Positions 1 through 64,000 of a stretch of DNA of 64,000 bases are shown here, in pieces. The stretch spans positions 1-64,000 of the forward strand of contig BEHV01000006.1 of assembly GCA_002898315.1 (NCBI GenBank). Reading direction: 5' to 3'. Under the pieces are notes generated by a model, which was not told the origin of the DNA, ran no database searches, and saw only the letters and a list, made by a program, of their open reading frames with translations. Origin of the DNA: a bacterium HR19. Its GTDB lineage: Bacteria > Calescibacteriota > Calescibacteriia > Calescibacteriales > Calescibacteriaceae. Within the stretch, counting starts at the first letter, position 1, and every line of letters begins with the position of its first letter. The position numbers were made by a program, and so were the translations under genes.

Positions 1-1
1 G

Positions 2-121
2 TTTGATGAGGAGGCGTTGCGTCTCACATCGTTGCAGGTAGTTCAGCAGAGCGCTAACGCTATGGTTGCTATATCACGGCTCACTCCTCAACTTGTACTG
101 CAATTGCTCGGAGGAGGTTAA
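2..121 (+). CDS. fliC: Flagellin, C-terminal end (partial, 5' end outside window)
   Basis: Only the last 39 codons are present, open to the left edge and ending in TAA. The peptide contains LTSLQVVQQSANAMVAIS and ends TPQLVLQLLGGG, the pattern of the conserved helical D0 domain at flagellin C-termini (typically SLQVLQQA...AMLAQAN...QLVLQLL). This helix packs in the core of the flagellar filament. A strong intrinsic terminator follows, so the flagellin unit ends here. No other flagellar gene is in the window. The family call rests on this short conserved tail alone, but the tail is distinctive. Confidence 0.85.
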   Translation, partial: FDEEALRLTSLQVVQQSANAMVAISRLTPQLVLQLLGGG

Positions 122-141
122 AGATTGAACTTACAATAAAC

Positions 142-182
142 GGGGAAGGGATTTTTTCTCAAGTCCCTTCCCCTTCTTTTTC
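142..182 (+). terminator. Intrinsic terminator after flagellin
   Basis: GGGGAAGGGA at 142-151 is perfectly complemented by TCCCTTCCCC at 164-173, giving a 10-bp stem with a 12-nt loop. A T-rich tract (TTCTTTTTC) follows directly. It lies 21 nt after the flagellin stop codon. It is by far the clearest intrinsic terminator in the window. Confidence 0.9.
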
Positions 183-291
183 AAAAAATTTTCACATATG
201 TGAGTTTCCTTTTGAGTTTTCTTTTTTTAATTCAGCGGATAAGTTTTCGGAAAAATTTTATTGAAGTTCTGGCGGTTTTATTTTTTATTTT

Positions 292-480
292 ATGCGTGTG
301 CCTGTGATAAAAGTAAAGGGGAACCTTGACAGAGCGTTGAAGATTTTGAAGAAAGATTTTGAGTTAAACATAGCTCCTCTTTTGAGGAGGCATCAGCATT
401 ATAGGTCTAAGCTTCAGATAAGGAAAGAAAAACACTTTTTAAGAGTTTTGGGAACAAAGAAAAATTTCAAGATTGAGTGA
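292..480 (+). CDS. rpsU: Small ribosomal subunit protein bS21
   Basis: The 62-residue basic protein matches bS21: an N-terminal beta start (PVIKVKGN), a helix (LDRALKILKKDFE), then the basic segment LLRRHQHYRSKLQIRKEKH. bS21 sits on the 30S platform near the 3' end of 16S rRNA, beside the anti-Shine-Dalgarno. It lies between the flagellin terminator and tRNA-Phe on the same strand. No Shine-Dalgarno precedes the ATG; the upstream bases are T-rich (TTTTATTTTATG), so it may be read from a leaderless or very short-leader mRNA. The length is normal for the family. Confidence 0.8.
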   Translation: MRVPVIKVKGNLDRALKILKKDFELNIAPLLRRHQHYRSKLQIRKEKHFLRVLGTKKNFKIE

Positions 481-492
481 TTTTTTTGTGGT

Positions 493-568
493 GGGTAGGT
501 AGCTCAGTCGGTAGAGCGTAGGACTGAAAATCCTAAGGTCGGCGGTTCGATTCCGCCCCTACCCACCA
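493..568 (+). tRNA. tRNA-Phe (GAA)
   Basis: A full cloverleaf can be drawn. Acceptor GGGTAGG (493-499) pairs with CCTACCC (558-564), followed by discriminator A and an encoded CCA. The D arm is GCTCAGTCGGTAGAGC. The anticodon loop CTGAAAA gives anticodon GAA. The T arm is GGCGG-TTCGATT-CCGCC. It starts 12 nt after rpsU on the same strand and could be co-transcribed. Confidence 0.97.
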
Positions 569-584
569 TTTAATTCACTTTTTC

Positions 585-628
585 AAAATCACCGGCCCTC
601 CTGATTGAGAGTTCTCTTTAAGCGGTGA
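585..628 (-). terminator. Possible weak terminator after rpmH
   Basis: Read on the minus strand, TCACCG (628-623) can pair with CGGTGA (594-589), with a smaller GAGA/TCTC pairing inside the loop, and four Ts follow. It sits 12 nt downstream of the rpmH stop. The loop is long and the T-run short, so this is tentative. Confidence 0.3.
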
Positions 629-639
629 GATTTAAGAAT

Positions 640-804
640 TTAAGAGATGAATCTAAGTTTATGATACACAGCAGGAACCAAGTGTTTTCTTCCTTTTTTT
701 CTTCTTCTTTGAAGTATTTTTCTTCCTGAGCGTGAGGAGGACCGAGCTAAAAATCCATACTTTCTTGCTCCTTTTCTGCGGTGAGGTTGATATGTTCTTT
801 TCAT
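640..804 (-). CDS. rpmH: Large ribosomal subunit protein bL34
   Basis: From the chosen ATG the protein is 54 residues and begins [12 protein letters not shown], the near-invariant bL34 start, followed by [24 protein letters not shown]. It is a 50S component that contacts 23S rRNA. The start at 804 is fixed by this N-terminus and by a strong Shine-Dalgarno (GGGGAGGTGG) just upstream. It lies 22 nt downstream of rplA on the same strand. This is unusual, because rpmH normally precedes rnpA near dnaA. The C-terminal tail ([14 protein letters not shown]) is several residues longer than in most bL34 proteins. Confidence 0.95.
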
Positions 805-826
805 GTTTGAGCCACCTCCCCGCAAA

Positions 827-1534
827 TTACTTTTTCTTCTTTCTGAAAACAGAATTCACATCTATCTTGACTCCGGGAGAGTGAGTTGTAGAGATTGTGA
901 CTGTTCTTATAAACTGACCCTTTGCGGAAGGTGGTTTCATTTGGCTCAATGTTTTGAGAAAGAACTCAATATTTTGGACAAGTTTTTCTATCTCCCACGA
1001 TATTTTTCCCGCGGGGATATGAATACAACCACCTTTATCTGTTTTGAATTCTACTCTACCCTTTTTAGCATCTTCAACTGCCTTTTTGACATCCCATGTC
1101 AGTGTTCCGGTTTTGGGGTTTGGCATAAGTCCTTTGGGACCGAGAATTTTTCCCGCCTTTGAGAGTTCAGACATCATATCGGGTGTAGCTATTATTACAT
1201 CTACATCAGGAGCGGTCTGTTTTTCTATTATTTCTTTTATTCCTGCCTCATCTTTGACGATATCTGCTCCCGCTTCTATTGCTTCTTTTGCTTTTTCACC
1301 TTTTGCGAAGACAAGAATACGGGGAGATTTACCCGTTCCATGTGGAAGAACAATAGCTCCCCTTACCGCTTGATCGGTTCTTCTGTGGTCTATGCCGAGC
1401 TTCACCGATACCTCAACAGTCTCATCAAATCTCCTCTTCATATCTTTGAGAATTTTCAGAGCTTCCTCTATCTCATACCTTTTTGACCTGTCAAAAAGTT
1501 TCAGCGACTCTAAATATCTTTTCCCTCTACCCAT
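827..1534 (-). CDS. rplA: Large ribosomal subunit protein uL1
   Basis: The 235-residue protein has the normal uL1 length and all landmarks: the N-terminal helix [25 protein letters not shown], the central [17 protein letters not shown] motif, and a C-terminal lobe ending with the basic tail FRKKKK. uL1 forms the L1 stalk that moves the E-site tRNA and in many bacteria represses its own operon. Its usual partner rplK and the rplJL genes are absent; rpmH follows instead. No Shine-Dalgarno is seen. An AT-rich TATTTTTAACTGCC segment lies immediately before the ATG. It is divergent from recG. Confidence 0.97.
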
Positions 1535-1600
1535 GGCAGTTAAAAATATTTTCTCGTTGTTTTTTATGAGGAGAAAAATTATTAAGTAAATTTTTATAAA

Positions 1601-3712
1601 ATGAAATTTTCAGAAGAATTTTTGAGTAAGGCAAAGACAATACTTTCAACAGATATAAGATATATAAAAGGAGTTGGACCGAACCTTGCTCAAATACTAT
1701 ACAAAAAAAACATCTTCACAGTTGAAGATGCTCTCTTTTATTTACCGAAGACATACGAAAACAGAGCAAACATAAAAAAAATAGAAGAACTTTTTGAAGG
1801 GGAGAAGGCAGTAGTAATAGGGAAAATAGTAAAAAAAGAGGAGATAATAACAGGTAACGGGAAAGTGATATGGAAACTTATTGTTTCAGATGATACAGGA
1901 TTCCTTGAATGCGTATGGTTTTCAAAAACAAACTACATAGATATATTTCAACAAGGAGAAGAAGTCGCAGTATTCGGTGAAGTGAAAGCGTTCCGAAGAA
2001 CATTCCAAACATATCACCCGAAAATCGTAAAAAAGGAGAAAATAGACGAGATGAAAATAGGCAAACTCGTTCCTATATATGTAGTATCAGATATGTATGA
2101 GAACTCCATTATCTCCCGCGTAATAAGAAAAATACTTGAAAACCACAGAGAAATCATAATATCTCTCATCCCAGAAAGAATAGAGAAAGAAAAGAAAATA
2201 ATTTCACTTCAAGACGCGTTTTTGAAGGTTCACATACCCGAAAAATACGCAAGCGGAATTGAAGAAATTCAGGAAGCGAGAAAAAGAATTCTTTTTGAAG
2301 AGCTATTCAGAACTCAGGTATCACTCTTTATAAAAAGAAGTGAGGTGAACTTAAAAAAAGCTCCTCAGATCTTCGTTTCTGATTCTCTTATCAACTTCCT
2401 GCTATCTACACTTCCTTTCAAACCCACATCTGCACAACTCAGAGCGATAGAAGAGATAAGAAAAGATTTAATGGGACCGAGACCTATGTATAGACTTTTG
2501 CAGGGAGATGTTGGTTCTGGAAAAACTCTCGTGGCTTTCTGTGCTTCTTTTATGGTATGCTCATGCGGATACCAATCAATAGTTATGTCTCCAACAGAGA
2601 TTTTGGCAAGACAGCTATATGAGAACTTTCAAAACTTCGGCAAAGCTTTGGGACTGACTATTGCTCTTATTACAGGAAGCACGAAAAAATCGGAGAGAAA
2701 AGAGATATATGAGAAGTTGAATTCAGGGAAACTCAACATACTGGTCGGAACTCATGCTCTGATATACGACGATGAGATAAGACCAAAAAAACCCGGGCTT
2801 ATTGTAATAGACGAGCAACACAGGTTTGGAGTCCTGCAACGCCTCACCCTTATAAACAAAGGAGAAGATACATTCCCTCACATACTAGTTATGACTGCAA
2901 CACCAATACCAAGAACCGTAGCTCTAACTGTGTGGGGAGATCTTGACATATCGGTTCTTGATGAGTTTCCGCCCGGCAAAAAACCTGTTAAGACAAAAGT
3001 TTTCAGAGAGTCAGAAAAATTCATCGTATGGGAGGAAATAGAAAAAGAACTACGAAGAGGGGGAAAGGTTTTCATTGTCTACCCTCTTTTGAAAGAGTCG
3101 GAAAAGTTAGATATACCATCAGCAGAAGGTATGTATAAAACATTGAGCGAAAGGTTCTCAAACTTTGGTGTAGGATTACTGCACGGGAAGATGTCTGGTG
3201 AAAAGAAAAATGAAGTTATAAAATCATTCCTGAACGGAGAGATTTCTCTTCTTGTTTCTACAACAGTTATAGAAGTTGGCATAGACGTTCCAGATGCCAC
3301 AATGATTGTGATTGAGCATGCGGAAAGGTTCGGATTATCTCAACTTCATCAGCTGAGGGGAAGAGTTGGAAGGAGAGACAAAGAAGGCACTTGCATTCTG
3401 ATAATTCCCGACAATCTTTCTGAAAACTCAGAGAAAAGGATAAGGTTGCTTGAAAGAGAGCAAGACGGGTTCAAAATAGCTGAGGCAGACCTTGAAATGA
3501 GGGGACCTGGGGATATACTTGGCACACGCCAGCATGGATTTTCAGACATAAAAATAGAAGTTCTCAAAGATACGAAACTCATATCTTTTGCAAGAGAGAT
3601 AGCCAAAACCGTTGTTTTTGAGCCGAAATTAGCTCCCGAGGAAAAGTTAGAGTTTGAAAAAAAATTTTCTGTATTTCTCGGAGATAAATCTCATTTTGTC
3701 ATATCTGGTTAG
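1601..3712 (+). CDS. recG: ATP-dependent DNA helicase RecG
   Basis: The 703-residue protein has RecG order and length. An N-terminal wedge/OB region (IKGVGPNLAQILYKK, KAVVIGKIVKKEE) is followed by a helicase core with Walker A GDVGSGKT at about 302-309, DEQH at about 404-407, the SAT-like TATPIPRT, and the C-terminal motif QLHQLRGRVGRR. The C-terminal TRG-like region (EMRGPGDILGTRQHG) is present. RecG regresses stalled replication forks and processes Holliday junctions. The upstream sequence TTTTTATAAA abuts the ATG with no Shine-Dalgarno. Its 3' end is 6 nt from the convergent NIL-domain gene. Confidence 0.97.
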   Translation: MKFSEEFLSKAKTILSTDIRYIKGVGPNLAQILYKKNIFTVEDALFYLPKTYENRANIKKIEELFEGEKAVVIGKIVKKEEIITGNGKVIWKLIVSDDTGFLECVWFSKTNYIDIFQQGEEVAVFGEVKAFRRTFQTYHPKIVKKEKIDEMKIGKLVPIYVVSDMYENSIISRVIRKILENHREIIISLIPERIEKEKKIISLQDAFLKVHIPEKYASGIEEIQEARKRILFEELFRTQVSLFIKRSEVNLKKAPQIFVSDSLINFLLSTLPFKPTSAQLRAIEEIRKDLMGPRPMYRLLQGDVGSGKTLVAFCASFMVCSCGYQSIVMSPTEILARQLYENFQNFGKALGLTIALITGSTKKSERKEIYEKLNSGKLNILVGTHALIYDDEIRPKKPGLIVIDEQHRFGVLQRLTLINKGEDTFPHILVMTATPIPRTVALTVWGDLDISVLDEFPPGKKPVKTKVFRESEKFIVWEEIEKELRRGGKVFIVYPLLKESEKLDIPSAEGMYKTLSERFSNFGVGLLHGKMSGEKKNEVIKSFLNGEISLLVSTTVIEVGIDVPDATMIVIEHAERFGLSQLHQLRGRVGRRDKEGTCILIIPDNLSENSEKRIRLLEREQDGFKIAEADLEMRGPGDILGTRQHGFSDIKIEVLKDTKLISFAREIAKTVVFEPKLAPEEKLEFEKKFSVFLGDKSHFVISG

Positions 3713-3718
3713 AGATTT

Positions 3719-3961
3719 TCAAGGCTCTATGACATCTTGTTCTATTCTTTCCACTTTTATTCCTTTTTGACTGAGCCATGAAATTCCTTTTTCCATTTCT
3801 TCTTTTGTTCCTTCTATTTCTACGGTGACAAGTCCGACCTCACCTTTCATTGAGGCACTTTTTATATTGACAACAAGGTCAAATTTTTTTATGAATTCCC
3901 AGAGTATAGGTTTATTGACGAGTTCAAACGGGTAGATAAGATAGAACTTTCGTTTTTCCAT
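3719..3961 (-). CDS. NIL-domain protein
   Basis: The 80-residue protein reads as one ferredoxin-like fold: RKFYLIYPFELVNKPILWEFIKKFDL, an NIKSASMKGEVGLVTVEIEG hairpin, and the helix EEMEKGISWLSQKGIKVERI. This matches the NIL domain that follows the ATPase domain of MetN-type transporters and also occurs as small free-standing proteins. In MetN it binds methionine; the ligand here is unknown. A Shine-Dalgarno (AAGGAG) lies 9 nt before the ATG. It is downstream of tRNA-Glu on the same strand. Confidence 0.75.
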   Translation of the reverse strand: MEKRKFYLIYPFELVNKPILWEFIKKFDLVVNIKSASMKGEVGLVTVEIEGTKEEMEKGISWLSQKGIKVERIEQDVIEP

Positions 3962-3987
3962 TGTGGATTTCTCCTTTCAGTTTTTTT

Positions 3988-4065
3988 TGGCGCCCCCAGG
4001 GGGATTTGAACCCCCGTTTCCGGATTGAGAGCCCGGCGTCCTGGTCCTGGCTAGACGATGGGGGC
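3988..4065 (-). tRNA. tRNA-Glu (CTC)
   Basis: On the minus strand the acceptor GCCCCCA pairs with TGGGGGC, followed by discriminator G and an encoded CCA. The anticodon stem CCGGG/TCCGG encloses loop CTCTCAA, giving anticodon CTC. The T arm is CGGGG-GTTCAAAT-CCCCT. The characteristic tRNA-Glu D region ATCGTCTAG is present. It lies between OmpH and the NIL-domain gene, all on the minus strand. Confidence 0.95.
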
Positions 4066-4132
4066 AATACAAAAAAACAACATATAAAAAAATTTATCTC
4101 CAAAAAACAAAAATCAAAGATTTCGGTTTTCT

Positions 4133-4723
4133 TCATTTTTTCTTTCCGGGCTGGGAATTGCCAGATTTTTTACTGCGCCAAACCCTATTATATTCATCTA
4201 TAACCCTGAAAGTTATATCATCTGCATCTTTGACATAAAGAATCTGATTTTTATCTAAGACGAGAAAATAACCTTCTTTCTGCGAAATCTTCTGAATTAT
4301 ATCTTTTATATCTTGAATAACATCTTGGGTTAGTTTCGCGTCAAGGTTTTGAATCTCAAGCTCCGCCTGTCTGAGCCTATTCATAAAATCATTCTGTTTC
4401 GCTTCAATTTCAGATTTTTTCTTTTCTAATTCTTGCTGACTCATAAACTTCGCCTTCTGAGCGAATTCATCTTGCATCTTTATTATTTCATCTTGAATTT
4501 TTTTGAGCTCGTTTTGCTTTTTCTCATATTCCGCTTGGAGTTTTGCTTTCGCTTCTTTCGCTGCCTCCGCCTCTTGTATTATTTTTGTAAGGTCAACAAC
4601 CGCCACCTTTGGATTGCTTGAATCTTCTTCTTTCCCCTTACTTTGCGCAATGCTCAGAGTGAAAAAGGATAATATAATTAAAACTACGGTGAAAGGTAAA
4701 AAAAATTTTCTCGCTCTTTCCAT
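4133..4723 (-). CDS. OmpH/Skp-family periplasmic chaperone
   Basis: The 196-residue protein has an N-terminal signal peptide (hydrophobic FTVVLIILSFFTLSIAQ), then KVAVVDLTKIIQEAEAAKEAKAKL, the typical Skp start after the signal. A long Lys/Glu-rich coiled coil (about residues 50-140) and a C-terminal beta segment (YFLVLDKNQILYV) follow. Skp trimers hold unfolded outer-membrane proteins in the periplasm, so this supports a diderm envelope. It ends in a basic Lys tail. A weak Shine-Dalgarno AAGGA is 11 nt before the ATG. No bamA or lpxD neighbour is present, which is unusual. Confidence 0.88.
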   Translation of the reverse strand: MERARKFFLPFTVVLIILSFFTLSIAQSKGKEEDSSNPKVAVVDLTKIIQEAEAAKEAKAKLQAEYEKKQNELKKIQDEIIKMQDEFAQKAKFMSQQELEKKKSEIEAKQNDFMNRLRQAELEIQNLDAKLTQDVIQDIKDIIQKISQKEGYFLVLDKNQILYVKDADDITFRVIDEYNRVWRSKKSGNSQPGKKK

Positions 4724-4803
4724 AAACTAAAATTTTCCTTTCAGCAAAATTGATTAAGCTTTTTTTAAATTTTTTAGATTCATAAGCAACCGCTGGCTTT
4801 AAT

Positions 4804-5898
4804 CTATTTGCAATTTCTCCTGAGCTCTGATAGCAGTTTTATATAAAGGTCGCCGAACTCTTGTGATGGCTCAACTTCTGTCCCCTCGTGCCACTCGTTG
4901 AAGCTCACAAGAACTATAGCGTCGGCAGATGATTTGCTCGCAAACTCGTAAAGCTTTTTCAGCGTCTCTCCGTCATTCCTCGGAAGTTCCCAGACAACCT
5001 GCCTTTTGAGTTTCCTGTCGTCATATCCCGGCAAAATAGTCAGCCCAATCCACATATTCCTCATCTTCGCATCTTCTACATAATCCCCAAATATCTTTTC
5101 ATATTCAGATATATCTGTGATTTTTCTGAGGAAATAGCTCTCAAAATACGGGTTATATGCATGGACCGCTTTAAATCCCATCTCAACAATCCTATCTCGG
5201 AAATTGAACAAATTGAAAAAAGAAATATCATCTGCTATGAAGAAAATTTTCCATTTGCGTATTATTGGAGACCAATCTATTTCAGGTGGTGGTTCAGGGG
5301 GACACTTTTCTTGCGCACACCAGAATTGAGGAAACAATCCCCTGCCATACAAAAACAAAACCGGCTTCCCCTCTATTTTTATGTAGTTCTCATATTGAAA
5401 GTATTTTGAAAGATAAAGAAGGTCTGAATCTATTTCAGTTATTGCGTCATCAAAACTCTGGAATACACCTTCATAGTATATTGAAAATGGAAATTTTTCC
5501 TCTCTTGTTATTTCTGCAAACCTTCTGAGTACATGGTCTTCAAAACTTGATCTTCCCCACCACGAAAATATAAATCCCGTTATCTTTGCTTTTTTTGCAA
5601 GTTCAATATGCATCCTTATCGTTTCTTCTGATGATGAATCGTAAACATCAGGGTATGGATGTCTGACACTTGCTATATCTCTTTTTCCATTCTCAATTTT
5701 ATCTGGATTGTGCCCATCAATGTTCCAGTGTCTCCACTCTCCCGAAACATCGGGGGTCCCATACCAAGGGTAGTAAAAAGCGTACAAGGGTTTGCAATCT
5801 TCACCTTTACCACTTTGAGGATGCGAAAAACAAGCACTTATGATGAGCCAAAACACAAAAGCAGAAAAACCTTCTCTCATCCTCACAGAAGAACTCAT
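4804..5898 (-). CDS. GH99-like glycoside hydrolase family lipoprotein
   Basis: The 364-residue protein resembles the GH99/WbsX-like family (endo-alpha-mannosidase fold). It starts with YAFYYPWYGTPD and GEWRHWN after the signal, has GFIFSWWGR in the middle and ends with SFNEWHEGTEVEPS (about residues 332-345), the family hallmark that carries acidic active-site residues. The N-terminus is a signal peptide with lipobox ISAC, so it is probably a lipid-anchored envelope enzyme acting on glycans. A second ATG lies 6 codons in and could be the true start. Substrate is unknown. Confidence 0.75.
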   Translation of the reverse strand: MSSSVRMREGFSAFVFWLIISACFSHPQSGKGEDCKPLYAFYYPWYGTPDVSGEWRHWNIDGHNPDKIENGKRDIASVRHPYPDVYDSSSEETIRMHIELAKKAKITGFIFSWWGRSSFEDHVLRRFAEITREEKFPFSIYYEGVFQSFDDAITEIDSDLLYLSKYFQYENYIKIEGKPVLFLYGRGLFPQFWCAQEKCPPEPPPEIDWSPIIRKWKIFFIADDISFFNLFNFRDRIVEMGFKAVHAYNPYFESYFLRKITDISEYEKIFGDYVEDAKMRNMWIGLTILPGYDDRKLKRQVVWELPRNDGETLKKLYEFASKSSADAIVLVSFNEWHEGTEVEPSQEFGDLYIKLLSELRRNCK

Positions 5899-6005
5899 CT
5901 TTGTTATTTCTATTTTAAGAAAAATTTTTCAGTGTTTTACAAATCTCAAATGCAAACTCTTTATTTTTAGAAAAAACACACAAAAAGGAGGTTTTGTATA
6001 GATAA

Positions 6006-6557
6006 ATGAGTGGTTTTATACCGAAAAAGTTTTTTTTGACATACGGCGTAGGATACCATAAAGAAGAACTTGCCTCTTTTGAGTTAGCCCTGCGAGATGC
6101 CAGAATAGGAAAGTTCAACCTCGTAAATGTGTCATCAATAATACCTCCCGGCGCAAAGATGATACCAGCAGAAGAAGGGCTGAAATACTTGAAAGCTGGG
6201 GAGATAGTATATTGTGTTCTTTCAAAAAATTCAACGTGCGAAAAAGGAAGGTTAATATGCGCATCAATTGGAATAGCTATGCCGGAAGATGAAAATATTC
6301 ACGGATACCTTTCAGAGTTCCACTCGTTTGGTATGACAAGAGAAGAGGCAGGAAAAAGAGCAGAGAGAATAGCAGCGTATATGCTTGCAACAACTCTTGG
6401 ATACGAATACGATACAGACGAAGATATAATGAAAGCAAAAGAGATTATGCTTCTTAATGGTTATAAGGTGAGGACATCTTATATTTCTGTGGATGCGGAA
6501 TGCTTGCAGAATAACCAGTGGGTAACGGTAGTCGCAGCCGCTGTTTTCGTACCATAA
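6006..6557 (+). CDS. pdaD: Pyruvoyl-dependent arginine decarboxylase
   Basis: The 183-residue proenzyme carries the autocleavage motif VNVSSIIPPGAK. Cleavage between Ser43 and Ser44 would convert Ser44 into the pyruvoyl cofactor, giving a beta chain of about 43 and an alpha chain of about 140 residues. Other family landmarks are the glycine start LTYGVGYHKEELASFELAL, the GEIVYCVLS strand and the C-terminal AAAVFVP. The enzyme converts arginine to agmatine. The downstream agmatinase (15 nt later) completes putrescine synthesis. A GGAGG lies too far (17 nt) from the ATG to be a normal ribosome site; a TATAGA box ends 3 nt before the ATG. Confidence 0.93.
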   Translation: MSGFIPKKFFLTYGVGYHKEELASFELALRDARIGKFNLVNVSSIIPPGAKMIPAEEGLKYLKAGEIVYCVLSKNSTCEKGRLICASIGIAMPEDENIHGYLSEFHSFGMTREEAGKRAERIAAYMLATTLGYEYDTDEDIMKAKEIMLLNGYKVRTSYISVDAECLQNNQWVTVVAAAVFVP

Positions 6558-6572
6558 GTATCTCCGAAAAAA

Positions 6573-7457
6573 GTGAGCCAAAAGTCAAAACACAAAAGTT
6601 TCCTCGGAATATCAGAAGACCCTTCGGAAGCGAGATTTATAGTAGTTCCAGCTAAAATAGGTGGAACATCGGTAGGCAGGAAAGGAGCTGAAAAAGCCCC
6701 CGAAAAAATAATATCTGCATCTTGGCAACTTGAAGATTTTGATACAGAAACAAAAACAGTATTTATACAAGAAGGAATAGCAACGGAAAGTCCATGCAGA
6801 AACCTAAATCAGCTCGCAAAAAAAGTAGAAAAAATCATATCAGACGGTAAATTCCCGATAGTTATAGGAGGAGAACACCTTATAACTCATCAGGTTCTCA
6901 AGATTTTCAAAAAGTTCTACGGAAGCGTAGGAGCAATTTTTTTTGATGCTCATGCGGATATGTTTCCTGAATTTGATGGAAGAAAAATACATCACGCTTG
7001 CGCTCTCTATCTCTCCTTACCATACATTGACGATTTTCTGTGTATAGGAGTAAGAAACCTTTCACCAATAGAGCTTGAAGAAATAAAAGCAAAGAAACTT
7101 GAAGAAAGGTTTCTCTTTTTTGAAGATTTTTTCCCAAACTTCCTCGGTCAGACACCTTCTTACCATCTTCTCACCAATAAACTTGAAAAAATCAAGGCAA
7201 ACGCAATATATATCAGTTTTGACTTTGATTTTGTTGACCCATCTGCAATACCTTCACTATCTACCCCTGAACCACCCGGGTTCTCATTCAGAGAAACCCT
7301 TGACATATTGAAAAAAATCATATCTTTTTTCGGAAGCAGGATAAAGGGAGCTGACTTTGTTGAGTTTTGTCCCGATAAAAACTTCTTTGCAGAAGTATCA
7401 GCAGCGAAAATAATATCAAAGACAATATCTTACATATATCAATTCAGTAGGACTTGA
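6573..7457 (+). CDS. speB: Agmatinase (ureohydrolase family)
   Basis: The 294-residue protein has the binuclear manganese ligand set of ureohydrolases: GGEH at 99-102, DAHAD at 125-129, SFDFDFVDP at 215-223 and the Glu in ADFVEFCP near 264. The family includes agmatinase, arginase and others. Direct coupling with the arginine decarboxylase gene supports agmatinase, which yields putrescine and urea. The assigned start is GTG with no Shine-Dalgarno, 15 nt after the upstream stop; translation may be coupled. It converges on the PLD nuclease gene 38 nt away. Confidence 0.88.
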   Translation: MSQKSKHKSFLGISEDPSEARFIVVPAKIGGTSVGRKGAEKAPEKIISASWQLEDFDTETKTVFIQEGIATESPCRNLNQLAKKVEKIISDGKFPIVIGGEHLITHQVLKIFKKFYGSVGAIFFDAHADMFPEFDGRKIHHACALYLSLPYIDDFLCIGVRNLSPIELEEIKAKKLEERFLFFEDFFPNFLGQTPSYHLLTNKLEKIKANAIYISFDFDFVDPSAIPSLSTPEPPGFSFRETLDILKKIISFFGSRIKGADFVEFCPDKNFFAEVSAAKIISKTISYIYQFSRT

Positions 7458-7495
7458 AAGTAAAGAGTGAGGAATTTTCGGTTATCTTGTTTTTA

Positions 7496-8038
7496 TCAGT
7501 ATGTGGTAGATATTCTCCATAATCTTTCAAATTCGTTTGAGAACTTTTTCACTGCGTTTTCATCATCGTAAATAAAAACACAGTTCTCATCGTTGAGTTC
7601 TTCGGCAGAAGCGGTGAAGTTGAAAGAACCGGTCATAACGAATTTATTATCAACTACCATAAACTTGTGATGCATTTTCGGGACAAGAAATTTTTTTCTT
7701 CTCGGCGTGTAATCTACAACTTTGATATTAACTCCTTGACTCGCAAGATAACCCGCCTTTGAAAATCTATCTTTCGCCTGTTCTCCATCAACAACAATTC
7801 TAACACTCACGCCTCTTTTTATTGCATCTAAAACCGCCTGAGATATTTCACGAGATGTGAATGAGTATACAGCGATTTTCAGCTCTCTTTGAGCAGAATT
7901 TATAGCGTTGATAACTTTGTCTTCACATCCATCAGTAGCCGAGAAAAAAACCTCTACCCTCGCTGATATAAAAAATAGCAGAACAAAAAACATAAGCAAA
8001 AAATAAAATATAAGAAAAAATAAAAGATGAAAAAACAA
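7496..8038 (-). CDS. Phospholipase D-family nuclease with hydrophobic N-terminus
   Basis: A single HKD motif is present: H123-x-K125-x4-D130 followed by MTGSFNFTASAEELN, as in the Nuc/mitoPLD group of small PLD nucleases that work as dimers. The body (about 150 residues) also shows AINSAQRELKIAVYSFT. The N-terminus is very hydrophobic (many Phe/Leu) and probably acts as a signal or membrane anchor. The start is uncertain: TTG at 8038 as given, ATG at 7993, or a non-standard codon further upstream, since the hydrophobic reading continues to about 8107. It is likely to act outside the cytoplasm. Confidence 0.82.
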   Translation of the reverse strand: MFFHLLFFLIFYFLLMFFVLLFFISARVEVFFSATDGCEDKVINAINSAQRELKIAVYSFTSREISQAVLDAIKRGVSVRIVVDGEQAKDRFSKAGYLASQGVNIKVVDYTPRRKKFLVPKMHHKFMVVDNKFVMTGSFNFTASAEELNDENCVFIYDDENAVKKFSNEFERLWRISTTY

Positions 8039-8111
8039 AAAAACAGTCCCAGAAAAGATAGCGAAAATTGAAAGAAAAGGAAACGCAAAGAGAAAAGGAA
8101 TAAATTCATTA

Positions 8112-9443
8112 ATGATGATAGGAGTTGAATTTTTGGATTCGGAAGATGTTCGTGAAGTTTACTCACAAGATGCTTCGCGATGGTATAAGGTAAAACCGCT
8201 CGGAGTTTTCTTCCCGAAAAACGAAGAGGAGGTCGTAAAATGTGTTGAATTTTGTGTAAAAAGGGGTATTCCAATAACACCAAGAGGTGGCGGGAGCGGA
8301 CTTTCAGGCGGAGCAGTCCCAGAAAAAAACGGCATAGTTCTCTCAACAGAAAAGATGAAAAGCTTCTCTATTGAAAACAGCTTCGCAATAGCATACGCCG
8401 GTGCTATAACAGGAGAGATAGAAAAAGAAGCAAAAAAACTTGGATACACCGTACCATTTCAACCATCAAGCTTGAATTTCTCAACAATAGGGGGGAATAT
8501 AGCAACAGATTGTGCTGGACTGCGCTCGGTAAAATACGGCTCTGCAAGAGACCATATTGAAGAAATTCAAATCGTCACTCCAACAGGAAAAATAATAAAA
8601 TTTAATGGTTCCCTTTCTATGATTTTCTCGGGCTCAGAAGGAACACTCGGAATAATAACAAAAGTCAAAATACGACTTTCAAAGCTTAAAAAGAGAAAAA
8701 CTCTTGTCTTCTCATTCCGTTCAGTAAAAGATGCAATAGGTTTTTCAAAAGAGGTAAGAAGGTTCAACCCATCTGCAATTGAGTTTGTTGATGAAAAATC
8801 TGGCGAGGTGATGAAAATAGATGAGAACAATAAAACCCCAAAAAAAAGCAAAAGCTATATCATAGTTGAAATTGAAGAGGATGAGCAGGGATACATAGAT
8901 TTTTCAGAACAAGAAATTTCCATAATGGCAAAGTCATTTTCAGGAGAAAAAATAGATATACCCGACGTCTGGGAGAGAAGAAAAAAGCTTGGTCCAGCAC
9001 TTTCTAAAATAAAACCCTTCAAGATGAACGAAGATGTTGTTTTACCCTTATCTAAAATAGAGAGCTTTTTGGAGTTCGCAGAGGATATAGATAAAAAAAG
9101 AATAAGCTGTCTCGTTTTCGGGCATATCGGAGTAGGAATTCTTCACACAAATTTTATGTTCGGAGGAGGAGAAGAGAAAGAAGCAGAAAAAGCAAAGTCA
9201 GACCTTTTTAACTTTGTCATAGAAAACGGAGGGGCAATAACAGGAGAGCACGGAACAGGTCTTGAAAAAATAAATTTTTTAGAAAAAGAATTAGGAAAAA
9301 ACACTCTTGAATTCATGAGAGAACTAAAAAGCAAATTAGACCCACATAACATAATGAATCCTTCCAAAATTCCCACGCCAAAAAGAGGTTGTATAGATAC
9401 ACCAATAAGTTTGACAAAGACCCAGTATAACACAAAGAAGTAA
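8112..9443 (+). CDS. FAD-linked oxidase, GlcD/D-lactate dehydrogenase family
   Basis: The 443-residue protein has the VAO-type FAD-binding domain (ITPRGGGSGLSGGAVPE, FQPSSLNFSTIGGNIATDCAGLRSVKYGSA) and the C-terminal substrate domain ending ITGEHGTGLEK...LKSKLDPHNIMNP, the GlcD/DLD signature. Enzymes of this family oxidise 2-hydroxy acids such as glycolate, D-lactate or D-2-hydroxyglutarate. No separate GlcE or iron-sulfur GlcF gene is adjacent, so substrate and electron acceptor are not determined. No Shine-Dalgarno is visible. It is divergent from the PLD gene. Confidence 0.88.
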   Translation: MMIGVEFLDSEDVREVYSQDASRWYKVKPLGVFFPKNEEEVVKCVEFCVKRGIPITPRGGGSGLSGGAVPEKNGIVLSTEKMKSFSIENSFAIAYAGAITGEIEKEAKKLGYTVPFQPSSLNFSTIGGNIATDCAGLRSVKYGSARDHIEEIQIVTPTGKIIKFNGSLSMIFSGSEGTLGIITKVKIRLSKLKKRKTLVFSFRSVKDAIGFSKEVRRFNPSAIEFVDEKSGEVMKIDENNKTPKKSKSYIIVEIEEDEQGYIDFSEQEISIMAKSFSGEKIDIPDVWERRKKLGPALSKIKPFKMNEDVVLPLSKIESFLEFAEDIDKKRISCLVFGHIGVGILHTNFMFGGGEEKEAEKAKSDLFNFVIENGGAITGEHGTGLEKINFLEKELGKNTLEFMRELKSKLDPHNIMNPSKIPTPKRGCIDTPISLTKTQYNTKK

Positions 9444-9534
9444 TATTGTGTTTTGATCTTGGAACCTTAAATCAGTTAAGGAAAAACAAAAGCACAAAAA
9501 ATTCCGATTAAATTTTGATTGAAGGATATTTATT

Positions 9535-10161
9535 ATGCCGAACTGGCAAATCAAAACCTCTGGAAACCGAGCGGGAAAGAAAAAAACAAGTTTTTCAATC
9601 CTCACTTTTCTTATATACTGCATTTTGCTTTCACAAAATCCAAAAAAAGTAAGCGCAGAAGGAGTATATAATGTCCCTACTGGTTCATGGGCGACGGGGA
9701 CTTTGCTCACAGGAATATCTGTTGCACTTCCGGGAACCGTGGTTGACCCTGCTCCTGTTGTTTTCAGGATCGAAGACGGATTTTACACTCCCCAAGATGG
9801 ATACGTAGATATGACAGGTTGCTACGCTCACGGCACAGCTTATTGGGCTGACCACATAAGCAGAGTCGTAATAGAAATAAAACACATCAGCTGTCCCCAA
9901 GGGGACAGAATATATGAAAAAGAAATTTTAGGATATATCTATGATGCTCAGGGAAATTTCGGGTTTGATGCAGATATAACCCCGATAGAAAAGGAAGTAT
10001 GGGGAATAAAGATAAGGACAGGTATAGCAAGCGTTCCCGCTTTTGTTCAGGGAGTCCTCTTCCTGCGTCAGGGATTCACAATAATGAAAAAGGAAAAAAG
10101 GGGTCCCGGCTGGAGGAGACCTCTGACATTCCCCGAAAACCTCAAAGATTTCCCACCATAA
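9535..10161 (+). CDS. TraB/VirB10-like secreted protein (orphan)
   Basis: The 208-residue protein has a signal peptide (hydrophobic 19-32, likely cleavage after A41). A domain then reads VPTGSWATGTLLTGISVALP (47-66), DPAPVVFRIEDGF and DMTGCYAHGTAYWAD, with a second Cys at HISC (120) and ILGYIYDAQGNFGF. This follows the F-type TraB pattern: VPxGTxxxATLLTG, NPxPVVFR, then a two-Cys region and GYVVGxDGKxG. TraB is the VirB10-like protein linking membranes in type IV secretion. This copy lacks the N-terminal TM/proline region and the C-terminal antenna, and no other conjugation gene is nearby. Assignment is by recalled motif similarity. Confidence 0.65.
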   Translation: MPNWQIKTSGNRAGKKKTSFSILTFLIYCILLSQNPKKVSAEGVYNVPTGSWATGTLLTGISVALPGTVVDPAPVVFRIEDGFYTPQDGYVDMTGCYAHGTAYWADHISRVVIEIKHISCPQGDRIYEKEILGYIYDAQGNFGFDADITPIEKEVWGIKIRTGIASVPAFVQGVLFLRQGFTIMKKEKRGPGWRRPLTFPENLKDFPP

Positions 10162-10176
10162 AAAATTTCTTTACAC

Positions 10177-11769
10177 TCACCTTTTCATCTTGCTGAAATC
10201 AAAATCAATCTCGTCAAAGTATATAACATCAAGCGGATTATGTTTTATTTTGATGTAAGGTTTTCTGAGCCCCACATTAACACCCCAGAAAAGAGGTACG
10301 ATAGCGACTTTTTCCTCAAGCAGTATCTTCTGAGCTCTTGTGTAAAGCTCTTGTCTTTTCGTCTCATCATGAGTTTGTGAGGCGATGCTGATTATTCTGT
10401 CGTACTCCTCGTCTGCAAATCCTGTGTGATTATTTCCCGAATTGGAAGTGAAAAGATCCATAAAGTTGTGCGGGTCTGGGAAATCTGCCCCCCAACCAAG
10501 CCTGAAAAGAGATGGCTTTTCATTGACAACAGTGTATAAAAATGTTTTCCACTCCATGCTCTCTAAAACAACATTTACTCCGAGAACTTTTCTCCATGTA
10601 TCTTGGAGGACTTCTGAAATCTTTCTGTTCTCAGGCGAGTGGTTGAAGTAGAGTTTTACAGCCGGGAAACCTCTGCCATCTGGATATCCGGCGAGGGCAA
10701 GTTCTTCTTTTGCTCTTTTCGGGTCAAACGGAAGCCCGACTGAAGGGTTATGACCAAGCATTCCAGGAGGTATCCAAGATGTAGCGGGAATCTGTATTCC
10801 TCCGAGTGCTTTTACGACCGCGTTTCTATCCACAGCATAAGCAAAAGCTCTTCTCACATGAACATCGTTGAACGGCTTCTTATTTATGTTGAAACCCACA
10901 TAAAAACCTCGCAGAGCCGGTGAGGTAATAAAATCTGGAGAGTTTCTGAACTTATATATAGCTAACGAAAAAAGTCCAACAGAGTAGATGAAGTCAAAAA
11001 CATAAAGGTTCATAGCGGTAGATGGATCAGAGACAACATATAGCTCAACTCGCTTGACCTTGGGTTTTTTTCCAACCCAGTAAGGGTTTGGTTCAAGGAC
11101 CACCTTATACTCATGCTTCCACTCTTTGAGAACAAAAGGTCCTACCTCCGGGTAGCACTCTGGCTCAACCCATCTCTCTCCGCATCTTTCAATCACATCT
11201 TGCCTCACAGGAAATGTGACCATAAATGAAACTATTGAAGGTAAATAAACGATAGGTTTTTTGAGATATACAATCAGTGTTCTGTCTCCTTCCGCTGTCA
11301 CTCCGGGAAAGTAGTTAATTTTACCTGTGTTGAACTCATAAGCTCCGACGAGGTCGTAGAGAAAATATGCATATTCAGAACCGAGTTCTGGTGAAAGCAA
11401 TCGTCTCCATGAGTAGATAAAATCATAGGCGGTAAGTGGTTTCCCATCTGACCAGAAAGCTGACTTTAATCTAAAAACAACCTTTGTCCCTCCATCTTCA
11501 TATCTCCACGATTCAGCGAGACAAGGAATTGGCTTCAAGGTATCTGTATCAAACCTTGTAAGCCCACATTGCAGATTTGTGAGAAGAAAGTGGGAGACAG
11601 AATCGGTTGCCAAGTTCGGGTCAAGCGTCGGCGGTTCAGTAGATATAGCAAACCTTAAAACCTCTCCTTCCTTCTCATAATGAAAAGAACACGAGAAGAA
11701 GATCATTGATAAGACCGAAGTCAAAAGCAAAGACCCAAACAATCTCGCAAAAAATCTACAAAAAAACAT
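10177..11769 (-). CDS. Oligopeptide/dipeptide ABC transporter substrate-binding lipoprotein
   Basis: The 530-residue protein is a family-5 solute-binding protein: EPPTLDPNLATDSVSHFLLTN after the signal, KPIPCLAESWRY, FWSDGKPLTAYDFIYSWRR, RRAFAYAVDRNAVV and a C-terminal LFWGVNVGLRKPYI. The signal peptide ends in FFSC, a relaxed lipobox, so it is probably lipid-anchored. OppA/DppA proteins deliver peptides to an ABC permease; the only matching permease here (dppC-like, 54.6-55.4 kb) is 43 kb away. A TATAAAAAT stretch lies upstream of the ATG and no Shine-Dalgarno is seen. It is divergent from the metal-uptake locus. Confidence 0.9.
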   Translation of the reverse strand: MFFCRFFARLFGSLLLTSVLSMIFFSCSFHYEKEGEVLRFAISTEPPTLDPNLATDSVSHFLLTNLQCGLTRFDTDTLKPIPCLAESWRYEDGGTKVVFRLKSAFWSDGKPLTAYDFIYSWRRLLSPELGSEYAYFLYDLVGAYEFNTGKINYFPGVTAEGDRTLIVYLKKPIVYLPSIVSFMVTFPVRQDVIERCGERWVEPECYPEVGPFVLKEWKHEYKVVLEPNPYWVGKKPKVKRVELYVVSDPSTAMNLYVFDFIYSVGLFSLAIYKFRNSPDFITSPALRGFYVGFNINKKPFNDVHVRRAFAYAVDRNAVVKALGGIQIPATSWIPPGMLGHNPSVGLPFDPKRAKEELALAGYPDGRGFPAVKLYFNHSPENRKISEVLQDTWRKVLGVNVVLESMEWKTFLYTVVNEKPSLFRLGWGADFPDPHNFMDLFTSNSGNNHTGFADEEYDRIISIASQTHDETKRQELYTRAQKILLEEKVAIVPLFWGVNVGLRKPYIKIKHNPLDVIYFDEIDFDFSKMKR

Positions 11770-11838
11770 ATCAGTTCAATCTTTTGAAATTTTTATAAAA
11801 TAGAAAAGATTTGCAAAATAACAAAACGAGAACAAAAT

Positions 11839-11844
11839 TATAAT
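11839..11844 (+). promoter_or_regulatory. Putative -10 box of the metal-uptake locus
   Basis: A perfect TATAAT lies 17 nt upstream of the ATG at 11862, inside the palindrome AAAATTATAATTTT. No convincing -35 is evident. If used, the leader would be only about 10 nt. Confidence 0.35.
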
Positions 11845-11861
11845 TTTTTGAATCAAAAAAG

Positions 11862-12146
11862 ATGAGGAGTATCATAAAAAGAACACTTAAAATCTTTGTT
11901 ATTTCTTTGATTCTTACCATTCCCATTTCATACACAACTCACACACACAAAGGAGGGATTAGTAAAGAAAATTGCCAGGTCTGTATAACTTCGCAGACAG
12001 CAAAATCTATCGCGCTCACTCAAAACAATTTCACTCTATATATACCATTTATATCATCAAAAGATGAAACCAAAGAACCTGAAAAAGAATTTATACCAGA
12101 AAAAGAAAAGAAATCAAGGTCACCCCCATATCTCTCACAATCATAA
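11862..12146 (+). CDS. Small secreted His/Cys-containing protein in metal-uptake locus
   Basis: The 94-residue protein has a signal peptide (LKIFVISLILTIPISYT), then THTHKGGISKENCQVC, a His and C-x-x-C cluster able to bind metal, and a Lys/Glu-rich C-terminal half. Such short signal-peptide proteins with an HxH...CxxC segment often accompany zinc or copper uptake genes, and this one precedes a beta-barrel, ZnuA and ZnuB on the same strand. I cannot assign a named family with certainty. A role in periplasmic metal handling is inference. Confidence 0.55.
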   Translation: MRSIIKRTLKIFVISLILTIPISYTTHTHKGGISKENCQVCITSQTAKSIALTQNNFTLYIPFISSKDETKEPEKEFIPEKEKKSRSPPYLSQS

Positions 12147-12209
12147 AAAATCTTACTGAAATAAAAAGTTTTTGAAATAAAGCGCTTTTTTATTCTCTTG
12201 AACCTTTTT

Positions 12210-12237
12210 GGTCCGGGATAATAGAAAATCTCGGACC
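12210..12237 (+). other. Hairpin upstream of the outer-membrane barrel gene
   Basis: GGTCCGGGAT (12210-12219) and ATCTCGGACC (12228-12237) form a 10-bp stem (one G-T pair) with an 8-nt loop. No T-run follows on either strand, so it is not a normal intrinsic terminator. It lies 63 to 43 nt upstream of the ATG at 12280 and might be a processing, attenuation or operator site. Confidence 0.4.
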
Positions 12238-12279
12238 CCAAACTTAACAAAAAAACCTAAAAAAGGAGGTGTAAAGAAA

Positions 12280-13302
12280 ATGGAAATTGCTTTTGCCTTA
12301 TTTTCGGTTTTGATTTCACAGGAGCCACCAACTCTAAAAGGCAGAGCACTTTTGAACCCCGATATATCTGCAATAGGCAACATAGTAAATCAAACCATTC
12401 TTCAAAACAAAATAAAAAACGAGTTTTTTACAAAAGAGTTTGAATTCGCATTCCAAGGGTATCTCTACCCATCAATAAGAGCAGATATTTTCCTTGCCAC
12501 CCATGGACCAAAATTCGGAGATGTTCATGAGCACGGAGAAGAAGAAACCCACATAGGAGTTAACCTTGAAGAAGCATATGTCTCACTTCTGAATATATGG
12601 GGAGGGTTCTCTGGCAAAGTAGGAAGAAAGTTTATAGAATTCGGCAAGTTCAATCCACTCCATCCCGAACAGTGGTTATATGTTGACCCACCAAAAGTAA
12701 TTCAAAACATATTCGGAACAGAGAATCTCATAGGAGATGGCGGACAAATAGAGTTTCTCCTCCCTCTACCATTCCTTCTCAAAATTCAAGGAGGAATTTT
12801 CAGAAACTCCGAAGGTCCATTTCAAGACATATTCTACTCATCAAGGGCATTTTCATCTTTTGGTATTTCAGATTTTGAAGTGAGTTTCGGAGCAAGTTAT
12901 GTCGGAGGGAAAACCGAAAAAGAACTCTCAAACTTCATCGGTGGAGATATAACTCTCAATTACATAAAAGGATACACAAAGCTGACTTTCATATCGGAAC
13001 CAATTTTTTCAATAGATGAAAAAAGCAAATTTGCTGGCTTCTACTCATCTCTATTCTACTCCACAGGAAGATTTCAGGTTGGATTTAGAATTGATGGAGC
13101 AAAACCAGATGAAGAAATTGAAGATGAACACACAAGAAACAAAATATCTTTTGGAATATCTCCGATTTTCGCATTTCTTCTTACAGAGACAACAAAGATA
13201 AGGTTTCAGTACAGCTTTTTTGCGAGTGATAAACCAAAGCATACTGTATTTTTCCAGCTCCTTTTCGGTTTGGGACCGCACTCTCATGTTCTTCAATTCT
13301 GA
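12280..13302 (+). CDS. Outer-membrane beta-barrel protein, metal-uptake locus
   Basis: Start chosen at 12280 because AAGGAGGTG lies 9 nt before this ATG; an upstream in-frame ATG would encode an unlikely basic leader. The 340-residue protein has a short hydrophobic N-terminus, GRALLNPDISAIGNIV (a phrase common at the start of zinc-locus barrel proteins), alternating beta strands throughout and a C-terminal Phe, the usual outer-membrane insertion signal. Residues near 80 read VHEHGEEETHIG and the end reads GPHSHVLQF, both His-rich and possibly metal-binding. It precedes znuA by 16 nt. A substrate-specific porin for zinc is an inference. Confidence 0.7.
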   Translation: MEIAFALFSVLISQEPPTLKGRALLNPDISAIGNIVNQTILQNKIKNEFFTKEFEFAFQGYLYPSIRADIFLATHGPKFGDVHEHGEEETHIGVNLEEAYVSLLNIWGGFSGKVGRKFIEFGKFNPLHPEQWLYVDPPKVIQNIFGTENLIGDGGQIEFLLPLPFLLKIQGGIFRNSEGPFQDIFYSSRAFSSFGISDFEVSFGASYVGGKTEKELSNFIGGDITLNYIKGYTKLTFISEPIFSIDEKSKFAGFYSSLFYSTGRFQVGFRIDGAKPDEEIEDEHTRNKISFGISPIFAFLLTETTKIRFQYSFFASDKPKHTVFFQLLFGLGPHSHVLQF

Positions 13303-13318
13303 AAGAGGAGGGAGAAAG

Positions 13319-14296
13319 ATGGGAAAGCAAAAGAAAATAATAAGTTTGGCAAAAATAGTTCTCCTGAACCAAGTTTTGCTATTTTTACTCTCAATCACAG
13401 AAAAATCATCAGCCGAAGCGAAAAAAATAAAGGTGGTCTCTCCCATATGCACCTTCGCTGACATAGCAAAAAATATCGGAGGCGATAGAGTTGATGTTAT
13501 AAACCTATCTGACGGTTTGAATGACCCGCATTTTGTTGAACCACGACCATCTATGATAATTCACATGAGAAATGCAGAAGTTGTGATCCCAATAGGATTG
13601 CGCCTTGACCTGTGGTTCTTCTCTCTAATAGAAAAATCAGCAAACCCGAAAATATTTGAGGGAAGCTCAGGATTTATCAGAACATATGAAGGCGTAAGAA
13701 TTCTTGAGGTCCCCGAATATAAATTCGGACAGCCAAGAATAGGAGATATTCACCCCGAAGGTAATCCACACTACTGGCTACCTCCTGATAACGCAAAAGC
13801 AATTGCTATGAACATAGCAAAAAAACTCTCTGAACTATATCCAGAAGATAAAGAATTCTTTATCAAAAACACTGAAATTTTCACAAAAAAGATAGACGAA
13901 GCAGTAGAAGATTTAAAGAGAGAGTTTTCAAGATTTGAAGGAGTAAAGGCAGTTCAATATCACAAAACTTTCACATACTTTGCTGACTTCTTCAAAATAA
14001 AAATAGTAGGAGAAATGGAACCATATCCCGGCATACCGCCAACTCCGTCTCACATCTCGCAACTTGCAGAAAAAATGAAGAAAGAAGGAGTAGAACTTAT
14101 AATCTACGAGCCATTCAGAAACAAAAAAGATGTAGAAAAGCTGAGCAAAATCACATCAGCAATACCAACCCAAATATATGCCGATTGCGTCCCTCAGATA
14201 AACGAATTAAAAGATTACATCAGCTTAATCAGATACAACATAAGAAAAATAATTTTGAACATTGAAGAGAGAGAAAATAACAAAAAGGAGAAGTGA
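13319..14296 (+). CDS. znuA: Zinc/manganese ABC transporter substrate-binding protein
   Basis: The start at 13319 is fixed by the Shine-Dalgarno GGAGGGAG. The 325-residue protein has a signal peptide followed by the cluster A-I metal-binding fold. Likely ligands are His71 in NDPHFVEPRPS, His151 in GNPHYWLPPDN and His215 in QYHKTFTYFADFF, with an acidic residue near the C-terminus. Three His ligands favour zinc, although manganese cannot be excluded. It lacks the long His-rich loop found in some ZnuA proteins. The permease gene follows after 3 nt; no ATPase gene is present. Confidence 0.88.
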   Translation: MGKQKKIISLAKIVLLNQVLLFLLSITEKSSAEAKKIKVVSPICTFADIAKNIGGDRVDVINLSDGLNDPHFVEPRPSMIIHMRNAEVVIPIGLRLDLWFFSLIEKSANPKIFEGSSGFIRTYEGVRILEVPEYKFGQPRIGDIHPEGNPHYWLPPDNAKAIAMNIAKKLSELYPEDKEFFIKNTEIFTKKIDEAVEDLKREFSRFEGVKAVQYHKTFTYFADFFKIKIVGEMEPYPGIPPTPSHISQLAEKMKKEGVELIIYEPFRNKKDVEKLSKITSAIPTQIYADCVPQINELKDYISLIRYNIRKIILNIEERENNKKEK

Positions 14297-14299
14297 AAA

Positions 14300-15103
14300 A
14301 TGTATGAAATTAAAGATATTTTTCCTTTAATTCTTCCAGCGTTCTTTATCAGTTTATCTCTCGTTCTGATTCATGTTTACTTCGGGACAAAAATTTTTGA
14401 AAGAGGAGTAATTTTCGCAGATATAGCAATAGCTCAATCTGCATTTTTAGGTTCATCTATCGCGTTCCTTATTTTTCACGACCCTTCAAAAGAGCTGACT
14501 TACCTATTTGGTGTCTTATCTTCAATCTTTTTCGGAATACTCATCTCATCTCAGATGGAAAGGGAAGTTGTCTTCAAAGAAGGTTTTGTAGGAGTTATAT
14601 ACGCCCTGACATCTTCTCTCTCAGTAATAGTTCTGAGCAAGTTAGGGAGAGAAAGCGAACACATAAGATATATGCTCGCTGGGAACATCTTATTTGTATC
14701 TTGGGAAGATGTTATCAGAGCAGATTTGATCTATTTTGTGATAGGGATTTTACATATCATCTTCAAGCCGAAAAGAAGGAGCTTCGTATCTGAGTTCTTT
14801 TTCTTTTCAACTTTTGGACTTGTCGTCTCGTCATCTGTATCTCTTGCAGGAGTTCTCCTTGTATTCTCTTACCTTATAGTCCCTGTTCTCACATCAAAAC
14901 TACTTTTCAGTTCAAGATATACTCTTTTGACCTCTTATCTTATTGCTCTTATATCAACCCTTATCGGATTTGTATTATCTGTGGCAAAAGATCTACCAAC
15001 CAGTCCGACAATAATATCAGTATGTATCCTTTTTTTCTTCGTTGCACTTTTTATTGACTCAATAAAAAATCTCAAAAAGAAAAACCAGGAACTCAACTCA
15101 TAA
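14300..15103 (+). CDS. znuB: Zinc/manganese ABC transporter permease
   Basis: The 267-residue protein has about eight hydrophobic helices and ABC-3 family landmarks: IFERGVIFADIAIAQSAFLGSSIAF near the N-terminus (usual form GVFLADALAHAALPG) and SLAGVLLVFSYLIVPVLTSKLL (usual form VGVLLVSALLIIPAATA). It starts 3 nt after znuA with GGAG 9 nt upstream. The partner ZnuC ATPase is not in this unit, and the following gene is unrelated. Confidence 0.87.
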   Translation: MYEIKDIFPLILPAFFISLSLVLIHVYFGTKIFERGVIFADIAIAQSAFLGSSIAFLIFHDPSKELTYLFGVLSSIFFGILISSQMEREVVFKEGFVGVIYALTSSLSVIVLSKLGRESEHIRYMLAGNILFVSWEDVIRADLIYFVIGILHIIFKPKRRSFVSEFFFFSTFGLVVSSSVSLAGVLLVFSYLIVPVLTSKLLFSSRYTLLTSYLIALISTLIGFVLSVAKDLPTSPTIISVCILFFFVALFIDSIKNLKKKNQELNS

Positions 15104-15132
15104 AAACAAAAACAGAATAGAATTTATTCTAT

Positions 15133-16014
15133 ATGTTTGAGATAGAAAAAATAGCCAAAGGGCTTGAAGGAATTGAAAGATCAGAAGATTTTTTACCTGA
15201 ACTTGAAAAGCTTGAAATTCTTTACCTTCCGCAAGATATAGAGCTACACGAGGCGATAAAAATAGTAGAGATAATCTCCGAGAAAAACTTTCCAGCTGGA
15301 CTGTTTCTTTCTATAAACTGGGGAAACCAAATGAGCTTACGGGAGTTCAACGAAAAAACCTACAACAACGAAAGATTAATTCTGTCAAATCTGAAACCGA
15401 ATGGCAAAATCGTTCCTTTCCTTGAAAGAACAGAAAAACTTGCGATAATAGGAGAAAAGAACATAAAGCTTGGAGAGAAACAAAATGTAAATTTCAGAAA
15501 AATAAACTCTCTTTCTCTTGAACTTTACGAGATAGATGATAAAAAAACAGCAAAATCCGAAGGTGATTTCTATGAGATCACAGCAAATCCTTACTCATAT
15601 CTCTCAAACATATATTTATTCATCGGTTCCGCAATTCTTGGAAGAATGAAGGAGATATTCAGAATGTCTTTGAACTACTCAAACGAGAGAATACAGGGAG
15701 GGAAACCTATAATATCATACTTTGCGATAAAAGAGAAAATATTCAAAATTCTTGAGTTCATAGAAGTAGTAGATTCTGCAATTTCTGAAATAGCGAAAAC
15801 AAAAGATAAGAGCAAATCTATACCGAAAATTGTTTATCTTACAAAGTATATTGTCAGAGAAAGTGTTCTCTGCTCCTCTGAGTCAATTCAGATATTCGGT
15901 GGATACGGCTATATGAAGGACTTCAAAGTAGAAAAATTTTTCAGAGAAACCGAAACCATAAAAAACCTTCTTGAACTTGAAAAACAAAACCTCCCGATAC
16001 CAGAAATGCTATAA
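15133..16014 (+). CDS. Degenerate acyl-CoA dehydrogenase-like protein
   Basis: The last half of this 293-residue protein is recognisably the C-terminal helical domain of acyl-CoA dehydrogenases: SNERIQGGKPIISYFAIKEKI, then SESIQIFGGYGYMKDFKVEKFFRE. The N-terminal two thirds of a normal enzyme (about 380 residues) is shortened and hardly conserved. In place of the usual C-terminal IYEGT the sequence reads KNLLELEK, so the catalytic Glu appears lost. There is no frameshift, so it may be a repurposed non-enzymatic relative. A TATTCT box precedes the ATG by 3 nt; no Shine-Dalgarno. Confidence 0.65.
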   Translation: MFEIEKIAKGLEGIERSEDFLPELEKLEILYLPQDIELHEAIKIVEIISEKNFPAGLFLSINWGNQMSLREFNEKTYNNERLILSNLKPNGKIVPFLERTEKLAIIGEKNIKLGEKQNVNFRKINSLSLELYEIDDKKTAKSEGDFYEITANPYSYLSNIYLFIGSAILGRMKEIFRMSLNYSNERIQGGKPIISYFAIKEKIFKILEFIEVVDSAISEIAKTKDKSKSIPKIVYLTKYIVRESVLCSSESIQIFGGYGYMKDFKVEKFFRETETIKNLLELEKQNLPIPEML

Positions 16015-16065
16015 AATCATTAAATCAAAAACCTTATCAAGAAAATAAGTTATTAAAATAAAGGT

Positions 16066-16824
16066 ATGTTTGAGGGAGTATATCAGTTTGAGGTAAATTT
16101 TGAAAGTGGAAGAGGCAAGCTACCAATTTTTTACAGAAAAGCATCCGCATCAATATCTATGTTTCCTGCAAAAACAAAAGAAGCTGAAAAACTTATCCCC
16201 CAAAAAATAAAAAGATTGATGAAGGTTGATGAGCTAATTCCGGGAATAACACTTTTGGGATTAGCCGGATTCAAATACGAAGATACAGATATAGGTCAGT
16301 ACAATGAGGTCGCAATAACAGTTCCTCTCATAGAAAAATCAATCCCAATAAGAAATCTTGGTCTCACAAGATTTATTTCATCACTCATAAGAGGAGATTT
16401 CAGAGTTCATATAAGACATCTTCCTGTCACAACAGAAATAGCAAGAGAGGCAGGAGTGGTAATATACAACTATCCGAAATTTGTTGCGGAGATAGAGTTT
16501 GAAGATAACGGTAAAAACTTCTCTTTAACAAAAGATAAAGAAAAAATACTCTCTCTTGAAGTGAAAAGAATGTTCAAAACAAGTATAAAAAAGAAATTTC
16601 TTTTCACAACTTTTCAGCAAAAAGATGGCGCGGTTATAAAAGCCGAAGTCCTCGCAGAAGGAGAAGATATAGAAATAGGATTCTTTTCCTCTGAAATAAA
16701 CCCGAACATAAATACAGAAATCGGCAAAGAACTATGTTCGCTTCTTATATTAAGAAGGTCTTTCATATCAATGTTTATTCCAAAGATGAGAGCAATCTTA
16801 CATCTGCCTGTAAAGATAGCATAA
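16066..16824 (+). CDS. Acetoacetate decarboxylase-superfamily protein
   Basis: The 252-residue protein fits the ADC fold: QYNEVAITVPL (79-89, usual form YNEV) and EAGVVIYNYPKFVAEIEF (128-145), in which Lys138 occupies the place of the Schiff-base lysine in the family motif E..GYPKK. The family includes acetoacetate decarboxylase and several enzymes acting on other oxo or hydroxy acids, so the reaction is not settled. It follows the degenerate acyl-CoA dehydrogenase gene by 51 nt, suggesting related lipid or acid metabolism. A TAAAAT box lies just before the ATG. Confidence 0.6.
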   Translation: MFEGVYQFEVNFESGRGKLPIFYRKASASISMFPAKTKEAEKLIPQKIKRLMKVDELIPGITLLGLAGFKYEDTDIGQYNEVAITVPLIEKSIPIRNLGLTRFISSLIRGDFRVHIRHLPVTTEIAREAGVVIYNYPKFVAEIEFEDNGKNFSLTKDKEKILSLEVKRMFKTSIKKKFLFTTFQQKDGAVIKAEVLAEGEDIEIGFFSSEINPNINTEIGKELCSLLILRRSFISMFIPKMRAILHLPVKIA

Positions 16825-16886
16825 AAGTAATGAGAAATAAGACATTGACATAAACAAGCACCTGAATTATTAATTTTTATTTTGTT

Positions 16887-18878
16887 ATGAAAAACAAAGA
16901 GTTCGGAAGGAAAAGTAAAATCTTCTTACTCATATTTTCAATATTTCTCATATCTTTACACTGCAAAAAGCAGGAGGAGAGTGTCAAAGATATAATAGAA
17001 AAAGGAAAAGCGCTTTTGGGAGAGGAGAGGTATTCAGAAGCGGGAGAGATGTTCATGAAAGCGATAAATAAGGAGCCGGAAAATCCAGAAGCGAGGTTCG
17101 GAATGGCTCTTGTACAAACCGCAATATTTCTCAAAAACTTACAAGATACAGTTTTAGAATTAGGCAATACATTAGCTCAGCTCATCGGCGGTCTATCACC
17201 TCACATTACCCCAAAACAGGAAACAACTATAAACACCCTTCTTGACGATATATTTGAATCAAACATAATATCGGTCATTGACAAAATAAATGAAAACTTA
17301 AAATATGCTACTCAAAAAAAAGGTTGGACTTTCAAAATAGAAAAATTGACATGGAAATTGGAGTTCGGAGGGCAAGAGCTTTGGAAAATAGATATTTCAG
17401 GAGAATTTGACGAGGCAGATGCCGATTTACTATACTCCGCATTCAAAATACTTGACGCCCTCATAAAATTTCTACTTTCAATAGACCTTGACATAAAAAT
17501 AGATGATCTTTCAAGATTGTACTCTTTCATACAAAACTTCGGAGGTGTAAATCAGATAGCTCAAGACCCATCATCTGTAGTACTCAGAATAATTCCGTTT
17601 TTACTCAACCAGCGAGAAAATCTTCTCGGAGTGAGAAGAGATGACAAAGGAGCAAAGTACTGGAAAAACGATATATCACAAGATATAATAGATGCGATGA
17701 TTTCACTACAAAACGGCTACGATTCTCTACTATCTGAAACAGATGATCAAGCAGATGATATAATAATACCGGTAGAAAAAGGAGAAGGAGTGATCAAAAA
17801 AATCGCCTTCCCAACAAGTTCTTCGTTTTTCGCCGATCAAACTGTATCTTCTGATTTTAAAAGAAGTTTAGCTACAATTGACCTTCCCCAGAATCTGAAA
17901 GGAACCTTTGAGAAAATAAAAGGTAGCTTTGAAGGAAGCGCAAGAGTGAGATGGAAAGAAATTCTTGATACCTTCCTCACTTTTGCGATAGCTTTTGTAA
18001 AGACAGGAATATTTGATACACTGATAACAAGTTTGATAAAGTCGTTCGGAACTTCGGGATTGCCAGAAGGAATATTATCAAATCTTTCACAATTTATAAA
18101 TCCCACCTTTATCTCAAGCATCATAGTAGGCATAATTCCAGATGAAATAGAATTTGACTTTCACGCTTTCTTCTCATCAGATAAAGGTTTGAGAGGAATA
18201 CTACCTGCGTGGACAGATGACAACGCGTTCATTCTTGAATGGGAATGTGTATCTTCTAATCCTTCAATATCTCCGCTTGCGAAAAGCAATATATTAACAT
18301 CATTTTTCTGTAAAATGCCGAAGGATTCATACTGCTTTGAAAGCTCTGCAAAAGGAAACTGTGATATAAGATTGACTATATGCGAAGAATCACTCATAAG
18401 TGAAAAAGAATTCAACTGTATATCTTACTGCCCCACAAATGACTCAAATTGCAACAAACTAAATCAGAAAAGCGAGAAGATCTGCTTGGTTCAAGATAGC
18501 GCAACAGGCGAATGCAAGCTATACTGCACAGAATCAAGAATCAATAAAAGCATCTCGGGAGATGAATCTAAAATATGTGTATCAGAGTTTTTCTACGAAG
18601 ATAAAGAGCATTTTTATCAAAATTACAAACCCGGATTGAACTCAACCCTGCCGGAAAAAATAGATAAAGATTCAATATCGGGAATACTACCTTATATTGG
18701 CTTTCAATCTCCCGACTTTTATGGTATGCTGTACCTTAACTCAAACTATCTCAAAAGCATATCAGATAAGGTCCAAGGGCAGGGGTTCAAAAGACCAAAC
18801 CAGTTTGAAACAAACCTCTTTTTACAGAAAATAGGAGACAATTTAAAAAGAATTTTATCTCAGTTTGGGTTCATCTGA
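16887..18878 (+). CDS. Large lipoprotein with N-terminal TPR-like repeats, unknown function
   Basis: The 663-residue protein starts with a signal peptide ending SLHC (relaxed lipobox), followed by a TPR-like pair (GKALLGEERYSEAGEMFMKAINKEPENPEARFGMALV). The long middle region is mainly helical. About residues 470-570 hold many Cys residues (for example FFCKMPKDSYCFES, NCDIRLTICEES), probably disulfide-bonded outside the cytoplasm. I do not recognise the family beyond the TPR. Similar large TPR lipoproteins are frequent in Myxococcota-like diderms. It converges on lspA with 16 nt between stops. Confidence 0.7.
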   Translation: MKNKEFGRKSKIFLLIFSIFLISLHCKKQEESVKDIIEKGKALLGEERYSEAGEMFMKAINKEPENPEARFGMALVQTAIFLKNLQDTVLELGNTLAQLIGGLSPHITPKQETTINTLLDDIFESNIISVIDKINENLKYATQKKGWTFKIEKLTWKLEFGGQELWKIDISGEFDEADADLLYSAFKILDALIKFLLSIDLDIKIDDLSRLYSFIQNFGGVNQIAQDPSSVVLRIIPFLLNQRENLLGVRRDDKGAKYWKNDISQDIIDAMISLQNGYDSLLSETDDQADDIIIPVEKGEGVIKKIAFPTSSSFFADQTVSSDFKRSLATIDLPQNLKGTFEKIKGSFEGSARVRWKEILDTFLTFAIAFVKTGIFDTLITSLIKSFGTSGLPEGILSNLSQFINPTFISSIIVGIIPDEIEFDFHAFFSSDKGLRGILPAWTDDNAFILEWECVSSNPSISPLAKSNILTSFFCKMPKDSYCFESSAKGNCDIRLTICEESLISEKEFNCISYCPTNDSNCNKLNQKSEKICLVQDSATGECKLYCTESRINKSISGDESKICVSEFFYEDKEHFYQNYKPGLNSTLPEKIDKDSISGILPYIGFQSPDFYGMLYLNSNYLKSISDKVQGQGFKRPNQFETNLFLQKIGDNLKRILSQFGFI

Positions 18879-18894
18879 TGTCAGACCTACTCGG

Positions 18895-19362
18895 CTATTT
18901 TCTTCTTATACCGCTTAACATTATAATTATCATTCCTATGGTTATAGTTGAATCTGCAACATTGAACGCAGGCCAGTGATAATTTCGTATGTGAAAGTCA
19001 AGAAAATCCACAACATATCCCTTCGTGAGCCGTTCAAAAATGTTTCCAAAAGCTCCCCCTATCATAGCCCCGATAACATAAAAAGAAATCCCGGAAAAGT
19101 ATCTTGAAAAATAAAGCAGAAAGAACATGACAAGAACAGAAAAGATGTTCAAGATGTTCCGGAAAATGTTATTTTCTATGTCTGAAAAGAGACCAAAAAC
19201 CACGCCTCTGTTTCTGAAATGGACTATGTTGAAAAAACTCGTTATCTTTATCTCAGAAAGATAAGGCAAATTTTTCTCTATAAGCCACTTTGAAACCAAG
19301 TCAAGAGAGAATACAAAAAGAGCTACACCTGAAAAAAGAATCCATCTTTCAGCTTGCTTCAC
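18895..19362 (-). CDS. lspA: Lipoprotein signal peptidase (signal peptidase II)
   Basis: The 155-residue protein has four membrane helices and the two catalytic aspartates: D119 in GYVVDFLDFH and D137 in FNVADSTI. Other motifs are DLVSKW near residues 21-26 and NRGVVFGLF (51-59, usual form NxGAAFG). It cleaves diacylated prolipoproteins before the conserved Cys, consistent with the several lipoproteins in this window. Its start overlaps the end of the upstream 137-residue gene by 14 nt, so translation is probably coupled. Confidence 0.96.
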   Translation of the reverse strand: MKQAERWILFSGVALFVFSLDLVSKWLIEKNLPYLSEIKITSFFNIVHFRNRGVVFGLFSDIENNIFRNILNIFSVLVMFFLLYFSRYFSGISFYVIGAMIGGAFGNIFERLTKGYVVDFLDFHIRNYHWPAFNVADSTITIGMIIIMLSGIRRK

Positions 19363-19762
19363 CTTGCTTCCTTTCAGAAAGAGTATATTTACTTGAAAAT
19401 TGCTCTATTAGTTTTTCAAGTTCTTTCATCACCATATTTTCAAATGATGATTCAGGATAGTATGATGTTATACTCTGCATAAGACGTGTTACAGAATTGA
19501 CAAGCCCTACAATATGTTCTTTCACAACTTCTTTGTAATAATTTACCTGAGCTTTATCGCGCCCGGGAATATCTAACCCTTCGGCTAAATTGCATATCTC
19601 AACTACAATGTGGGACCTTATTATAGAGTTGAGGAATTTGAGAACGACCTCAACACATTCAGGAAAATTTTGAGGATTAACTCTCATCGGAAGATTCACC
19701 ATCTCCATCCTATTTTTTTCCATCATGTCTTTTATATAATTTACGGTTTTATCAAATTTCAC
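19349..19762 (-). CDS. Conserved-looking helical protein, unknown function
   Basis: The 137-residue protein appears fully helical and soluble, with acidic and basic heptad-like stretches and no signal peptide. The start is GTG at 19762; GGAGG lies about 11 nt upstream, supporting translation. It overlaps lspA by 14 nt and is thus in one unit with it. It is divergent from the cyclic-nucleotide-binding gene. I do not recognise a family. Confidence 0.6.
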   Translation of the reverse strand: MKFDKTVNYIKDMMEKNRMEMVNLPMRVNPQNFPECVEVVLKFLNSIIRSHIVVEICNLAEGLDIPGRDKAQVNYYKEVVKEHIVGLVNSVTRLMQSITSYYPESSFENMVMKELEKLIEQFSSKYTLSERKQGEAS

Positions 19763-19892
19763 CTTTAAAAAAACCTCCTTATAAAGAATTATAAAACAAA
19801 ATCTGAAATATACACAAAAAATAAATTATAAAATTATTATCGCAAAAATAACATTTATTTTTTATTTATCTCCGCTACTTTTTCGTAAGAAT

Positions 19893-20420
19893 ATGGAGAT
19901 AATTGAAAGAACAGAAGAGATAAAGGAGAAGGTGAAAAATACAGGAATATTCAAGTACATTCCGGAAGAGGATTTTAAAGCGGTTGAGAAGTTCATAAAT
20001 ATAATAAGGTTCAGAAAAGGAGAAACGGTGATAAGTGAAGGAGAAATAACAGGTGGAATGTTTATGGTTATGAAGGGGAAAGTAGAAGTCATAAAAAATA
20101 ATGTAAAGATAGCTGAGCTTGAAGAAGGAGAGATATTCGGTGAAAGCGACATACTTTTGAACAGAAACGCTTCCGCAACAATAAAATCTGCCGAAGATGA
20201 CACACAAATAATATACATAATAAGAGGTGGAATTGAAAACCTTGAAAAATCCAATCCATCATTCACAACAATCTTCTACAAAAACATAGCAAAAACAGCA
20301 CTCACACGACTTATAAACTTAGATAAAGAATATGTGAAAATAATGGAAAAATTCCAAGAAATGAAACAGAAAGAAGAACTTTCAAAACTCAGAGAAAAAA
20401 TCTTCAAATCCAAAGAGTAG
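19893..20420 (+). CDS. Cyclic nucleotide-binding domain protein
   Basis: The 175-residue protein is one cNMP-binding domain: IFKYIPEEDFKAVEKFI, FRKGETVISEGEITGGMFMVMKGKVEVI, LEEGEIFGESDILLNRNASATIKS (the phosphate-binding cassette, normally GE.ALL...R.A). The cassette has Asn where the phosphate-binding Arg is common, so ligand binding is uncertain. A helical C-terminal tail replaces the helix-turn-helix of CRP, so it is not a CRP-type transcription factor. It precedes lpxA by 64 nt on the same strand. Confidence 0.85.
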   Translation: MEIIERTEEIKEKVKNTGIFKYIPEEDFKAVEKFINIIRFRKGETVISEGEITGGMFMVMKGKVEVIKNNVKIAELEEGEIFGESDILLNRNASATIKSAEDDTQIIYIIRGGIENLEKSNPSFTTIFYKNIAKTALTRLINLDKEYVKIMEKFQEMKQKEELSKLREKIFKSKE

Positions 20421-20484
20421 CAGTAAAAAAATCTGGTCAAAATGAAAGAAAATTTCCGAGAGCATAAAATAAACCAAAAATCAT

Positions 20485-21249
20485 ATGATAGACCGAAAAC
20501 CAAAAATTTCAACAACAAGTATAATAAGCAACGAAGCAGAAATAGGAGAAGAAACATTCATTGGAGAAGGTGTGATAATAGAAGGAAAAGTGAAAATAGG
20601 CAAAAAGAACAAAATCTATCACTACGCAGTGATAGGAACTCCCCCGCAACACATAGCATACAAAGAAGAAAAAACATCAGTAGAAATAGGAGATGAAAAC
20701 ATAATAAGAGAGTTCGTCACAATACACAGGGGGACAAAAGAAGGAGGAGTAACCAAAATAGGTTCAAAAAATTATATAATGGCATACGCACACATAGCTC
20801 ATGATTGTGAGATAGGCGATGGTTGCGTTCTGACGAGCTTTTCCGCACTCGCAGGACACACAAAAGTAGGAAACGGAGTGGTCTTCGGTGGATACTCCGG
20901 CTCACACCAATTCGTAAGAGTTGGAGATATGGTAATGGTGGGAGCTACAACTTTCCTCACACAAGATGTCCCGCCTTTTTTACTTGTGGTCGGAATAGAA
21001 CCACGCATAGCAGGAATAAACCTCGTAGGACTGAAAAGAGCAGGAGTACCATCAGATGAAATACAAAAGATAAAATCCGCACTGAAAATTTACCTTGACC
21101 TGAGGTTGAAAATTGAAGAGGTCAGAAAAGAAATTTTGAAAATAGATAGCAGGTCTCCTTACCTTATGAAATTTGCTGAATTCCTTGATGGTGAAAGCAA
21201 AAGAGGATTTCTGAGAAAATTTGAAAAAGACGAACTCTCAATAAGATGA
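20485..21249 (+). CDS. lpxA: UDP-N-acetylglucosamine O-acyltransferase
   Basis: The 254-residue protein is a left-handed beta-helix of hexapeptide repeats with the LpxA core AYAHIAHDCEIGDGC. His106 corresponds to the catalytic His125 of the E. coli enzyme. HRGT (81-84), GGYSGSHQFVRVG and a C-terminal helical domain are present, giving the normal length. It performs the first step of lipid A synthesis. In most genomes it lies with lpxD, fabZ and lpxB; none is here. No Shine-Dalgarno. It converges on leuS with 5 nt between stops. Confidence 0.93.
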   Translation: MIDRKPKISTTSIISNEAEIGEETFIGEGVIIEGKVKIGKKNKIYHYAVIGTPPQHIAYKEEKTSVEIGDENIIREFVTIHRGTKEGGVTKIGSKNYIMAYAHIAHDCEIGDGCVLTSFSALAGHTKVGNGVVFGGYSGSHQFVRVGDMVMVGATTFLTQDVPPFLLVVGIEPRIAGINLVGLKRAGVPSDEIQKIKSALKIYLDLRLKIEEVRKEILKIDSRSPYLMKFAEFLDGESKRGFLRKFEKDELSIR

Positions 21250-21254
21250 AAAAA

Positions 21255-23795
21255 TCAACTGACAATTATGTTTATTATCTTATCTTTGACAAAGATAACT
21301 TTTTTTATCTCCTTGCCTTCAATATACTTTGAAACCTTTGCGTCTGATTTTGCAATCTCAACAACTTCACTTTGGTTAGCTCCTCTTTTTACCTTTATCT
21401 CACCTCTTAACTTCCCATTCACCTGAACGGGAATAGTAATATATTCCTCCTCCAAGAACTTTTCAAGTCCATAAGTTATAGCCCATTTCTCTTCGGATAG
21501 GAGTTTGTGATCTTTTTTATTTTCTATTTCAGTTTTCAATATATGCCAGAGTTCTTCTGATATGTGAGGAGCAAAGAGAGAGAGAATTTTCAGAAAACCC
21601 GCTATCATCCCCATAACACAGAGAACATCTTTTCCCGATAGTGACAGCTTTTCCCTCTGTATATGTTCTTTGAAATCATTCAGAGAGTTTATAAACTCCA
21701 TAAGGCGAGCAAGAGATGTGTTGAACCCAAGTTCTCCCATATCTTTTTCAACAGACAAAACGCAGTAAGCGTAAGATTTCCTGAGCAGATCCACCCTACC
21801 GGAAACATCAAGAAAAACATTTTTTTCATCAACTTCAAAACTTCTATCTCCGTTTTTTCTGATAATATCAAAGATGGAGTTAAGGGTGTTCCAGACCCTG
21901 TTCAGGAACCTATAAATTCCCACAACACCTCTATCTGACCACTCAAGGTCTTTTTCAACAGGAGCTGCGAAAAGAATAAAGCATCTTGCTGTATCTGCTC
22001 CGTAGTTTGCAACAACATCGTCAGGGTCTACAACATTTCCTTTACTTTTTGACATCTTCGCTCCATCTTTTATGACCATGCCTTGGGTTACGAGTTTTTT
22101 GAACGGCTCCGAAATCTTTATATATCCTAAATCCCTGAGAACTTTTGTGAAAAATCTCGCATAAAGGAGATGCAAAACAGCGTGCTCAATTCCACCTATA
22201 TACATATCAACAGGCATATATCTTTCAACTAATCTCTCGTTGAAAGGATGAGATGAAAAATCAACCTTCTCAATATCTCCCGAAAGATAACCGAGAAAAT
22301 ACCAAGATGACTCAACGAATGTATCCATAGTATCTTTTTCTCTGCGAGCGGGATTACCACAGTATGGACAGTTTATTTTGCTCCACTCCTCCATATCATC
22401 CATTTTTGGAGGCAGGACAACCGGAAGGTTCTCAGGTTTTTCAGGAACAGTTCCACATTTTTCACAGTATATTATAGGTATGGGAGCGCCCCAGTATCTC
22501 TGACGGGAAATTCCCCAATCGCGTAATCTGTAGCTTACTGCAAAATCTCCGAAACCCTTTTGTTTTGCAAACTGAACTATTTTCTTCTTCGCTTCTTCTG
22601 AGTCAAGAGAAGAGAATTCGCCAGAATTTATGAGCTTACCTCTATCTGTAAAGGCGGACTTTGAAAAATCGTGCGTGCCATCGTAAGGCAATATCACTGG
22701 CTTTATCTTTATCTGGTATTTTTTTGCAAACTCAAAATCTCTTTCGTCGTGAGCGGGAACAGCCATTATAGCGCCCGTTCCGTAGTCAGGCAGAACATAG
22801 TTTGCTACCCAAATGGGTATCTTCTCCCCATTAAAAGGATTTACAGCATACCTTCCCGTGAAAACGCCACTAACTTCACTCCCTCTCTCCTCTTTTGACA
22901 TTCTCATAACTTTCTCACAGAAGGATTCAACTTCTCGCTTTCTTCCATCTACTGTCAGCTCCATTACTCTGTCGTTCTCGGGAGCAACTGCCATGAAAGT
23001 AACACCAAAGACGGTATCGGGTCTTGTTGTAAATATTTCAAGAGGAGTTTCAAGACCTTCAACAGGGAATCTGAACAAAGCTCCTTCTGACCTTCCTATC
23101 CAGTCCCTCTGCATTTTCTTGACTCTTTCAGGCCAGTCCAAGTTTTCAAGTTCTGAAAGAAGTTCATCTGCGTAATTTGTGATTTTGAGGAACCACCCCC
23201 ACATTTTCTTTTTTATTATAGGAGTCCCGCATCTCCAACAGCCACCAGCAATAACCTGTTCATTAGCAAGCACAGTATTACATCTCTCGCAGAAATTAAC
23301 AAAACCCTCTTTCCTGTAAGCTAACCCCCTTTCAAACATCTGTATGAAAAAGAGCTGTTCCCATCTGTAATACTGAGGAGAAGAGGTATCTATTTCTCTT
23401 TCCCAGTTGTAAGATATTCCGAGGCGTTTCAGTTGTTTTTTCATGTATGATATGTTTTCTTGTGTCCACTTAGCTGGATGGACTCCATGTTCAATAGCTG
23501 CATTTTCCGCCGGAAGCCCGAAAGCATCCCACCCTATCGGATGCAAAACATCGTACCCGAGCATTCTATAATAGCGAGCTACCGCATCTCCTATCGTGTA
23601 ATTCCTCACATGCCCCATATGTATTCTCCCCGAAGGATAAGGAAACATAACCAAAATATATTTTTTCTCTCCTTCTCCCTTTAGGCGGAATACATCTCTT
23701 ATTTCCCATTCCTTTTGCCACTTTTCTTCTATCTCAGAAGGGTTATAAGGTCTTCCGATAAATGAAGATGAGGATTCATTTTTCAATTCCTGCAT
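21255..23795 (-). CDS. leuS: Leucyl-tRNA synthetase
   Basis: The 846-residue protein has the class I signatures PYPSGRIHMGH (53-62) and KMSKSKGNV (near 578), the CP1 editing domain (for example IFTTRPDTVFGVTFMAVAPE and ALDEN-like MAVPAHDERD), zinc-type Cys pairs (CERCNTV..CWRCG; CEKCGTV..CPYCG) and a C-terminal domain ending with VNGKLRGEIKVKRG. Length and domain order are normal for bacterial LeuRS. A strong Shine-Dalgarno GGGAGGGAG lies 9 nt before the ATG. Confidence 0.98.
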   Translation of the reverse strand: MQELKNESSSSFIGRPYNPSEIEEKWQKEWEIRDVFRLKGEGEKKYILVMFPYPSGRIHMGHVRNYTIGDAVARYYRMLGYDVLHPIGWDAFGLPAENAAIEHGVHPAKWTQENISYMKKQLKRLGISYNWEREIDTSSPQYYRWEQLFFIQMFERGLAYRKEGFVNFCERCNTVLANEQVIAGGCWRCGTPIIKKKMWGWFLKITNYADELLSELENLDWPERVKKMQRDWIGRSEGALFRFPVEGLETPLEIFTTRPDTVFGVTFMAVAPENDRVMELTVDGRKREVESFCEKVMRMSKEERGSEVSGVFTGRYAVNPFNGEKIPIWVANYVLPDYGTGAIMAVPAHDERDFEFAKKYQIKIKPVILPYDGTHDFSKSAFTDRGKLINSGEFSSLDSEEAKKKIVQFAKQKGFGDFAVSYRLRDWGISRQRYWGAPIPIIYCEKCGTVPEKPENLPVVLPPKMDDMEEWSKINCPYCGNPARREKDTMDTFVESSWYFLGYLSGDIEKVDFSSHPFNERLVERYMPVDMYIGGIEHAVLHLLYARFFTKVLRDLGYIKISEPFKKLVTQGMVIKDGAKMSKSKGNVVDPDDVVANYGADTARCFILFAAPVEKDLEWSDRGVVGIYRFLNRVWNTLNSIFDIIRKNGDRSFEVDEKNVFLDVSGRVDLLRKSYAYCVLSVEKDMGELGFNTSLARLMEFINSLNDFKEHIQREKLSLSGKDVLCVMGMIAGFLKILSLFAPHISEELWHILKTEIENKKDHKLLSEEKWAITYGLEKFLEEEYITIPVQVNGKLRGEIKVKRGANQSEVVEIAKSDAKVSKYIEGKEIKKVIFVKDKIINIIVS

Positions 23796-23877
23796 ATAAA
23801 ATCTCCCTCCCTCACTATCTATTTTATTTTACTTAATAAATAGGTTCCTTATAAAATTTCAATCAAAAATTGCTGTC

Positions 23878-24585
23878 TTATATTTCAAAGACATTTATTT
23901 TGCCTTCGTAGAAAGCTCTGCCAACAATAGCTCCCCAAAAACCAAGGGATTTTAAAAAGAGAATGTCTTCGTCAGATGAAATCCCCCCAGATGCTATAAG
24001 TATTTTCCCGGAATCTTTGAAGAACTCCGAAATTTTTTTGAAATGCTCCTTCGGAACTCCTTCACCTGTTCCATCTCTGAAAACAGCCGTAAAAATAAAA
24101 CCCTTCACAGGCATAAAAATTAAATCATCAACATCAAATACAGTTCTCTTTACCTTCTCTTTCCAACCTCTTATGGAGATAAAGAAGTTTTCATCAAAGT
24201 CAAGAGCTAACATGATTTTATCTCCGAACTCACGAACTATTCTTTGAAACTCGCTTTTGTTCTCAAAAAGAAGTGTAGATATAACGACACCCCACGCACC
24301 AGAGCTTACAAGTTCTCTGACCTTATCAAAGCTCCTCACTCCTCCTCCAACCGTAGCCCTAACACCAAGAGCGAGTATCTCTTTTATAATGCTAATCTGA
24401 CCTTGGTTTCTCCCAAAAGCAGCACTTATATCTACTATGTGAAGGAACCTTGCTCCCTTTTCTATCCATAATCTGGCTACCTCAACAGGAGAAATATTCA
24501 AAGATAAAATCTCGCGTGATATATCTCCCTTAAAAAGCCGTACAACCTTTCCATCTCTTATATCCAGAGATGGTATGACGAACAT
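23878..24585 (-). CDS. hisA: ProFAR isomerase HisA
   Basis: The 235-residue TIM barrel begins MFVIPSLDIRDGKVVRL, with Asp8 as general base, and has D129 in LALDF as the second catalytic acid. The phosphate-binding motifs are VGGGVRS (79-85), FRDGTGEG and ASGGISS. It isomerises ProFAR to PRFAR in histidine synthesis. HisA and HisF are paralogues; the PSLDI...GKVVRL start favours HisA. A Shine-Dalgarno GGGGAG is 9 nt upstream. No other his gene is near. Confidence 0.88.
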   Translation of the reverse strand: MFVIPSLDIRDGKVVRLFKGDISREILSLNISPVEVARLWIEKGARFLHIVDISAAFGRNQGQISIIKEILALGVRATVGGGVRSFDKVRELVSSGAWGVVISTLLFENKSEFQRIVREFGDKIMLALDFDENFFISIRGWKEKVKRTVFDVDDLIFMPVKGFIFTAVFRDGTGEGVPKEHFKKISEFFKDSGKILIASGGISSDEDILFLKSLGFWGAIVGRAFYEGKINVFEI

Positions 24586-24629
24586 TTTGCTTTCTCCCCT
24601 CAGTTCTGCGAGATTTACTCGTAAAATAT

Positions 24630-26192
24630 TTAAACTTTTTTGACAAGCAAAGTCATTCCATCTCTTCCAACAACTTTCAGCTGGTCACCCTTTGCAATAT
24701 TTTTTTCTCCCTCAGCAACTTTGGCTTCCCATATTTCACCTGATATGAAGATTTTTCCTTTACCATCTTTGAAATCAGAAATCGCTTCTCCGATTTCCTC
24801 CATCAATCCCTCAAAGCCGACGGGTGATTTTTTGAACTGCGCTCTTATCCCCTTATATGCTACGAACACAAAAAAAGCAGCAGTGAATAAAGTAGTAGAT
24901 ATTATGACCCTATACGACGCACGCAAAAAAGGTTCAGGAGACCTAAAAAGCATAAGAGAACCAAGTATTATACTTGCTATCCCAGCAAGAGTGAGTAGCC
25001 CAGAAGATGCAACTTTGACCTCAAGCAAAAAGAGAATTATTCCAGTTATAATAAGCAGAATTCCAGCCCAGTTGACAGGAAGAGTTTGAAGAGAATAAAG
25101 TCCTAAAATAAGGCATATCGCTCCCGCAACTCCCGGGAAGATGGCTCCGGGATTTGCAAGCTCAAAGAATATCCCCCATATACCTATCATAAGAAGTATG
25201 TAAGCTATATTTGGGTCAGAAATGACTTTGAGGACTTTGTGCTTCAAGTTCGGTTCAAACCTTACAATCTCGTAGCTTGAAAGGTCAAGTGTGATCTCTC
25301 CAGCAGATGTCTTCACTTTTTTACCATTTATTTTTTTTATCAGCTCTTGAACGCTTTCGGCAACAAGGTCAACGACATTATTTTTCACTGCCTCCTCTGC
25401 TGTTAGAGTAGCTGCATCTCTGACAGCTTTTTCAAGCCAATTTGCATTTCTCCCGTGCCTTTCAGCAATAGACCTTATATAAGCGACAGCATCGTTTTCT
25501 ATTTTTTTCCTCAGCTTTTCATCAATTTCTCTTCCTCCCATCATAACAGGAGATGCCGCACCTATTGAGGTTCCGGGAGCCATAGCGGCAATATGAGCAG
25601 AAACTGTTATGAATGTTCCAGCAGATGCAGCCCGAGCCCCAATAGGCCAGACAAAAACACAAACAGGAACATAAGACGACTCTATCGCCTGAATTATCTT
25701 TCTCATTGATAAATCAAGCCCCCCCGGAGTATCAAGAAGAATAACGATGAGTTTTGCTCCCTTTTCTTGTGATTCTTTTATGCCTTCTATTATAAAGTCA
25801 GCAACAGGTGGGCTTATTGCTCCTTCAACTTCAAGAACAAAAACCTTTGAAGAAGACATCTCAGAACGAGAAACTTTCTTTCCACCAGGTTCTACACCCT
25901 TTTCAGCTTCTTCAGATGAATAATCTTCGGAATGAGTTTTTTCTTCTTCTTTAAAATTCTTCTCCTCTCTCTTTTCTTTCAATTTTGACTCTTTATCTTT
26001 AACTTGCTTATCTTTTTGCTTAACCTCCCCTTCATCTCTTCCGAGAATATCTTTTATAAGCTTGTCTATAAGGGGTTTTTCATCTTGAAGGAGAACCGGA
26101 GAATTTCCCAAAAACTCAACACCCATGAGGAACTCAAAAGCAAAAATTAAAGATAAAGGCAACAGCACAGTGAGAAATTTATATCCCATCAT
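24630..26192 (-). CDS. NfeD-family membrane-bound ClpP-class serine protease
   Basis: From ATG 26192 the protein is 520 residues: signal/TM, a very charged Lys/Glu linker, a ClpP-like protease domain (VFVLEVEGAISPPVADFI, LDTPGGLD, catalytic Ser in ARAASAGTFI), four to five membrane helices, then a soluble NfeD OB domain (GEIWEAKVAEGEKNIAKGDQLKV). Such long NfeD proteins cleave membrane or stomatin-like substrates; no stomatin gene is adjacent. An upstream in-frame ATG at 26306 would overlap the next gene and break the signal peptide, so the later start (preceded by CTATAATG) is preferred. Confidence 0.88.
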   Translation of the reverse strand: MMGYKFLTVLLPLSLIFAFEFLMGVEFLGNSPVLLQDEKPLIDKLIKDILGRDEGEVKQKDKQVKDKESKLKEKREEKNFKEEEKTHSEDYSSEEAEKGVEPGGKKVSRSEMSSSKVFVLEVEGAISPPVADFIIEGIKESQEKGAKLIVILLDTPGGLDLSMRKIIQAIESSYVPVCVFVWPIGARAASAGTFITVSAHIAAMAPGTSIGAASPVMMGGREIDEKLRKKIENDAVAYIRSIAERHGRNANWLEKAVRDAATLTAEEAVKNNVVDLVAESVQELIKKINGKKVKTSAGEITLDLSSYEIVRFEPNLKHKVLKVISDPNIAYILLMIGIWGIFFELANPGAIFPGVAGAICLILGLYSLQTLPVNWAGILLIITGIILFLLEVKVASSGLLTLAGIASIILGSLMLFRSPEPFLRASYRVIISTTLFTAAFFVFVAYKGIRAQFKKSPVGFEGLMEEIGEAISDFKDGKGKIFISGEIWEAKVAEGEKNIAKGDQLKVVGRDGMTLLVKKV

Positions 26193-26277
26193 TATAGAAA
26201 ATTTAAGCAAACACCAAAAAAACTTTGATATTTTCCTCTTATTTCCATTTAAAGCGAAAGATAAAAAAATCTGAACT

Positions 26278-28140
26278 TCAATCCTGAAACAGAGGAAAAT
26301 CATCAAATATCTTTGAAACCGGCTTTATGTGTATATCTTCATCTATACCGGAAATTTCTATCTTAGCTCCATTTAGAACATATAACCTTTTTGCCATGGT
26401 TTTTATTTCTCCGAGAACTTCGTGAAATTTTTGTTTTTGCCCAGATAAAAGCAAAGAAAGCAAAATCTCTGCCCATTTCGAATAGTTGACCGGGTCAAGC
26501 TCATAACCTTTCAGGTACGCCGAAGCCGATTCAAAAAAGTTCCTCTGCATAAGCTTGATTTTCCCCATAAGAAAGTAAAAATCAGGACACCCGGGGAAAT
26601 TCGTTATGGCGAAGGAACAGAATTTTTCAGCAGACCTCAGATCACCAAAAGCAATGGCATCATTAGCAAGGAATATAAAAATCTGCGTCTGGAGAACTTT
26701 AGCCAGACCTCTTTTAAGCTCGCCAACATCTTCTATGAAAGAGAGCCAGAGATAATCAGCGTAGCTTTTCAAATATGTATAGTGAGAAAAAGCAGTGAAA
26801 GAAAACACATCGGGAAACCCAGAAATATAGATCGCGTTTTCTCCTTCTTTATCTAAAATTTTCAAAAACCTCAAAGCGGAGTTCAGGAAATCATCTCTCA
26901 TCCCAAAAGAGTAGTTAAGAAAAGATAAATTATACCATAGTACAGCAGAGTTTGGCTCAAAAGATAAAGCAGATAAAATATACCTTGAAGATTTTTTATA
27001 TAGTTCCTCTTCGTCTCCTCTTCTTTCATTCCCACGCATCTCTTTTCTCAAAAGAAATAGGTACATGAAAGAAATTTCATTTAGAACCGAAGCTCTGAAA
27101 ATCTTGCTTTTTTCTCCCACTAAACACTTTAACTCGTCGAGAAAGTTAAGTCCTATCTCTTCTGCTCTACTCACAAACCTTTCGTTCGTAGGAAAATTGA
27201 AAATTGTATTTACAAGTGTTTTGAAAGTTGCCAGACGCAAAGATATATCATCTTGTATCTTTTCCGACCCTCCTCCTCTATCTATCTCAAATATTTTCTG
27301 CCACACATAGTTTTCTGATATATGAGAGATTTCAGAGAACGCTCTTGATGTAATCTTATCTCTTTCCTCATCAGATATCTCAAGGTATTTTAACATAAGC
27401 TCTTGAAGGTTATCTTCTCTGTATGGAATTGCTGATTCCCACTTTGTAAGGTATTTCCATGCTTCCAGATTATCTTCTTCAAGAAAGAGAAGTGAATTAC
27501 ATCTTACCGCCTCAAAGACCCTCATGTTCATCTCTTTCCTCACACTCATGTTGAACACAATCTTTGAAGAAGAAAGAACTTCTGAATATGTCTCCCCTTC
27601 ATATAAACCAACACCAACAGCAATTTTATACTTTTCTGGGAGAAGAAGTATCTTACGCAATGCAGAGTTTCTTCTTGAATGAATACCTGGGTTGAGATTC
27701 CCTAAAAAAACAACATCTATCTTTTTATTTTTTTTGAATTTAGGTTTGGGGACTCTCCAGCTTGCGTGTATAGCGAAAACAGGCAGAGGATAAACCTTAA
27801 AGGGTAATTTCAAATTTTTCAGTTTTTCAAATCCCGCTTCATCAATGATGACAAGCTTGAACTTCCGAGCGTTTTCAAAAACAAGGGGTACATTCAAGTT
27901 CCAATCAGTCCAAACACAAGAAAAAGTGCGTTGTGAGTTAGGAATGAGAGAGTATTCGGGAGAAAAAACCACAAAATCACCGGATAGATCAGGGTCAAGA
28001 GTTATTTTGTCTTGCTCAAGAATTTCTTTTTTACCCTTCGTAAAAATTCCCTCTGCGTTTTTCACAACTTCGTAAAAATGAAGTCCAACATCATGAGATG
28101 AAGATATGACTTTTATCTTTTCCATTGGAGGTAAAGTCAT
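26278..28140 (-). CDS. Glycosyltransferase (CgeB/GT1-like) with C-terminal TPR region
   Basis: The 620-residue protein has an N-terminal GT-B-like half. It includes KIDVVFLGNLNPGIHSRRNSALRKILL and YSEVLSSSKIVFNMSVRKEMNMRVFEAVRCNSLLFLEED, the pattern of the CgeB-like glycosyltransferase family (Glu in FEA). The C-terminal half is helical with TPR features (ALSFEPNSAVLWYNLSFLNYSFGM, LMGKIKLMQRNFFESASAYLKGYELDP). Fused GT-TPR proteins are often used for protein glycosylation, such as flagellin modification; with flagellin 26 kb away that remains a guess. A second possible start is ATG 28125. Confidence 0.75.
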   Translation of the reverse strand: MTLPPMEKIKVISSSHDVGLHFYEVVKNAEGIFTKGKKEILEQDKITLDPDLSGDFVVFSPEYSLIPNSQRTFSCVWTDWNLNVPLVFENARKFKLVIIDEAGFEKLKNLKLPFKVYPLPVFAIHASWRVPKPKFKKNKKIDVVFLGNLNPGIHSRRNSALRKILLLPEKYKIAVGVGLYEGETYSEVLSSSKIVFNMSVRKEMNMRVFEAVRCNSLLFLEEDNLEAWKYLTKWESAIPYREDNLQELMLKYLEISDEERDKITSRAFSEISHISENYVWQKIFEIDRGGGSEKIQDDISLRLATFKTLVNTIFNFPTNERFVSRAEEIGLNFLDELKCLVGEKSKIFRASVLNEISFMYLFLLRKEMRGNERRGDEEELYKKSSRYILSALSFEPNSAVLWYNLSFLNYSFGMRDDFLNSALRFLKILDKEGENAIYISGFPDVFSFTAFSHYTYLKSYADYLWLSFIEDVGELKRGLAKVLQTQIFIFLANDAIAFGDLRSAEKFCSFAITNFPGCPDFYFLMGKIKLMQRNFFESASAYLKGYELDPVNYSKWAEILLSLLLSGQKQKFHEVLGEIKTMAKRLYVLNGAKIEISGIDEDIHIKPVSKIFDDFPLFQD

Positions 28141-28216
28141 AAATTAATCTGAATCGGAAAACAGGATATATTGATTACCTTGAAAAATTCGCCCGCACTT
28201 TATCAGCAAAATTTTT

Positions 28217-29686
28217 TCAGATTTCCCACAGCTCAGAAAGTTTCTTAAAAAGCGTCTCTACATTTCGCTCCTGAAAATTTTCATCTTTTGAGAGAAAATC
28301 TTCTGTGAATTTTTGAATTTCTGATACCTTCTGAACCGCAAACTCGTTATTTTTGTTTTTTTCTCTTATATAGTCAAAGAGTAGTTTGTGAGATTGCTTT
28401 TTGACCATAACTTCAAGACCATCTAACATCTGCCGATGTGGAGTTCCTTCCCATATAGATAGAATTATTGATTCTCTGAACAATCTCTCTACTGGGAACT
28501 CTTCTAATATTCCGAGTCCGCCGAACATCTCCATAGCCCATTTTGATGTCTGTATAGCCATTTCAGCGGTGCAATACTTTGCTATATGAGACATAAGGCG
28601 AAAGAGGTTGAACTTATCTGAAAAAGGTGGGACTTCACGGAAGACCTCGTTGTAAAGAGATACACAGTCGTATCCCATTTTGAAACACTTCACAAACTCG
28701 TTCACCTTATCTTCAAACTGCTTTCTCGCCAGAATGTGGTCTATCACATTTTTTCCAAAGGCAAATCTTTGTGAAGCGAATTTCAGAGCGAGAGATATAG
28801 CTCTCTGAATGACCGCAACGCTACCGAATATATTAGCAAGACGGGAAGAGTTGAGAACATCTAAAATCTCATATATACCCCACTCTCTTTTCCCGAGAAG
28901 ATAAGCAGAAGAGTTTTTCATTTCAACTTCGCCTGTGGGAACAGACCTTGTGCCTACTTTGTTTTTCAATCTCCTCACAAAGTAGTTAAGGGAACCATCT
29001 TTTTTATATTTTTTTATGAGGAAGAGAGCGAGACCTTTTACATTTTGCGGAGCAGATTTCGGACGCGCTGCGACAACCGCAACCTCGGCTCCAACATTAG
29101 AAGCAAAATATTTCTCCCCATTTAAAATCCAAACCCCGTCTTTCTCCTCAGCGGTCGTCTCAACAGAATAGCCAAGGTCTGAACCACCTTTTATCTCCGT
29201 CATCCATGTGGCACCCTGCCAAACTCTCTCATCTTTTCTCCTCATAAGAGGCAAAATCTCGTTCCTTATATCATCTGAACCATACTTGAAAACAGAAAGA
29301 GCAGTAGATAGAGAGACAGTATATGGACATCCCAGCCCCGCATCAAAGAAAGTGACTATATACTCAATAAGATAAAATGGCTTTATAGACCCCTTATCAA
29401 AAACCCTATCTATAATACCTCTTTTATACCCTTCGTATAGCATCCTCCAGTACTCCGATGGATATTGAATTTCATCTACTCTCTTTCCCGTCTCATCATA
29501 CATTTTGAGCCAAGGAGTTCTGGCTCTATCCACAGATTCAGAGATTTTCTCGCCTTCTTCCTTCCACCATTTTTCATAATCTGAAAGCTCTTCAAAAGGA
29601 ACAGATTGAGAAATGACATCTTTCCCGAGAAAAAATTCAAGTGCCTTTGAAGGAGAATGTATAACCTCTTTTATCTTTTCAAACAT
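28217..29686 (-). CDS. Acyl-CoA dehydrogenase, AidB-like group
   Basis: The 489-residue protein carries the full acyl-CoA dehydrogenase fold. It has GATWMTEIKGGSDLG (FAD-binding loop), DGVWILNGEKYFASN, SQRFAFGKNVIDH, MEMFGGLGILEEFPVERLFRES and IWEGTPHRQMLDGLEV, where the Glu of IWEGT is the expected catalytic base. WMTE, the arrangement of the IWEGT region and the extended N-terminus resemble the AidB/isovaleryl-like branch. The natural substrate is unknown. A TAAAAT box sits 7 nt before the ATG with no Shine-Dalgarno. In contrast with the gene at 15.1 kb, the catalytic residues here are intact. Confidence 0.9.
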   Translation of the reverse strand: MFEKIKEVIHSPSKALEFFLGKDVISQSVPFEELSDYEKWWKEEGEKISESVDRARTPWLKMYDETGKRVDEIQYPSEYWRMLYEGYKRGIIDRVFDKGSIKPFYLIEYIVTFFDAGLGCPYTVSLSTALSVFKYGSDDIRNEILPLMRRKDERVWQGATWMTEIKGGSDLGYSVETTAEEKDGVWILNGEKYFASNVGAEVAVVAARPKSAPQNVKGLALFLIKKYKKDGSLNYFVRRLKNKVGTRSVPTGEVEMKNSSAYLLGKREWGIYEILDVLNSSRLANIFGSVAVIQRAISLALKFASQRFAFGKNVIDHILARKQFEDKVNEFVKCFKMGYDCVSLYNEVFREVPPFSDKFNLFRLMSHIAKYCTAEMAIQTSKWAMEMFGGLGILEEFPVERLFRESIILSIWEGTPHRQMLDGLEVMVKKQSHKLLFDYIREKNKNNEFAVQKVSEIQKFTEDFLSKDENFQERNVETLFKKLSELWEI

Positions 29687-29770
29687 AAAAAATATTTTAA
29701 CCCGATTTCCAAGCGTTTTAATCAGTTTCTAAAAAAATGTTTTCAACACAAATTTTAAAACAAAGATAAA

Positions 29771-29780
29771 TTTATTATAG
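29771..29780 (+). promoter_or_regulatory. -10-like element immediately before the lipid kinase start
   Basis: TTTATTATAG ends 2 nt before the ATG at 29783. The same ten bases occur at 49808-49817 ahead of the PilZ gene, there followed by a Shine-Dalgarno. If both are -10 elements, transcription here would begin at or near the start codon. Confidence 0.4.
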
Positions 29781-29782
29781 CG

Positions 29783-30724
29783 ATGAGAAGAGAGATAAAG
29801 CTCATCATAAACCCAAACAGCGCAGGAGGAAGGGGAAAAAAAGTAGCAAACTACATAGGAGAAAAGTATTCAGATTTATTTTCAGAGATAGTTTTCACCA
29901 ACGGACCTGAGGAAGCAATAGAACTCGCACGAGAATCGGAGAATTTTGATACTGTCTGCTTTGTCGGGGGAGATGGAACTCTGAACGAAGTTATAAACGG
30001 AGTCATGAAAATACCAGAAGAAAAAAGACCAAAAGTCGGAATTATTCCCGTAGGAACGGGGAACGATTTCATAAAAACCATAGGGATTCCAAAAGATATT
30101 GATAAAGCAATTGATATAATTTTGCAGGGGAAAACAAAAAAATTAGATGTAGTCCTCTGCACATTCAAAAACTTTGAAGGTAAAGAAGTAAAAAGGTATT
30201 ACATAAATATAACCGAGTTCGGAATGGGAGGGGAAGTTGCAAACCTTGTGAATAAATACGGAAAAATCTTTCGCGGAACTATTCCGTTTCTCATCTTCGC
30301 TATAATCTGCAACTTCACATACAAAAACAAAAGAGTGAGAATAAAGACAGATTCAGAGAATGAAGATTTCAGAGATTTTTCCGCTGAAATAAGAGTCGTT
30401 GCAGTAGCCAACGGCAGATTTTATGGAGGAGGTATGCAGATAGCTCCGTTTGCAGATGTACAAGACGGACTCCTTGATATTGTAATAGTAAAAGATATGA
30501 ACTCAATTGAAACTCTCAAATCAATACCTCTTTTATATCAAGGAGAAAAGGGATTTGAAAAAGCCAAAAAAACAAAAAAAGTCCTATATTTCAGAGCGAG
30601 AACCGTTGAAGTTGAGGCGGACGAAAAAGATAAAATAATGATAGAAATGGAAGGAGAAGTTCCCGGACACACACCCAAAAAATTTGAAATCATATCAAAA
30701 AGTGTTGATTTCATAGTGCCTTAA
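29783..30724 (+). CDS. Diacylglycerol kinase-family lipid kinase
   Basis: The 313-residue protein has the DAGK catalytic domain: LIINPNSAGGRG (7-18), CFVGGDGTLNEVING (nucleotide-binding GGDGT at 62-66), IPVGTGNDF (GTGND at 91-95) and a C-terminal beta domain with VAVANGRFYGGGMQIAPFADVQDGLLDIVIV. It phosphorylates a membrane lipid such as diacylglycerol. No Shine-Dalgarno; see the -10-like box upstream. The PqqD-like gene follows after 10 nt, so the two are probably co-transcribed. Confidence 0.93.
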   Translation: MRREIKLIINPNSAGGRGKKVANYIGEKYSDLFSEIVFTNGPEEAIELARESENFDTVCFVGGDGTLNEVINGVMKIPEEKRPKVGIIPVGTGNDFIKTIGIPKDIDKAIDIILQGKTKKLDVVLCTFKNFEGKEVKRYYINITEFGMGGEVANLVNKYGKIFRGTIPFLIFAIICNFTYKNKRVRIKTDSENEDFRDFSAEIRVVAVANGRFYGGGMQIAPFADVQDGLLDIVIVKDMNSIETLKSIPLLYQGEKGFEKAKKTKKVLYFRARTVEVEADEKDKIMIEMEGEVPGHTPKKFEIISKSVDFIVP

Positions 30725-30734
30725 AATTTCTAAA

Positions 30735-31004
30735 ATGAAAAGGTATCTGAAAAAAGCAGATTTTGAAAAAAAGATAGAGGAGAGATTATTCCTTGTAAAA
30801 GGTGATAAAATCTTCTTGCTAAACGAAGCAGGTACAATAATCTGGGAAATCCTTGACGAACTGCCATCAGAAGAACACATTAAAAAATTTATATCTCAAT
30901 ATATGAAAGAAAAAACCAAAGTCAAATCTGATATAGAAAAAAAGATATTCTCATTCATAAAAGAACTCAAAAAGAATAAACTTATAGAAGAAGTAGAAAA
31001 ATAA
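30735..31004 (+). CDS. PqqD-like (RRE-fold) protein
   Basis: The 89-residue protein has the PqqD pattern: KIEERLFLVKGDKIFLLNEAGTIIWEILDEL (beta hairpin then LNETGxxIWxLLDG-like), then a winged-helix part with SDIEKKIFSFIKELKKNKLIEEV. Canonical PqqD and RRE domains bind the leader peptide of a RiPP precursor and deliver it to a radical SAM enzyme. Neither a precursor-like small ORF nor a radical SAM gene is seen nearby. It sits between a lipid kinase and a Ser/Thr kinase. Its function here is unknown. Confidence 0.75.
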   Translation: MKRYLKKADFEKKIEERLFLVKGDKIFLLNEAGTIIWEILDELPSEEHIKKFISQYMKEKTKVKSDIEKKIFSFIKELKKNKLIEEVEK

Positions 31005-31079
31005 AAGCATAAAAAACCTCATCCGAAAATCTATTGTGAGCAAAAAATAATTCAGGTAAAGTAAAATTATTTTAGGAGA

Positions 31080-32426
31080 ATGAAGAAATTTGGTCAATAC
31101 ATAATCACAAAAGAGATAGGCGAAGGAGGAATGGGGAAAGTATATAGGGCTTGGAAGGTATCTGAAGCGGGATTCAAAAAACTTGTCGCAATAAAAATAC
31201 TCAAATCCTCAAAACATACAGAACTTTTTATAAATGAAGCAAAAATATCTGCAAAATTTGACCACGAAAACATAGTAAAAACCAACAACTTCGGAAAAAT
31301 AGAAAACTCCTTCTTCATAGAAATGGAATACGTAAAAGGAATAAACCTTATGGAATTTCTCAAAAAGGCGAATGAAATCCCTCTTGACATCTTTCTTTTC
31401 ATATCAGAAAAAATCCTCACAGCAACAGAATATATTCATAACTTTGAAGGAAGAAGATTGATTCACAGAGACATAAATCAAAAGAACATACTTATATCTT
31501 GGACAGGCGGTGTAAAGCTATCTGATTTCGGAATTACACTTCCGCAGAACGATAAAATTGACCCCTTCGGGAAGTTAAGCTATGTTCCCCCAGAAGTCAT
31601 AAGTGGAAACCGTTGGACCCAACAGGGAGATATATGGAGCATAGGAGTTGTCATGTGGGAAATGCTTACATCTCAAAGGTTGTTCTCATCTCCAAACCCA
31701 GAAGAGGTAAAAACAAAAATAATCAAAGGTTCTATACCCCCTCCTTCATCTATAAACCCCATAGTTACAGAACACATAGATGAAGTTGTAATGAAAGCTC
31801 TCTCAAGAAACCCTTTTATGAGATATAACTCTGCCGAAGAGATGCTGAACGCCCTCAAAATCGCCTGTGAAAAATCTTCAATACCTCAAATATATCAGAA
31901 GGACTTCGCAGAATTCATACAATCTTGCTTTTCAGAAAAAATAAGAGAAGAAGAAGCAGAAATAGCAGAAGAAGAAAGGAAAATTCCCGACTTACTCATT
32001 GAAAACCAGAGTGGAAAAATCAGCAACGAAATCACAGAAAAAATCACTCCAACCTTGAACAAAACCCAAAAGAGCAATAAAACATCAGAAAAATCAGCAA
32101 AAAAAGAAAAAACAAAAAAACACGTAAAAAGAAAGATAAAAACAAATATAAAAGAGCTATCTCTATTTTTTGGAATATTTCTCGGATTCTCAACAGGAAT
32201 CCTGAAATCAATATACGAGATTAAAAAAGCTCAGGAATTCCTGAAAAACGGTACAAAACTCATCTCACAAAACAACATATCTGCAGGAAAAGAGCTTATA
32301 AAAAAATCATTTGAGATTTCAGGAGTGAAGGAAATAGAATTCATTTTGCGTGGTTTAGAAAATGTTGAACAAGAAAATCAGCAAGCCGAGAAGCAAAAAA
32401 ATTTCCGAAAGGTTCAAAAACGATAA
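31080..32426 (+). CDS. Eukaryotic-like serine/threonine protein kinase
   Basis: The 448-residue protein has a complete Hanks kinase domain: GEGGMG (14-19), K39 in VAIKIL, E53, the catalytic loop HRDINQKN (129-136), DFG (149-151) and PPEV for APE. The activation loop is short (GITLPQNDKIDPFGKLSYVP). A Lys/Glu-rich linker follows, then one membrane helix near 358-375 and a short helical tail, so the kinase is probably cytoplasmic and membrane-anchored. The Shine-Dalgarno AGGAG is close to the ATG, with a TAAAAT box 12 nt before the ATG. Its last 86 nt overlap the convergent CbiX gene. Confidence 0.93.
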   Translation: MKKFGQYIITKEIGEGGMGKVYRAWKVSEAGFKKLVAIKILKSSKHTELFINEAKISAKFDHENIVKTNNFGKIENSFFIEMEYVKGINLMEFLKKANEIPLDIFLFISEKILTATEYIHNFEGRRLIHRDINQKNILISWTGGVKLSDFGITLPQNDKIDPFGKLSYVPPEVISGNRWTQQGDIWSIGVVMWEMLTSQRLFSSPNPEEVKTKIIKGSIPPPSSINPIVTEHIDEVVMKALSRNPFMRYNSAEEMLNALKIACEKSSIPQIYQKDFAEFIQSCFSEKIREEEAEIAEEERKIPDLLIENQSGKISNEITEKITPTLNKTQKSNKTSEKSAKKEKTKKHVKRKIKTNIKELSLFFGIFLGFSTGILKSIYEIKKAQEFLKNGTKLISQNNISAGKELIKKSFEISGVKEIEFILRGLENVEQENQQAEKQKNFRKVQKR

Positions 32427-33114
32427 AGTTCGCAGAAAACTCTGAAAGCGACTTTTCAATCTTTTTCAGAACAAATCCGCGAAATAAAACAACAGGGATA
32501 ATAAATACATAAGAAAATCGTTCAAGATTTAGAGCGCTCAGGACATCTTGAACTCCCGGAAAGTTAGCATCACAGAAAGACACCTCAAAGTATCCTGGCT
32601 TTCCCGCTTTCTCCCAAACGAGACGAGAGAACCTGTAAAAATCAGATGTAGCTTCTTCATCAGAAGAACCCCTGCCCACAAAAAGAAAAAGAGACCTTGC
32701 AAGAAACTCATTGTCTATCTTTTTTTCATCTCTCAGAAAATCAATATAGGAATTTATATAGTCCGCAAAAAAATTTGGGAAGCCCTCTATACCGTAAAAA
32801 TACTTTAAGAGAAAAAAGTTTCTCATTCCCCGAAGTTTATTCTCTATGTCTTTTATATGACCCGCCCTGAAAATAAGAGCAGGTTGAACAAAAATTCTTT
32901 CAAAACTCACATCATCACCCTGCTTTTGCAGTTCTTCAAGAAATTCATCAAACGTCGGAGATTGAAATTCCAAAAAAGCTCTCTTGAAAACAATACCTTC
33001 TGCTCTCAAGCTACTTATCTTCTGCTCGAGAATCTGCGAAAGAACAGAAAACCCTTCTGAGTTCTCTTTATCTGGACTGCCATGAGATAAAAATACATAA
33101 AGAACTTTCTCCAT
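32341..33114 (-). CDS. cbiX: Sirohydrochlorin cobaltochelatase-like protein (CbiX family)
   Basis: From ATG 33114 the protein is 257 residues and starts MEKVLYVFLSHGSPDKENS, where SHGS carries the metal-binding His of the class II chelatases. The second half repeats the fold (ARSLFLFVGRGSSDEEATSDFYRFSRLVWEKAG), giving the long two-domain CbiX form. In the second half the His is replaced by Arg (VGRGSS), as is normal for one half of such fusions. It inserts cobalt (or iron/nickel) into sirohydrochlorin. An earlier ATG would add a hydrophobic extension with no family match. The 3' end overlaps the kinase gene. Confidence 0.8.
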   Translation of the reverse strand: MEKVLYVFLSHGSPDKENSEGFSVLSQILEQKISSLRAEGIVFKRAFLEFQSPTFDEFLEELQKQGDDVSFERIFVQPALIFRAGHIKDIENKLRGMRNFFLLKYFYGIEGFPNFFADYINSYIDFLRDEKKIDNEFLARSLFLFVGRGSSDEEATSDFYRFSRLVWEKAGKPGYFEVSFCDANFPGVQDVLSALNLERFSYVFIIPVVLFRGFVLKKIEKSLSEFSANFIVFEPFGNFFASRLADFLVQHFLNHAK

Positions 33115-33231
33115 AACAAAAAGAAAATAAGAAAATTTCTGAGTAAAAATAAGAAAGCAGAAAGGCAAGGTGTTCAAAAAAAATACAGAAAAAGCATAAC
33201 GCAAAACCTTACCGAGTAAAAATTAAAAAAT

Positions 33232-34416
33232 ATGTTTTTGTTCTCAGGAATAAGCTGTGGCATAAAGAAAAACTCAAAAAAAGATTTTGCAATAGCAGTT
33301 CTTCCAAAAGGTAGCTCCACAATCGGGTTTTTCACATCTAACAGTTTGAAAAGCGAAGTAATAGCAAGAGCTGAAAAAATACTGAAAATCAAAAAGAAAG
33401 CAAGAGTGATAGCGGTCGTATCAGGCAATGCCATGTGCAGATACAAAGGTGTTGAAAAAGATGCAGAAAAAATAGTAAAACAGATAAAAAAAGTTTTTGA
33501 AGAAAAGACAAAAGAGAAAATCAATGAAGATGAAATAATACTTCTTGCCACAGGAAAAATAGGGGTAAAGCTTGAGACAGAAAAAGTAGTAGATAAAGTA
33601 AAAGAAGCGTTTGAAAAACTTTCAGAAAGCGAAAGCGAGTTTTCATCTGCCATAATCACAACAGACAAAGTTGAAAAAGTGGTGAAATATCAGAACCGCA
33701 GATTTTTCGTATTAGGAGTCGCAAAAGGTGCAGGAATGATATTCCCGAAATTTTCAGAAGCAACGACTCTCTCTTTTATCTTCACAAATTCAACTTCCCC
33801 AAAAGGATTTGAAAAAAAGCTCCACGAAATCTTAACTGAAACAATAGGTTCAGTAAATATAGACCACTCAACAAGCACCAACGACTCATGTATAATATCT
33901 TTCGGAAATGAAATAAAGACAGATGAAAAAAGTTTAGAGAAAGCGCTACGGTATGTCTTATCTCATCTTGCGGTAAAAATAGCAGAAGATGGTGAAGGAG
34001 TAAAACATGTTGTGAAAGTTGAAGTCAAAGGTGCAAAAAATAATTCCTCTGCAAGAAAAATCTGCGAGTATATATCTGGCTCAATACTCTTCAAATGTTC
34101 ATTAGCAGGAGAAAGTCCCGACTTCGGAAGAATACTTGCAGCAATCGGTTCATCAAACGAAAAAATTGATAGAATAAACATATTTTTGAGAGACGACTTT
34201 TCATTCCACTCATACAGAGAAAAATCAGAAGTTAAAAGCAAACTGAAAGTCGTAGAGAACAGCAAAATAATAGATTTTGACTTCAAAAAAGCAAAAGAAA
34301 TAATGAAAAACCCAAAATACACAATAGAAATACAGGTAGGAAATGGAAAAGGTAAATCTGAAATCCTTATGACAGACCTTACCGAAGAATATATAAAAAT
34401 AAACCTCACCCTCTGA
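33232..34416 (+). CDS. argJ: Glutamate N-acetyltransferase / ornithine acetyltransferase ArgJ
   Basis: The 394-residue protein has ArgJ landmarks: GISCGIKKNSKKDFAIAV, SGNAMC, LLATGKIG (usual STGVIG), KGAGMI (165-170) and the C-terminal DLTEEYIKIN. ArgJ cleaves itself before a Thr in the motif KGxGMIxPxMATML. Here the segment reads KGAGMIFPKFSEATTLSF, with two extra residues before the AT pair, so Thr178 would be the nucleophile. It recycles acetyl groups in arginine synthesis, which could feed the arginine decarboxylase pathway. No other arg gene adjoins. No Shine-Dalgarno. Confidence 0.87.
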   Translation: MFLFSGISCGIKKNSKKDFAIAVLPKGSSTIGFFTSNSLKSEVIARAEKILKIKKKARVIAVVSGNAMCRYKGVEKDAEKIVKQIKKVFEEKTKEKINEDEIILLATGKIGVKLETEKVVDKVKEAFEKLSESESEFSSAIITTDKVEKVVKYQNRRFFVLGVAKGAGMIFPKFSEATTLSFIFTNSTSPKGFEKKLHEILTETIGSVNIDHSTSTNDSCIISFGNEIKTDEKSLEKALRYVLSHLAVKIAEDGEGVKHVVKVEVKGAKNNSSARKICEYISGSILFKCSLAGESPDFGRILAAIGSSNEKIDRINIFLRDDFSFHSYREKSEVKSKLKVVENSKIIDFDFKKAKEIMKNPKYTIEIQVGNGKGKSEILMTDLTEEYIKINLTL

Positions 34417-34529
34417 AAAACTCAAACACAAGAGATCAAAAATAAGAACTTCAATAAGAGAAAGATAACAAAACAAAAAGAAATAAATAAAATTTATATC
34501 CAGAACAATTCAAAAAACGGAGGTTAAAG

Positions 34530-34967
34530 GTGGAAGAACGGGAAAGAAAAAATATATTTGAGGTCATATCTGTTGATATAGATTGGGAGATGAACTACGA
34601 AAACCTTGTTTTTGGATGCAAAGCAAAAGTGAAGGTGCGAGTCGGGAACAAGATAAAATTAAGCTACGCAACCTCAAAAGACGGGCAAATTCACGCTTTT
34701 GACCTCGCTTTGAGAAATGCCCTCTACGAGTTCTATCCAGAAGTCCAAAGAATAAAACTGGTAGATTACAAAGTAGAGATGACAGATAGAGAAAAAGGAA
34801 CCGCCTCATATGTCAGAGTCAAAATAAATGTTGAATACGATAGCAAAACCCTACAAGTAGAATCAATAGGAGCAGACCTTGTAGCAGCAACAATAGAAGC
34901 TCTATCCACAGCTTACCAAACAGCCATATACAATATTATATCAGAATCTCAAACCATACTCGTCTGA
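34530..34967 (+). CDS. Stand-alone LeuA/CimA-type allosteric domain protein
   Basis: The 145-residue protein starts with GTG preceded by CGGAGGT. It reads as the C-terminal regulatory domain of 2-isopropylmalate or citramalate synthase: AKVKVRVGNKIKLSYATSKDGQIHAFDLALRNALYEFYPE, IKLVDYKVEMTDREKGTASYVRVKINVEYD, and VESIGADLVAATIEALSTAYQ (usual GVS.NIIEASW.AL.D...YKL). The catalytic TIM barrel is absent. In full enzymes this domain binds leucine or isoleucine. A separate subunit that regulates a barrel encoded elsewhere, or an amino-acid sensor, are possible roles. Confidence 0.82.
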   Translation: MEERERKNIFEVISVDIDWEMNYENLVFGCKAKVKVRVGNKIKLSYATSKDGQIHAFDLALRNALYEFYPEVQRIKLVDYKVEMTDREKGTASYVRVKINVEYDSKTLQVESIGADLVAATIEALSTAYQTAIYNIISESQTILV

Positions 34968-35014
34968 TGACGAAAAAAATTCAAAAATCAGATAATAGAA
35001 AATTAAAGTAAAGT

Positions 35015-36682
35015 ATGAGATATTACAGAAAAATCATTTATTTCATTCTATCTGCTCTCTCGTTTTCTCAACTTATTTTTTTAGCTTACAAACTCGCTCC
35101 CATAAACGAAGAGGAATGGATAGACGCAAAAAGAAGATTTATCGTAGACATAAAAGATAAAGAAATACTCTTGAATTCTTACGGGAACGAAAGAGAACGC
35201 ACAGATGCAAAAATCACAATAAAAAACGCAGAAATAAAAAAGAAAATTTTTTCTCTCGGCGAATGGAAACAGATAGAGGTTATAAAAAGACCTCTTCCTC
35301 CAAAACTCAGCTTGAAAATCGGAGAGAAAGAGATAGATCTTTTGGGATGGGGGCATGTTGGACCTATCTCATGCCTTCTCTTCCACATATCAGGCATGTT
35401 CAGAGATATAGCCGGCTCTGCGGGAGATGAATTTTACATCCTCGGATTAAGAATGACAAACATTATGCTGATACTTCTTTTCTCGCTCGTATTTTCTGAG
35501 GGGAACCCGAAAAAACTATTTTTTTTCTTCCCGTTCCAGATAAATTTTATTCTCATGCCGGCAAGCATGTTATACTATCTCGCCATGGCTGCTTTGACCT
35601 TTTTAGCTTATAGATTTCTCAAAAGAGAGAACTTTGCTCTTTTTCATCTCACATGCTCACTTCTTATAGGTCTGCACATGAGAGGATTTATAATTTCATC
35701 AGCACTCTTTGCACTAACAGCATATTTCATATTCCTTGAGCAAAGAGATAAAAAAGAAAGGGAAAGGATGTTTTATCTGTTTTTGAAGTGGTTTCTTATC
35801 TTCCTCCCTCTCTATGCTCTTTTTTTCCTTATATATATCGCTCCATCACTTATAAAAGATGCTTACGAGAAAAAAGCTTTTGAGGGATTTGACATTTTCA
35901 GCTCTTTTATAAAAGAATTTCAAAAGAAAGTCATTTCCCTGAAAATCATCCAGCTCGCTATAATGAGATTAGGAGATTTCTTCATATCAGCAAATATTCC
36001 TTCTATATTGCGGGAGCTCGGAATACAACTGAAAAACACAAATACACCGCAAATCATCTCTTTTTATGTATCTACTATGCTCTATATTTTTCCATCATTT
36101 CTCTCAAAAGATAAAATGTTCCTCGCCTTCCTCGCTATATACTTTATACTATCTCTGCTTGCTGTCCCTTTCTTTGTAGGCATGCCATGGCAATTTATAC
36201 CACTCCACTTTATAATACTTGAAAAATCTTTCAGCACAATAGAAGGTATAAACTCAAAAATAAAAGATTACTCGGTTGATTTGACGCTCATTTTTCTTAC
36301 AATCTCAAACTTATTTCTTTCCTTCAACATAAAAAATCATCTCAAAAACTATCTCATGTGGGATGAACACGAAAAATTGATGAAATTTATTGAGTCAGAA
36401 TCAAAACATCTTCAAATGAAAGGGAGCATATCTGGTTCTGAAAGAAGACATAATATTTTATGTATTACGAAATCAAACATTTTTTATGTCAAATTTGAAT
36501 GCGATGAAGCAAAGTTTTTCGTACTTTTTGACAAGACAAAAACAGAAATATCAAAAATTCAGAACATAAAAGATAACTATGATATAGTGATATTGAGCGA
36601 GCATTTTTTTGAAATCAGTCAATACTTTCATAACTTCGGCATAAAATGGCAATCCGAAGGGTTCCTCGTGCTTGAAAAGTAA
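35015..36682 (+). CDS. Multi-pass membrane protein, unknown function
   Basis: The 555-residue protein has one N-terminal membrane helix, a soluble segment of about 90 residues, then roughly eight to ten further helices, and a soluble C-terminal domain of about 120 residues. The layout recalls lipid-linked sugar glycosyltransferases (GT-C fold), but I see no decisive motif. No Shine-Dalgarno precedes the ATG (AAAGTAAAGTATG). It is followed 47 nt later by the Nramp-like gene on the same strand. Confidence 0.65.
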   Translation: MRYYRKIIYFILSALSFSQLIFLAYKLAPINEEEWIDAKRRFIVDIKDKEILLNSYGNERERTDAKITIKNAEIKKKIFSLGEWKQIEVIKRPLPPKLSLKIGEKEIDLLGWGHVGPISCLLFHISGMFRDIAGSAGDEFYILGLRMTNIMLILLFSLVFSEGNPKKLFFFFPFQINFILMPASMLYYLAMAALTFLAYRFLKRENFALFHLTCSLLIGLHMRGFIISSALFALTAYFIFLEQRDKKERERMFYLFLKWFLIFLPLYALFFLIYIAPSLIKDAYEKKAFEGFDIFSSFIKEFQKKVISLKIIQLAIMRLGDFFISANIPSILRELGIQLKNTNTPQIISFYVSTMLYIFPSFLSKDKMFLAFLAIYFILSLLAVPFFVGMPWQFIPLHFIILEKSFSTIEGINSKIKDYSVDLTLIFLTISNLFLSFNIKNHLKNYLMWDEHEKLMKFIESESKHLQMKGSISGSERRHNILCITKSNIFYVKFECDEAKFFVLFDKTKTEISKIQNIKDNYDIVILSEHFFEISQYFHNFGIKWQSEGFLVLEK

Positions 36683-36729
36683 AAAACACCTAAATGTAAA
36701 AAATAAAAATAGTTAAAGAGCGATATAAA

Positions 36730-38139
36730 ATGAATTGGGTGACGCAAAACAAATCAGTAAAAAAAACCGATAACGCTCATCTACCAGAGTTCAGAGAAAA
36801 TATCTTTCCTGAACCGACCGGAGTTTTGAGAGCCATAGGTCCCGGAATAATATGGCTTGCGCTCGCCCAGGGTTCGTCAGAACTTATATGGTGGCCCTAT
36901 CTTACAGCAAAGTACGGGACTTCTCTCCTCTTCCTCCTCATACCCTCAGCGATAATACAGCTACCTCTCACATATCATATAGGAAGATACTCAATGCTCA
37001 CAGGAGAAAGTATATGGAGAGGATTTTTCAGGTTGTCAAAAAGCTTCACCGTATTTTTGTGGATAATTATGAATTTTTCGTTCTTCTGGTTTGGCTCATT
37101 TGTAGTAGCTGGTGGGACTGCTCTTTCTGAACTCATAAGAACTCCCCTCTCCCCCAAGACCGCATCAAACATATGGGGATACATACTCATAATCTTTATG
37201 TTCATACTCCTCACAAGAGCAAAGAGAACTTATAAAGTTGTTGAGATTTTTATGACATTTGTCGCAGTCGGGACTTTTGCGGGACTCATTATCTCATGCC
37301 TTCACCCAAGCGTCCTTGAAAAAATCCCAGAATTTATAGCTGGCTTCTTCAAACCTGATATAAAATCAATAGAGAAAGACGACTATGAAGAGATTGTGAC
37401 AGCCATAACTTTTATGGGACTTGGTGGTTTCTGGTCCCTCTTTTACTCATACTGGGTGATAGGAAAAGGTATGGGTATGTCTATCTACAACCAGAACAGA
37501 TTTGATTTCGGATTCAAGCCAAAAAAAGAAGATAAACTGAAAGAGAAATTATTCTTCTGGAAAAAGGCACTTTTTGTGGATTCACTCATAGGAGTTGTAG
37601 GCAATCTCATAACAACTATTATGACGTGTCTCCTTGCTTTCTCTATTCTCCATCCCAAAGGGCTTTTTCCCTCGGGATACAAGATAGCGGTTGTTCAAGC
37701 AGAGTTTTTCGCTCAATGGTGGGGTGAGATAGGGAGGAAAATTTTTCTCTTCTCCTCCGCTCTTTTTCTCGTAGATACATGGATGAGCACAGCAGACGCA
37801 GTAGCAAAAATAAACATTGACATAATAAAATCAATCAGGCAGGACATCATAAAAGATGACTCAAAAGCGTATTTTATCTTGCTTTCTGCTATAACTTTGA
37901 TAACCATGATAACTTTGCCCATAGCTCCTCCCGGGACTCTCATAGTATTTACAGCAATCGTGGGATTTTTCGGTATGGCTATATTTTCTCCCGCAATAAT
38001 GCTTATCAATATTCTAAAACTCAAAGAATTCCCAGAAGAATCAAAACCATCAAAAATATCTCTCATCTCGCTCGCAATCTCTTCACTATTTTACATTTTA
38101 TCTTGCGTTGTTTATCTTTACATCAGAATAAAAAGCTAG
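36730..38139 (+). CDS. Nramp-related transporter with altered metal site
   Basis: The 469-residue protein has about eleven membrane helices and the Nramp-like start GVLRAIGPGIIWLALAQGSSELIWWPYLTAKYG. In classical Nramp proteins TM1 has DPGN; here the aligned residues are GSSE. The TM6 MPHN motif is likewise absent (FMGLGGFWSLFYSYW). It thus belongs to a divergent Nramp-related branch, and its ion (Mg, Mn, another metal, or none) cannot be told. TATAAA directly abuts the ATG; no Shine-Dalgarno. Confidence 0.7.
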   Translation: MNWVTQNKSVKKTDNAHLPEFRENIFPEPTGVLRAIGPGIIWLALAQGSSELIWWPYLTAKYGTSLLFLLIPSAIIQLPLTYHIGRYSMLTGESIWRGFFRLSKSFTVFLWIIMNFSFFWFGSFVVAGGTALSELIRTPLSPKTASNIWGYILIIFMFILLTRAKRTYKVVEIFMTFVAVGTFAGLIISCLHPSVLEKIPEFIAGFFKPDIKSIEKDDYEEIVTAITFMGLGGFWSLFYSYWVIGKGMGMSIYNQNRFDFGFKPKKEDKLKEKLFFWKKALFVDSLIGVVGNLITTIMTCLLAFSILHPKGLFPSGYKIAVVQAEFFAQWWGEIGRKIFLFSSALFLVDTWMSTADAVAKINIDIIKSIRQDIIKDDSKAYFILLSAITLITMITLPIAPPGTLIVFTAIVGFFGMAIFSPAIMLINILKLKEFPEESKPSKISLISLAISSLFYILSCVVYLYIRIKS

Positions 38140-38181
38140 TATTAGCTCAATCAAAAACTGACATCTAAAAATTTATTTTTT

Positions 38182-40704
38182 ATGATAGAAGAACTGTCAA
38201 AAGAGCTTGAAGAAGTTGAGATAAAAAGTTTTGAAGAAGCAATTGAATTCAAATATCTCTTTCAAGAAAAGCTCGTTGAACTCTGGTTGAACCACAAAAT
38301 ATCAACAGAAACATTTCTTGAACAGCTCACAAAAATGTATGAAAAAATTCTTGATGAACTTTCAAAAGCAATTCTCGACTATGAAAAAATATGCATAATA
38401 GGATTTGGAAAATTAGGAGCGGGAGAGATAAACTTCTCATCAGACCTTGACATATGCTTTATTGCGTCCTCTCAATCAGACGAAGAAAAAATAACAAAAG
38501 ATGTAAGAAAATTTGTGAATATAACTTCTCAGAGGAAGGGAGAGAGGTTTCTGTGGAGGTTAGACCTTGATCTGCGACCCGGCGGAAAATCAAGCCCAAT
38601 CGTAATAACAGATAAATTCTTCACATGGTACTATCTCAACCTCGGCAAGACAGACGATAGATATGCTTTAATAAGAGCAAGACCAGTTGCAGGAAATAGA
38701 AAATTAGGTGAAGAAATTCTCAAAGAAATTGAGCCATTTGTTTTCAGGAAATACTTAGATTTTTCAGCCATAGAGAGATTGAAAGAAATAAAAGTAGCTA
38801 TATCACGCCACCTCAGGAGAGATGAAAAAATTTTTGATGTCAAGTACTCAGAGGGAGGAATAAGAGAGGTGGAGTTCGTTGTTTTCGCAAACCAGCTTAT
38901 CTTCGGCGGTAAAGATGAAAGATTGAGAGAGAAAAAAACAACAAAAATTCTTGAAATGCTAAAACAATATATCAAAGATGAAACCTACCCATCGCTTAAA
39001 GATTGCTACATATTTTTAAGAGAGATAGAAAGCTTGATTCAGCTTGATGAAGAACAGAGATTCACCGTTGAACAAAAAGATATTCCAAAAATAACTGAGT
39101 TTTACAGAATATCAGAGCAAGAATTCTTTGAAAGATTAAATCTTGTCAGGCAGAAAGTTCAAAAGATATTTGAAGAAACTTTTGAAGTTGAGGTCCCTGA
39201 ATACAAGATAATAACAGAAAACTCTGCACCAGATGATATAAAAAGATACTTGAATGAGCTTGGATACGAAGACATAGAATCAGCTTTACAGATTATAAAC
39301 TCTCTCAGAGAAAAAACCCTCTTTCTAAAAGAGAAAAAGAGAATATCGGTAGCAGATTTTTCGGCAAAGACATTTGAAATAAAGACAGAAGAGCTCAATG
39401 TTTCTGAAAAGCTCATCTCATCTCTTGTTTGGTATTCCGCAAAATCCCCAGATAAAAACTCATCTCTATCTTTTTTTCACTCACTCATAAAGTCCATCGG
39501 GAAAAGAAGAGGATTTTACTTTCTGCTCATGAAGAACGAAAAGCTCGTTGAAATCCTCGCAAAACTCTCAGGTATCTCTCGCCTTTTCGCAAACTATCTT
39601 ATAAACCACCCAGAAAGCTTAGATGTTATTTTCCTTTCTTACCAACACTCTCCTGAACCGCCAGATGAAGATGATTTTTGGGAAAAAGTAAAAGGTGAAT
39701 CTGAGGAAGAAGTGATGAACGAAATAAGAAGAGAAAAAAAGGAGAAAATTCTGATTCTACTACTTCAAGACCTATCTGAAAACATAGAGTTTGACGAGGT
39801 ATCAAAGAGAATCTGCAGGATATACGATTTTGTGGTCAGAGAGACAGTATCTCTCACAGCAAGAGAAAAGTTGAAAATAAATCTCCCCCCATCTAAACTA
39901 TCAATACCATTTTCTATCATAGCTCTTGGTAAATACGGTTCGGAAGAGGCAATATATGGTTCTGATGTTGACCTACTTTTTACTTTCTCTGAGGGGAGTC
40001 AGGAAGAGTGGATAAGGTTCGCTCAAAAGTTCATCGTCTTTTTGACTTCAAAAACAAAAGAAGGAAGTGGACTTGAAGTTGATATGAGATTGAGACCATC
40101 GGGACACGCAGGTCCACTTGCTATATCTACAAAATCATTAGAAGAGTTCTACACTAAATCTGCAAATATATGGCAGAAAATCCCTATCTTAAAATCAAGA
40201 ATCGTCTTCCCGAAAGAAAGCAAAACAATAGAACACGAAATACAAAAAATAAAAAAAATGGCATTTGAAAGCATAGATATATCAGAAATCAAAGAATCAT
40301 TCAAAGAGCTAAAAAGAAAATCATCAGAAAAACTATCTACAAAATTTGTAAATGGGAAGAAACTTTTAAATCTCAAATACATTGAAGGTGGCTTACAAGA
40401 TATAGAACTCATCTCCCACTTCATACAGATAAAAGAGAAGAAATTTGATATTTCTTTCAGTGACTCAATAAAACTCGCAGAAAAAGTATTAGGAGTAGAA
40501 CTGAAAAAACCTTATGAGATCATGAGAAAAATAGAAAAATACACAAAAATAAAGAGCGATTTTCCCCTTGAAGATATCTGGATAGACCTTGAAGACAGAA
40601 GATTTTGGGAAGAAATAAGCAAAGTTGAAAGAGTATCAAAAGATGAGTTTGAATCAGCAATAAAAAAAGTAAAAGAGATATTTTCAAAAGTTATAGGATA
40701 TTGA
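38182..40704 (+). CDS. glnE: Glutamine synthetase adenylyltransferase GlnE
   Basis: The 840-residue protein has the two nucleotidyltransferase domains of GlnE: GFGKLGAGEINFSSDLDICF (74-93, metal Asp88 and Asp90) and ALGKYGSEEAIYGSDVDLLFTF (about 581-602), each followed by helical GlnD-type PII-uridylyltransferase-like regions. The first domain normally removes AMP from glutamine synthetase and the second adds it. At 840 residues it is about 100 shorter than the E. coli enzyme. It implies a GSI-type GlnA under covalent control. It converges on the HD hydrolase gene, 22 nt apart. Confidence 0.92.
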   Translation: MIEELSKELEEVEIKSFEEAIEFKYLFQEKLVELWLNHKISTETFLEQLTKMYEKILDELSKAILDYEKICIIGFGKLGAGEINFSSDLDICFIASSQSDEEKITKDVRKFVNITSQRKGERFLWRLDLDLRPGGKSSPIVITDKFFTWYYLNLGKTDDRYALIRARPVAGNRKLGEEILKEIEPFVFRKYLDFSAIERLKEIKVAISRHLRRDEKIFDVKYSEGGIREVEFVVFANQLIFGGKDERLREKKTTKILEMLKQYIKDETYPSLKDCYIFLREIESLIQLDEEQRFTVEQKDIPKITEFYRISEQEFFERLNLVRQKVQKIFEETFEVEVPEYKIITENSAPDDIKRYLNELGYEDIESALQIINSLREKTLFLKEKKRISVADFSAKTFEIKTEELNVSEKLISSLVWYSAKSPDKNSSLSFFHSLIKSIGKRRGFYFLLMKNEKLVEILAKLSGISRLFANYLINHPESLDVIFLSYQHSPEPPDEDDFWEKVKGESEEEVMNEIRREKKEKILILLLQDLSENIEFDEVSKRICRIYDFVVRETVSLTAREKLKINLPPSKLSIPFSIIALGKYGSEEAIYGSDVDLLFTFSEGSQEEWIRFAQKFIVFLTSKTKEGSGLEVDMRLRPSGHAGPLAISTKSLEEFYTKSANIWQKIPILKSRIVFPKESKTIEHEIQKIKKMAFESIDISEIKESFKELKRKSSEKLSTKFVNGKKLLNLKYIEGGLQDIELISHFIQIKEKKFDISFSDSIKLAEKVLGVELKKPYEIMRKIEKYTKIKSDFPLEDIWIDLEDRRFWEEISKVERVSKDEFESAIKKVKEIFSKVIGY

Positions 40705-40726
40705 AGAATTCAGTCAATTTGAGAGC

Positions 40727-42298
40727 TCAGCTTTGTTTTTTCGGATTATCTTTTTCTTGACTTTCATCTGAAAACTCGGAAATTACATCAGATTGTTCTT
40801 TATCGTCTGATTTATCTCTTCCATCACTGAGATCATTTTTCACACCATCAGCAGAAGATACTTGCTCGGTTTTTTTAAGCTTTTCTTCCTTTCCCTCCGA
40901 GAATTTACCAGATTTCTTTGACTTAATTGTGATAATATAATCTTTTATCTCTTCTTCCTCATAACTCACTCTGATATGATAAAAATCAGCAAGCGCCTTT
41001 TTTATACCTTCTTTTATTCTTGAAATCTGCTCCAAAGTCGCGGGAGCGTAATCAAACTGTCCCTGCTCCATCTTATTTTTCACAACTTTTTCTACTGTTC
41101 GCCTTATCTCATCTAATGAGTAATCTTCAAGCGACCTCACAGCCGCCTCACATGAATCAGCTATCATCATTATAACTGTCTCTATACTTCTCGGAGTAGG
41201 ACCTGGATACCTAACAGAAAAATCAATATCAAGCATCTCTGCTGCCTTTGTAAAAAATTCGGGATTTGTCGTCCCGTGGTGTTCTCTTATGAAATCTATA
41301 ATCCTTTTTGGAAGCATATATGACTCTGCGATTTTCACCCCGTCTTCAACATGCTTGACAACTATTTTAGCGCTCAGAGGAGGAGTTATCTTAAAGTGTC
41401 TGCTTTCCCCTCCTGTGTTTTCTATAAAGTAAGCAGGTCTTGTTATCTTTCCTATATCGTGATATAAAGCTGCACATCTCACAAGCTCCGCATTTACTCC
41501 GAGCTCGCTTGCCACAACATAAGCTATATCTGAAACAACAAGAGAATGATGAAATGTTCCAGGAGCCCTCTTTCTCAACTGCACAAGAAGCGGATGCTCA
41601 AGGTCTTGAAGGTCAAAAAGATAAAACGGAGTCAAAACCCCGAAAAACCTCTCCGCTATATAAATTATCCCAAGAGATACGAACGGAGAAAAAATAGAAG
41701 ATAGAAAGAATAAAGATGATTCAATTATATCTCTTTCTAAAAAGAGAGTTAAAACAGAACCTATAAAACCACAAATCACACCTAACTTGAACATAACTAT
41801 TCTTCTTCTTACACCTTTTAAAAGCTCAATCAAGGCAAAAGAAACAGTGAAATGTATAAACGAAAGATGGAAGTTTCTGTGGACAAAAAACAGAAGGAAA
41901 GAGCAAAGAGCAGAAATATACAGAGCAAAACGCTTCTCAACTATGAAAAACAAAACCGACGGAATAACAAGGAAAGGAACAGCAAAAACAAGTTTCTCCC
42001 CCGATAAAACCAAAAACCTCTCAAGCTGAAAAATAAAAACATAAAAGAGAAGAACAAAACAAATAAAAGATACAAGAAATGAAAGATGAACAATCTTATC
42101 ACCTTCTCTCAAAAGCAAAAACGATGAAAGAAAAGAGACCAAAAAAACCACCTCAAACTTCATCCACCCCGAACCTACAAAAACAACATACAACGAAAGA
42201 AAAAGCGCAACCAAAAGAGATGGAATAAATCTGTATGAGAAAATAAAATTGAAATATCTATTCTGCTGAATCCCCGAAAAAATATCTTTTAAAACCAT
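40727..42298 (-). CDS. PgpH-like 7TM HD-domain phosphohydrolase (c-di-AMP hydrolase family)
   Basis: The 523-residue protein has about seven N-terminal membrane helices, then an HD domain with GTFHHSLVVSDIA (near 244-256), LYHDIGK (near 279-285), EHHG and a PTPRSIETVIMMIADSCEAAVRSL region. The C-terminus is Lys/Glu/Ser-rich. In Listeria PgpH this domain degrades cyclic di-AMP. The extracellular 7TMR-HDED domain of full PgpH is missing, so this is a short form. Its usual neighbours phoH and ybeY are absent. A cytoplasmic HD facing the membrane is expected. Confidence 0.85.
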   Translation of the reverse strand: MVLKDIFSGIQQNRYFNFIFSYRFIPSLLVALFLSLYVVFVGSGWMKFEVVFLVSFLSSFLLLREGDKIVHLSFLVSFICFVLLFYVFIFQLERFLVLSGEKLVFAVPFLVIPSVLFFIVEKRFALYISALCSFLLFFVHRNFHLSFIHFTVSFALIELLKGVRRRIVMFKLGVICGFIGSVLTLFLERDIIESSLFFLSSIFSPFVSLGIIYIAERFFGVLTPFYLFDLQDLEHPLLVQLRKRAPGTFHHSLVVSDIAYVVASELGVNAELVRCAALYHDIGKITRPAYFIENTGGESRHFKITPPLSAKIVVKHVEDGVKIAESYMLPKRIIDFIREHHGTTNPEFFTKAAEMLDIDFSVRYPGPTPRSIETVIMMIADSCEAAVRSLEDYSLDEIRRTVEKVVKNKMEQGQFDYAPATLEQISRIKEGIKKALADFYHIRVSYEEEEIKDYIITIKSKKSGKFSEGKEEKLKKTEQVSSADGVKNDLSDGRDKSDDKEQSDVISEFSDESQEKDNPKKQS

Positions 42299-42353
42299 AA
42301 AAAAGCTAAAACTAAAATTTAATCATCAGAAAAACAATTTCGCTTCTGACGAA

Positions 42354-44378
42354 TTAATCTGGATCACATATTTTATCTGAACAAAGCTGGTAAATTCTTC
42401 CTTCTTCGTAAAATCTCTTCTGCATTTCAATAATCTCTTTCACCCTCCTTGGAACCTCATGGGGAGAAGCATAATCTCCGCTACTTTCAAGCGGCATGTT
42501 CTTCTGAACACGAGTAGATAATGGATCAGACAAAGGTGGAATATTGCCTTGCGGAAATTTCTGAACATCCCCGGGAGATAGCTTCGGGTCAACTTGCAAA
42601 AATCCTGAACCCTCAAAAGGATCATCTTTGAACTCAATACCGAAAACATTCTTTACAGGTTTATTTATTCCCGGTATTCCTGCAACCCTTATATATGTTT
42701 CTGTTGCGAAGTTAGCAACCTGCTCATCATAGAGGGCTTCGCGATAGAATATCAACTTTGGTACTATTCCCAAATTTCCATTACCACGAGTCACATATTC
42801 AGCAAAAGTTATAGGGTCAACAAGGTCAAAAATAATCTGAGATACCGCTATATATTTTTTCAGCTCCAACTCGTGCTCCTTTGTTGTAAATCCGAAGATT
42901 TTTTTGAGTAAATCCCAGCTTTTATTTCTTTCAAGCAGAGATGTCCATATAGCACCACCGACATCAAGGACACCTTTTTTAACCTCATCTGTCAGAGCCA
43001 TAAATGTTCCACCCTGGATCGCCCCGTTTGATATTCCGTAGTAGACAATTTCAGAAGGTTTTTCCGGAAAGTTAAATCCATACACTTTACTTTTTACCTC
43101 CTGCCAGAAAGATTGGTTGTTTATGAGTATGGCAAGAGCAAGAAAGTTCGCATGCCCTTGTTTCAGATTGAAAACAACATATTTCACGGCATCAAGCATA
43201 TTTCCACTTTTACTCGCTCCAATCTCAAAAACCTTGCCTCTTGCAGTATCATCAATCCCAATCCATTTTGTAGCAACAATAGGAAGACACATAAATGAAG
43301 ATACATATAGAAGATGGTTTGAGCTGATTTCTTCATAAGAGCCGAAAAGACCGTGACCGAAAATCATAACACGAGTCATATGAGATGAAAAGCACTTGCC
43401 AGAAGGTATATTCATCTTGAAACCCGCTTCAAAAAGCTGAGATGAGTTATCATATTTCGGGACATAAAACCTCCCGGAAACAGAGTAAGCTATAAGATTT
43501 CTATAAGGTTCAGCTAAACTATTATCGTTAGAGTATGGGTTTTGTTCTACTTTATCTATTACAAAAGTTATTCTTCCTTTGTAATCATAGATGGTTTTCT
43601 TTACAGAAAGGAGATGGTTTATGATGAGTTCTTCTGATGCGGTTTTGAAATCCCACGCAACCAAGACATCATCCTTCTTTATACCAATACTTTCAAGAAA
43701 ATTCAGAATCTCTTCAAAATGCTTTTTCCATTTTCCTGCATCTTCACTCATACCTTCAAAAACTATATTTTTTCCTTGAACAAGGTATTTGAAAAAAAGC
43801 GGAGATTCCAGAAGATTACCATTCATACCCTTCAATCCTTTTTTGATGACAACAACATAACGAGAAGAGTTTTTCATTTTAAAAAGCGGTCTTATATATA
43901 GAACTTGATACGGCGGTTCAGACCTCACATCTGGCTCAACAAAAACTGGAATCCTATTTCCTCTGCCCCATTCTATAAGCTGAACAAGAGAGTTATGATT
44001 TAGTGTTTCATCGGGAGCAGGCAGACCTTCTCTTGAAAAACCATCAGGATGCCAGTATATAATCTGGTTCACCGGAGAAAATCCGTCAAAGGAGTTGATA
44101 AAACTCATGTCAAGTTGCGGATAACCATCTGGAACCCAGATGAGTTCCGAAGGCACAGAAACTTTTCCCTGATACATAAACTGCTCAAAAGGATACGGAA
44201 AAAAACATTCTCCTTTAACTTCTTCTGGCATATTCTCATATCTTGAGAGTATGTTGCACTTTTCTTTCGGGAAAATAATTTTCGCTTTCTCCTTTCCTCC
44301 ACAACCATAAAACTGAAAAGAAGAAAAAGCCAAAGAAAGGGAGAAAATAAAGAGAGAATCCCTCAAAACCTTTTTCAT
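42354..44378 (-). CDS. Lipoprotein with alpha/beta-hydrolase-like domain
   Basis: From ATG 44378 the protein is 674 residues with a signal peptide ending FYGC, a relaxed lipobox. The central part has RVMIFGHGLFGSYEEIS (oxyanion-type HG motif) and YYGISNGAIQGGTF, in which the Ser of G-I-S-N-G would be the nucleophile. The N-terminal half (RYENMPEEVKGECFFPYPFEQFM, LVQLIEWGRGNRIPVFVEPD) resembles large lipase-like secreted proteins seen in myxobacteria-type genomes. Substrate is unknown. GGTGGGGA lies 13 nt before the chosen ATG. Confidence 0.68.
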   Translation of the reverse strand: MKKVLRDSLFIFSLSLAFSSFQFYGCGGKEKAKIIFPKEKCNILSRYENMPEEVKGECFFPYPFEQFMYQGKVSVPSELIWVPDGYPQLDMSFINSFDGFSPVNQIIYWHPDGFSREGLPAPDETLNHNSLVQLIEWGRGNRIPVFVEPDVRSEPPYQVLYIRPLFKMKNSSRYVVVIKKGLKGMNGNLLESPLFFKYLVQGKNIVFEGMSEDAGKWKKHFEEILNFLESIGIKKDDVLVAWDFKTASEELIINHLLSVKKTIYDYKGRITFVIDKVEQNPYSNDNSLAEPYRNLIAYSVSGRFYVPKYDNSSQLFEAGFKMNIPSGKCFSSHMTRVMIFGHGLFGSYEEISSNHLLYVSSFMCLPIVATKWIGIDDTARGKVFEIGASKSGNMLDAVKYVVFNLKQGHANFLALAILINNQSFWQEVKSKVYGFNFPEKPSEIVYYGISNGAIQGGTFMALTDEVKKGVLDVGGAIWTSLLERNKSWDLLKKIFGFTTKEHELELKKYIAVSQIIFDLVDPITFAEYVTRGNGNLGIVPKLIFYREALYDEQVANFATETYIRVAGIPGINKPVKNVFGIEFKDDPFEGSGFLQVDPKLSPGDVQKFPQGNIPPLSDPLSTRVQKNMPLESSGDYASPHEVPRRVKEIIEMQKRFYEEGRIYQLCSDKICDPD

Positions 44379-44536
44379 ATTCAAAACGTCCCCACCAAAA
44401 AACATAGACAAAATTTTAATAAAACACAAAAAAATTAAGATAAATTTTCAAAACCAAAATAATTCAAATCTTGTAGAAAGTCAAATTTCAGAAGCATAAA
44501 AACGAAAGAAATGCTTTCATTTGTAAAATTTGTTTT

Positions 44537-46705
44537 ATGCGATTAGGGAAGGTAATAAGCTTAGCAAACATAGTCGTAATCTTTTACACAATCTCAAACT
44601 TTATACTTTTTGATATTCCACCCTCTCCGTTTATAGTCAAAAATCAAGGTTTTTTAGAGAAAATTTCTCAAAAAATCATAGGTGCGCTCTATCTCTCGCT
44701 CGGATACTCATCAATTTTTATTCTATTCGGTCTTCTTGTCGCAAACTCATTTTTCTTGCTCAAAAACTACAAAAACCATCTCATCTTCATACCCCTGGTG
44801 GTAATCCCAATCTGCCTTTCAGGAATCCTTTCTTTTGTAAACGAAAGTTATGGAGGAGTAATAGGACTGAAAATAAAAAGTGAGCTTGAAAGAATAGGAA
44901 TAGATTTCAAAAGCTCTCTTGCAATTTTATCTCTCTTGACTGTTTTTTCATCTCTACCTGCGATTTACCCAGCAATATTAAAAATCGCAAAATCAAAGAG
45001 AAAGAGAGTTCAAGAAGAAATAAATCCGCCAACTTCCGCAGAAAAAGATGAAGATAAAGAAAAATACCAAAGCAAACTCGTCTCAGAAGAAACCTCCCAT
45101 TCAACAATGATACTTGGATTTGAATCAACGGAACCGAAGACAGAAGAACAAGAAAACCCCGAAGATTACGAGAAAACACAGATTTTAGACATTCAAAAAA
45201 CACCTGATAAAGAAGATAACAAAGAAAATGAACAAGAAAGTAATGAAAATTTCAGTTCAGATGAAAAAGAGGAGACAGATTATGCTCGGGAAAAAGGTCG
45301 GAGAAGATTTGTTCTTCCATCTCCTGATCTGCTTGAACCTCCTGAAACAAACGAGTATGACCCACCCGAAACACTCCACAAAGTAGCAAGAGAACTTATA
45401 TCTGTCCTGAACTCATTCGGAATAAGGGGAAAAATAATATCTATGACCTCAGGTCCTGTTGTGAATTTCTTTGAGTTCATTCCAGAGTCGGGAATAAGAG
45501 CAACAAGAATAGTTCAACTTTCAGAAGACATAGCGATAGCGATGAGATTGCCGGGAATAAGAATAGTAGCTCCCGTTCCAACGAGTGGAGCAGTCGGATT
45601 TGAAATACCAAGGAAAAGGAGGAATATAGTTAAGCTGAGCGAGGTATTCAACGCACCAGAAGCAGAAAAGATGAAAATCCCTCTCACGATAGGGAAAGAT
45701 ATATACGGAAAACCCTTTGTCATAGACCTCCACAAACTTCCACATCTACTTGTCGCTGGGACAACAGGATCAGGCAAAAGTGTCTTGCTCAACACAGTAA
45801 TTGTGAGTTTACTTTTGCGTTTCACCCCAGATGAACTAAAATTCATACTCGTTGACCCAAAAATGCTTGAATTTTCTCTTTACAGCGGGATTCCAAACCT
45901 CATTACAGATGTAATAACAAGTCCCAAAGGAGCGATAGATGTTTTAAGGTGGGCTGTTGAAGAGATGATTTCAAGATACCAGACAATGAAGAAAAATCAG
46001 GCGAAAAATCTTGACGACTTCATAGAAAAGACAGGAGAGAAAATGCCGAGAATAATAGTTGTTATTGATGAGTTCGCAGACCTTATGGTAAGCTCCGCAA
46101 GAAAAGTTGAAGAATATGTCATGCGACTTTCACAGATGGCAAGAGCAGCAGGAATTCACCTTATACTCACAACTCAACGTCCATCAGCAGATGTCGTGAC
46201 AGGTATAATAAAATCTAACCTGCCAGCAAGAATAGCACTCCGAGTATCAGATAAAATAAACTCACGAGTTATATTAGACACCAACGGAGCAGAAACCCTC
46301 CTCGGTCAGGGGGATTTTTTATTTTCTATGCCCGGAATAACTCCTCAAAGAGGACACGCTGCATACACATCTGACAGAGAAATAATGAGAGTCGTAGAAC
46401 ACCTTAAAAAGCAAGAAAAACCCGACTATATTGAAATCGTCTCGCAAGATGAAGAAGATGATATTTTTTCTGCATCAGACATACTGAAAGATAAAGACCC
46501 GAAGTTCAAAGAAGCGGTTGAAATAGCAAAAAACTACGGGCAAATATCTATATCTCTTTTGCAGAGAAAACTCGGTATAGGTTTCAACAGAGCTGCAAGA
46601 ATAGTTGAAGAGATGGAAGAACTCGGAATAGTCAAAAAACAAGATAAAAAACTTGTCTTCGTTGGTCTGCCTTCAAAGAAAGAAGGAAACCAAAATGAAA
46701 CCTGA
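44537..46705 (+). CDS. ftsK: DNA translocase FtsK/SpoIIIE
   Basis: The 722-residue protein has about four N-terminal membrane helices, an acidic low-complexity linker (about 165-255), a motor with Walker A GTTGSGKS (about 409-416), VVIDEFADLM (Walker B) and LILTTQRPSADVVTGIIKSNLPARIALRV, and a C-terminal winged-helix gamma domain (QISISLLQRKLGIGFNRAARIVEEMEELGIV). The gamma domain reads polar KOPS/SRS sites. It coordinates chromosome segregation and dimer resolution at the septum. No Shine-Dalgarno; a TAAAAT box precedes the ATG. It converges on the GT2 gene, 2 nt apart. Confidence 0.96.
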   Translation: MRLGKVISLANIVVIFYTISNFILFDIPPSPFIVKNQGFLEKISQKIIGALYLSLGYSSIFILFGLLVANSFFLLKNYKNHLIFIPLVVIPICLSGILSFVNESYGGVIGLKIKSELERIGIDFKSSLAILSLLTVFSSLPAIYPAILKIAKSKRKRVQEEINPPTSAEKDEDKEKYQSKLVSEETSHSTMILGFESTEPKTEEQENPEDYEKTQILDIQKTPDKEDNKENEQESNENFSSDEKEETDYAREKGRRRFVLPSPDLLEPPETNEYDPPETLHKVARELISVLNSFGIRGKIISMTSGPVVNFFEFIPESGIRATRIVQLSEDIAIAMRLPGIRIVAPVPTSGAVGFEIPRKRRNIVKLSEVFNAPEAEKMKIPLTIGKDIYGKPFVIDLHKLPHLLVAGTTGSGKSVLLNTVIVSLLLRFTPDELKFILVDPKMLEFSLYSGIPNLITDVITSPKGAIDVLRWAVEEMISRYQTMKKNQAKNLDDFIEKTGEKMPRIIVVIDEFADLMVSSARKVEEYVMRLSQMARAAGIHLILTTQRPSADVVTGIIKSNLPARIALRVSDKINSRVILDTNGAETLLGQGDFLFSMPGITPQRGHAAYTSDREIMRVVEHLKKQEKPDYIEIVSQDEEDDIFSASDILKDKDPKFKEAVEIAKNYGQISISLLQRKLGIGFNRAARIVEEMEELGIVKKQDKKLVFVGLPSKKEGNQNET

Positions 46706-46707
46706 AT

Positions 46708-47667
46708 TTAAACCGCCCCGAAAATCTCTCTTTTTAAAATTGTAGAAAATCTTTCAAAGCTGTAGCTAATAGAAAAGATTGGACCTCTTACCACAAAACC
46801 CAAAACAGTGATTACAACACACAAGGTTTTCTCTTCTGTACTAAGTTTAACGCCGAATTTATCTGATTCTAAAATAAATTTCACATGCTCTCTCAAAAAT
46901 CTTACGACCTCAGAAGTAATAAGCGCAATATCTCCAAATGAAATTTTATTTTTAGATTCAGATGGCTTATAATCTTTCCCTTGCTCCATCATCAAAACCC
47001 TCTTTGTGCCTTCAATCAAAGAAATTTTGCTCTTCTGCTCTCTGTGGAAAAACAAAACCTCATCTACTCTCGCAAACTTACCCAAAAGAGAAGCTTGGGA
47101 AATAACAAATCTATCAGGTATAATTATATTTTTCAACCTTATCTTTTTTATGACTTCTGTTCTCCACAAACCGTAGATAATCCGCAGGTCTCTTGCATTA
47201 AAAGAAACATGAAAATACCTTTTTACTGGGTCATCAATTCTCTGTGTATCATATTTTTCATAGTTATAAACTCTGCCCCGCGAATCATCTTCATATATCA
47301 GCTGAATTTTTGGGAAGACCAGAACTGTATCAGGATCTGCGGTTTCAAACTTTCTAACACACTTTTCAATAAAAGTTCTATCGTATCTATCGTGTCCCGC
47401 AGACCACATGAAGAATGTGGAATCAGCAAGGTCGCGAACGAACCTGAAATTCTCAACAGAACCCATATTTTTGCTATGCCTGAAAACCCTTATTCTTCTA
47501 TCTTTTTGCGCATAGCTTTGCAGTATCTCATAAGTCCCATCTTCCGATGCGTTATCTGATACAAGAAGAACAAAATCACCAAAGGTCTGATTCAAAATAT
47601 CTTCAATCGTTCTGGATATAAACTTTCTTTCATTTCTCACAGGCATTCCAATCGTCACAAGAGCCAT
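46708..47667 (-). CDS. Glycosyltransferase family 2 protein
   Basis: The 319-residue protein begins with the GT-A pattern VTIGMPVRNERKFISRTIEDILNQTFGDFVLLVSDNASEDGTYEIL, followed by FRHSKNMGSVENFRFVRDLA. The metal-binding DxD is replaced by a GHDRYD segment, as in several GT2 subgroups. A short hydrophobic stretch near the C-terminus could associate with membrane. It probably acts in surface polysaccharide or protein glycosylation; acceptor unknown. It is divergent from glyS. Confidence 0.85.
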   Translation of the reverse strand: MALVTIGMPVRNERKFISRTIEDILNQTFGDFVLLVSDNASEDGTYEILQSYAQKDRRIRVFRHSKNMGSVENFRFVRDLADSTFFMWSAGHDRYDRTFIEKCVRKFETADPDTVLVFPKIQLIYEDDSRGRVYNYEKYDTQRIDDPVKRYFHVSFNARDLRIIYGLWRTEVIKKIRLKNIIIPDRFVISQASLLGKFARVDEVLFFHREQKSKISLIEGTKRVLMMEQGKDYKPSESKNKISFGDIALITSEVVRFLREHVKFILESDKFGVKLSTEEKTLCVVITVLGFVVRGPIFSISYSFERFSTILKREIFGAV

Positions 47668-47755
47668 AATAGTAAGTTAAATTAAAATAACCGAAAACTT
47701 ATACAAAACTCTGAAAAAATTTTCAGCACAAGGTCAAAGATTAAAGAATAAAATT

Positions 47756-49597
47756 ATGGCTCTATATGAATTGGGATTTGACGAACTGCCAGCAAAATAC
47801 CTTATCTCCCTCTCAAAAAAGAAAGGGAAAATACAGAGAAAACTTTTCGGATACAACTCACAGGTCTTCCTCACTCCACGAAGAATAATAATCAAAACCC
47901 CCGAAAAAATAGAAAAAGAAAAAATAATTGAGTTCCTCAAAGAGAACTACTCAACGATGAGATGGATAGAAAACAGCAAAACAGAATTTGTAAGACCCCT
48001 GAGATGGATTTTAGCAATTGAAAAAGATAAGAAAATAGATATAGAAATTTTCGGAGTTCCCTCATCAAATTTCACTTTCTCTCACAGAGCATTAGGAAAC
48101 AAAAAAATAGAAATCCAGAGTGAAGATGAATTTTTCCTGAAACTCAAAGAAGAAGGTAAAGTTTTTATTTCAGACAACGAAAGAAGAGAAAAAATAAAAA
48201 AGATTCTCCAAGAAAATGGAATTGATATAAAAAAACAAGAAGAACTCATAGAGATAGCAACATTCTCAACAGAACACCCCTACCCCATAGTAGGGAAGAT
48301 AAACTCCGAAAGGATTCCTTACAAAATAGCTTATGACATACTCACAAAAACTCTTTTTGTCTTCCCAATATCAAAAGATGAAAAAGTGATAGAAGGATTT
48401 TTAGCGATAGCAGATAATCCCCATCCCGACGAACAAAAAGTAAAAGAAGGATACGAGTTTGTAATAAGGTCAAGGTTTGAAGATGCGGAGTTCTACATCA
48501 ACGAAGACAGAAAAATGAGATTGTCAGAAAGAATCCATCTTCTTGAAAAAATCGTTTTCAATGAAAGGTTCGGAAGTTTTTATGATAGGGAAGTTTTCGT
48601 AGCAAAAGCGGCTGACTTCATATACGCAAAAACAGGAATAGGTTCAAGAGATAAAATAAAAAGAGCGGTCATGCTTTCAAAAGCAGATATAACAACAGGG
48701 CTTTTCAGAGAGTTTCCAGAACATCAGGGTTATATCGGCATGTTCTACGCCATACAAGACGGGGAAGACGAAGAGATAGCAAAAGCGATTTTTGAGCATA
48801 CCTTGCCCGAAAAGCCCAACGACCCACTTCCAGAAAGCGAACTCGGCACAATAATATCTATCGCAGATAAACTGATTCACATATTTTCCGCCTTCCTCTC
48901 CTCACTCCATATAACAGGAGAAGAAGACCCGTTTGGACTCCGCAGAGCTGCAAGAGCTGTGATAAGAACCCTTATAGAGAAAAAATTAGACATAGATATA
49001 GCTGAACTTTCCGAATTTCTTGAACCATTTTTCATTGAACACATGACAAGCAAAAGCATGAGCGAAGATGAAACAAAAGAAAAAATAAGTCATGCGATAA
49101 CATTCATAAAAGAAAGGATTGAGAACTATCTTTCGCAGGATATAGGGCTGAAAAAAGACATCGTAAAGGGAGTTGTTGAAAGAACACTCTCGCCATCTGA
49201 TGCTTTCGCAAGAGCCAAAGCTCTTTCAGAAACAGATTTTTCCTCTCTTTTTTATGTCGCACGGAGAGTAAGAAACATAATAGAGCAAGCGCAAAAAAAA
49301 GGTCTGTTCAATGTGAGAGAAATTGATAAGGTCTCTCCCAGAACCGAGGCGGAAGCAAAGCTCCTCCAAAGCGTCCTCTCACTATACGAGAAATCTTATG
49401 ACATAATAAAGCAGAAAAATTATAAGGAATTCATTTCACTCTTTGATGAGTTGAGAGAACCTGTTGATAATTTTTTCAACTCCGTCATGGTTCTTTCTGA
49501 AAACGAAGAGGAGCGGGAAATCCGTCTATCTATAATTTTCCCTATATTTCAGATAACCGACTTTTTCGCCGACTTCACAAAGATAGAAAAGAGATGA
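47756..49597 (+). CDS. glyS: Glycyl-tRNA synthetase beta subunit
   Basis: The 613-residue protein matches GlyS: the start LYELGFDELPAKYL, LTPRRIIIK, FVRPLRWILA, FSHRALGN, GFLAIADN and the HD-like helical domain VMLSKADITTGLFREFPEHQGYIGMFYA, followed by DPFGLRRAARAVIRTL. It is about 70 residues shorter than most GlyS, mainly at the N- and C-termini. It pairs with GlyQ (alpha subunit) in an alpha2beta2 enzyme, but glyQ is not adjacent. A TAAAAT box is just before the ATG; no Shine-Dalgarno. Confidence 0.93.
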   Translation: MALYELGFDELPAKYLISLSKKKGKIQRKLFGYNSQVFLTPRRIIIKTPEKIEKEKIIEFLKENYSTMRWIENSKTEFVRPLRWILAIEKDKKIDIEIFGVPSSNFTFSHRALGNKKIEIQSEDEFFLKLKEEGKVFISDNERREKIKKILQENGIDIKKQEELIEIATFSTEHPYPIVGKINSERIPYKIAYDILTKTLFVFPISKDEKVIEGFLAIADNPHPDEQKVKEGYEFVIRSRFEDAEFYINEDRKMRLSERIHLLEKIVFNERFGSFYDREVFVAKAADFIYAKTGIGSRDKIKRAVMLSKADITTGLFREFPEHQGYIGMFYAIQDGEDEEIAKAIFEHTLPEKPNDPLPESELGTIISIADKLIHIFSAFLSSLHITGEEDPFGLRRAARAVIRTLIEKKLDIDIAELSEFLEPFFIEHMTSKSMSEDETKEKISHAITFIKERIENYLSQDIGLKKDIVKGVVERTLSPSDAFARAKALSETDFSSLFYVARRVRNIIEQAQKKGLFNVREIDKVSPRTEAEAKLLQSVLSLYEKSYDIIKQKNYKEFISLFDELREPVDNFFNSVMVLSENEEEREIRLSIIFPIFQITDFFADFTKIEKR

Positions 49598-49834
49598 AAA
49601 AGACCTGATAGGCTAAACACGCAAGGTCTTTTGCCGAATGGTAAATCATGTAGCAGGTGGAAAAACTGAATTTTTGAAAACTTATCTAAAAAATTGTTGC
49701 TTTTAGCAAATAAAAAATTCCTATACTCCCCAAACTTATCTATTTACAAAAAGAATTTTTTCTATTTTTTCCTGAAAAAACATTAATTTTTTTATGAATG
49801 ATTACGATTTATTATAGAAAAGGAGGTAAAAAAG
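49598..49834 (+). other. Structured non-coding leader between glyS and the PilZ gene
   Basis: This 237-nt gap begins with the inverted repeat AAAAGACCT (49597-49605) and AGGTCTTTT (49624-49632). An alternative ACCTG pairing with CAGGT (near 49653-49657), enclosing GGC/GCC, is also possible, so two exclusive folds exist. The rest is A/T-rich, ending with a putative promoter and Shine-Dalgarno. It might be a glyS terminator or a regulatory RNA ahead of the PilZ gene. I could not match it to the GEMM cyclic di-GMP riboswitch consensus. Confidence 0.35.
49808..49827 (+). promoter_or_regulatory. -10-like element and Shine-Dalgarno of the PilZ gene
   Basis: TTTATTATAG (49808-49817) is followed by AGGAGGT (49821-49827), which lies 7 nt before the ATG at 49835. 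The -10-like decamer is identical to the one directly before the lipid kinase start at 29783. Confidence 0.5.
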
Positions 49835-50719
49835 ATGATTTTTGGAAACCTATTTTTCAAAACCAAAGAGCAAAAAAATGGAAAAATTGAAAAAGAAAAA
49901 TCCTTTCAAACAAAATTGAAAGAAGACGAAAAAATTAGTAAAATAATATCAGGAGAAAAAAGTATGCAGGAGTTTGAACAAAAAGAGGTAACACTGTTTT
50001 ATGTAGAAGAACTACATAAAGAACAGGTGAGAGTTAAACACTTACAAGAACTCGCAAAGTATCAACTCCCAATAAAAGCAAAAATCCCCGGAGACGAAAG
50101 GTCATACTTTACAGTGATTGAAAAAGTCGTAAGCATAAAAGGAGAGTATGCAGTACTCGTAAAGGAATTTGAAAACCCAAAGTATAAAGAATCTCTAAAA
50201 CCTGGTACCGTTGTATCATTTGAGTATTCAGACACAGCCGGAAAATATTCGTTTGATGCACGGTATAAAGGCGTATACAAAACATCTCTTGTATTCTCAT
50301 TTCCACAAAAAATAGAGAGAAAAAGCGGAAGGTCAGCTTACAGAGTTAAAGTAGACCCCAACGAACCCATAGATGTCATAATTGAACTGAAAGATGGAAT
50401 AACCTTCCAAGGAAGAATATTTGACATAAACGAGTACGGAGCAGGTATTGATGTTGAAATCCCCAAAGATAAAGTAAAGATGCTTGAGCTTGTCAAATTG
50501 GCTTTCAGAGTCCCCACGAAAGAAGGGCAGAAAAAACATGAGTGGGCAATGGTATCTGCAAAAGGAGAAATAAGATTTATTGGCGACTCCGAACAAAAAA
50601 AAACAAGATTAGGAATACAATTCACAGAAATATCAGATGATGATAGAAAAAATATCAGAGAATACTGGCTTATGAGACAGAGACAAGAACTCCGAAGAAA
50701 ACTTGAATACGAATCGTAA
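49835..50719 (+). CDS. PilZ-domain protein with YcgR-like N-terminal domain
   Basis: The 294-residue protein has a Lys/Glu-rich N-terminal helix, a beta-rich YcgR-N-like domain (about 60-165) and a C-terminal PilZ domain starting near 166 with RKSGRSAYRVKV (the RxxxR arginine box) and DINEYGAGIDVE in the place of the D/NxSxxG motif. PilZ domains bind cyclic di-GMP and YcgR-type proteins slow the flagellar motor. Asn-Glu replaces the usual Ser in the second motif, which may change affinity. Strong Shine-Dalgarno. TPR-AIM24 gene downstream on the same strand. Confidence 0.78.
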   Translation: MIFGNLFFKTKEQKNGKIEKEKSFQTKLKEDEKISKIISGEKSMQEFEQKEVTLFYVEELHKEQVRVKHLQELAKYQLPIKAKIPGDERSYFTVIEKVVSIKGEYAVLVKEFENPKYKESLKPGTVVSFEYSDTAGKYSFDARYKGVYKTSLVFSFPQKIERKSGRSAYRVKVDPNEPIDVIIELKDGITFQGRIFDINEYGAGIDVEIPKDKVKMLELVKLAFRVPTKEGQKKHEWAMVSAKGEIRFIGDSEQKKTRLGIQFTEISDDDRKNIREYWLMRQRQELRRKLEYES

Positions 50720-50725
50720 TAAAGT

Positions 50726-50876
50726 CCAAGTGACTTCCTCCCATCAATGAATAGAGGGGCTTCCTGCTTCAGGATGGGAATTTCCTTCCCTTTATGGGTA
50801 TAAGTTCGGGACAGTCCATCCCTACCACCCTTCAGGCGGGTGAAACCCTTTAAAGCGTCCTTTTAAAGCAACTTGG
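50726..50876 (-). mobile_element. IS200/IS605-type right-end / omega-RNA-like remnant without transposase
   Basis: This stretch is markedly richer in G+C than its surroundings. Read on the minus strand it ends GCAGGAAGCCCCTC, a short loop, GGGAGG, then AAGTCAC, like the GGAAGCCCC-hairpin-GGGG-GTTCAC end of many TnpB elements that forms the 3' part of omega RNA. Upstream on that strand lie CACCCGCC..GGGTGG and CTTTAAAAGGACGCTTTAAAG segments. Inverted CCAAGT/ACTTGG bases at 50726-50731 and 50871-50876 may mark its limits. No TnpA or TnpB coding remains. It begins 7 nt after the PilZ stop codon. Confidence 0.55.
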
Positions 50877-50965
50877 TTATCGCTGCTCTTTTCGTATAAT
50901 ATTTATCCTAATCTTTTCATCAATCTCACAACTCATTGCGATTAAAATAATTATTAAACTTTCTT

Positions 50966-52117
50966 ATGATGGTTGAGGAAGTTAAAAAGATACAGGAACT
51001 TATAAAGAGCGGGAATTTAGACGATGCGATTGAGATAGCTGAAAAATCTTTCAAAAAAACAAAAGATGAGAGAATATACAACCTCTACGGTATAGCTCTT
51101 TTCAAAAAAGGGTACTTTGAAAAGGCGTCGGAGGTTTTCGGAGAACTCTACTCAAAGCATCCCGAAAATCTGAACCTGTTTTTAAACCTCGCAAGGTCTC
51201 TTCTTGAAGCAGGAAAAATAGAAGAAGCAGAAAGAACCCTTCGGGAAGGAGCTATGCTCTTTTATGAAAATGAAAAAGTCATGGAGCTACTGAACGAATG
51301 CGAAAAAAGGAAAAAAGAAAAAGAAGAAACAAAAAAAGCTGAACCAAAAGAAGAAATAAAAGAAGAAATTGAAGAAATGCCAAAAGAGGAAATTGAAGAG
51401 GTAAAAGAAGAGAAAAAAGCAGAACCTGAAACCATAGAAGAAATAGAAGAGAAAATTGAAGAAATAAAAGAAGAATTAGAAGGTCTCGCCGAAAAACCGC
51501 AAGAAAAAGAAATAGAGGAAAAAATCAAAGAGAAGTTCAGAGAAAGAGAAGATGAAGAGATCTACGAAATAGGGGAACTCAAAGATTACGGTCTTCTAAA
51601 AAGAGGAAGATTCCTTGATATATCTCTAAAAGGTGAGAGCGAAATAATTTTAAGAGAGACATTTATCATATTCATCTCTGGAAGCTACAAGATTTTGCCC
51701 CTGAAAAAAGTCAGGAACTGGAAAACCGAAAAAGATTTGTTCGGTGGGAAAAATCACAAATTCATAAAAATACGAGGAACAAACTGCGAAATAAGTGTAA
51801 ATGCAGAATATATATCTGGATTTGAACTCCAAGAAGAAGAAAGAGCTTTCATACTTGAACCATTCCTTGTTGGATTTGACCCGTCTTTCAAATACAACTC
51901 ACGAGAAGTGAACAAAAAGGTTGAAATTGTTGAACTTTCAGGTAAAGGGAAAATTTTTATCTTCACTCACGGGAAAAAAGCAGTTGTAAAATCGCTATCA
52001 GGGGATACAAAGGTGACAGCGTCAAATCTCATAGGGGCAATAGGAGATCTGAGAATATCATTTTCTCTTGATTCATTTGACATAAGAGGAACAGGCAAAG
52101 TTATTCTGCGAATATGA
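50966..52117 (+). CDS. TPR-AIM24 domain protein
   Basis: The 383-residue protein has two to three N-terminal TPRs (IKSGNLDDAIEIAEKSF, YGIALFKKGYFEKASEVFGELYSKHPENL, LEAGKIEEAERTLREGAML). An extremely Glu/Lys-rich linker (about 110-205) follows, then a beta-rich C-terminal domain of the AIM24 type (VEIVELSGKGKIFIFTHGKKAVV ... FSLDSFDIRGTGKVILRI). AIM24-like domains resemble tryptophan-RNA-attenuation-like beta prisms and their role in bacteria is unclear. It lacks a signal peptide. It follows the PilZ gene and the IS-like remnant; no Shine-Dalgarno. Confidence 0.8.
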   Translation: MMVEEVKKIQELIKSGNLDDAIEIAEKSFKKTKDERIYNLYGIALFKKGYFEKASEVFGELYSKHPENLNLFLNLARSLLEAGKIEEAERTLREGAMLFYENEKVMELLNECEKRKKEKEETKKAEPKEEIKEEIEEMPKEEIEEVKEEKKAEPETIEEIEEKIEEIKEELEGLAEKPQEKEIEEKIKEKFREREDEEIYEIGELKDYGLLKRGRFLDISLKGESEIILRETFIIFISGSYKILPLKKVRNWKTEKDLFGGKNHKFIKIRGTNCEISVNAEYISGFELQEEERAFILEPFLVGFDPSFKYNSREVNKKVEIVELSGKGKIFIFTHGKKAVVKSLSGDTKVTASNLIGAIGDLRISFSLDSFDIRGTGKVILRI

Positions 52118-52119
52118 AA

Positions 52120-54474
52120 TCAGTTTTTTTGATATTGTTCTTCCTCTTGAAGGAATTTTTTAAGTTCATCACGGCTGATTTCAGCAGCTCTTACGCTTCC
52201 TTCTTTTACAAAAACCATAATCCTCGCTAATTCCTCATCAAAAAGATCATACTCACTCTCAACACCATCAAAAGCAGAAAAAATTATGTTGATCTCATGA
52301 TTTATCCTCTCTATCATCTTCAATCTCTCTTCTCTTTTTTGTGGGTCATACTGAGCCCATTCGGACCTCAAAGAAGTGTCTATAAATTCTGCTCTTTTCA
52401 GCATAGTTCTGAAAATAGCTTGCGAAAAATCAGCGTCTTTACTTTTAAGCATTTCAAGACATGATTTAAAGCTCATCCCCATCTGAGATGCGGTATGATA
52501 TATGGCGTTTGCTCTTGAAAAACCTATCTTTTCACTTCCACAGAGCAGAGAGAACTCCGGATGAACTCCAAAACTCAAGGACATTCCTACTTTCATTATA
52601 TCTCTCAAAGATAATCTTATGTATCCGAGAAATTTGAGAGATGATAGAAATTTTACAAGCTGTAGGGCGTCGGGACGAAGGTAAAACTGCGCGGGCGGAT
52701 TTCTGAAATACCACCATATCCTTCCCGTCATCCACAGATTCAAAATACTCTCCTCCTCATAAATATCAGATATTTCAAGCTCTATCTCTTCTTTTAATCT
52801 TTGAGGGAGCATATCTACGAAGTTTTTCTGAAAATCTCGGAAGAAAAGAAGAGGTCTTATGATATACGCGACCTGGCTCATCAGCTTTGCGCTATCTACT
52901 CCCTTATACCTTCTCAAAAACTCCTTGTACGCAGAAGGAGGAGTGAGAGAACTCGCAAGTATTCTACCAAGAGGAGTGACCTTTCCACCTTTTATGCAAC
53001 CTGATTCCTCCAAAATAGTTATTATGTGAGAAATTTCAACAGAAAAAGATGTCTTCATAAAGGAAAGAATACGGAGTATCTCTTCTTCAGCCCAAGCCCT
53101 ATTTGTGAGGTCTATTTTATTTGACACAATAATTCCGAGAACAAGAAGAGTCATGGCATCAACATCACTTATTCTCTTTTCTGAATCCCCCTCAAGAAGT
53201 TTTTCAAGAGAAGTCCTTGTATCAGGAGAGTTGAAGAACTTTTCAAGTTCTCTTTTGAGGACATTTTCACCAGAGAGCGGGATTATACGAGAGATTCCTT
53301 TTTCTGATATCCCGAACCTTCCCACTCTACCTTCCATCTGCAGTATCGTTGAGGTATCAGGAAGTGTTTTTGATATGTAGTGTCTGACCACAATCAGCGC
53401 CTCATCTGCGGGAAGATTTACTCCATAAGCCATAGTTTGTGTTGCGATGAGGAAACGCAGATTTCCATCTCTGAAACTTCTCTCCATCTCTACTCTTTCA
53501 TCATAAGGTATATCTGCATTGTGGAAACCTACAACTGCCTTATCTGGTGGAACTCTTGTTCTTTTCTCAAAGGGAACAGATTCGTTTATGACGCCATAAC
53601 CTTGCCTGTCAAACTCTTCAAGTATTTTCCATCCGAGAACCTTTTTATATACGAAAATGAGAACCTTTTGACTTTTACAGATTTTCAGAGCAACGTTGAC
53701 AATCCTTTCTGATACATCTCCTTTCAACCTTGTTCCGAAGATTTCTTTTTCAATCTCGCTCAGCGGTTCTATTCTTCTTTCAAGTGGGACAGGTCTCCAC
53801 GAGGAGTAAAAGAGTTTTGCCGAAAGCCATTGAGAATACTCTTCTGCTGCGCTCTTTGGTATGGTGGCTGAAAGAGCCAAGATGCTTTTTCCTCTTGCTC
53901 TCGTATGAGCAATAAGTTCTTCTAAAAATATACCTCTTGAACCTCCGAACATGAGGAAATGGACTTCATCAACACATATTGCTTCTACATCTTCAAACCA
54001 AGAGCTACCAGAGCGAGCTGAGGCGAGGCAACTTTCATAAGTTGACACAATGTACTCTGTATCTGGGGGGAGAAAATCAAATTTATCACCTGTTCTTATT
54101 GAAACATTTTGTTTGCTGAAAATTGAGGAAAACTCCCTGAATTTTTCATCACAGAGTGCTTTTGTGGGAGCGAGATACAATTTTTTTCCGGTGAAAGCTG
54201 AAAAGAAAGTGTATATAAGCCCTGTTTTTCCTGCGCTTGTTGGAGCAACACACAGAACACTTTTATCTTTCTCTGGAACCCAGTAATAAAAAAACGCTGT
54301 CTGAAGAGGGTTCAAAAATCTGTAAGGCAATTTCAAGCCAGCGCGTGATACATCAACACAATCTTTTATTATTCTGTCTCCTTTCCCATCTTTCAAATAT
54401 ATCACCGCAAAACCCCCATTTAGCGTGAAATAAGATTCCTCTGATATAATGACTGCTTTGAAACTCCTCTGCAT
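52120..54474 (-). CDS. Ski2/Hel308-like DEAD-family helicase
   Basis: The 784-residue protein has NPLQTAFFYYW (Q-like motif), Walker A APTSAGKT (77-84), APTKAL, DEVH (169-172), SATIP, IATQTMAYGVNLPADEAL and QMEGRVGRFG. The C-terminal half has the helical/winged-helix layout of Ski2-like enzymes (LGRILASSLTPPSAYKEFLRRY). Hel308 and Ski2 families unwind forked DNA or RNA. Such proteins are most common in archaea and eukaryotes, with scattered bacterial members. DNA versus RNA preference is not visible. It converges on the TPR-AIM24 gene, 2 nt apart. Confidence 0.85.
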   Translation of the reverse strand: MQRSFKAVIISEESYFTLNGGFAVIYLKDGKGDRIIKDCVDVSRAGLKLPYRFLNPLQTAFFYYWVPEKDKSVLCVAPTSAGKTGLIYTFFSAFTGKKLYLAPTKALCDEKFREFSSIFSKQNVSIRTGDKFDFLPPDTEYIVSTYESCLASARSGSSWFEDVEAICVDEVHFLMFGGSRGIFLEELIAHTRARGKSILALSATIPKSAAEEYSQWLSAKLFYSSWRPVPLERRIEPLSEIEKEIFGTRLKGDVSERIVNVALKICKSQKVLIFVYKKVLGWKILEEFDRQGYGVINESVPFEKRTRVPPDKAVVGFHNADIPYDERVEMERSFRDGNLRFLIATQTMAYGVNLPADEALIVVRHYISKTLPDTSTILQMEGRVGRFGISEKGISRIIPLSGENVLKRELEKFFNSPDTRTSLEKLLEGDSEKRISDVDAMTLLVLGIIVSNKIDLTNRAWAEEEILRILSFMKTSFSVEISHIITILEESGCIKGGKVTPLGRILASSLTPPSAYKEFLRRYKGVDSAKLMSQVAYIIRPLLFFRDFQKNFVDMLPQRLKEEIELEISDIYEEESILNLWMTGRIWWYFRNPPAQFYLRPDALQLVKFLSSLKFLGYIRLSLRDIMKVGMSLSFGVHPEFSLLCGSEKIGFSRANAIYHTASQMGMSFKSCLEMLKSKDADFSQAIFRTMLKRAEFIDTSLRSEWAQYDPQKREERLKMIERINHEINIIFSAFDGVESEYDLFDEELARIMVFVKEGSVRAAEISRDELKKFLQEEEQYQKN

Positions 54475-54561
54475 AAAAAAATATCAGGGTTTAATTTCTT
54501 ATATTTTAAGTGAATTATGTAGAAGATATTGAACAGCAATAAATGAGAACTTCTGCCCTTA

Positions 54562-55392
54562 TTAAAAAGAAGCCCTTTTATGCCTTGAAGATATATACTC
54601 CCCTATAACATTAGAACTCCAAACAAGCAGAACTATAAATAAAGATGGTATTATCGTGAGCCGTGGGAAAAGCGAGATCGCTCTGAAACCCTCCTCCGCA
54701 AGAACCCCGAGAGAAGATGCAGGAGGTCTCAAACCAAGACCCACAAACGAAAGTCCCGATTCAGTAAGTATTGAAACCGGAATCCTCAGAACAAGCATAG
54801 TTATAACAACAGGAAAGATGTTAGGGAGTATATGTTTTGTCATAACTCTCCAAGAAGGGTTCCCCAAAATTATAGCAGAATCTATAAACTCCATGCTCTT
54901 TATTTTCAGCACCTCAGAGCGAACAACTCTCGCAACAGATATCCACGAGACGATACCTATTGCAGTAGCTATTGATAGCTCACCTCTTCCGAGAACGAAA
55001 GATACTATGACTATGAGAATTATTTCAGGAATTGATATGAAAAAGTCAATCGCCCTCATTATGATTATATCTACTGAACCACCGAACCAACCTGATATTA
55101 TTCCAATTGTTGTACCGAGTAAGGTAGCAGTAAGAGTAGCAAGAAAAGCAACTCTCAAAGACACACCAATGCCATAAGAGATACGGGCGAAAAGGTCTCT
55201 TCCAAGCTCATCTGTGCCAAATATATGTTCACGAGAAAAAGAGATGAGAACTTTTTCTGGATTCTGCTCGTAGTAGGTGTATGGGAGAAGGGGATAGCAA
55301 ATTGCAATTGCAATAAGAGATATAAAAATCACAAAACCGAACTTCTCATAAAGTGTCGTAGAAACTAAAAAACGCAAAAATCTTGCCAGCAT
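54562..55392 (-). CDS. Oligopeptide/dipeptide ABC transporter permease (DppC/OppC type)
   Basis: The 276-residue protein has six membrane helices and the DppC start EHIFGTDELGRDLFARISYGIGVSLRVAF. The cytoplasmic EAA loop reads SAIILGNPSWRVMTKHILPNIFPVVI and the end has SGLSFVGLGLRPPASSLGVLAEEG. It should pair with a DppB-type permease and two ATPases, none of which is adjacent. The only peptide-binding protein in the window is at 10.2-11.8 kb. It lies 21 nt downstream of the OCD-family gene on the same strand. Confidence 0.92.
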   Translation of the reverse strand: MLARFLRFLVSTTLYEKFGFVIFISLIAIAICYPLLPYTYYEQNPEKVLISFSREHIFGTDELGRDLFARISYGIGVSLRVAFLATLTATLLGTTIGIISGWFGGSVDIIIMRAIDFFISIPEIILIVIVSFVLGRGELSIATAIGIVSWISVARVVRSEVLKIKSMEFIDSAIILGNPSWRVMTKHILPNIFPVVITMLVLRIPVSILTESGLSFVGLGLRPPASSLGVLAEEGFRAISLFPRLTIIPSLFIVLLVWSSNVIGEYISSRHKRASF

Positions 55393-55413
55393 GTCTTCAA
55401 ACTATAAAAAAAA

Positions 55414-56445
55414 TCAGTGTATTTTGAAACTTTTCAGAAGTCCCATTTTCCGCGCTTCCTTATATACTCCAAAACCCACAAAAAGGTCTAAAATAGCTAT
55501 TCCTGTTGAATCAAAAACAATCCTTTTGTTATCGGGAGGCGTTTTCAATCCAGCAATTACCTCGCCTATCTCACCAAAAATCATATCTTTGGTTATCTCT
55601 CCTTTTTTCAGGGGAACGTTTATCTCTCCGGCGTGGACTGACTGATTTAGGTTATCTACAATTATCGTTGAGTTCTTGAGGATTTGTGGGTGGAGTTCCT
55701 GCTTTCCCGGAGCATCAGCTCCCATAGCGTTTATGAGCTTAGCATTTTCAACATGCTCTTGCATAACAAATGGCTCACGAGAAGGAGTAAGAGTTACAAC
55801 AATATCACAGTTTGAAAAATCATAAAGTGTTTTTGCTATGCGTGGGGTTAATCCAAGTTTTCTTACAAAAGAAGAGAAACTCTCCAGCGCTTTTTCAGAA
55901 ATATCATATATCACAAGTTCTTCTATTTTTTTCAGATGAGCCAAAAAAATAATTTGAGTTCTTGCCTGAACCCCACAACCTATTATTCCCACTTTGATCT
56001 TCTCTTTGTTTTTCAGGAAATATTTTGCAGATACGGCACCTGATGCTCCTGTTCTCATAGCGGTAAGATATGTAGCATCAAAAACGCTGAGCAGAGAGCC
56101 GGTTTTAGAATCAACCAAAATGAAAAAACCGATAACCGTTGGGAGATTTGACTTTGGATTATCAAAGTGCACGCTTACTATTTTCATACCTGTTACAACC
56201 TCACCATCTATTTTCGCAATAGCGGGCATAATTCTCATATCTCCGTCTTCGTAGAAAAAGTACTCTTTTGATGGCATCTGGAGTTCTGACTTCGCCACAG
56301 CAGTATATCTATACGCATCTTCTACACACCTTAGAACAAGGTCAAGAGTAAGAACTCTTCTCAACTTCTCAAAAGTCAAGTAATACGAGCTTATCTTCAA
56401 AGACCTGAATTCTCTCCAAAGAACCTTAATATACTCGCTTTCCAT
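55414..56445 (-). CDS. Ornithine cyclodeaminase/mu-crystallin family protein
   Basis: The 343-residue protein has the OCD/alanine-dehydrogenase-2 layout: MPSKEYFFYEDGDMRIMPA, VTGMKIVSVHFDNP (substrate Lys), DATYLTAMRTGASGAVSAKY, the dinucleotide motif VGIIGCGVQARTQ, NCDIVVTLTPSREPF and INAMGADAPGKQEL. Members deaminate ornithine to proline or reduce imines and oxo acids such as pyruvate to alanine. The exact substrate is open. It is encoded just upstream of the peptide permease. Confidence 0.88.
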   Translation of the reverse strand: MESEYIKVLWREFRSLKISSYYLTFEKLRRVLTLDLVLRCVEDAYRYTAVAKSELQMPSKEYFFYEDGDMRIMPAIAKIDGEVVTGMKIVSVHFDNPKSNLPTVIGFFILVDSKTGSLLSVFDATYLTAMRTGASGAVSAKYFLKNKEKIKVGIIGCGVQARTQIIFLAHLKKIEELVIYDISEKALESFSSFVRKLGLTPRIAKTLYDFSNCDIVVTLTPSREPFVMQEHVENAKLINAMGADAPGKQELHPQILKNSTIIVDNLNQSVHAGEINVPLKKGEITKDMIFGEIGEVIAGLKTPPDNKRIVFDSTGIAILDLFVGFGVYKEARKMGLLKSFKIH

Positions 56446-56548
56446 ATTAAAGGATATATTTAAAAACTATCAAGACAAATTACTTTTTCAGTCAAAAAAT
56501 AGTTTCTGCTTTCACGCTCTTGAAAAAGGATTTCTTCTTGATGTATTT

Positions 56549-57304
56549 TCACTGCTCCGGCTTCTGTTCTGATTTTTTAGCTACGACAACCTGAGCGGGT
56601 CTTACAACCCTCCCGTTAAACTCAAATCCCTTTCTGACAACCTTGATTATAGTTCCCTCTTCAAGTTCGTCTGAGAACTCAAAAGATATAACCTCACATT
56701 TTTCAGGAGAAAATTTTTCACCCTCTTTCACTTCAATCTCTTTCAATCCAGAATTCAAAAGAGAGTCAAGAATTATCTTACGAATCAGCTCAACTCCTTT
56801 TTTGGTTTCTTCATCTTTTATGTATTGAAGAGCGGAGTCAATGCTATCTATTGCGTTGAGAAAATTTGAAAGTATTTTTATTGTGTTTTCTCTCAGTGCA
56901 ATTTCTATTTCGTTTTTCACTCGCCTTCTATAATTTTCGTATTCAGAAAAAGTGTATATCCATTTTGTTTTGTATTCCTCACTGAGCGATCTTAATTTTT
57001 CAACCTCCGATGTAAGTTCTTCAACTTTCCTTGTGAGGAGTTCAACTTTTTTTTTCAGAGAGTCAATATCTTCTGCTTCTTCACCTTCAAAAACCCTTTT
57101 TTCAGCAAATTTTTCCTCCACAGCTGACTCTGGAACCCCCGACTGCAATAAGCTTTCACCCGAAAGATTTTCACTCAACCCTTCCGATGAAGATACACCC
57201 TCTACGGACTTTTCTTTTTCTTTCCCAGCAGAATTTTCTTTATCTTTCTGATGTACTTCCGAACCCTCTATTTCAACAATGATTTTTTCTTTTTCCTCCT
57301 TCAT
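56549..57304 (-). CDS. grpE: Nucleotide exchange factor GrpE
   Basis: The 251-residue protein has an unusually long acidic/serine-rich N-terminal extension (about 90 residues), a long coiled coil (LKKKVELLTRKVEELTSEVEKLRSL), the GrpE core YENYRRRVKNEIEIA and FLNAIDSIDSALQ, and the C-terminal beta domain EEGTIIKVVRKGFEFNGRVVRPAQVVVAKK, which contains the family signature. It releases ADP from DnaK. dnaK, dnaJ and hrcA are absent here. The small heat-shock gene is 1.5 kb upstream on the same strand. Confidence 0.94.
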   Translation of the reverse strand: MKEEKEKIIVEIEGSEVHQKDKENSAGKEKEKSVEGVSSSEGLSENLSGESLLQSGVPESAVEEKFAEKRVFEGEEAEDIDSLKKKVELLTRKVEELTSEVEKLRSLSEEYKTKWIYTFSEYENYRRRVKNEIEIALRENTIKILSNFLNAIDSIDSALQYIKDEETKKGVELIRKIILDSLLNSGLKEIEVKEGEKFSPEKCEVISFEFSDELEEGTIIKVVRKGFEFNGRVVRPAQVVVAKKSEQKPEQ

Positions 57305-57418
57305 GATTCAAAAAAAGGAAACAGGAATTCAGCAACGGCAAAAAGGTAATAAAAAGAAAACCATCAGATAAATTAAGACATATAACGAAAGGATTTACAT
57401 TTTCGGAAAAAATCTATT

Positions 57419-58708
57419 TCAAAAGTCAAAAAGCTTGTGGATTATTGAAAGTGTCGTATCTTTTTTTATTTCAAAAAAATTGTTCTTTTTTTCGTATGAC
57501 TGAATCAAAACAAGGTCTCCCGAATGCACATAAAAGACCTCCTTATTTTCCTCTGAGATGTTTTTTTTGACGAACTGGAAGAGTTGCTTCTCTTCATCTT
57601 TACAGAGCCAGAATCTTATTCTGCCTTTTTCTTCAAGACGATGGCTTACAACTCTTCCGACGCTCTCCGGGAAGTTAAAGTACTCGTCTTTGCTCTGTGA
57701 GAGAACGAGGTAAGAAAAATTAAGGTCTGGCGGTCTTCCTCCCACTATGTTGATAGCCCGAGTGAGAGAAAAAGGTGGATTCCATCTCACGCCAAAGTGG
57801 CACCAATCATCTCCTCTTTTAAGCATAGGGCAAAACTTTGTATTCGGGCATGGAGCTACAACATAATCTGAAAAAGCATCTCTGATTTTCATGATAAAAA
57901 ACGAACCTCTCTTTTTCAAAGATGGTTCAACAATAATGAAAATACCACGCGGAGAGATAGATTTCAAAACCCCCCTAACCCACAAAATCATATCTTCAAC
58001 ATCTTCTCTGAAAATATCGTATAGAGAGAATGAGATTATGGCTATATCTGGATTATCTTGTTTGATTTTCAACCTGCTTGCATCTGAAACAAGCTTTTTC
58101 ACCTCAAAATCAAAAGGGAAGTTTTCAAGCGATATATTGAGAATTCTCGTACCTATCTCAAGCGCAACGTCAGATATATCTTGGACAAAAAATTTTATCT
58201 TTTTCCTTTTGATTGTGGAGATGACTTTTTCCTTCTTATGTTTTGATTTTTCTTGGTTCTGGCTTTTATGATTTTGCTCATCTGAAAGGTATATTTCTTT
58301 CAAAGTTTCAGCAAAGGCAACACTTGCAGAACATGTCCCCGCAGATATATCATAAAAAACTATCTCGTCTTTGCTATCTAAAATCTTCTTTATAATATCT
58401 CTCAAACTCCGGAATATTATGAAAGATGAAGAGAAAGTTTTCGGGAAGAAGTAGAAAGTATATGGGAAGACAGTTTCAAGGTTAAGAGGGAAATTTTCTC
58501 CTCTGTGGAAAATTTCGGCAAGTTCAAAAGATGCTTTTGCGAGGTAGTATAGGTAATCTTTTCTCCATCCACCGCATACATCATCTATTGCTTTTGAAAT
58601 ATCATCAGGAAAATGAAAAATTCTCTCTCTCTTTTTTCTATCTATCGCGGGAGGTTTCATCTGGTCTACAGTACTTTCGTTTTCAGAGGGGGAGATTTTT
58701 TTCTGCAT
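57419..58708 (-). CDS. Rsm22-like methyltransferase with iron-sulfur cysteines
   Basis: The 429-residue protein fits the Rsm22/METTL17 family. It has a helical N-terminus (YYLAKASFELAEIFHRGENFPLN), a SAM-type motif I (IVFYDISAGTCSASVAFAETL), and the cysteine region APCPNTKFCPMLKRGDDWCHF followed further on by RIRFWLCKDEEK. These four Cys correspond to the positions that bind a 4Fe-4S cluster in mitochondrial METTL17. An insertion rich in Lys/Gln/Asn lies in the middle. The family acts in assembly of the small ribosomal subunit. It ends with a short C-terminal beta domain. Confidence 0.8.
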   Translation of the reverse strand: MQKKISPSENESTVDQMKPPAIDRKKRERIFHFPDDISKAIDDVCGGWRKDYLYYLAKASFELAEIFHRGENFPLNLETVFPYTFYFFPKTFSSSFIIFRSLRDIIKKILDSKDEIVFYDISAGTCSASVAFAETLKEIYLSDEQNHKSQNQEKSKHKKEKVISTIKRKKIKFFVQDISDVALEIGTRILNISLENFPFDFEVKKLVSDASRLKIKQDNPDIAIISFSLYDIFREDVEDMILWVRGVLKSISPRGIFIIVEPSLKKRGSFFIMKIRDAFSDYVVAPCPNTKFCPMLKRGDDWCHFGVRWNPPFSLTRAINIVGGRPPDLNFSYLVLSQSKDEYFNFPESVGRVVSHRLEEKGRIRFWLCKDEEKQLFQFVKKNISEENKEVFYVHSGDLVLIQSYEKKNNFFEIKKDTTLSIIHKLFDF

Positions 58709-58770
58709 TTGTGATGTGTTTTTTTCTTGGGATTTAGGGAGATTTTTATTTTGGTTTATTTTTTCAGGGG

Positions 58771-58842
58771 AGCGGGCAACGGGATTTGAACCCGCGACAC
58801 TCGGCTCGGGAAGCCGATGCTCTGCCCCTGAGCTATGCCCGC
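58771..58842 (-). tRNA. tRNA-Gly (CCC)
   Basis: On the minus strand acceptor GCGGGCA pairs with TGCCCGC, discriminator T. The anticodon stem TCGGC/GCCGA encloses TTCCCGA, giving anticodon CCC. The T arm is GCGGG-TTCAAAT-CCCGT. Unlike the tRNA-Phe and tRNA-Glu genes here, CCA is not encoded (CCC follows the discriminator). It lies between hsp20 and the Rsm22-like gene on the same strand. Confidence 0.95.
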
Positions 58843-58849
58843 CCCAAAA

Positions 58850-59299
58850 TTACTCCTCAATAGAAACACTAACAGACTTTGGTTTCTTCTCCTCTTTCTT
58901 CGGAATCGTTATCGTAAGAACACCGTCTTTAAGCTTCGCCTTCGCTTTATCTGGCTCAACATAATCCGGAAGAGAAAAACGTCTTATGAACTTTCCGTAT
59001 CTCCTTTCTGATATGTGAACGTTCTTTTTGGCAAACTCTTCTTCTACCTTCTTTTCACCCTTTATAGTAAGTACGTTGTCTTGAATATCAACAGATATAT
59101 CTTTTTGGGTAAGACCTGGAACCTCAGCCCTTATAATAATGTTATTATCATCTTCCAAAACTTCAAGAGATGGATAAAAACCTCTCTCCTCAGAGAGAGG
59201 AAAAAGAGAACCACCGAAAAAATCCTCAAAAGCCCTTTCTATCTCCTTCTCTATGCTTTCTATTATGTTTCGTGGAACCAAACCTTTTTTCCTCTCCAT
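58850..59299 (-). CDS. Small heat-shock protein, Hsp20 family
   Basis: The 149-residue protein has a short N-terminal arm, an alpha-crystallin domain (LEDDNNIIIRAEVPGLTQKDISVDIQDNVLTIKGEKK ... RRFSLPDYVEPDKAKAKLKDGVLTITIPK), which is typical, and a short tail with SVSVSIEE. It is an ATP-independent holdase. TTATAT lies 7 nt before the ATG and no Shine-Dalgarno is seen, so a leaderless mRNA is possible. Its 3' end is 7 nt from the tRNA-Gly gene. Confidence 0.96.
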   Translation of the reverse strand: MERKKGLVPRNIIESIEKEIERAFEDFFGGSLFPLSEERGFYPSLEVLEDDNNIIIRAEVPGLTQKDISVDIQDNVLTIKGEKKVEEEFAKKNVHISERRYGKFIRRFSLPDYVEPDKAKAKLKDGVLTITIPKKEEKKPKSVSVSIEE

Positions 59300-59371
59300 A
59301 GCAGAAATATAATTTAAATCATTTGAGACACAGAAAAAAATTTTTTTGAAAAGGTTAGAAAACGCTTCACC

Positions 59372-60865
59372 TCAATTTTTCAAATTTTTTGACTCCGCAT
59401 CAATTCCGAGGAAAGTTTTAGAGAAAATCTTCAAAGAGATAAGCAGTGAGAGAAAGACAAAAGATGATATTCCGACAAAAACAAGAAAAGAAAGAACACG
59501 GGGCATAAATCTATAATGCTGGAGGTAAAAGTAAGCGAAAACAAGAGATAGAAAAGAAGAGGGAACAGAAACAATAACACCTTTGAAAAATGGTCTAAAA
59601 ACGCTCAAATCTGATTTCAGAACAAGGTATATTGTGGAAATCAGCGTTGAGAGAGAACTTGCAAGAGCAACACCCACATGTTTTAAATCCTTCACGAGAA
59701 GAAAGCCCAAAACAGCGTTAAAAACGAAAGATATGAAACCTGATATTACAGGAATTTTGAGCTTACCTATTGCCTGAAAATCTGTCGTCAAAATCCTTGA
59801 AATAGCAGTAGGAATCAATCCAAGAGAGTACATAAAAAGAGCTTGCGAGGTTCCGAGAACATCTTCTTGAAGAAACTTTCCATATCCGAAAACGAAGTAG
59901 ATTATCGGCTCGGAGAACAGACAAAGACCAAGAGTAGCAACAGATGTTATAGCAGACGAAACAAACACAGACCTTGAAAAAACTTCTTCCCTCTCTTTTC
60001 CACCAGCAGACATAAAAGGTAAAGAAACATAAGAGAGAGAATAGACAAAGACACCAAGAGGGAGTTCAAAAAATCTTGTAGCATAAGTTAGGTAAGAAAT
60101 CACTTTTTCTCCACCAAGCGAAGCTATCGCGCGAGAAACCAAAAAGTTTATCTGGTATATAGCTCCCGAAAGAAGAATAGGAGGGATAGCAGAACGCACC
60201 AACTTTGAATAACTGCTGGAGGAAAAAGAAATTGAAAATCTCACGAGTTTTGCAGAGGGAATAAGCTGAATCAGAATTTGCAAGATAACTCCCAAGAAAA
60301 CTCCGAACACAAAGCCGAGATCTGGTCTTGAGTAAAATCTATGGAAAATAAAGATCCCGAAGATAACAGAGATGTTGAATATGCTCATCGTAGAGGCGGG
60401 AAGTCCGAAAATGTGGAAAGAATTCAAAAGAGCAGAGAGGAGAACAGCAACTGAGACGAAAAATAAGTAGAAAGAAAGCGAGGCGGTAAAAAAAGAAGCA
60501 AGCTTTTTTCCTTCCGGAGAAAAACCGGGCGAAAGAACATAAGGGATAAGAGGAGACAGAACAAAAAGCACAATTGAAAGTCCGCCCGTTATCAAGGCGA
60601 CTTGACCGAAAATTGACGAGAAAGCCGAGCTTATCTGATTTTCTTTTCTTGCTCTCGTGAAAGCTGGAACAAAAGCAGGGGCAACAAGTCCATCTGCAAA
60701 AAATCTCCTGAAAATGTTAGGAATTGACCATCCGACAAAAAGCGAGTCGGTGATCTGACCGGCACCAAGAAAAAAAGCAAGAGCCATCTCACGGAAAAGC
60801 CCCGTAATTCTGCTCAAAACGATGAAAAAAGAGACGATTCCAACTCTTTCTGAAAACCTTCTCAT
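59372..60865 (-). CDS. murJ: Lipid II flippase MurJ
   Basis: The 497-residue protein has about fourteen membrane helices and MurJ landmarks: VGIVSFFIVLSRITGLFREMALAFFLGAGQITDSLFVGWSIPNIFRRFFADG at the start, APAFVPAF, and PLGVFVYSLSYVSLPFMS. Arg and Asp residues lining the cavity are in the first helices. It flips lipid II for peptidoglycan synthesis. Its ATG overlaps the pabB stop (ATATGAG), so translation is probably coupled. Confidence 0.95.
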   Translation of the reverse strand: MRRFSERVGIVSFFIVLSRITGLFREMALAFFLGAGQITDSLFVGWSIPNIFRRFFADGLVAPAFVPAFTRARKENQISSAFSSIFGQVALITGGLSIVLFVLSPLIPYVLSPGFSPEGKKLASFFTASLSFYLFFVSVAVLLSALLNSFHIFGLPASTMSIFNISVIFGIFIFHRFYSRPDLGFVFGVFLGVILQILIQLIPSAKLVRFSISFSSSSYSKLVRSAIPPILLSGAIYQINFLVSRAIASLGGEKVISYLTYATRFFELPLGVFVYSLSYVSLPFMSAGGKEREEVFSRSVFVSSAITSVATLGLCLFSEPIIYFVFGYGKFLQEDVLGTSQALFMYSLGLIPTAISRILTTDFQAIGKLKIPVISGFISFVFNAVLGFLLVKDLKHVGVALASSLSTLISTIYLVLKSDLSVFRPFFKGVIVSVPSSFLSLVFAYFYLQHYRFMPRVLSFLVFVGISSFVFLSLLISLKIFSKTFLGIDAESKNLKN

Positions 60866-62055
60866 ATCTCAAATCCCAAAGCTTTCGCAAAAGCAACTGA
60901 TTTTGTCAAACTTTCTTCATATTCTCTGAGCGGGTCGGAATCGTATGTTATACCGCAACCCGTCCAGTAAAAAATTTTCTTGTCTTTTAAGAGAAATATT
61001 CTTATGGCGACAGACATAGTGAAATTGTTGCTTTCGTCAAAGTACGCAATAGCTCCGCAATACGGACCTCTTCTTTTTCTTTCAACAAACTCAATTATCT
61101 CCATAGCTGACTTTTTCGGAGCTCCCGTTACCGAAGCAGGTGGAAAAGTCGCAAAAAGTATATCCTCCAGACATTCTTTCATCAGCTCTCCTTCAACTTC
61201 TGATACAAGATGAACCAAAGTAGAATAGACCTCAACATCAAAAAGCCGTTTTACTTTCACTTTTCCGGGATGGCAGATTTTCCCAAGATCATTCCTGACC
61301 ATATCAACAATCATAAGATTTTCCGCTCTTTCTTTTTCATCTGCCACAAGTTCTGCTGAAACCCTTTCAACATCAGAAATACTAAATAACCTTCTTGTTC
61401 CTTTTATGGGACAGCTTCTTATTGTGTCTCCTTTTTTCTCAAGGAAAAGTTCAGGAGAGCCACTTGCAATAACAAAACCTAATTCTGAAGAAAAATCAAA
61501 AAAAGCAGGATAATTCACTTTCTGAGCAAAAAAATATCTCAAAAACAAAGAAAATATCTCATCTGTGCTGTAGTACGGCAGTTCAAAAGATATTCTGCGA
61601 GCTATATTCACCTGATAAACATCTCCATCAAATATCTTTCTCCTCACATATCTTACTCCTTCAATAAAGTCATTTTTTCCTTCTTCAAAAATATCGCCTG
61701 TCAGCTTTACTTTCTCGGGTTTTCTATTCTTCTGCTCAAAAAAATTTTCCGATCTGATGAAATCTTCAAAGTTTTCTCTTTCTTCTCTTTTCAGTGCTAT
61801 AAAAACAGCATCAGGAAGGTTGAGGTCGTCATAACCGACCGGAAAGCTCTCAACAAACCTTGAAAGGTTATACGAAATAAAACCCGTTTTTTCTCCTTCT
61901 TCATTCTTCACAAAACTTTTGATGAGTGAGAAAGGATGACCTTTTTTATATTTTAGTTTTCTGCTGTTTTCTATCACAAATGATTCTTCACCTTGAAGGA
62001 TAAAAATTTTTGAACGGTTTCGTTTTTGCCAGATATAATTTCCAAAAACAAACAT
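60862..62055 (-). CDS. pabB: Aminodeoxychorismate synthase component I
   Basis: The 397-residue protein is a chorismate-using enzyme: GDVYQVNIARRISF, FVIASGSPELFLEK, SCPIKGTRRL, AENLMIVDMVRNDLGKIC, VHLVSEVEGEL, TFPPASVTGAPKKSAMEIIEF and GAIAYFDESNNFTMSVAIR. PIKGT (rather than PIAGT) carries the catalytic lysine that marks PabB over TrpE. It makes 4-amino-4-deoxychorismate for folate. No PabA or PabC gene adjoins. It is coupled to murJ. Confidence 0.92.
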   Translation of the reverse strand: MFVFGNYIWQKRNRSKIFILQGEESFVIENSRKLKYKKGHPFSLIKSFVKNEEGEKTGFISYNLSRFVESFPVGYDDLNLPDAVFIALKREERENFEDFIRSENFFEQKNRKPEKVKLTGDIFEEGKNDFIEGVRYVRRKIFDGDVYQVNIARRISFELPYYSTDEIFSLFLRYFFAQKVNYPAFFDFSSELGFVIASGSPELFLEKKGDTIRSCPIKGTRRLFSISDVERVSAELVADEKERAENLMIVDMVRNDLGKICHPGKVKVKRLFDVEVYSTLVHLVSEVEGELMKECLEDILFATFPPASVTGAPKKSAMEIIEFVERKRRGPYCGAIAYFDESNNFTMSVAIRIFLLKDKKIFYWTGCGITYDSDPLREYEESLTKSVAFAKALGFEI

Positions 62056-62152
62056 AACATCTCAACCAAGAAACCGCAAGATTTATTAAATTAAAACTCT
62101 TGAAATTGCGGATTTTTTGTGTGAAAAAATTTGAGTTCTGTTTTCTCGTTTT

Positions 62153-62560
62153 TCAGAGTTCTTTCTCTTTTTGTGTCACGAGACCTATTTTTTCAACTCC
62201 CGCCTGTTTTAATATATCCATAACTTTAACAATAATTCCGTAGCTTATAGATTTCTCTGCTTCTATGAGTATTTCTTTTCGTTTGAGTTCGGAGACATAC
62301 TTTTTAAGTTCATCGTAGTTTTTCAGAACAAGTCCGTTTATTCTTATTTCGTTGAGTTTATTTATCACAATAAGAGGTATATCTTCGGTTTGTTCAGTAG
62401 CTTGCGAAGTTTGAGCTGATGGAACATCTACATCAAAAGAGTATTTGAGAACAGGTGCAGTTATCATAAATATTATGAGGAGAACGAGCATTATATCTAT
62501 GAGCGGGATCATATTTATTGACGCTTCATAATCTTGACTATCTTTCTTGAACTCCATCAA
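62153..62560 (-). CDS. ExbD/TolR-family biopolymer transport protein
   Basis: The 135-residue protein has one N-terminal membrane helix preceded by ASINMIPLIDIMLVLLIIFMITAPVL, where the Asp in PLIDIMLVLL is the conserved proton-pathway residue. A periplasmic domain ending GVEKIGLVTQ follows, typical of ExbD/TolR. It works with an ExbB/TolQ pentamer to power TonB or TolA. That partner is not in the window. A TATCTA-like box is just upstream and there is no Shine-Dalgarno. Confidence 0.93.
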   Translation of the reverse strand: MMEFKKDSQDYEASINMIPLIDIMLVLLIIFMITAPVLKYSFDVDVPSAQTSQATEQTEDIPLIVINKLNEIRINGLVLKNYDELKKYVSELKRKEILIEAEKSISYGIIVKVMDILKQAGVEKIGLVTQKEKEL

Positions 62561-62607
62561 TAGATATTTTTAAAAATTTGCAGTTCAAAGTGACGAGGGG
62601 AAAATTT

Positions 62608-63474
62608 TTACTCGCTTATCTTTTCAAGAACCACTTTCACCCTATCAAACCTCTTTGCTCTGAACCTTTTTTGAGCGTTCCCTTCTCTCACAGATATTTC
62701 AAGGGTATTATAAGAACCGAATATAAAAAGTGTCTGCCCCGCTTTTGCCTGTTCATAAGATGACAAAATCTTTCCGGGAATCTTCTTACCCCTCAGATAT
62801 AGAGCTTTGAGACGATAGCCCGAAAAACAATCCTTTGGAATATCTGTTATTATGTTGCCAAATTTATCTATGTGTATCACCGACCCCTCAATCTGATGCA
62901 AAGAATCGCTATCTTTGAGCTTCAACACAGGAAAACTCAAAATATGTGGATTAACCAATCTATGACTTGCAATTTCGCTAAAATCCACACCAGAAGATAT
63001 AAAGGCAGAAGCGGGACCAAAAATATCTCTTCCGTGAAAAGTTGAAGACAAAGGAAGAAAAACCCCAAGATCCTTCGCTTTACCCTTTATCTTTTCATAA
63101 TCAAGAACGAAAACCTCAAAATCGCCACGAAACAGCGGAGAGAATATCCCATTATCCGGTCCGACAAAATAAACTGTTTTAACAAATTGAAGACCATCAA
63201 AATCAAAAGATATTCTGGTTCTACCGCAGATCGGCTTTCTCTTCCCCCCAACTCCCGGGTCAACGACACCGAGAACAACCGAGCTATCTGGTAAAAACTT
63301 CAAAATCTTCTCTATTATAAAGGCGCAAGCGTAAATATCAAACGAAGGAACATTATGAGTTATATCAATTATCCTCGCTTTGGGATTTATAGATAAGATA
63401 ACCGCTTTCACAGCACCAACATACTCATCTTCAAGTCCATAATCTGTGATAAAAAATATCGGACGGTCAGACAT
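62608..63474 (-). CDS. SAM hydroxide adenosyltransferase (DUF62/fluorinase-like family)
   Basis: The 288-residue protein matches the SAM hydrolase family related to fluorinase and chlorinase: IFFITDYGLEDEYVGAVKAVI, IIDITHNVPSFDIYACAFII, VLGVVDPGVGG, FVGPDNGIFSP, FHGRDIFGPASAFISSG and IHIDKFGNIITDI. The bacterial and archaeal members convert SAM and water to adenosine and methionine; halogenating members are rare. The specificity is not visible here. A TATAGC box lies just before the ATG. Confidence 0.9.
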   Translation of the reverse strand: MSDRPIFFITDYGLEDEYVGAVKAVILSINPKARIIDITHNVPSFDIYACAFIIEKILKFLPDSSVVLGVVDPGVGGKRKPICGRTRISFDFDGLQFVKTVYFVGPDNGIFSPLFRGDFEVFVLDYEKIKGKAKDLGVFLPLSSTFHGRDIFGPASAFISSGVDFSEIASHRLVNPHILSFPVLKLKDSDSLHQIEGSVIHIDKFGNIITDIPKDCFSGYRLKALYLRGKKIPGKILSSYEQAKAGQTLFIFGSYNTLEISVREGNAQKRFRAKRFDRVKVVLEKISE

Positions 63475-63526
63475 ATAGCTATACCAAAAAAATAACCTTA
63501 AATTTCCCAGATGGGTTTTTTAATTT

Positions 63527-64000
63527 TTATTTTTTGTTATCTCCGTCTGATAACAACTTTTCAACGACATCTATGAAATTTACAAGGAAAAGAAGTTTAT
63601 TTTTGATGTATTTGAGCGTATCAACATCAAAAGACAATGGAGGGTTTTTGATAAGAATTGATGTCAATTTTTTAATGTAAAAAACAGCAGATTGGCTCCC
63701 ATCTTCTTTTGGGTCATCAAAATCTGCTGAATGTATTATCTGGAAAATTCCTGCGTCAGCAATATCATCTGAATCTTCACTGATATTTTGGTTATTATTT
63801 TTGCCACGATTCACTTCATTTAGATTTGCGAGTATATCATCAATCACCTCAAAAACCTTACTTTTCTTGTCTGATAGTTTATCTTTATGAGAAGAGAAAG
63901 CTTTTACTATATCTATTTTCTCTTCATTTTTTTCTTCCACCTGACTGCTCCAGACGATCGGATAGTTTTTCTTTATCCATCTTTCTATCTCATATATTGG
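63527..64000 (-). CDS. Partial protein at right edge; N-domain like that of Ycf46-type AAA proteins (tentative)
   Basis: The reading is open from the right edge to the stop at 63527 (158 codons). It starts IYEIERWIKKNYPIVWSSQVEEKNEEKIDIVKAF, which recalls the YPI-hydrophobic-EE N-terminal segment of Ycf46-type AAA ATPases, but no ATPase domain follows: the protein ends in a helical region. Alternatively translation starts at GTG 63940, where TGGAG lies 7 nt upstream, giving 137 residues. Beyond this I do not recognise it. Confidence 0.45.
   Translation of the reverse strand, partial: PIYEIERWIKKNYPIVWSSQVEEKNEEKIDIVKAFSSHKDKLSDKKSKVFEVIDDILANLNEVNRGKNNNQNISEDSDDIADAGIFQIIHSADFDDPKEDGSQSAVFYIKKLTSILIKNPPLSFDVDTLKYIKNKLLFLVNFIDVVEKLLSDGDNKK

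Follow-up and report, generated by a model that had tools for sequence, protein, structure and literature searches.

A probable short gene-less IS200/IS605-type element between the PilZ and TPR genes of bacterium HR19, and the wear of its TnpB-type right end

We found that about 180 bases between the genes for a PilZ-domain protein and a TPR protein of bacterium HR19 (genome G000) are very probably a short gene-less IS200/IS605-type palindrome-associated transposable element (PATE) inserted there, most likely moved in trans by TnpA, with a right-end scaffold that is decaying and most likely unused. The element carries both ends and no gene, filled and empty sites differ between two sister species, and its right end is homologous to ends linked to TnpB genes. 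It is a fresh example of an already known element type and shows no sign of retained function.

Results

Layout of the element

The features are listed below by their position in the window, that is, the whole stretch of 64,000 nucleotides that was analysed.

49835..50719, plus strand: host PilZ-domain gene (Pfam PF07238, E 4.6e-7), ending 10 bases before the element
50710..50729, minus strand: guide position, lying in host sequence beside the element and antisense to the final PilZ codons and the bases past the stop, from the sequence
50730..50908, minus strand: whole non-autonomous IS200/IS605-type element, from the alignment to a second copy (L002), the empty L002 site in the sister species G002 and the absence from the PilZ-TPR gap of G002
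50730..50855, minus strand: right end with an omega-RNA-like scaffold terminating at GTCAC, from covariance model R1
50737..50759, minus strand: right-end terminal hairpin CCCCTCTATTCATTGATGGGAGG
50759..50770, minus strand: conserved GAAGCAGGAAGC block of TnpB right ends, from the sequence and comparison with TnpB-linked ends
50777..50791, minus strand: hairpin GGGAA-GGAAA-TTCCC at the position of the model's variable stem, from the sequence
50808..50822, minus strand: hairpin GGGA-TGGACTG-TCCC, from comparison with TnpB-linked ends and the model
50867..50887, minus strand: palindrome near the left end, AGCAGC-GATAACCAA-GTTGCT, a stem around the loop GATAACNAA
50896..50923, minus strand: weak promoter-like site TTGATG-16-TATTAT, directed into the element, 9 of 12 consensus positions
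50906..50912, minus strand: ATTAGGA, candidate junction of target and left end, with TTTAG or TTTAC in related copies
50966..52117, plus strand: host TPR-protein gene (Pfam TPR families)

The sharp contrast in composition described by the sequence-only reading was borne out: G+C is 0.48 over 50730-50880 versus 0.15-0.30 in nearly all other gaps of the window, the remaining G+C-rich gaps being carriers of tRNA genes, and the window as a whole has a G+C of 0.37. That reading had placed the segment at 50726-50876. The element is real but somewhat longer, with its right end at 50730 and its left boundary in the region 50907-50912, the latter uncertain by about 5 bases, being drawn from the alignment to L002 and the L002 empty site and not from a clean empty site of the window copy. 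The statement that no transposase or nuclease ORF is left also held, as no ORF of at least 60 codons was found within the element or across 50720-50965.

Read on the minus strand, the right end runs from GAAGCAGGAAGC (50770-50759) through the terminal hairpin (50759-50737) to AAGTCAC, which ends at 50730. This is the layout from which an orphan TnpB-type right end, with a guide position that would be antisense to the last part of PilZ, had been proposed, and both points agree with our results. Palindromes stand near both ends of the element: on the right the terminal hairpin keeps 5 of its 7 model pairs, and on the left the arms AGCAGC and GTTGCT form an 8-pair stem in the window copy and L002 and a 4-pair stem in L119 and L124. 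Related copies start at TTTAGG (L161, L162, L124 and L163), TTTAC (L010) or TTTAG (L002); matched by itself, the ATTAGGA stretch was not significant.

Sister copies and empty sites

The second gene-less copy in the genome, L002, is identical to the window copy at 155 of 183 aligned positions (85%), end to end, and the two have both ends and the whole interior in common at unrelated loci. In G002 the L002 locus lacks the element, with flanks joined within a few bases, and the locus of the G002 copy L010 is empty in like manner in G000. The PilZ-TPR gap of G002, beside a TPR protein 91% identical to that of the window, looks like the empty site that was predicted (25 of 2000 shuffles were as good). 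The window element sought in this gap gave no match beyond chance (652 of 2000 shuffles score as well), and the candidate remnant was rejected; the gap, which the sequence-only reading had suggested comparing, is without the element. The L002 and L010 sites, plus this gap, make up an insertion and empty-site polymorphism between the two sister species. Mobility of the short form rests on few events, as only two copies have this short form with both ends. Which state, filled or empty, is the older we infer; the IS200/IS605 transposase can also excise its element precisely.

Another piece in the same genome, L003, consists of the left-end palindrome of the complete TnpA and TnpB element L121 of G014, the last TnpB codons (RDVNAVLNLLKEGL) and then a right end. 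Its left end matches L121 and L123, and its layout illustrates the origin of such pieces through internal deletion. In L010 (1296-1593, G002), a right end is joined to an N-terminal TnpB-like piece (IRIPQHFCIEGNKLKIPNLKEF); this is the copy whose site is empty in the genome of the window. The left end of the window copy has a modest, suggestive likeness to that of L124 (5 of 2000 shuffles). Two further comparisons were dropped: the left part GCGATAACCAAG, read as a piece of a TnpB gene (codons GDNQ), did not match L121 significantly (121 of 2000 shuffles), and neither did TTAGGATAAAT by itself match the left end of L003 (525 of 2000).

Homology of the right end to TnpB-linked ends

Model R1 was built from 16 aligned TnpB-linked right ends, including one from the resident TnpB gene and none from gene-less copies; their consensus fold has 26 pairs, of which 9 are changed on both sides. 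The covariance check proposed from the sequence gave a match at 50730-50855 on the minus strand with 36.8 bits (E 2.7e-9 over the 64 kb, 7.9e-8 over the whole genome), which stops exactly at GTCAC. Over the whole of G000 the model found four places, namely the TnpB gene end (135.6 bits), L002 (48.4), the window copy and L003 (25.9). G002 yielded one match, L010 (44.3 bits), and G004 a chance-level match only. The element sequence itself has three further matches within its own genome, and together with the R1 E-value these put the resemblance of the right end above chance.

In some stems of the window copy both sides depart from the TnpB-linked consensus. Where the window has GGGA-TGGACTG-TCCC, many TnpB-linked ends have CCCG-TGGACTG-CGGG, the stem swapped and the loop kept. 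TnpB-linked ends of a different subtype (L059 and L074) have the swapped stem too, so the swap was inherited and does not point to selection after gene loss. TnpB relatives with a similar right end occur in many Aquificota, some other genomes, G014 and a Thermovirga plasmid; the TnpB gene on the latter was the single match in the plasmid collection, and the phage and viral collections gave none. Rfam had no match in the region of the element, and for the right ends of related loci it gave no match that reached threshold, so no curated family covers the element. Thermodynamic folding of the region (z −1.2 on the minus strand, −0.3 on the plus strand) is uninformative by itself.

TnpA and TnpB in the genome

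A search of the genome for a TnpB gene with such a 3' end, also put forward by the sequence-only reading, turned up a related end: one match (C5:91119-91163) lies directly behind a resident TnpB gene. This gene codes for a TnpB zinc-finger domain (60 bits), and its reading frame contains a single TAG at a position where relatives have Q. C5 is the only place in G000 with TnpB domains, and the 3' end of the gene is similar to the right end of the window copy but of a different subtype. In the assembly, which is 1.88 Mb and 82% complete, we found neither a Y1 transposase (TnpA) nor an intact TnpB. Either may be missing from the incomplete assembly, and the transposase driver may since have been lost.

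The resident TnpB gene (L006, C5 89891-91161) lies directly behind the stop codon of an opposite-strand gene that, read from its sequence, resembles one for a succinate dehydrogenase iron-sulphur subunit. As at PilZ, the guide of the TnpB gene would lie antisense to the last part of its neighbour.

Wear of the scaffold

The window copy keeps 17 of the 26 scaffold pairs and breaks 9, some of which may be met by other registers. L003 keeps 15, L010 20 and L002 22, the last indicating that decay is not found in every copy. Among complete relatives outside the genus, TnpB-linked or gene-less and not used for building R1, 23-24 pairs are kept in L073, L165, L121, L124, L161, L162, L123, L122, L059 and L112, and 21 in L074; the more distant L156-L160 align poorly to R1 and were left out. 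The promoter-like site is co-linear with the TATAAT box of gene-less relatives, and 1.5 such sites are expected in the region by chance, so the match is no better than chance. From its sequence, the window copy is probably no longer a working guide RNA.

Discussion

The insertion is best explained by a short element lacking tnpA and tnpB, with a palindrome at its left end and a right end of the TnpB type, on both ends of which a Y1 transposase (TnpA) most likely acted in trans by the single-strand mechanism of the family. Because the right end of a TnpB element doubles as the end of its guide RNA, that of the window copy can still be read as an omega-RNA scaffold; its pairing is decaying, and it is therefore most likely not used any more. 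An insertion past the PilZ stop codon would be harmless, and the element presumably has no present function.

It is unlikely that a full TnpA/TnpB element landed at this site and had its genes removed there by internal deletion, without ever moving as a short form. L003, with its TnpB tail, and L010, with its N-terminal TnpB-like piece, do look decayed in place, but the window copy agrees with L002 in both ends and in the whole interior at unrelated loci, and two independent deletions with the same ends are improbable. The three origins offered by the sequence-only reading included a short non-autonomous element, which the two shared ends of L002 and the sister-species empty site favor, and a guide RNA retained for a TnpB elsewhere, which found no support. 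Such a stand-alone minus-strand omega-RNA, loaded by a TnpB from elsewhere and aimed at the PilZ end or the empty insertion site, is highly improbable. The covariance model recognises the scaffold, and a weak promoter-like site lies in the left end, co-linear with the TATAAT box of gene-less relatives; however, 9 of 26 model pairs are broken, the promoter match is at chance level, and the one TnpB gene detected is interrupted by a stop codon and followed by a right end of a different subtype. The 82%-complete genome yielded neither TnpA nor an intact TnpB, which also makes a retained guide RNA unlikely.

As a gene-less PATE, the window element has known counterparts. The PATEs of Haloquadratum walsbyi were reported to derive from IS605-type elements that lost their core (PMC3119063), and in a PATE-like element of Halanaerobium hydrogeniformans a left-end hairpin is joined to the final 58 bases of tnpB and to a right end (PMC7290912), which is the layout of L003. 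Like these (PMC3119063, PMC7290912), the window element is short and transposase-free, with near-terminal palindromes, a right end shared with IS605-type elements and strain-specific insertions; for its left end the likeness to L124 is suggestive. Unlike them, it has another host and a very low copy number in the genus, and a covariance model served to test whether its right end matches an omega-RNA scaffold. It resembles the TnpB right ends and omega-RNAs of IS200/IS605 elements (PMC10278001, PMC8612924) in the GAAGCRGGAAGC block, the terminal hairpin, the GTCAC end and the guide position in the host flank, and differs from them in having no attached TnpB ORF and in its broken consensus pairs.

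G014 holds three gene-less IS605-type elements that are 99-100% identical (L124:528-857, L161:446-761 and L162:432-747). They have ends common to the G014 element L121, a TATAAT box, a GATAACCAA hairpin, an intact omega-RNA scaffold and a conserved structured RNA core (GGTCTTTGAACAAGTGAATAGGCC...AGTAGACGGCC...GGGGACTGG). The core recurs in other gene-less elements of G014 and G399 (L156-L160) whose right end is otherwise different (..GTAGTTCAC); there it gave only a weak Rfam match (sot0042, 34.5 bits, threshold 88). In its fold over seven sequences, 6 pairs are changed on both sides. From these sequences one might conceive of guide-RNA-only transposons: IS605-type elements without genes that keep a promoter and a whole omega-RNA scaffold of their own and would depend on TnpA and TnpB supplied in trans. 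The window copy would then be a worn member and L124, L161 and L162 living ones; we regard this as quite unlikely. The G014 elements are more interesting than the window copy and are worth a separate study.

The window element shows the spread and wear of TnpB-type guide-RNA ends without their genes, and the two sister species provide a clean set of sites with and without an insertion. With the G014 relatives one could test whether a guide RNA by itself is enough for an element to live on.
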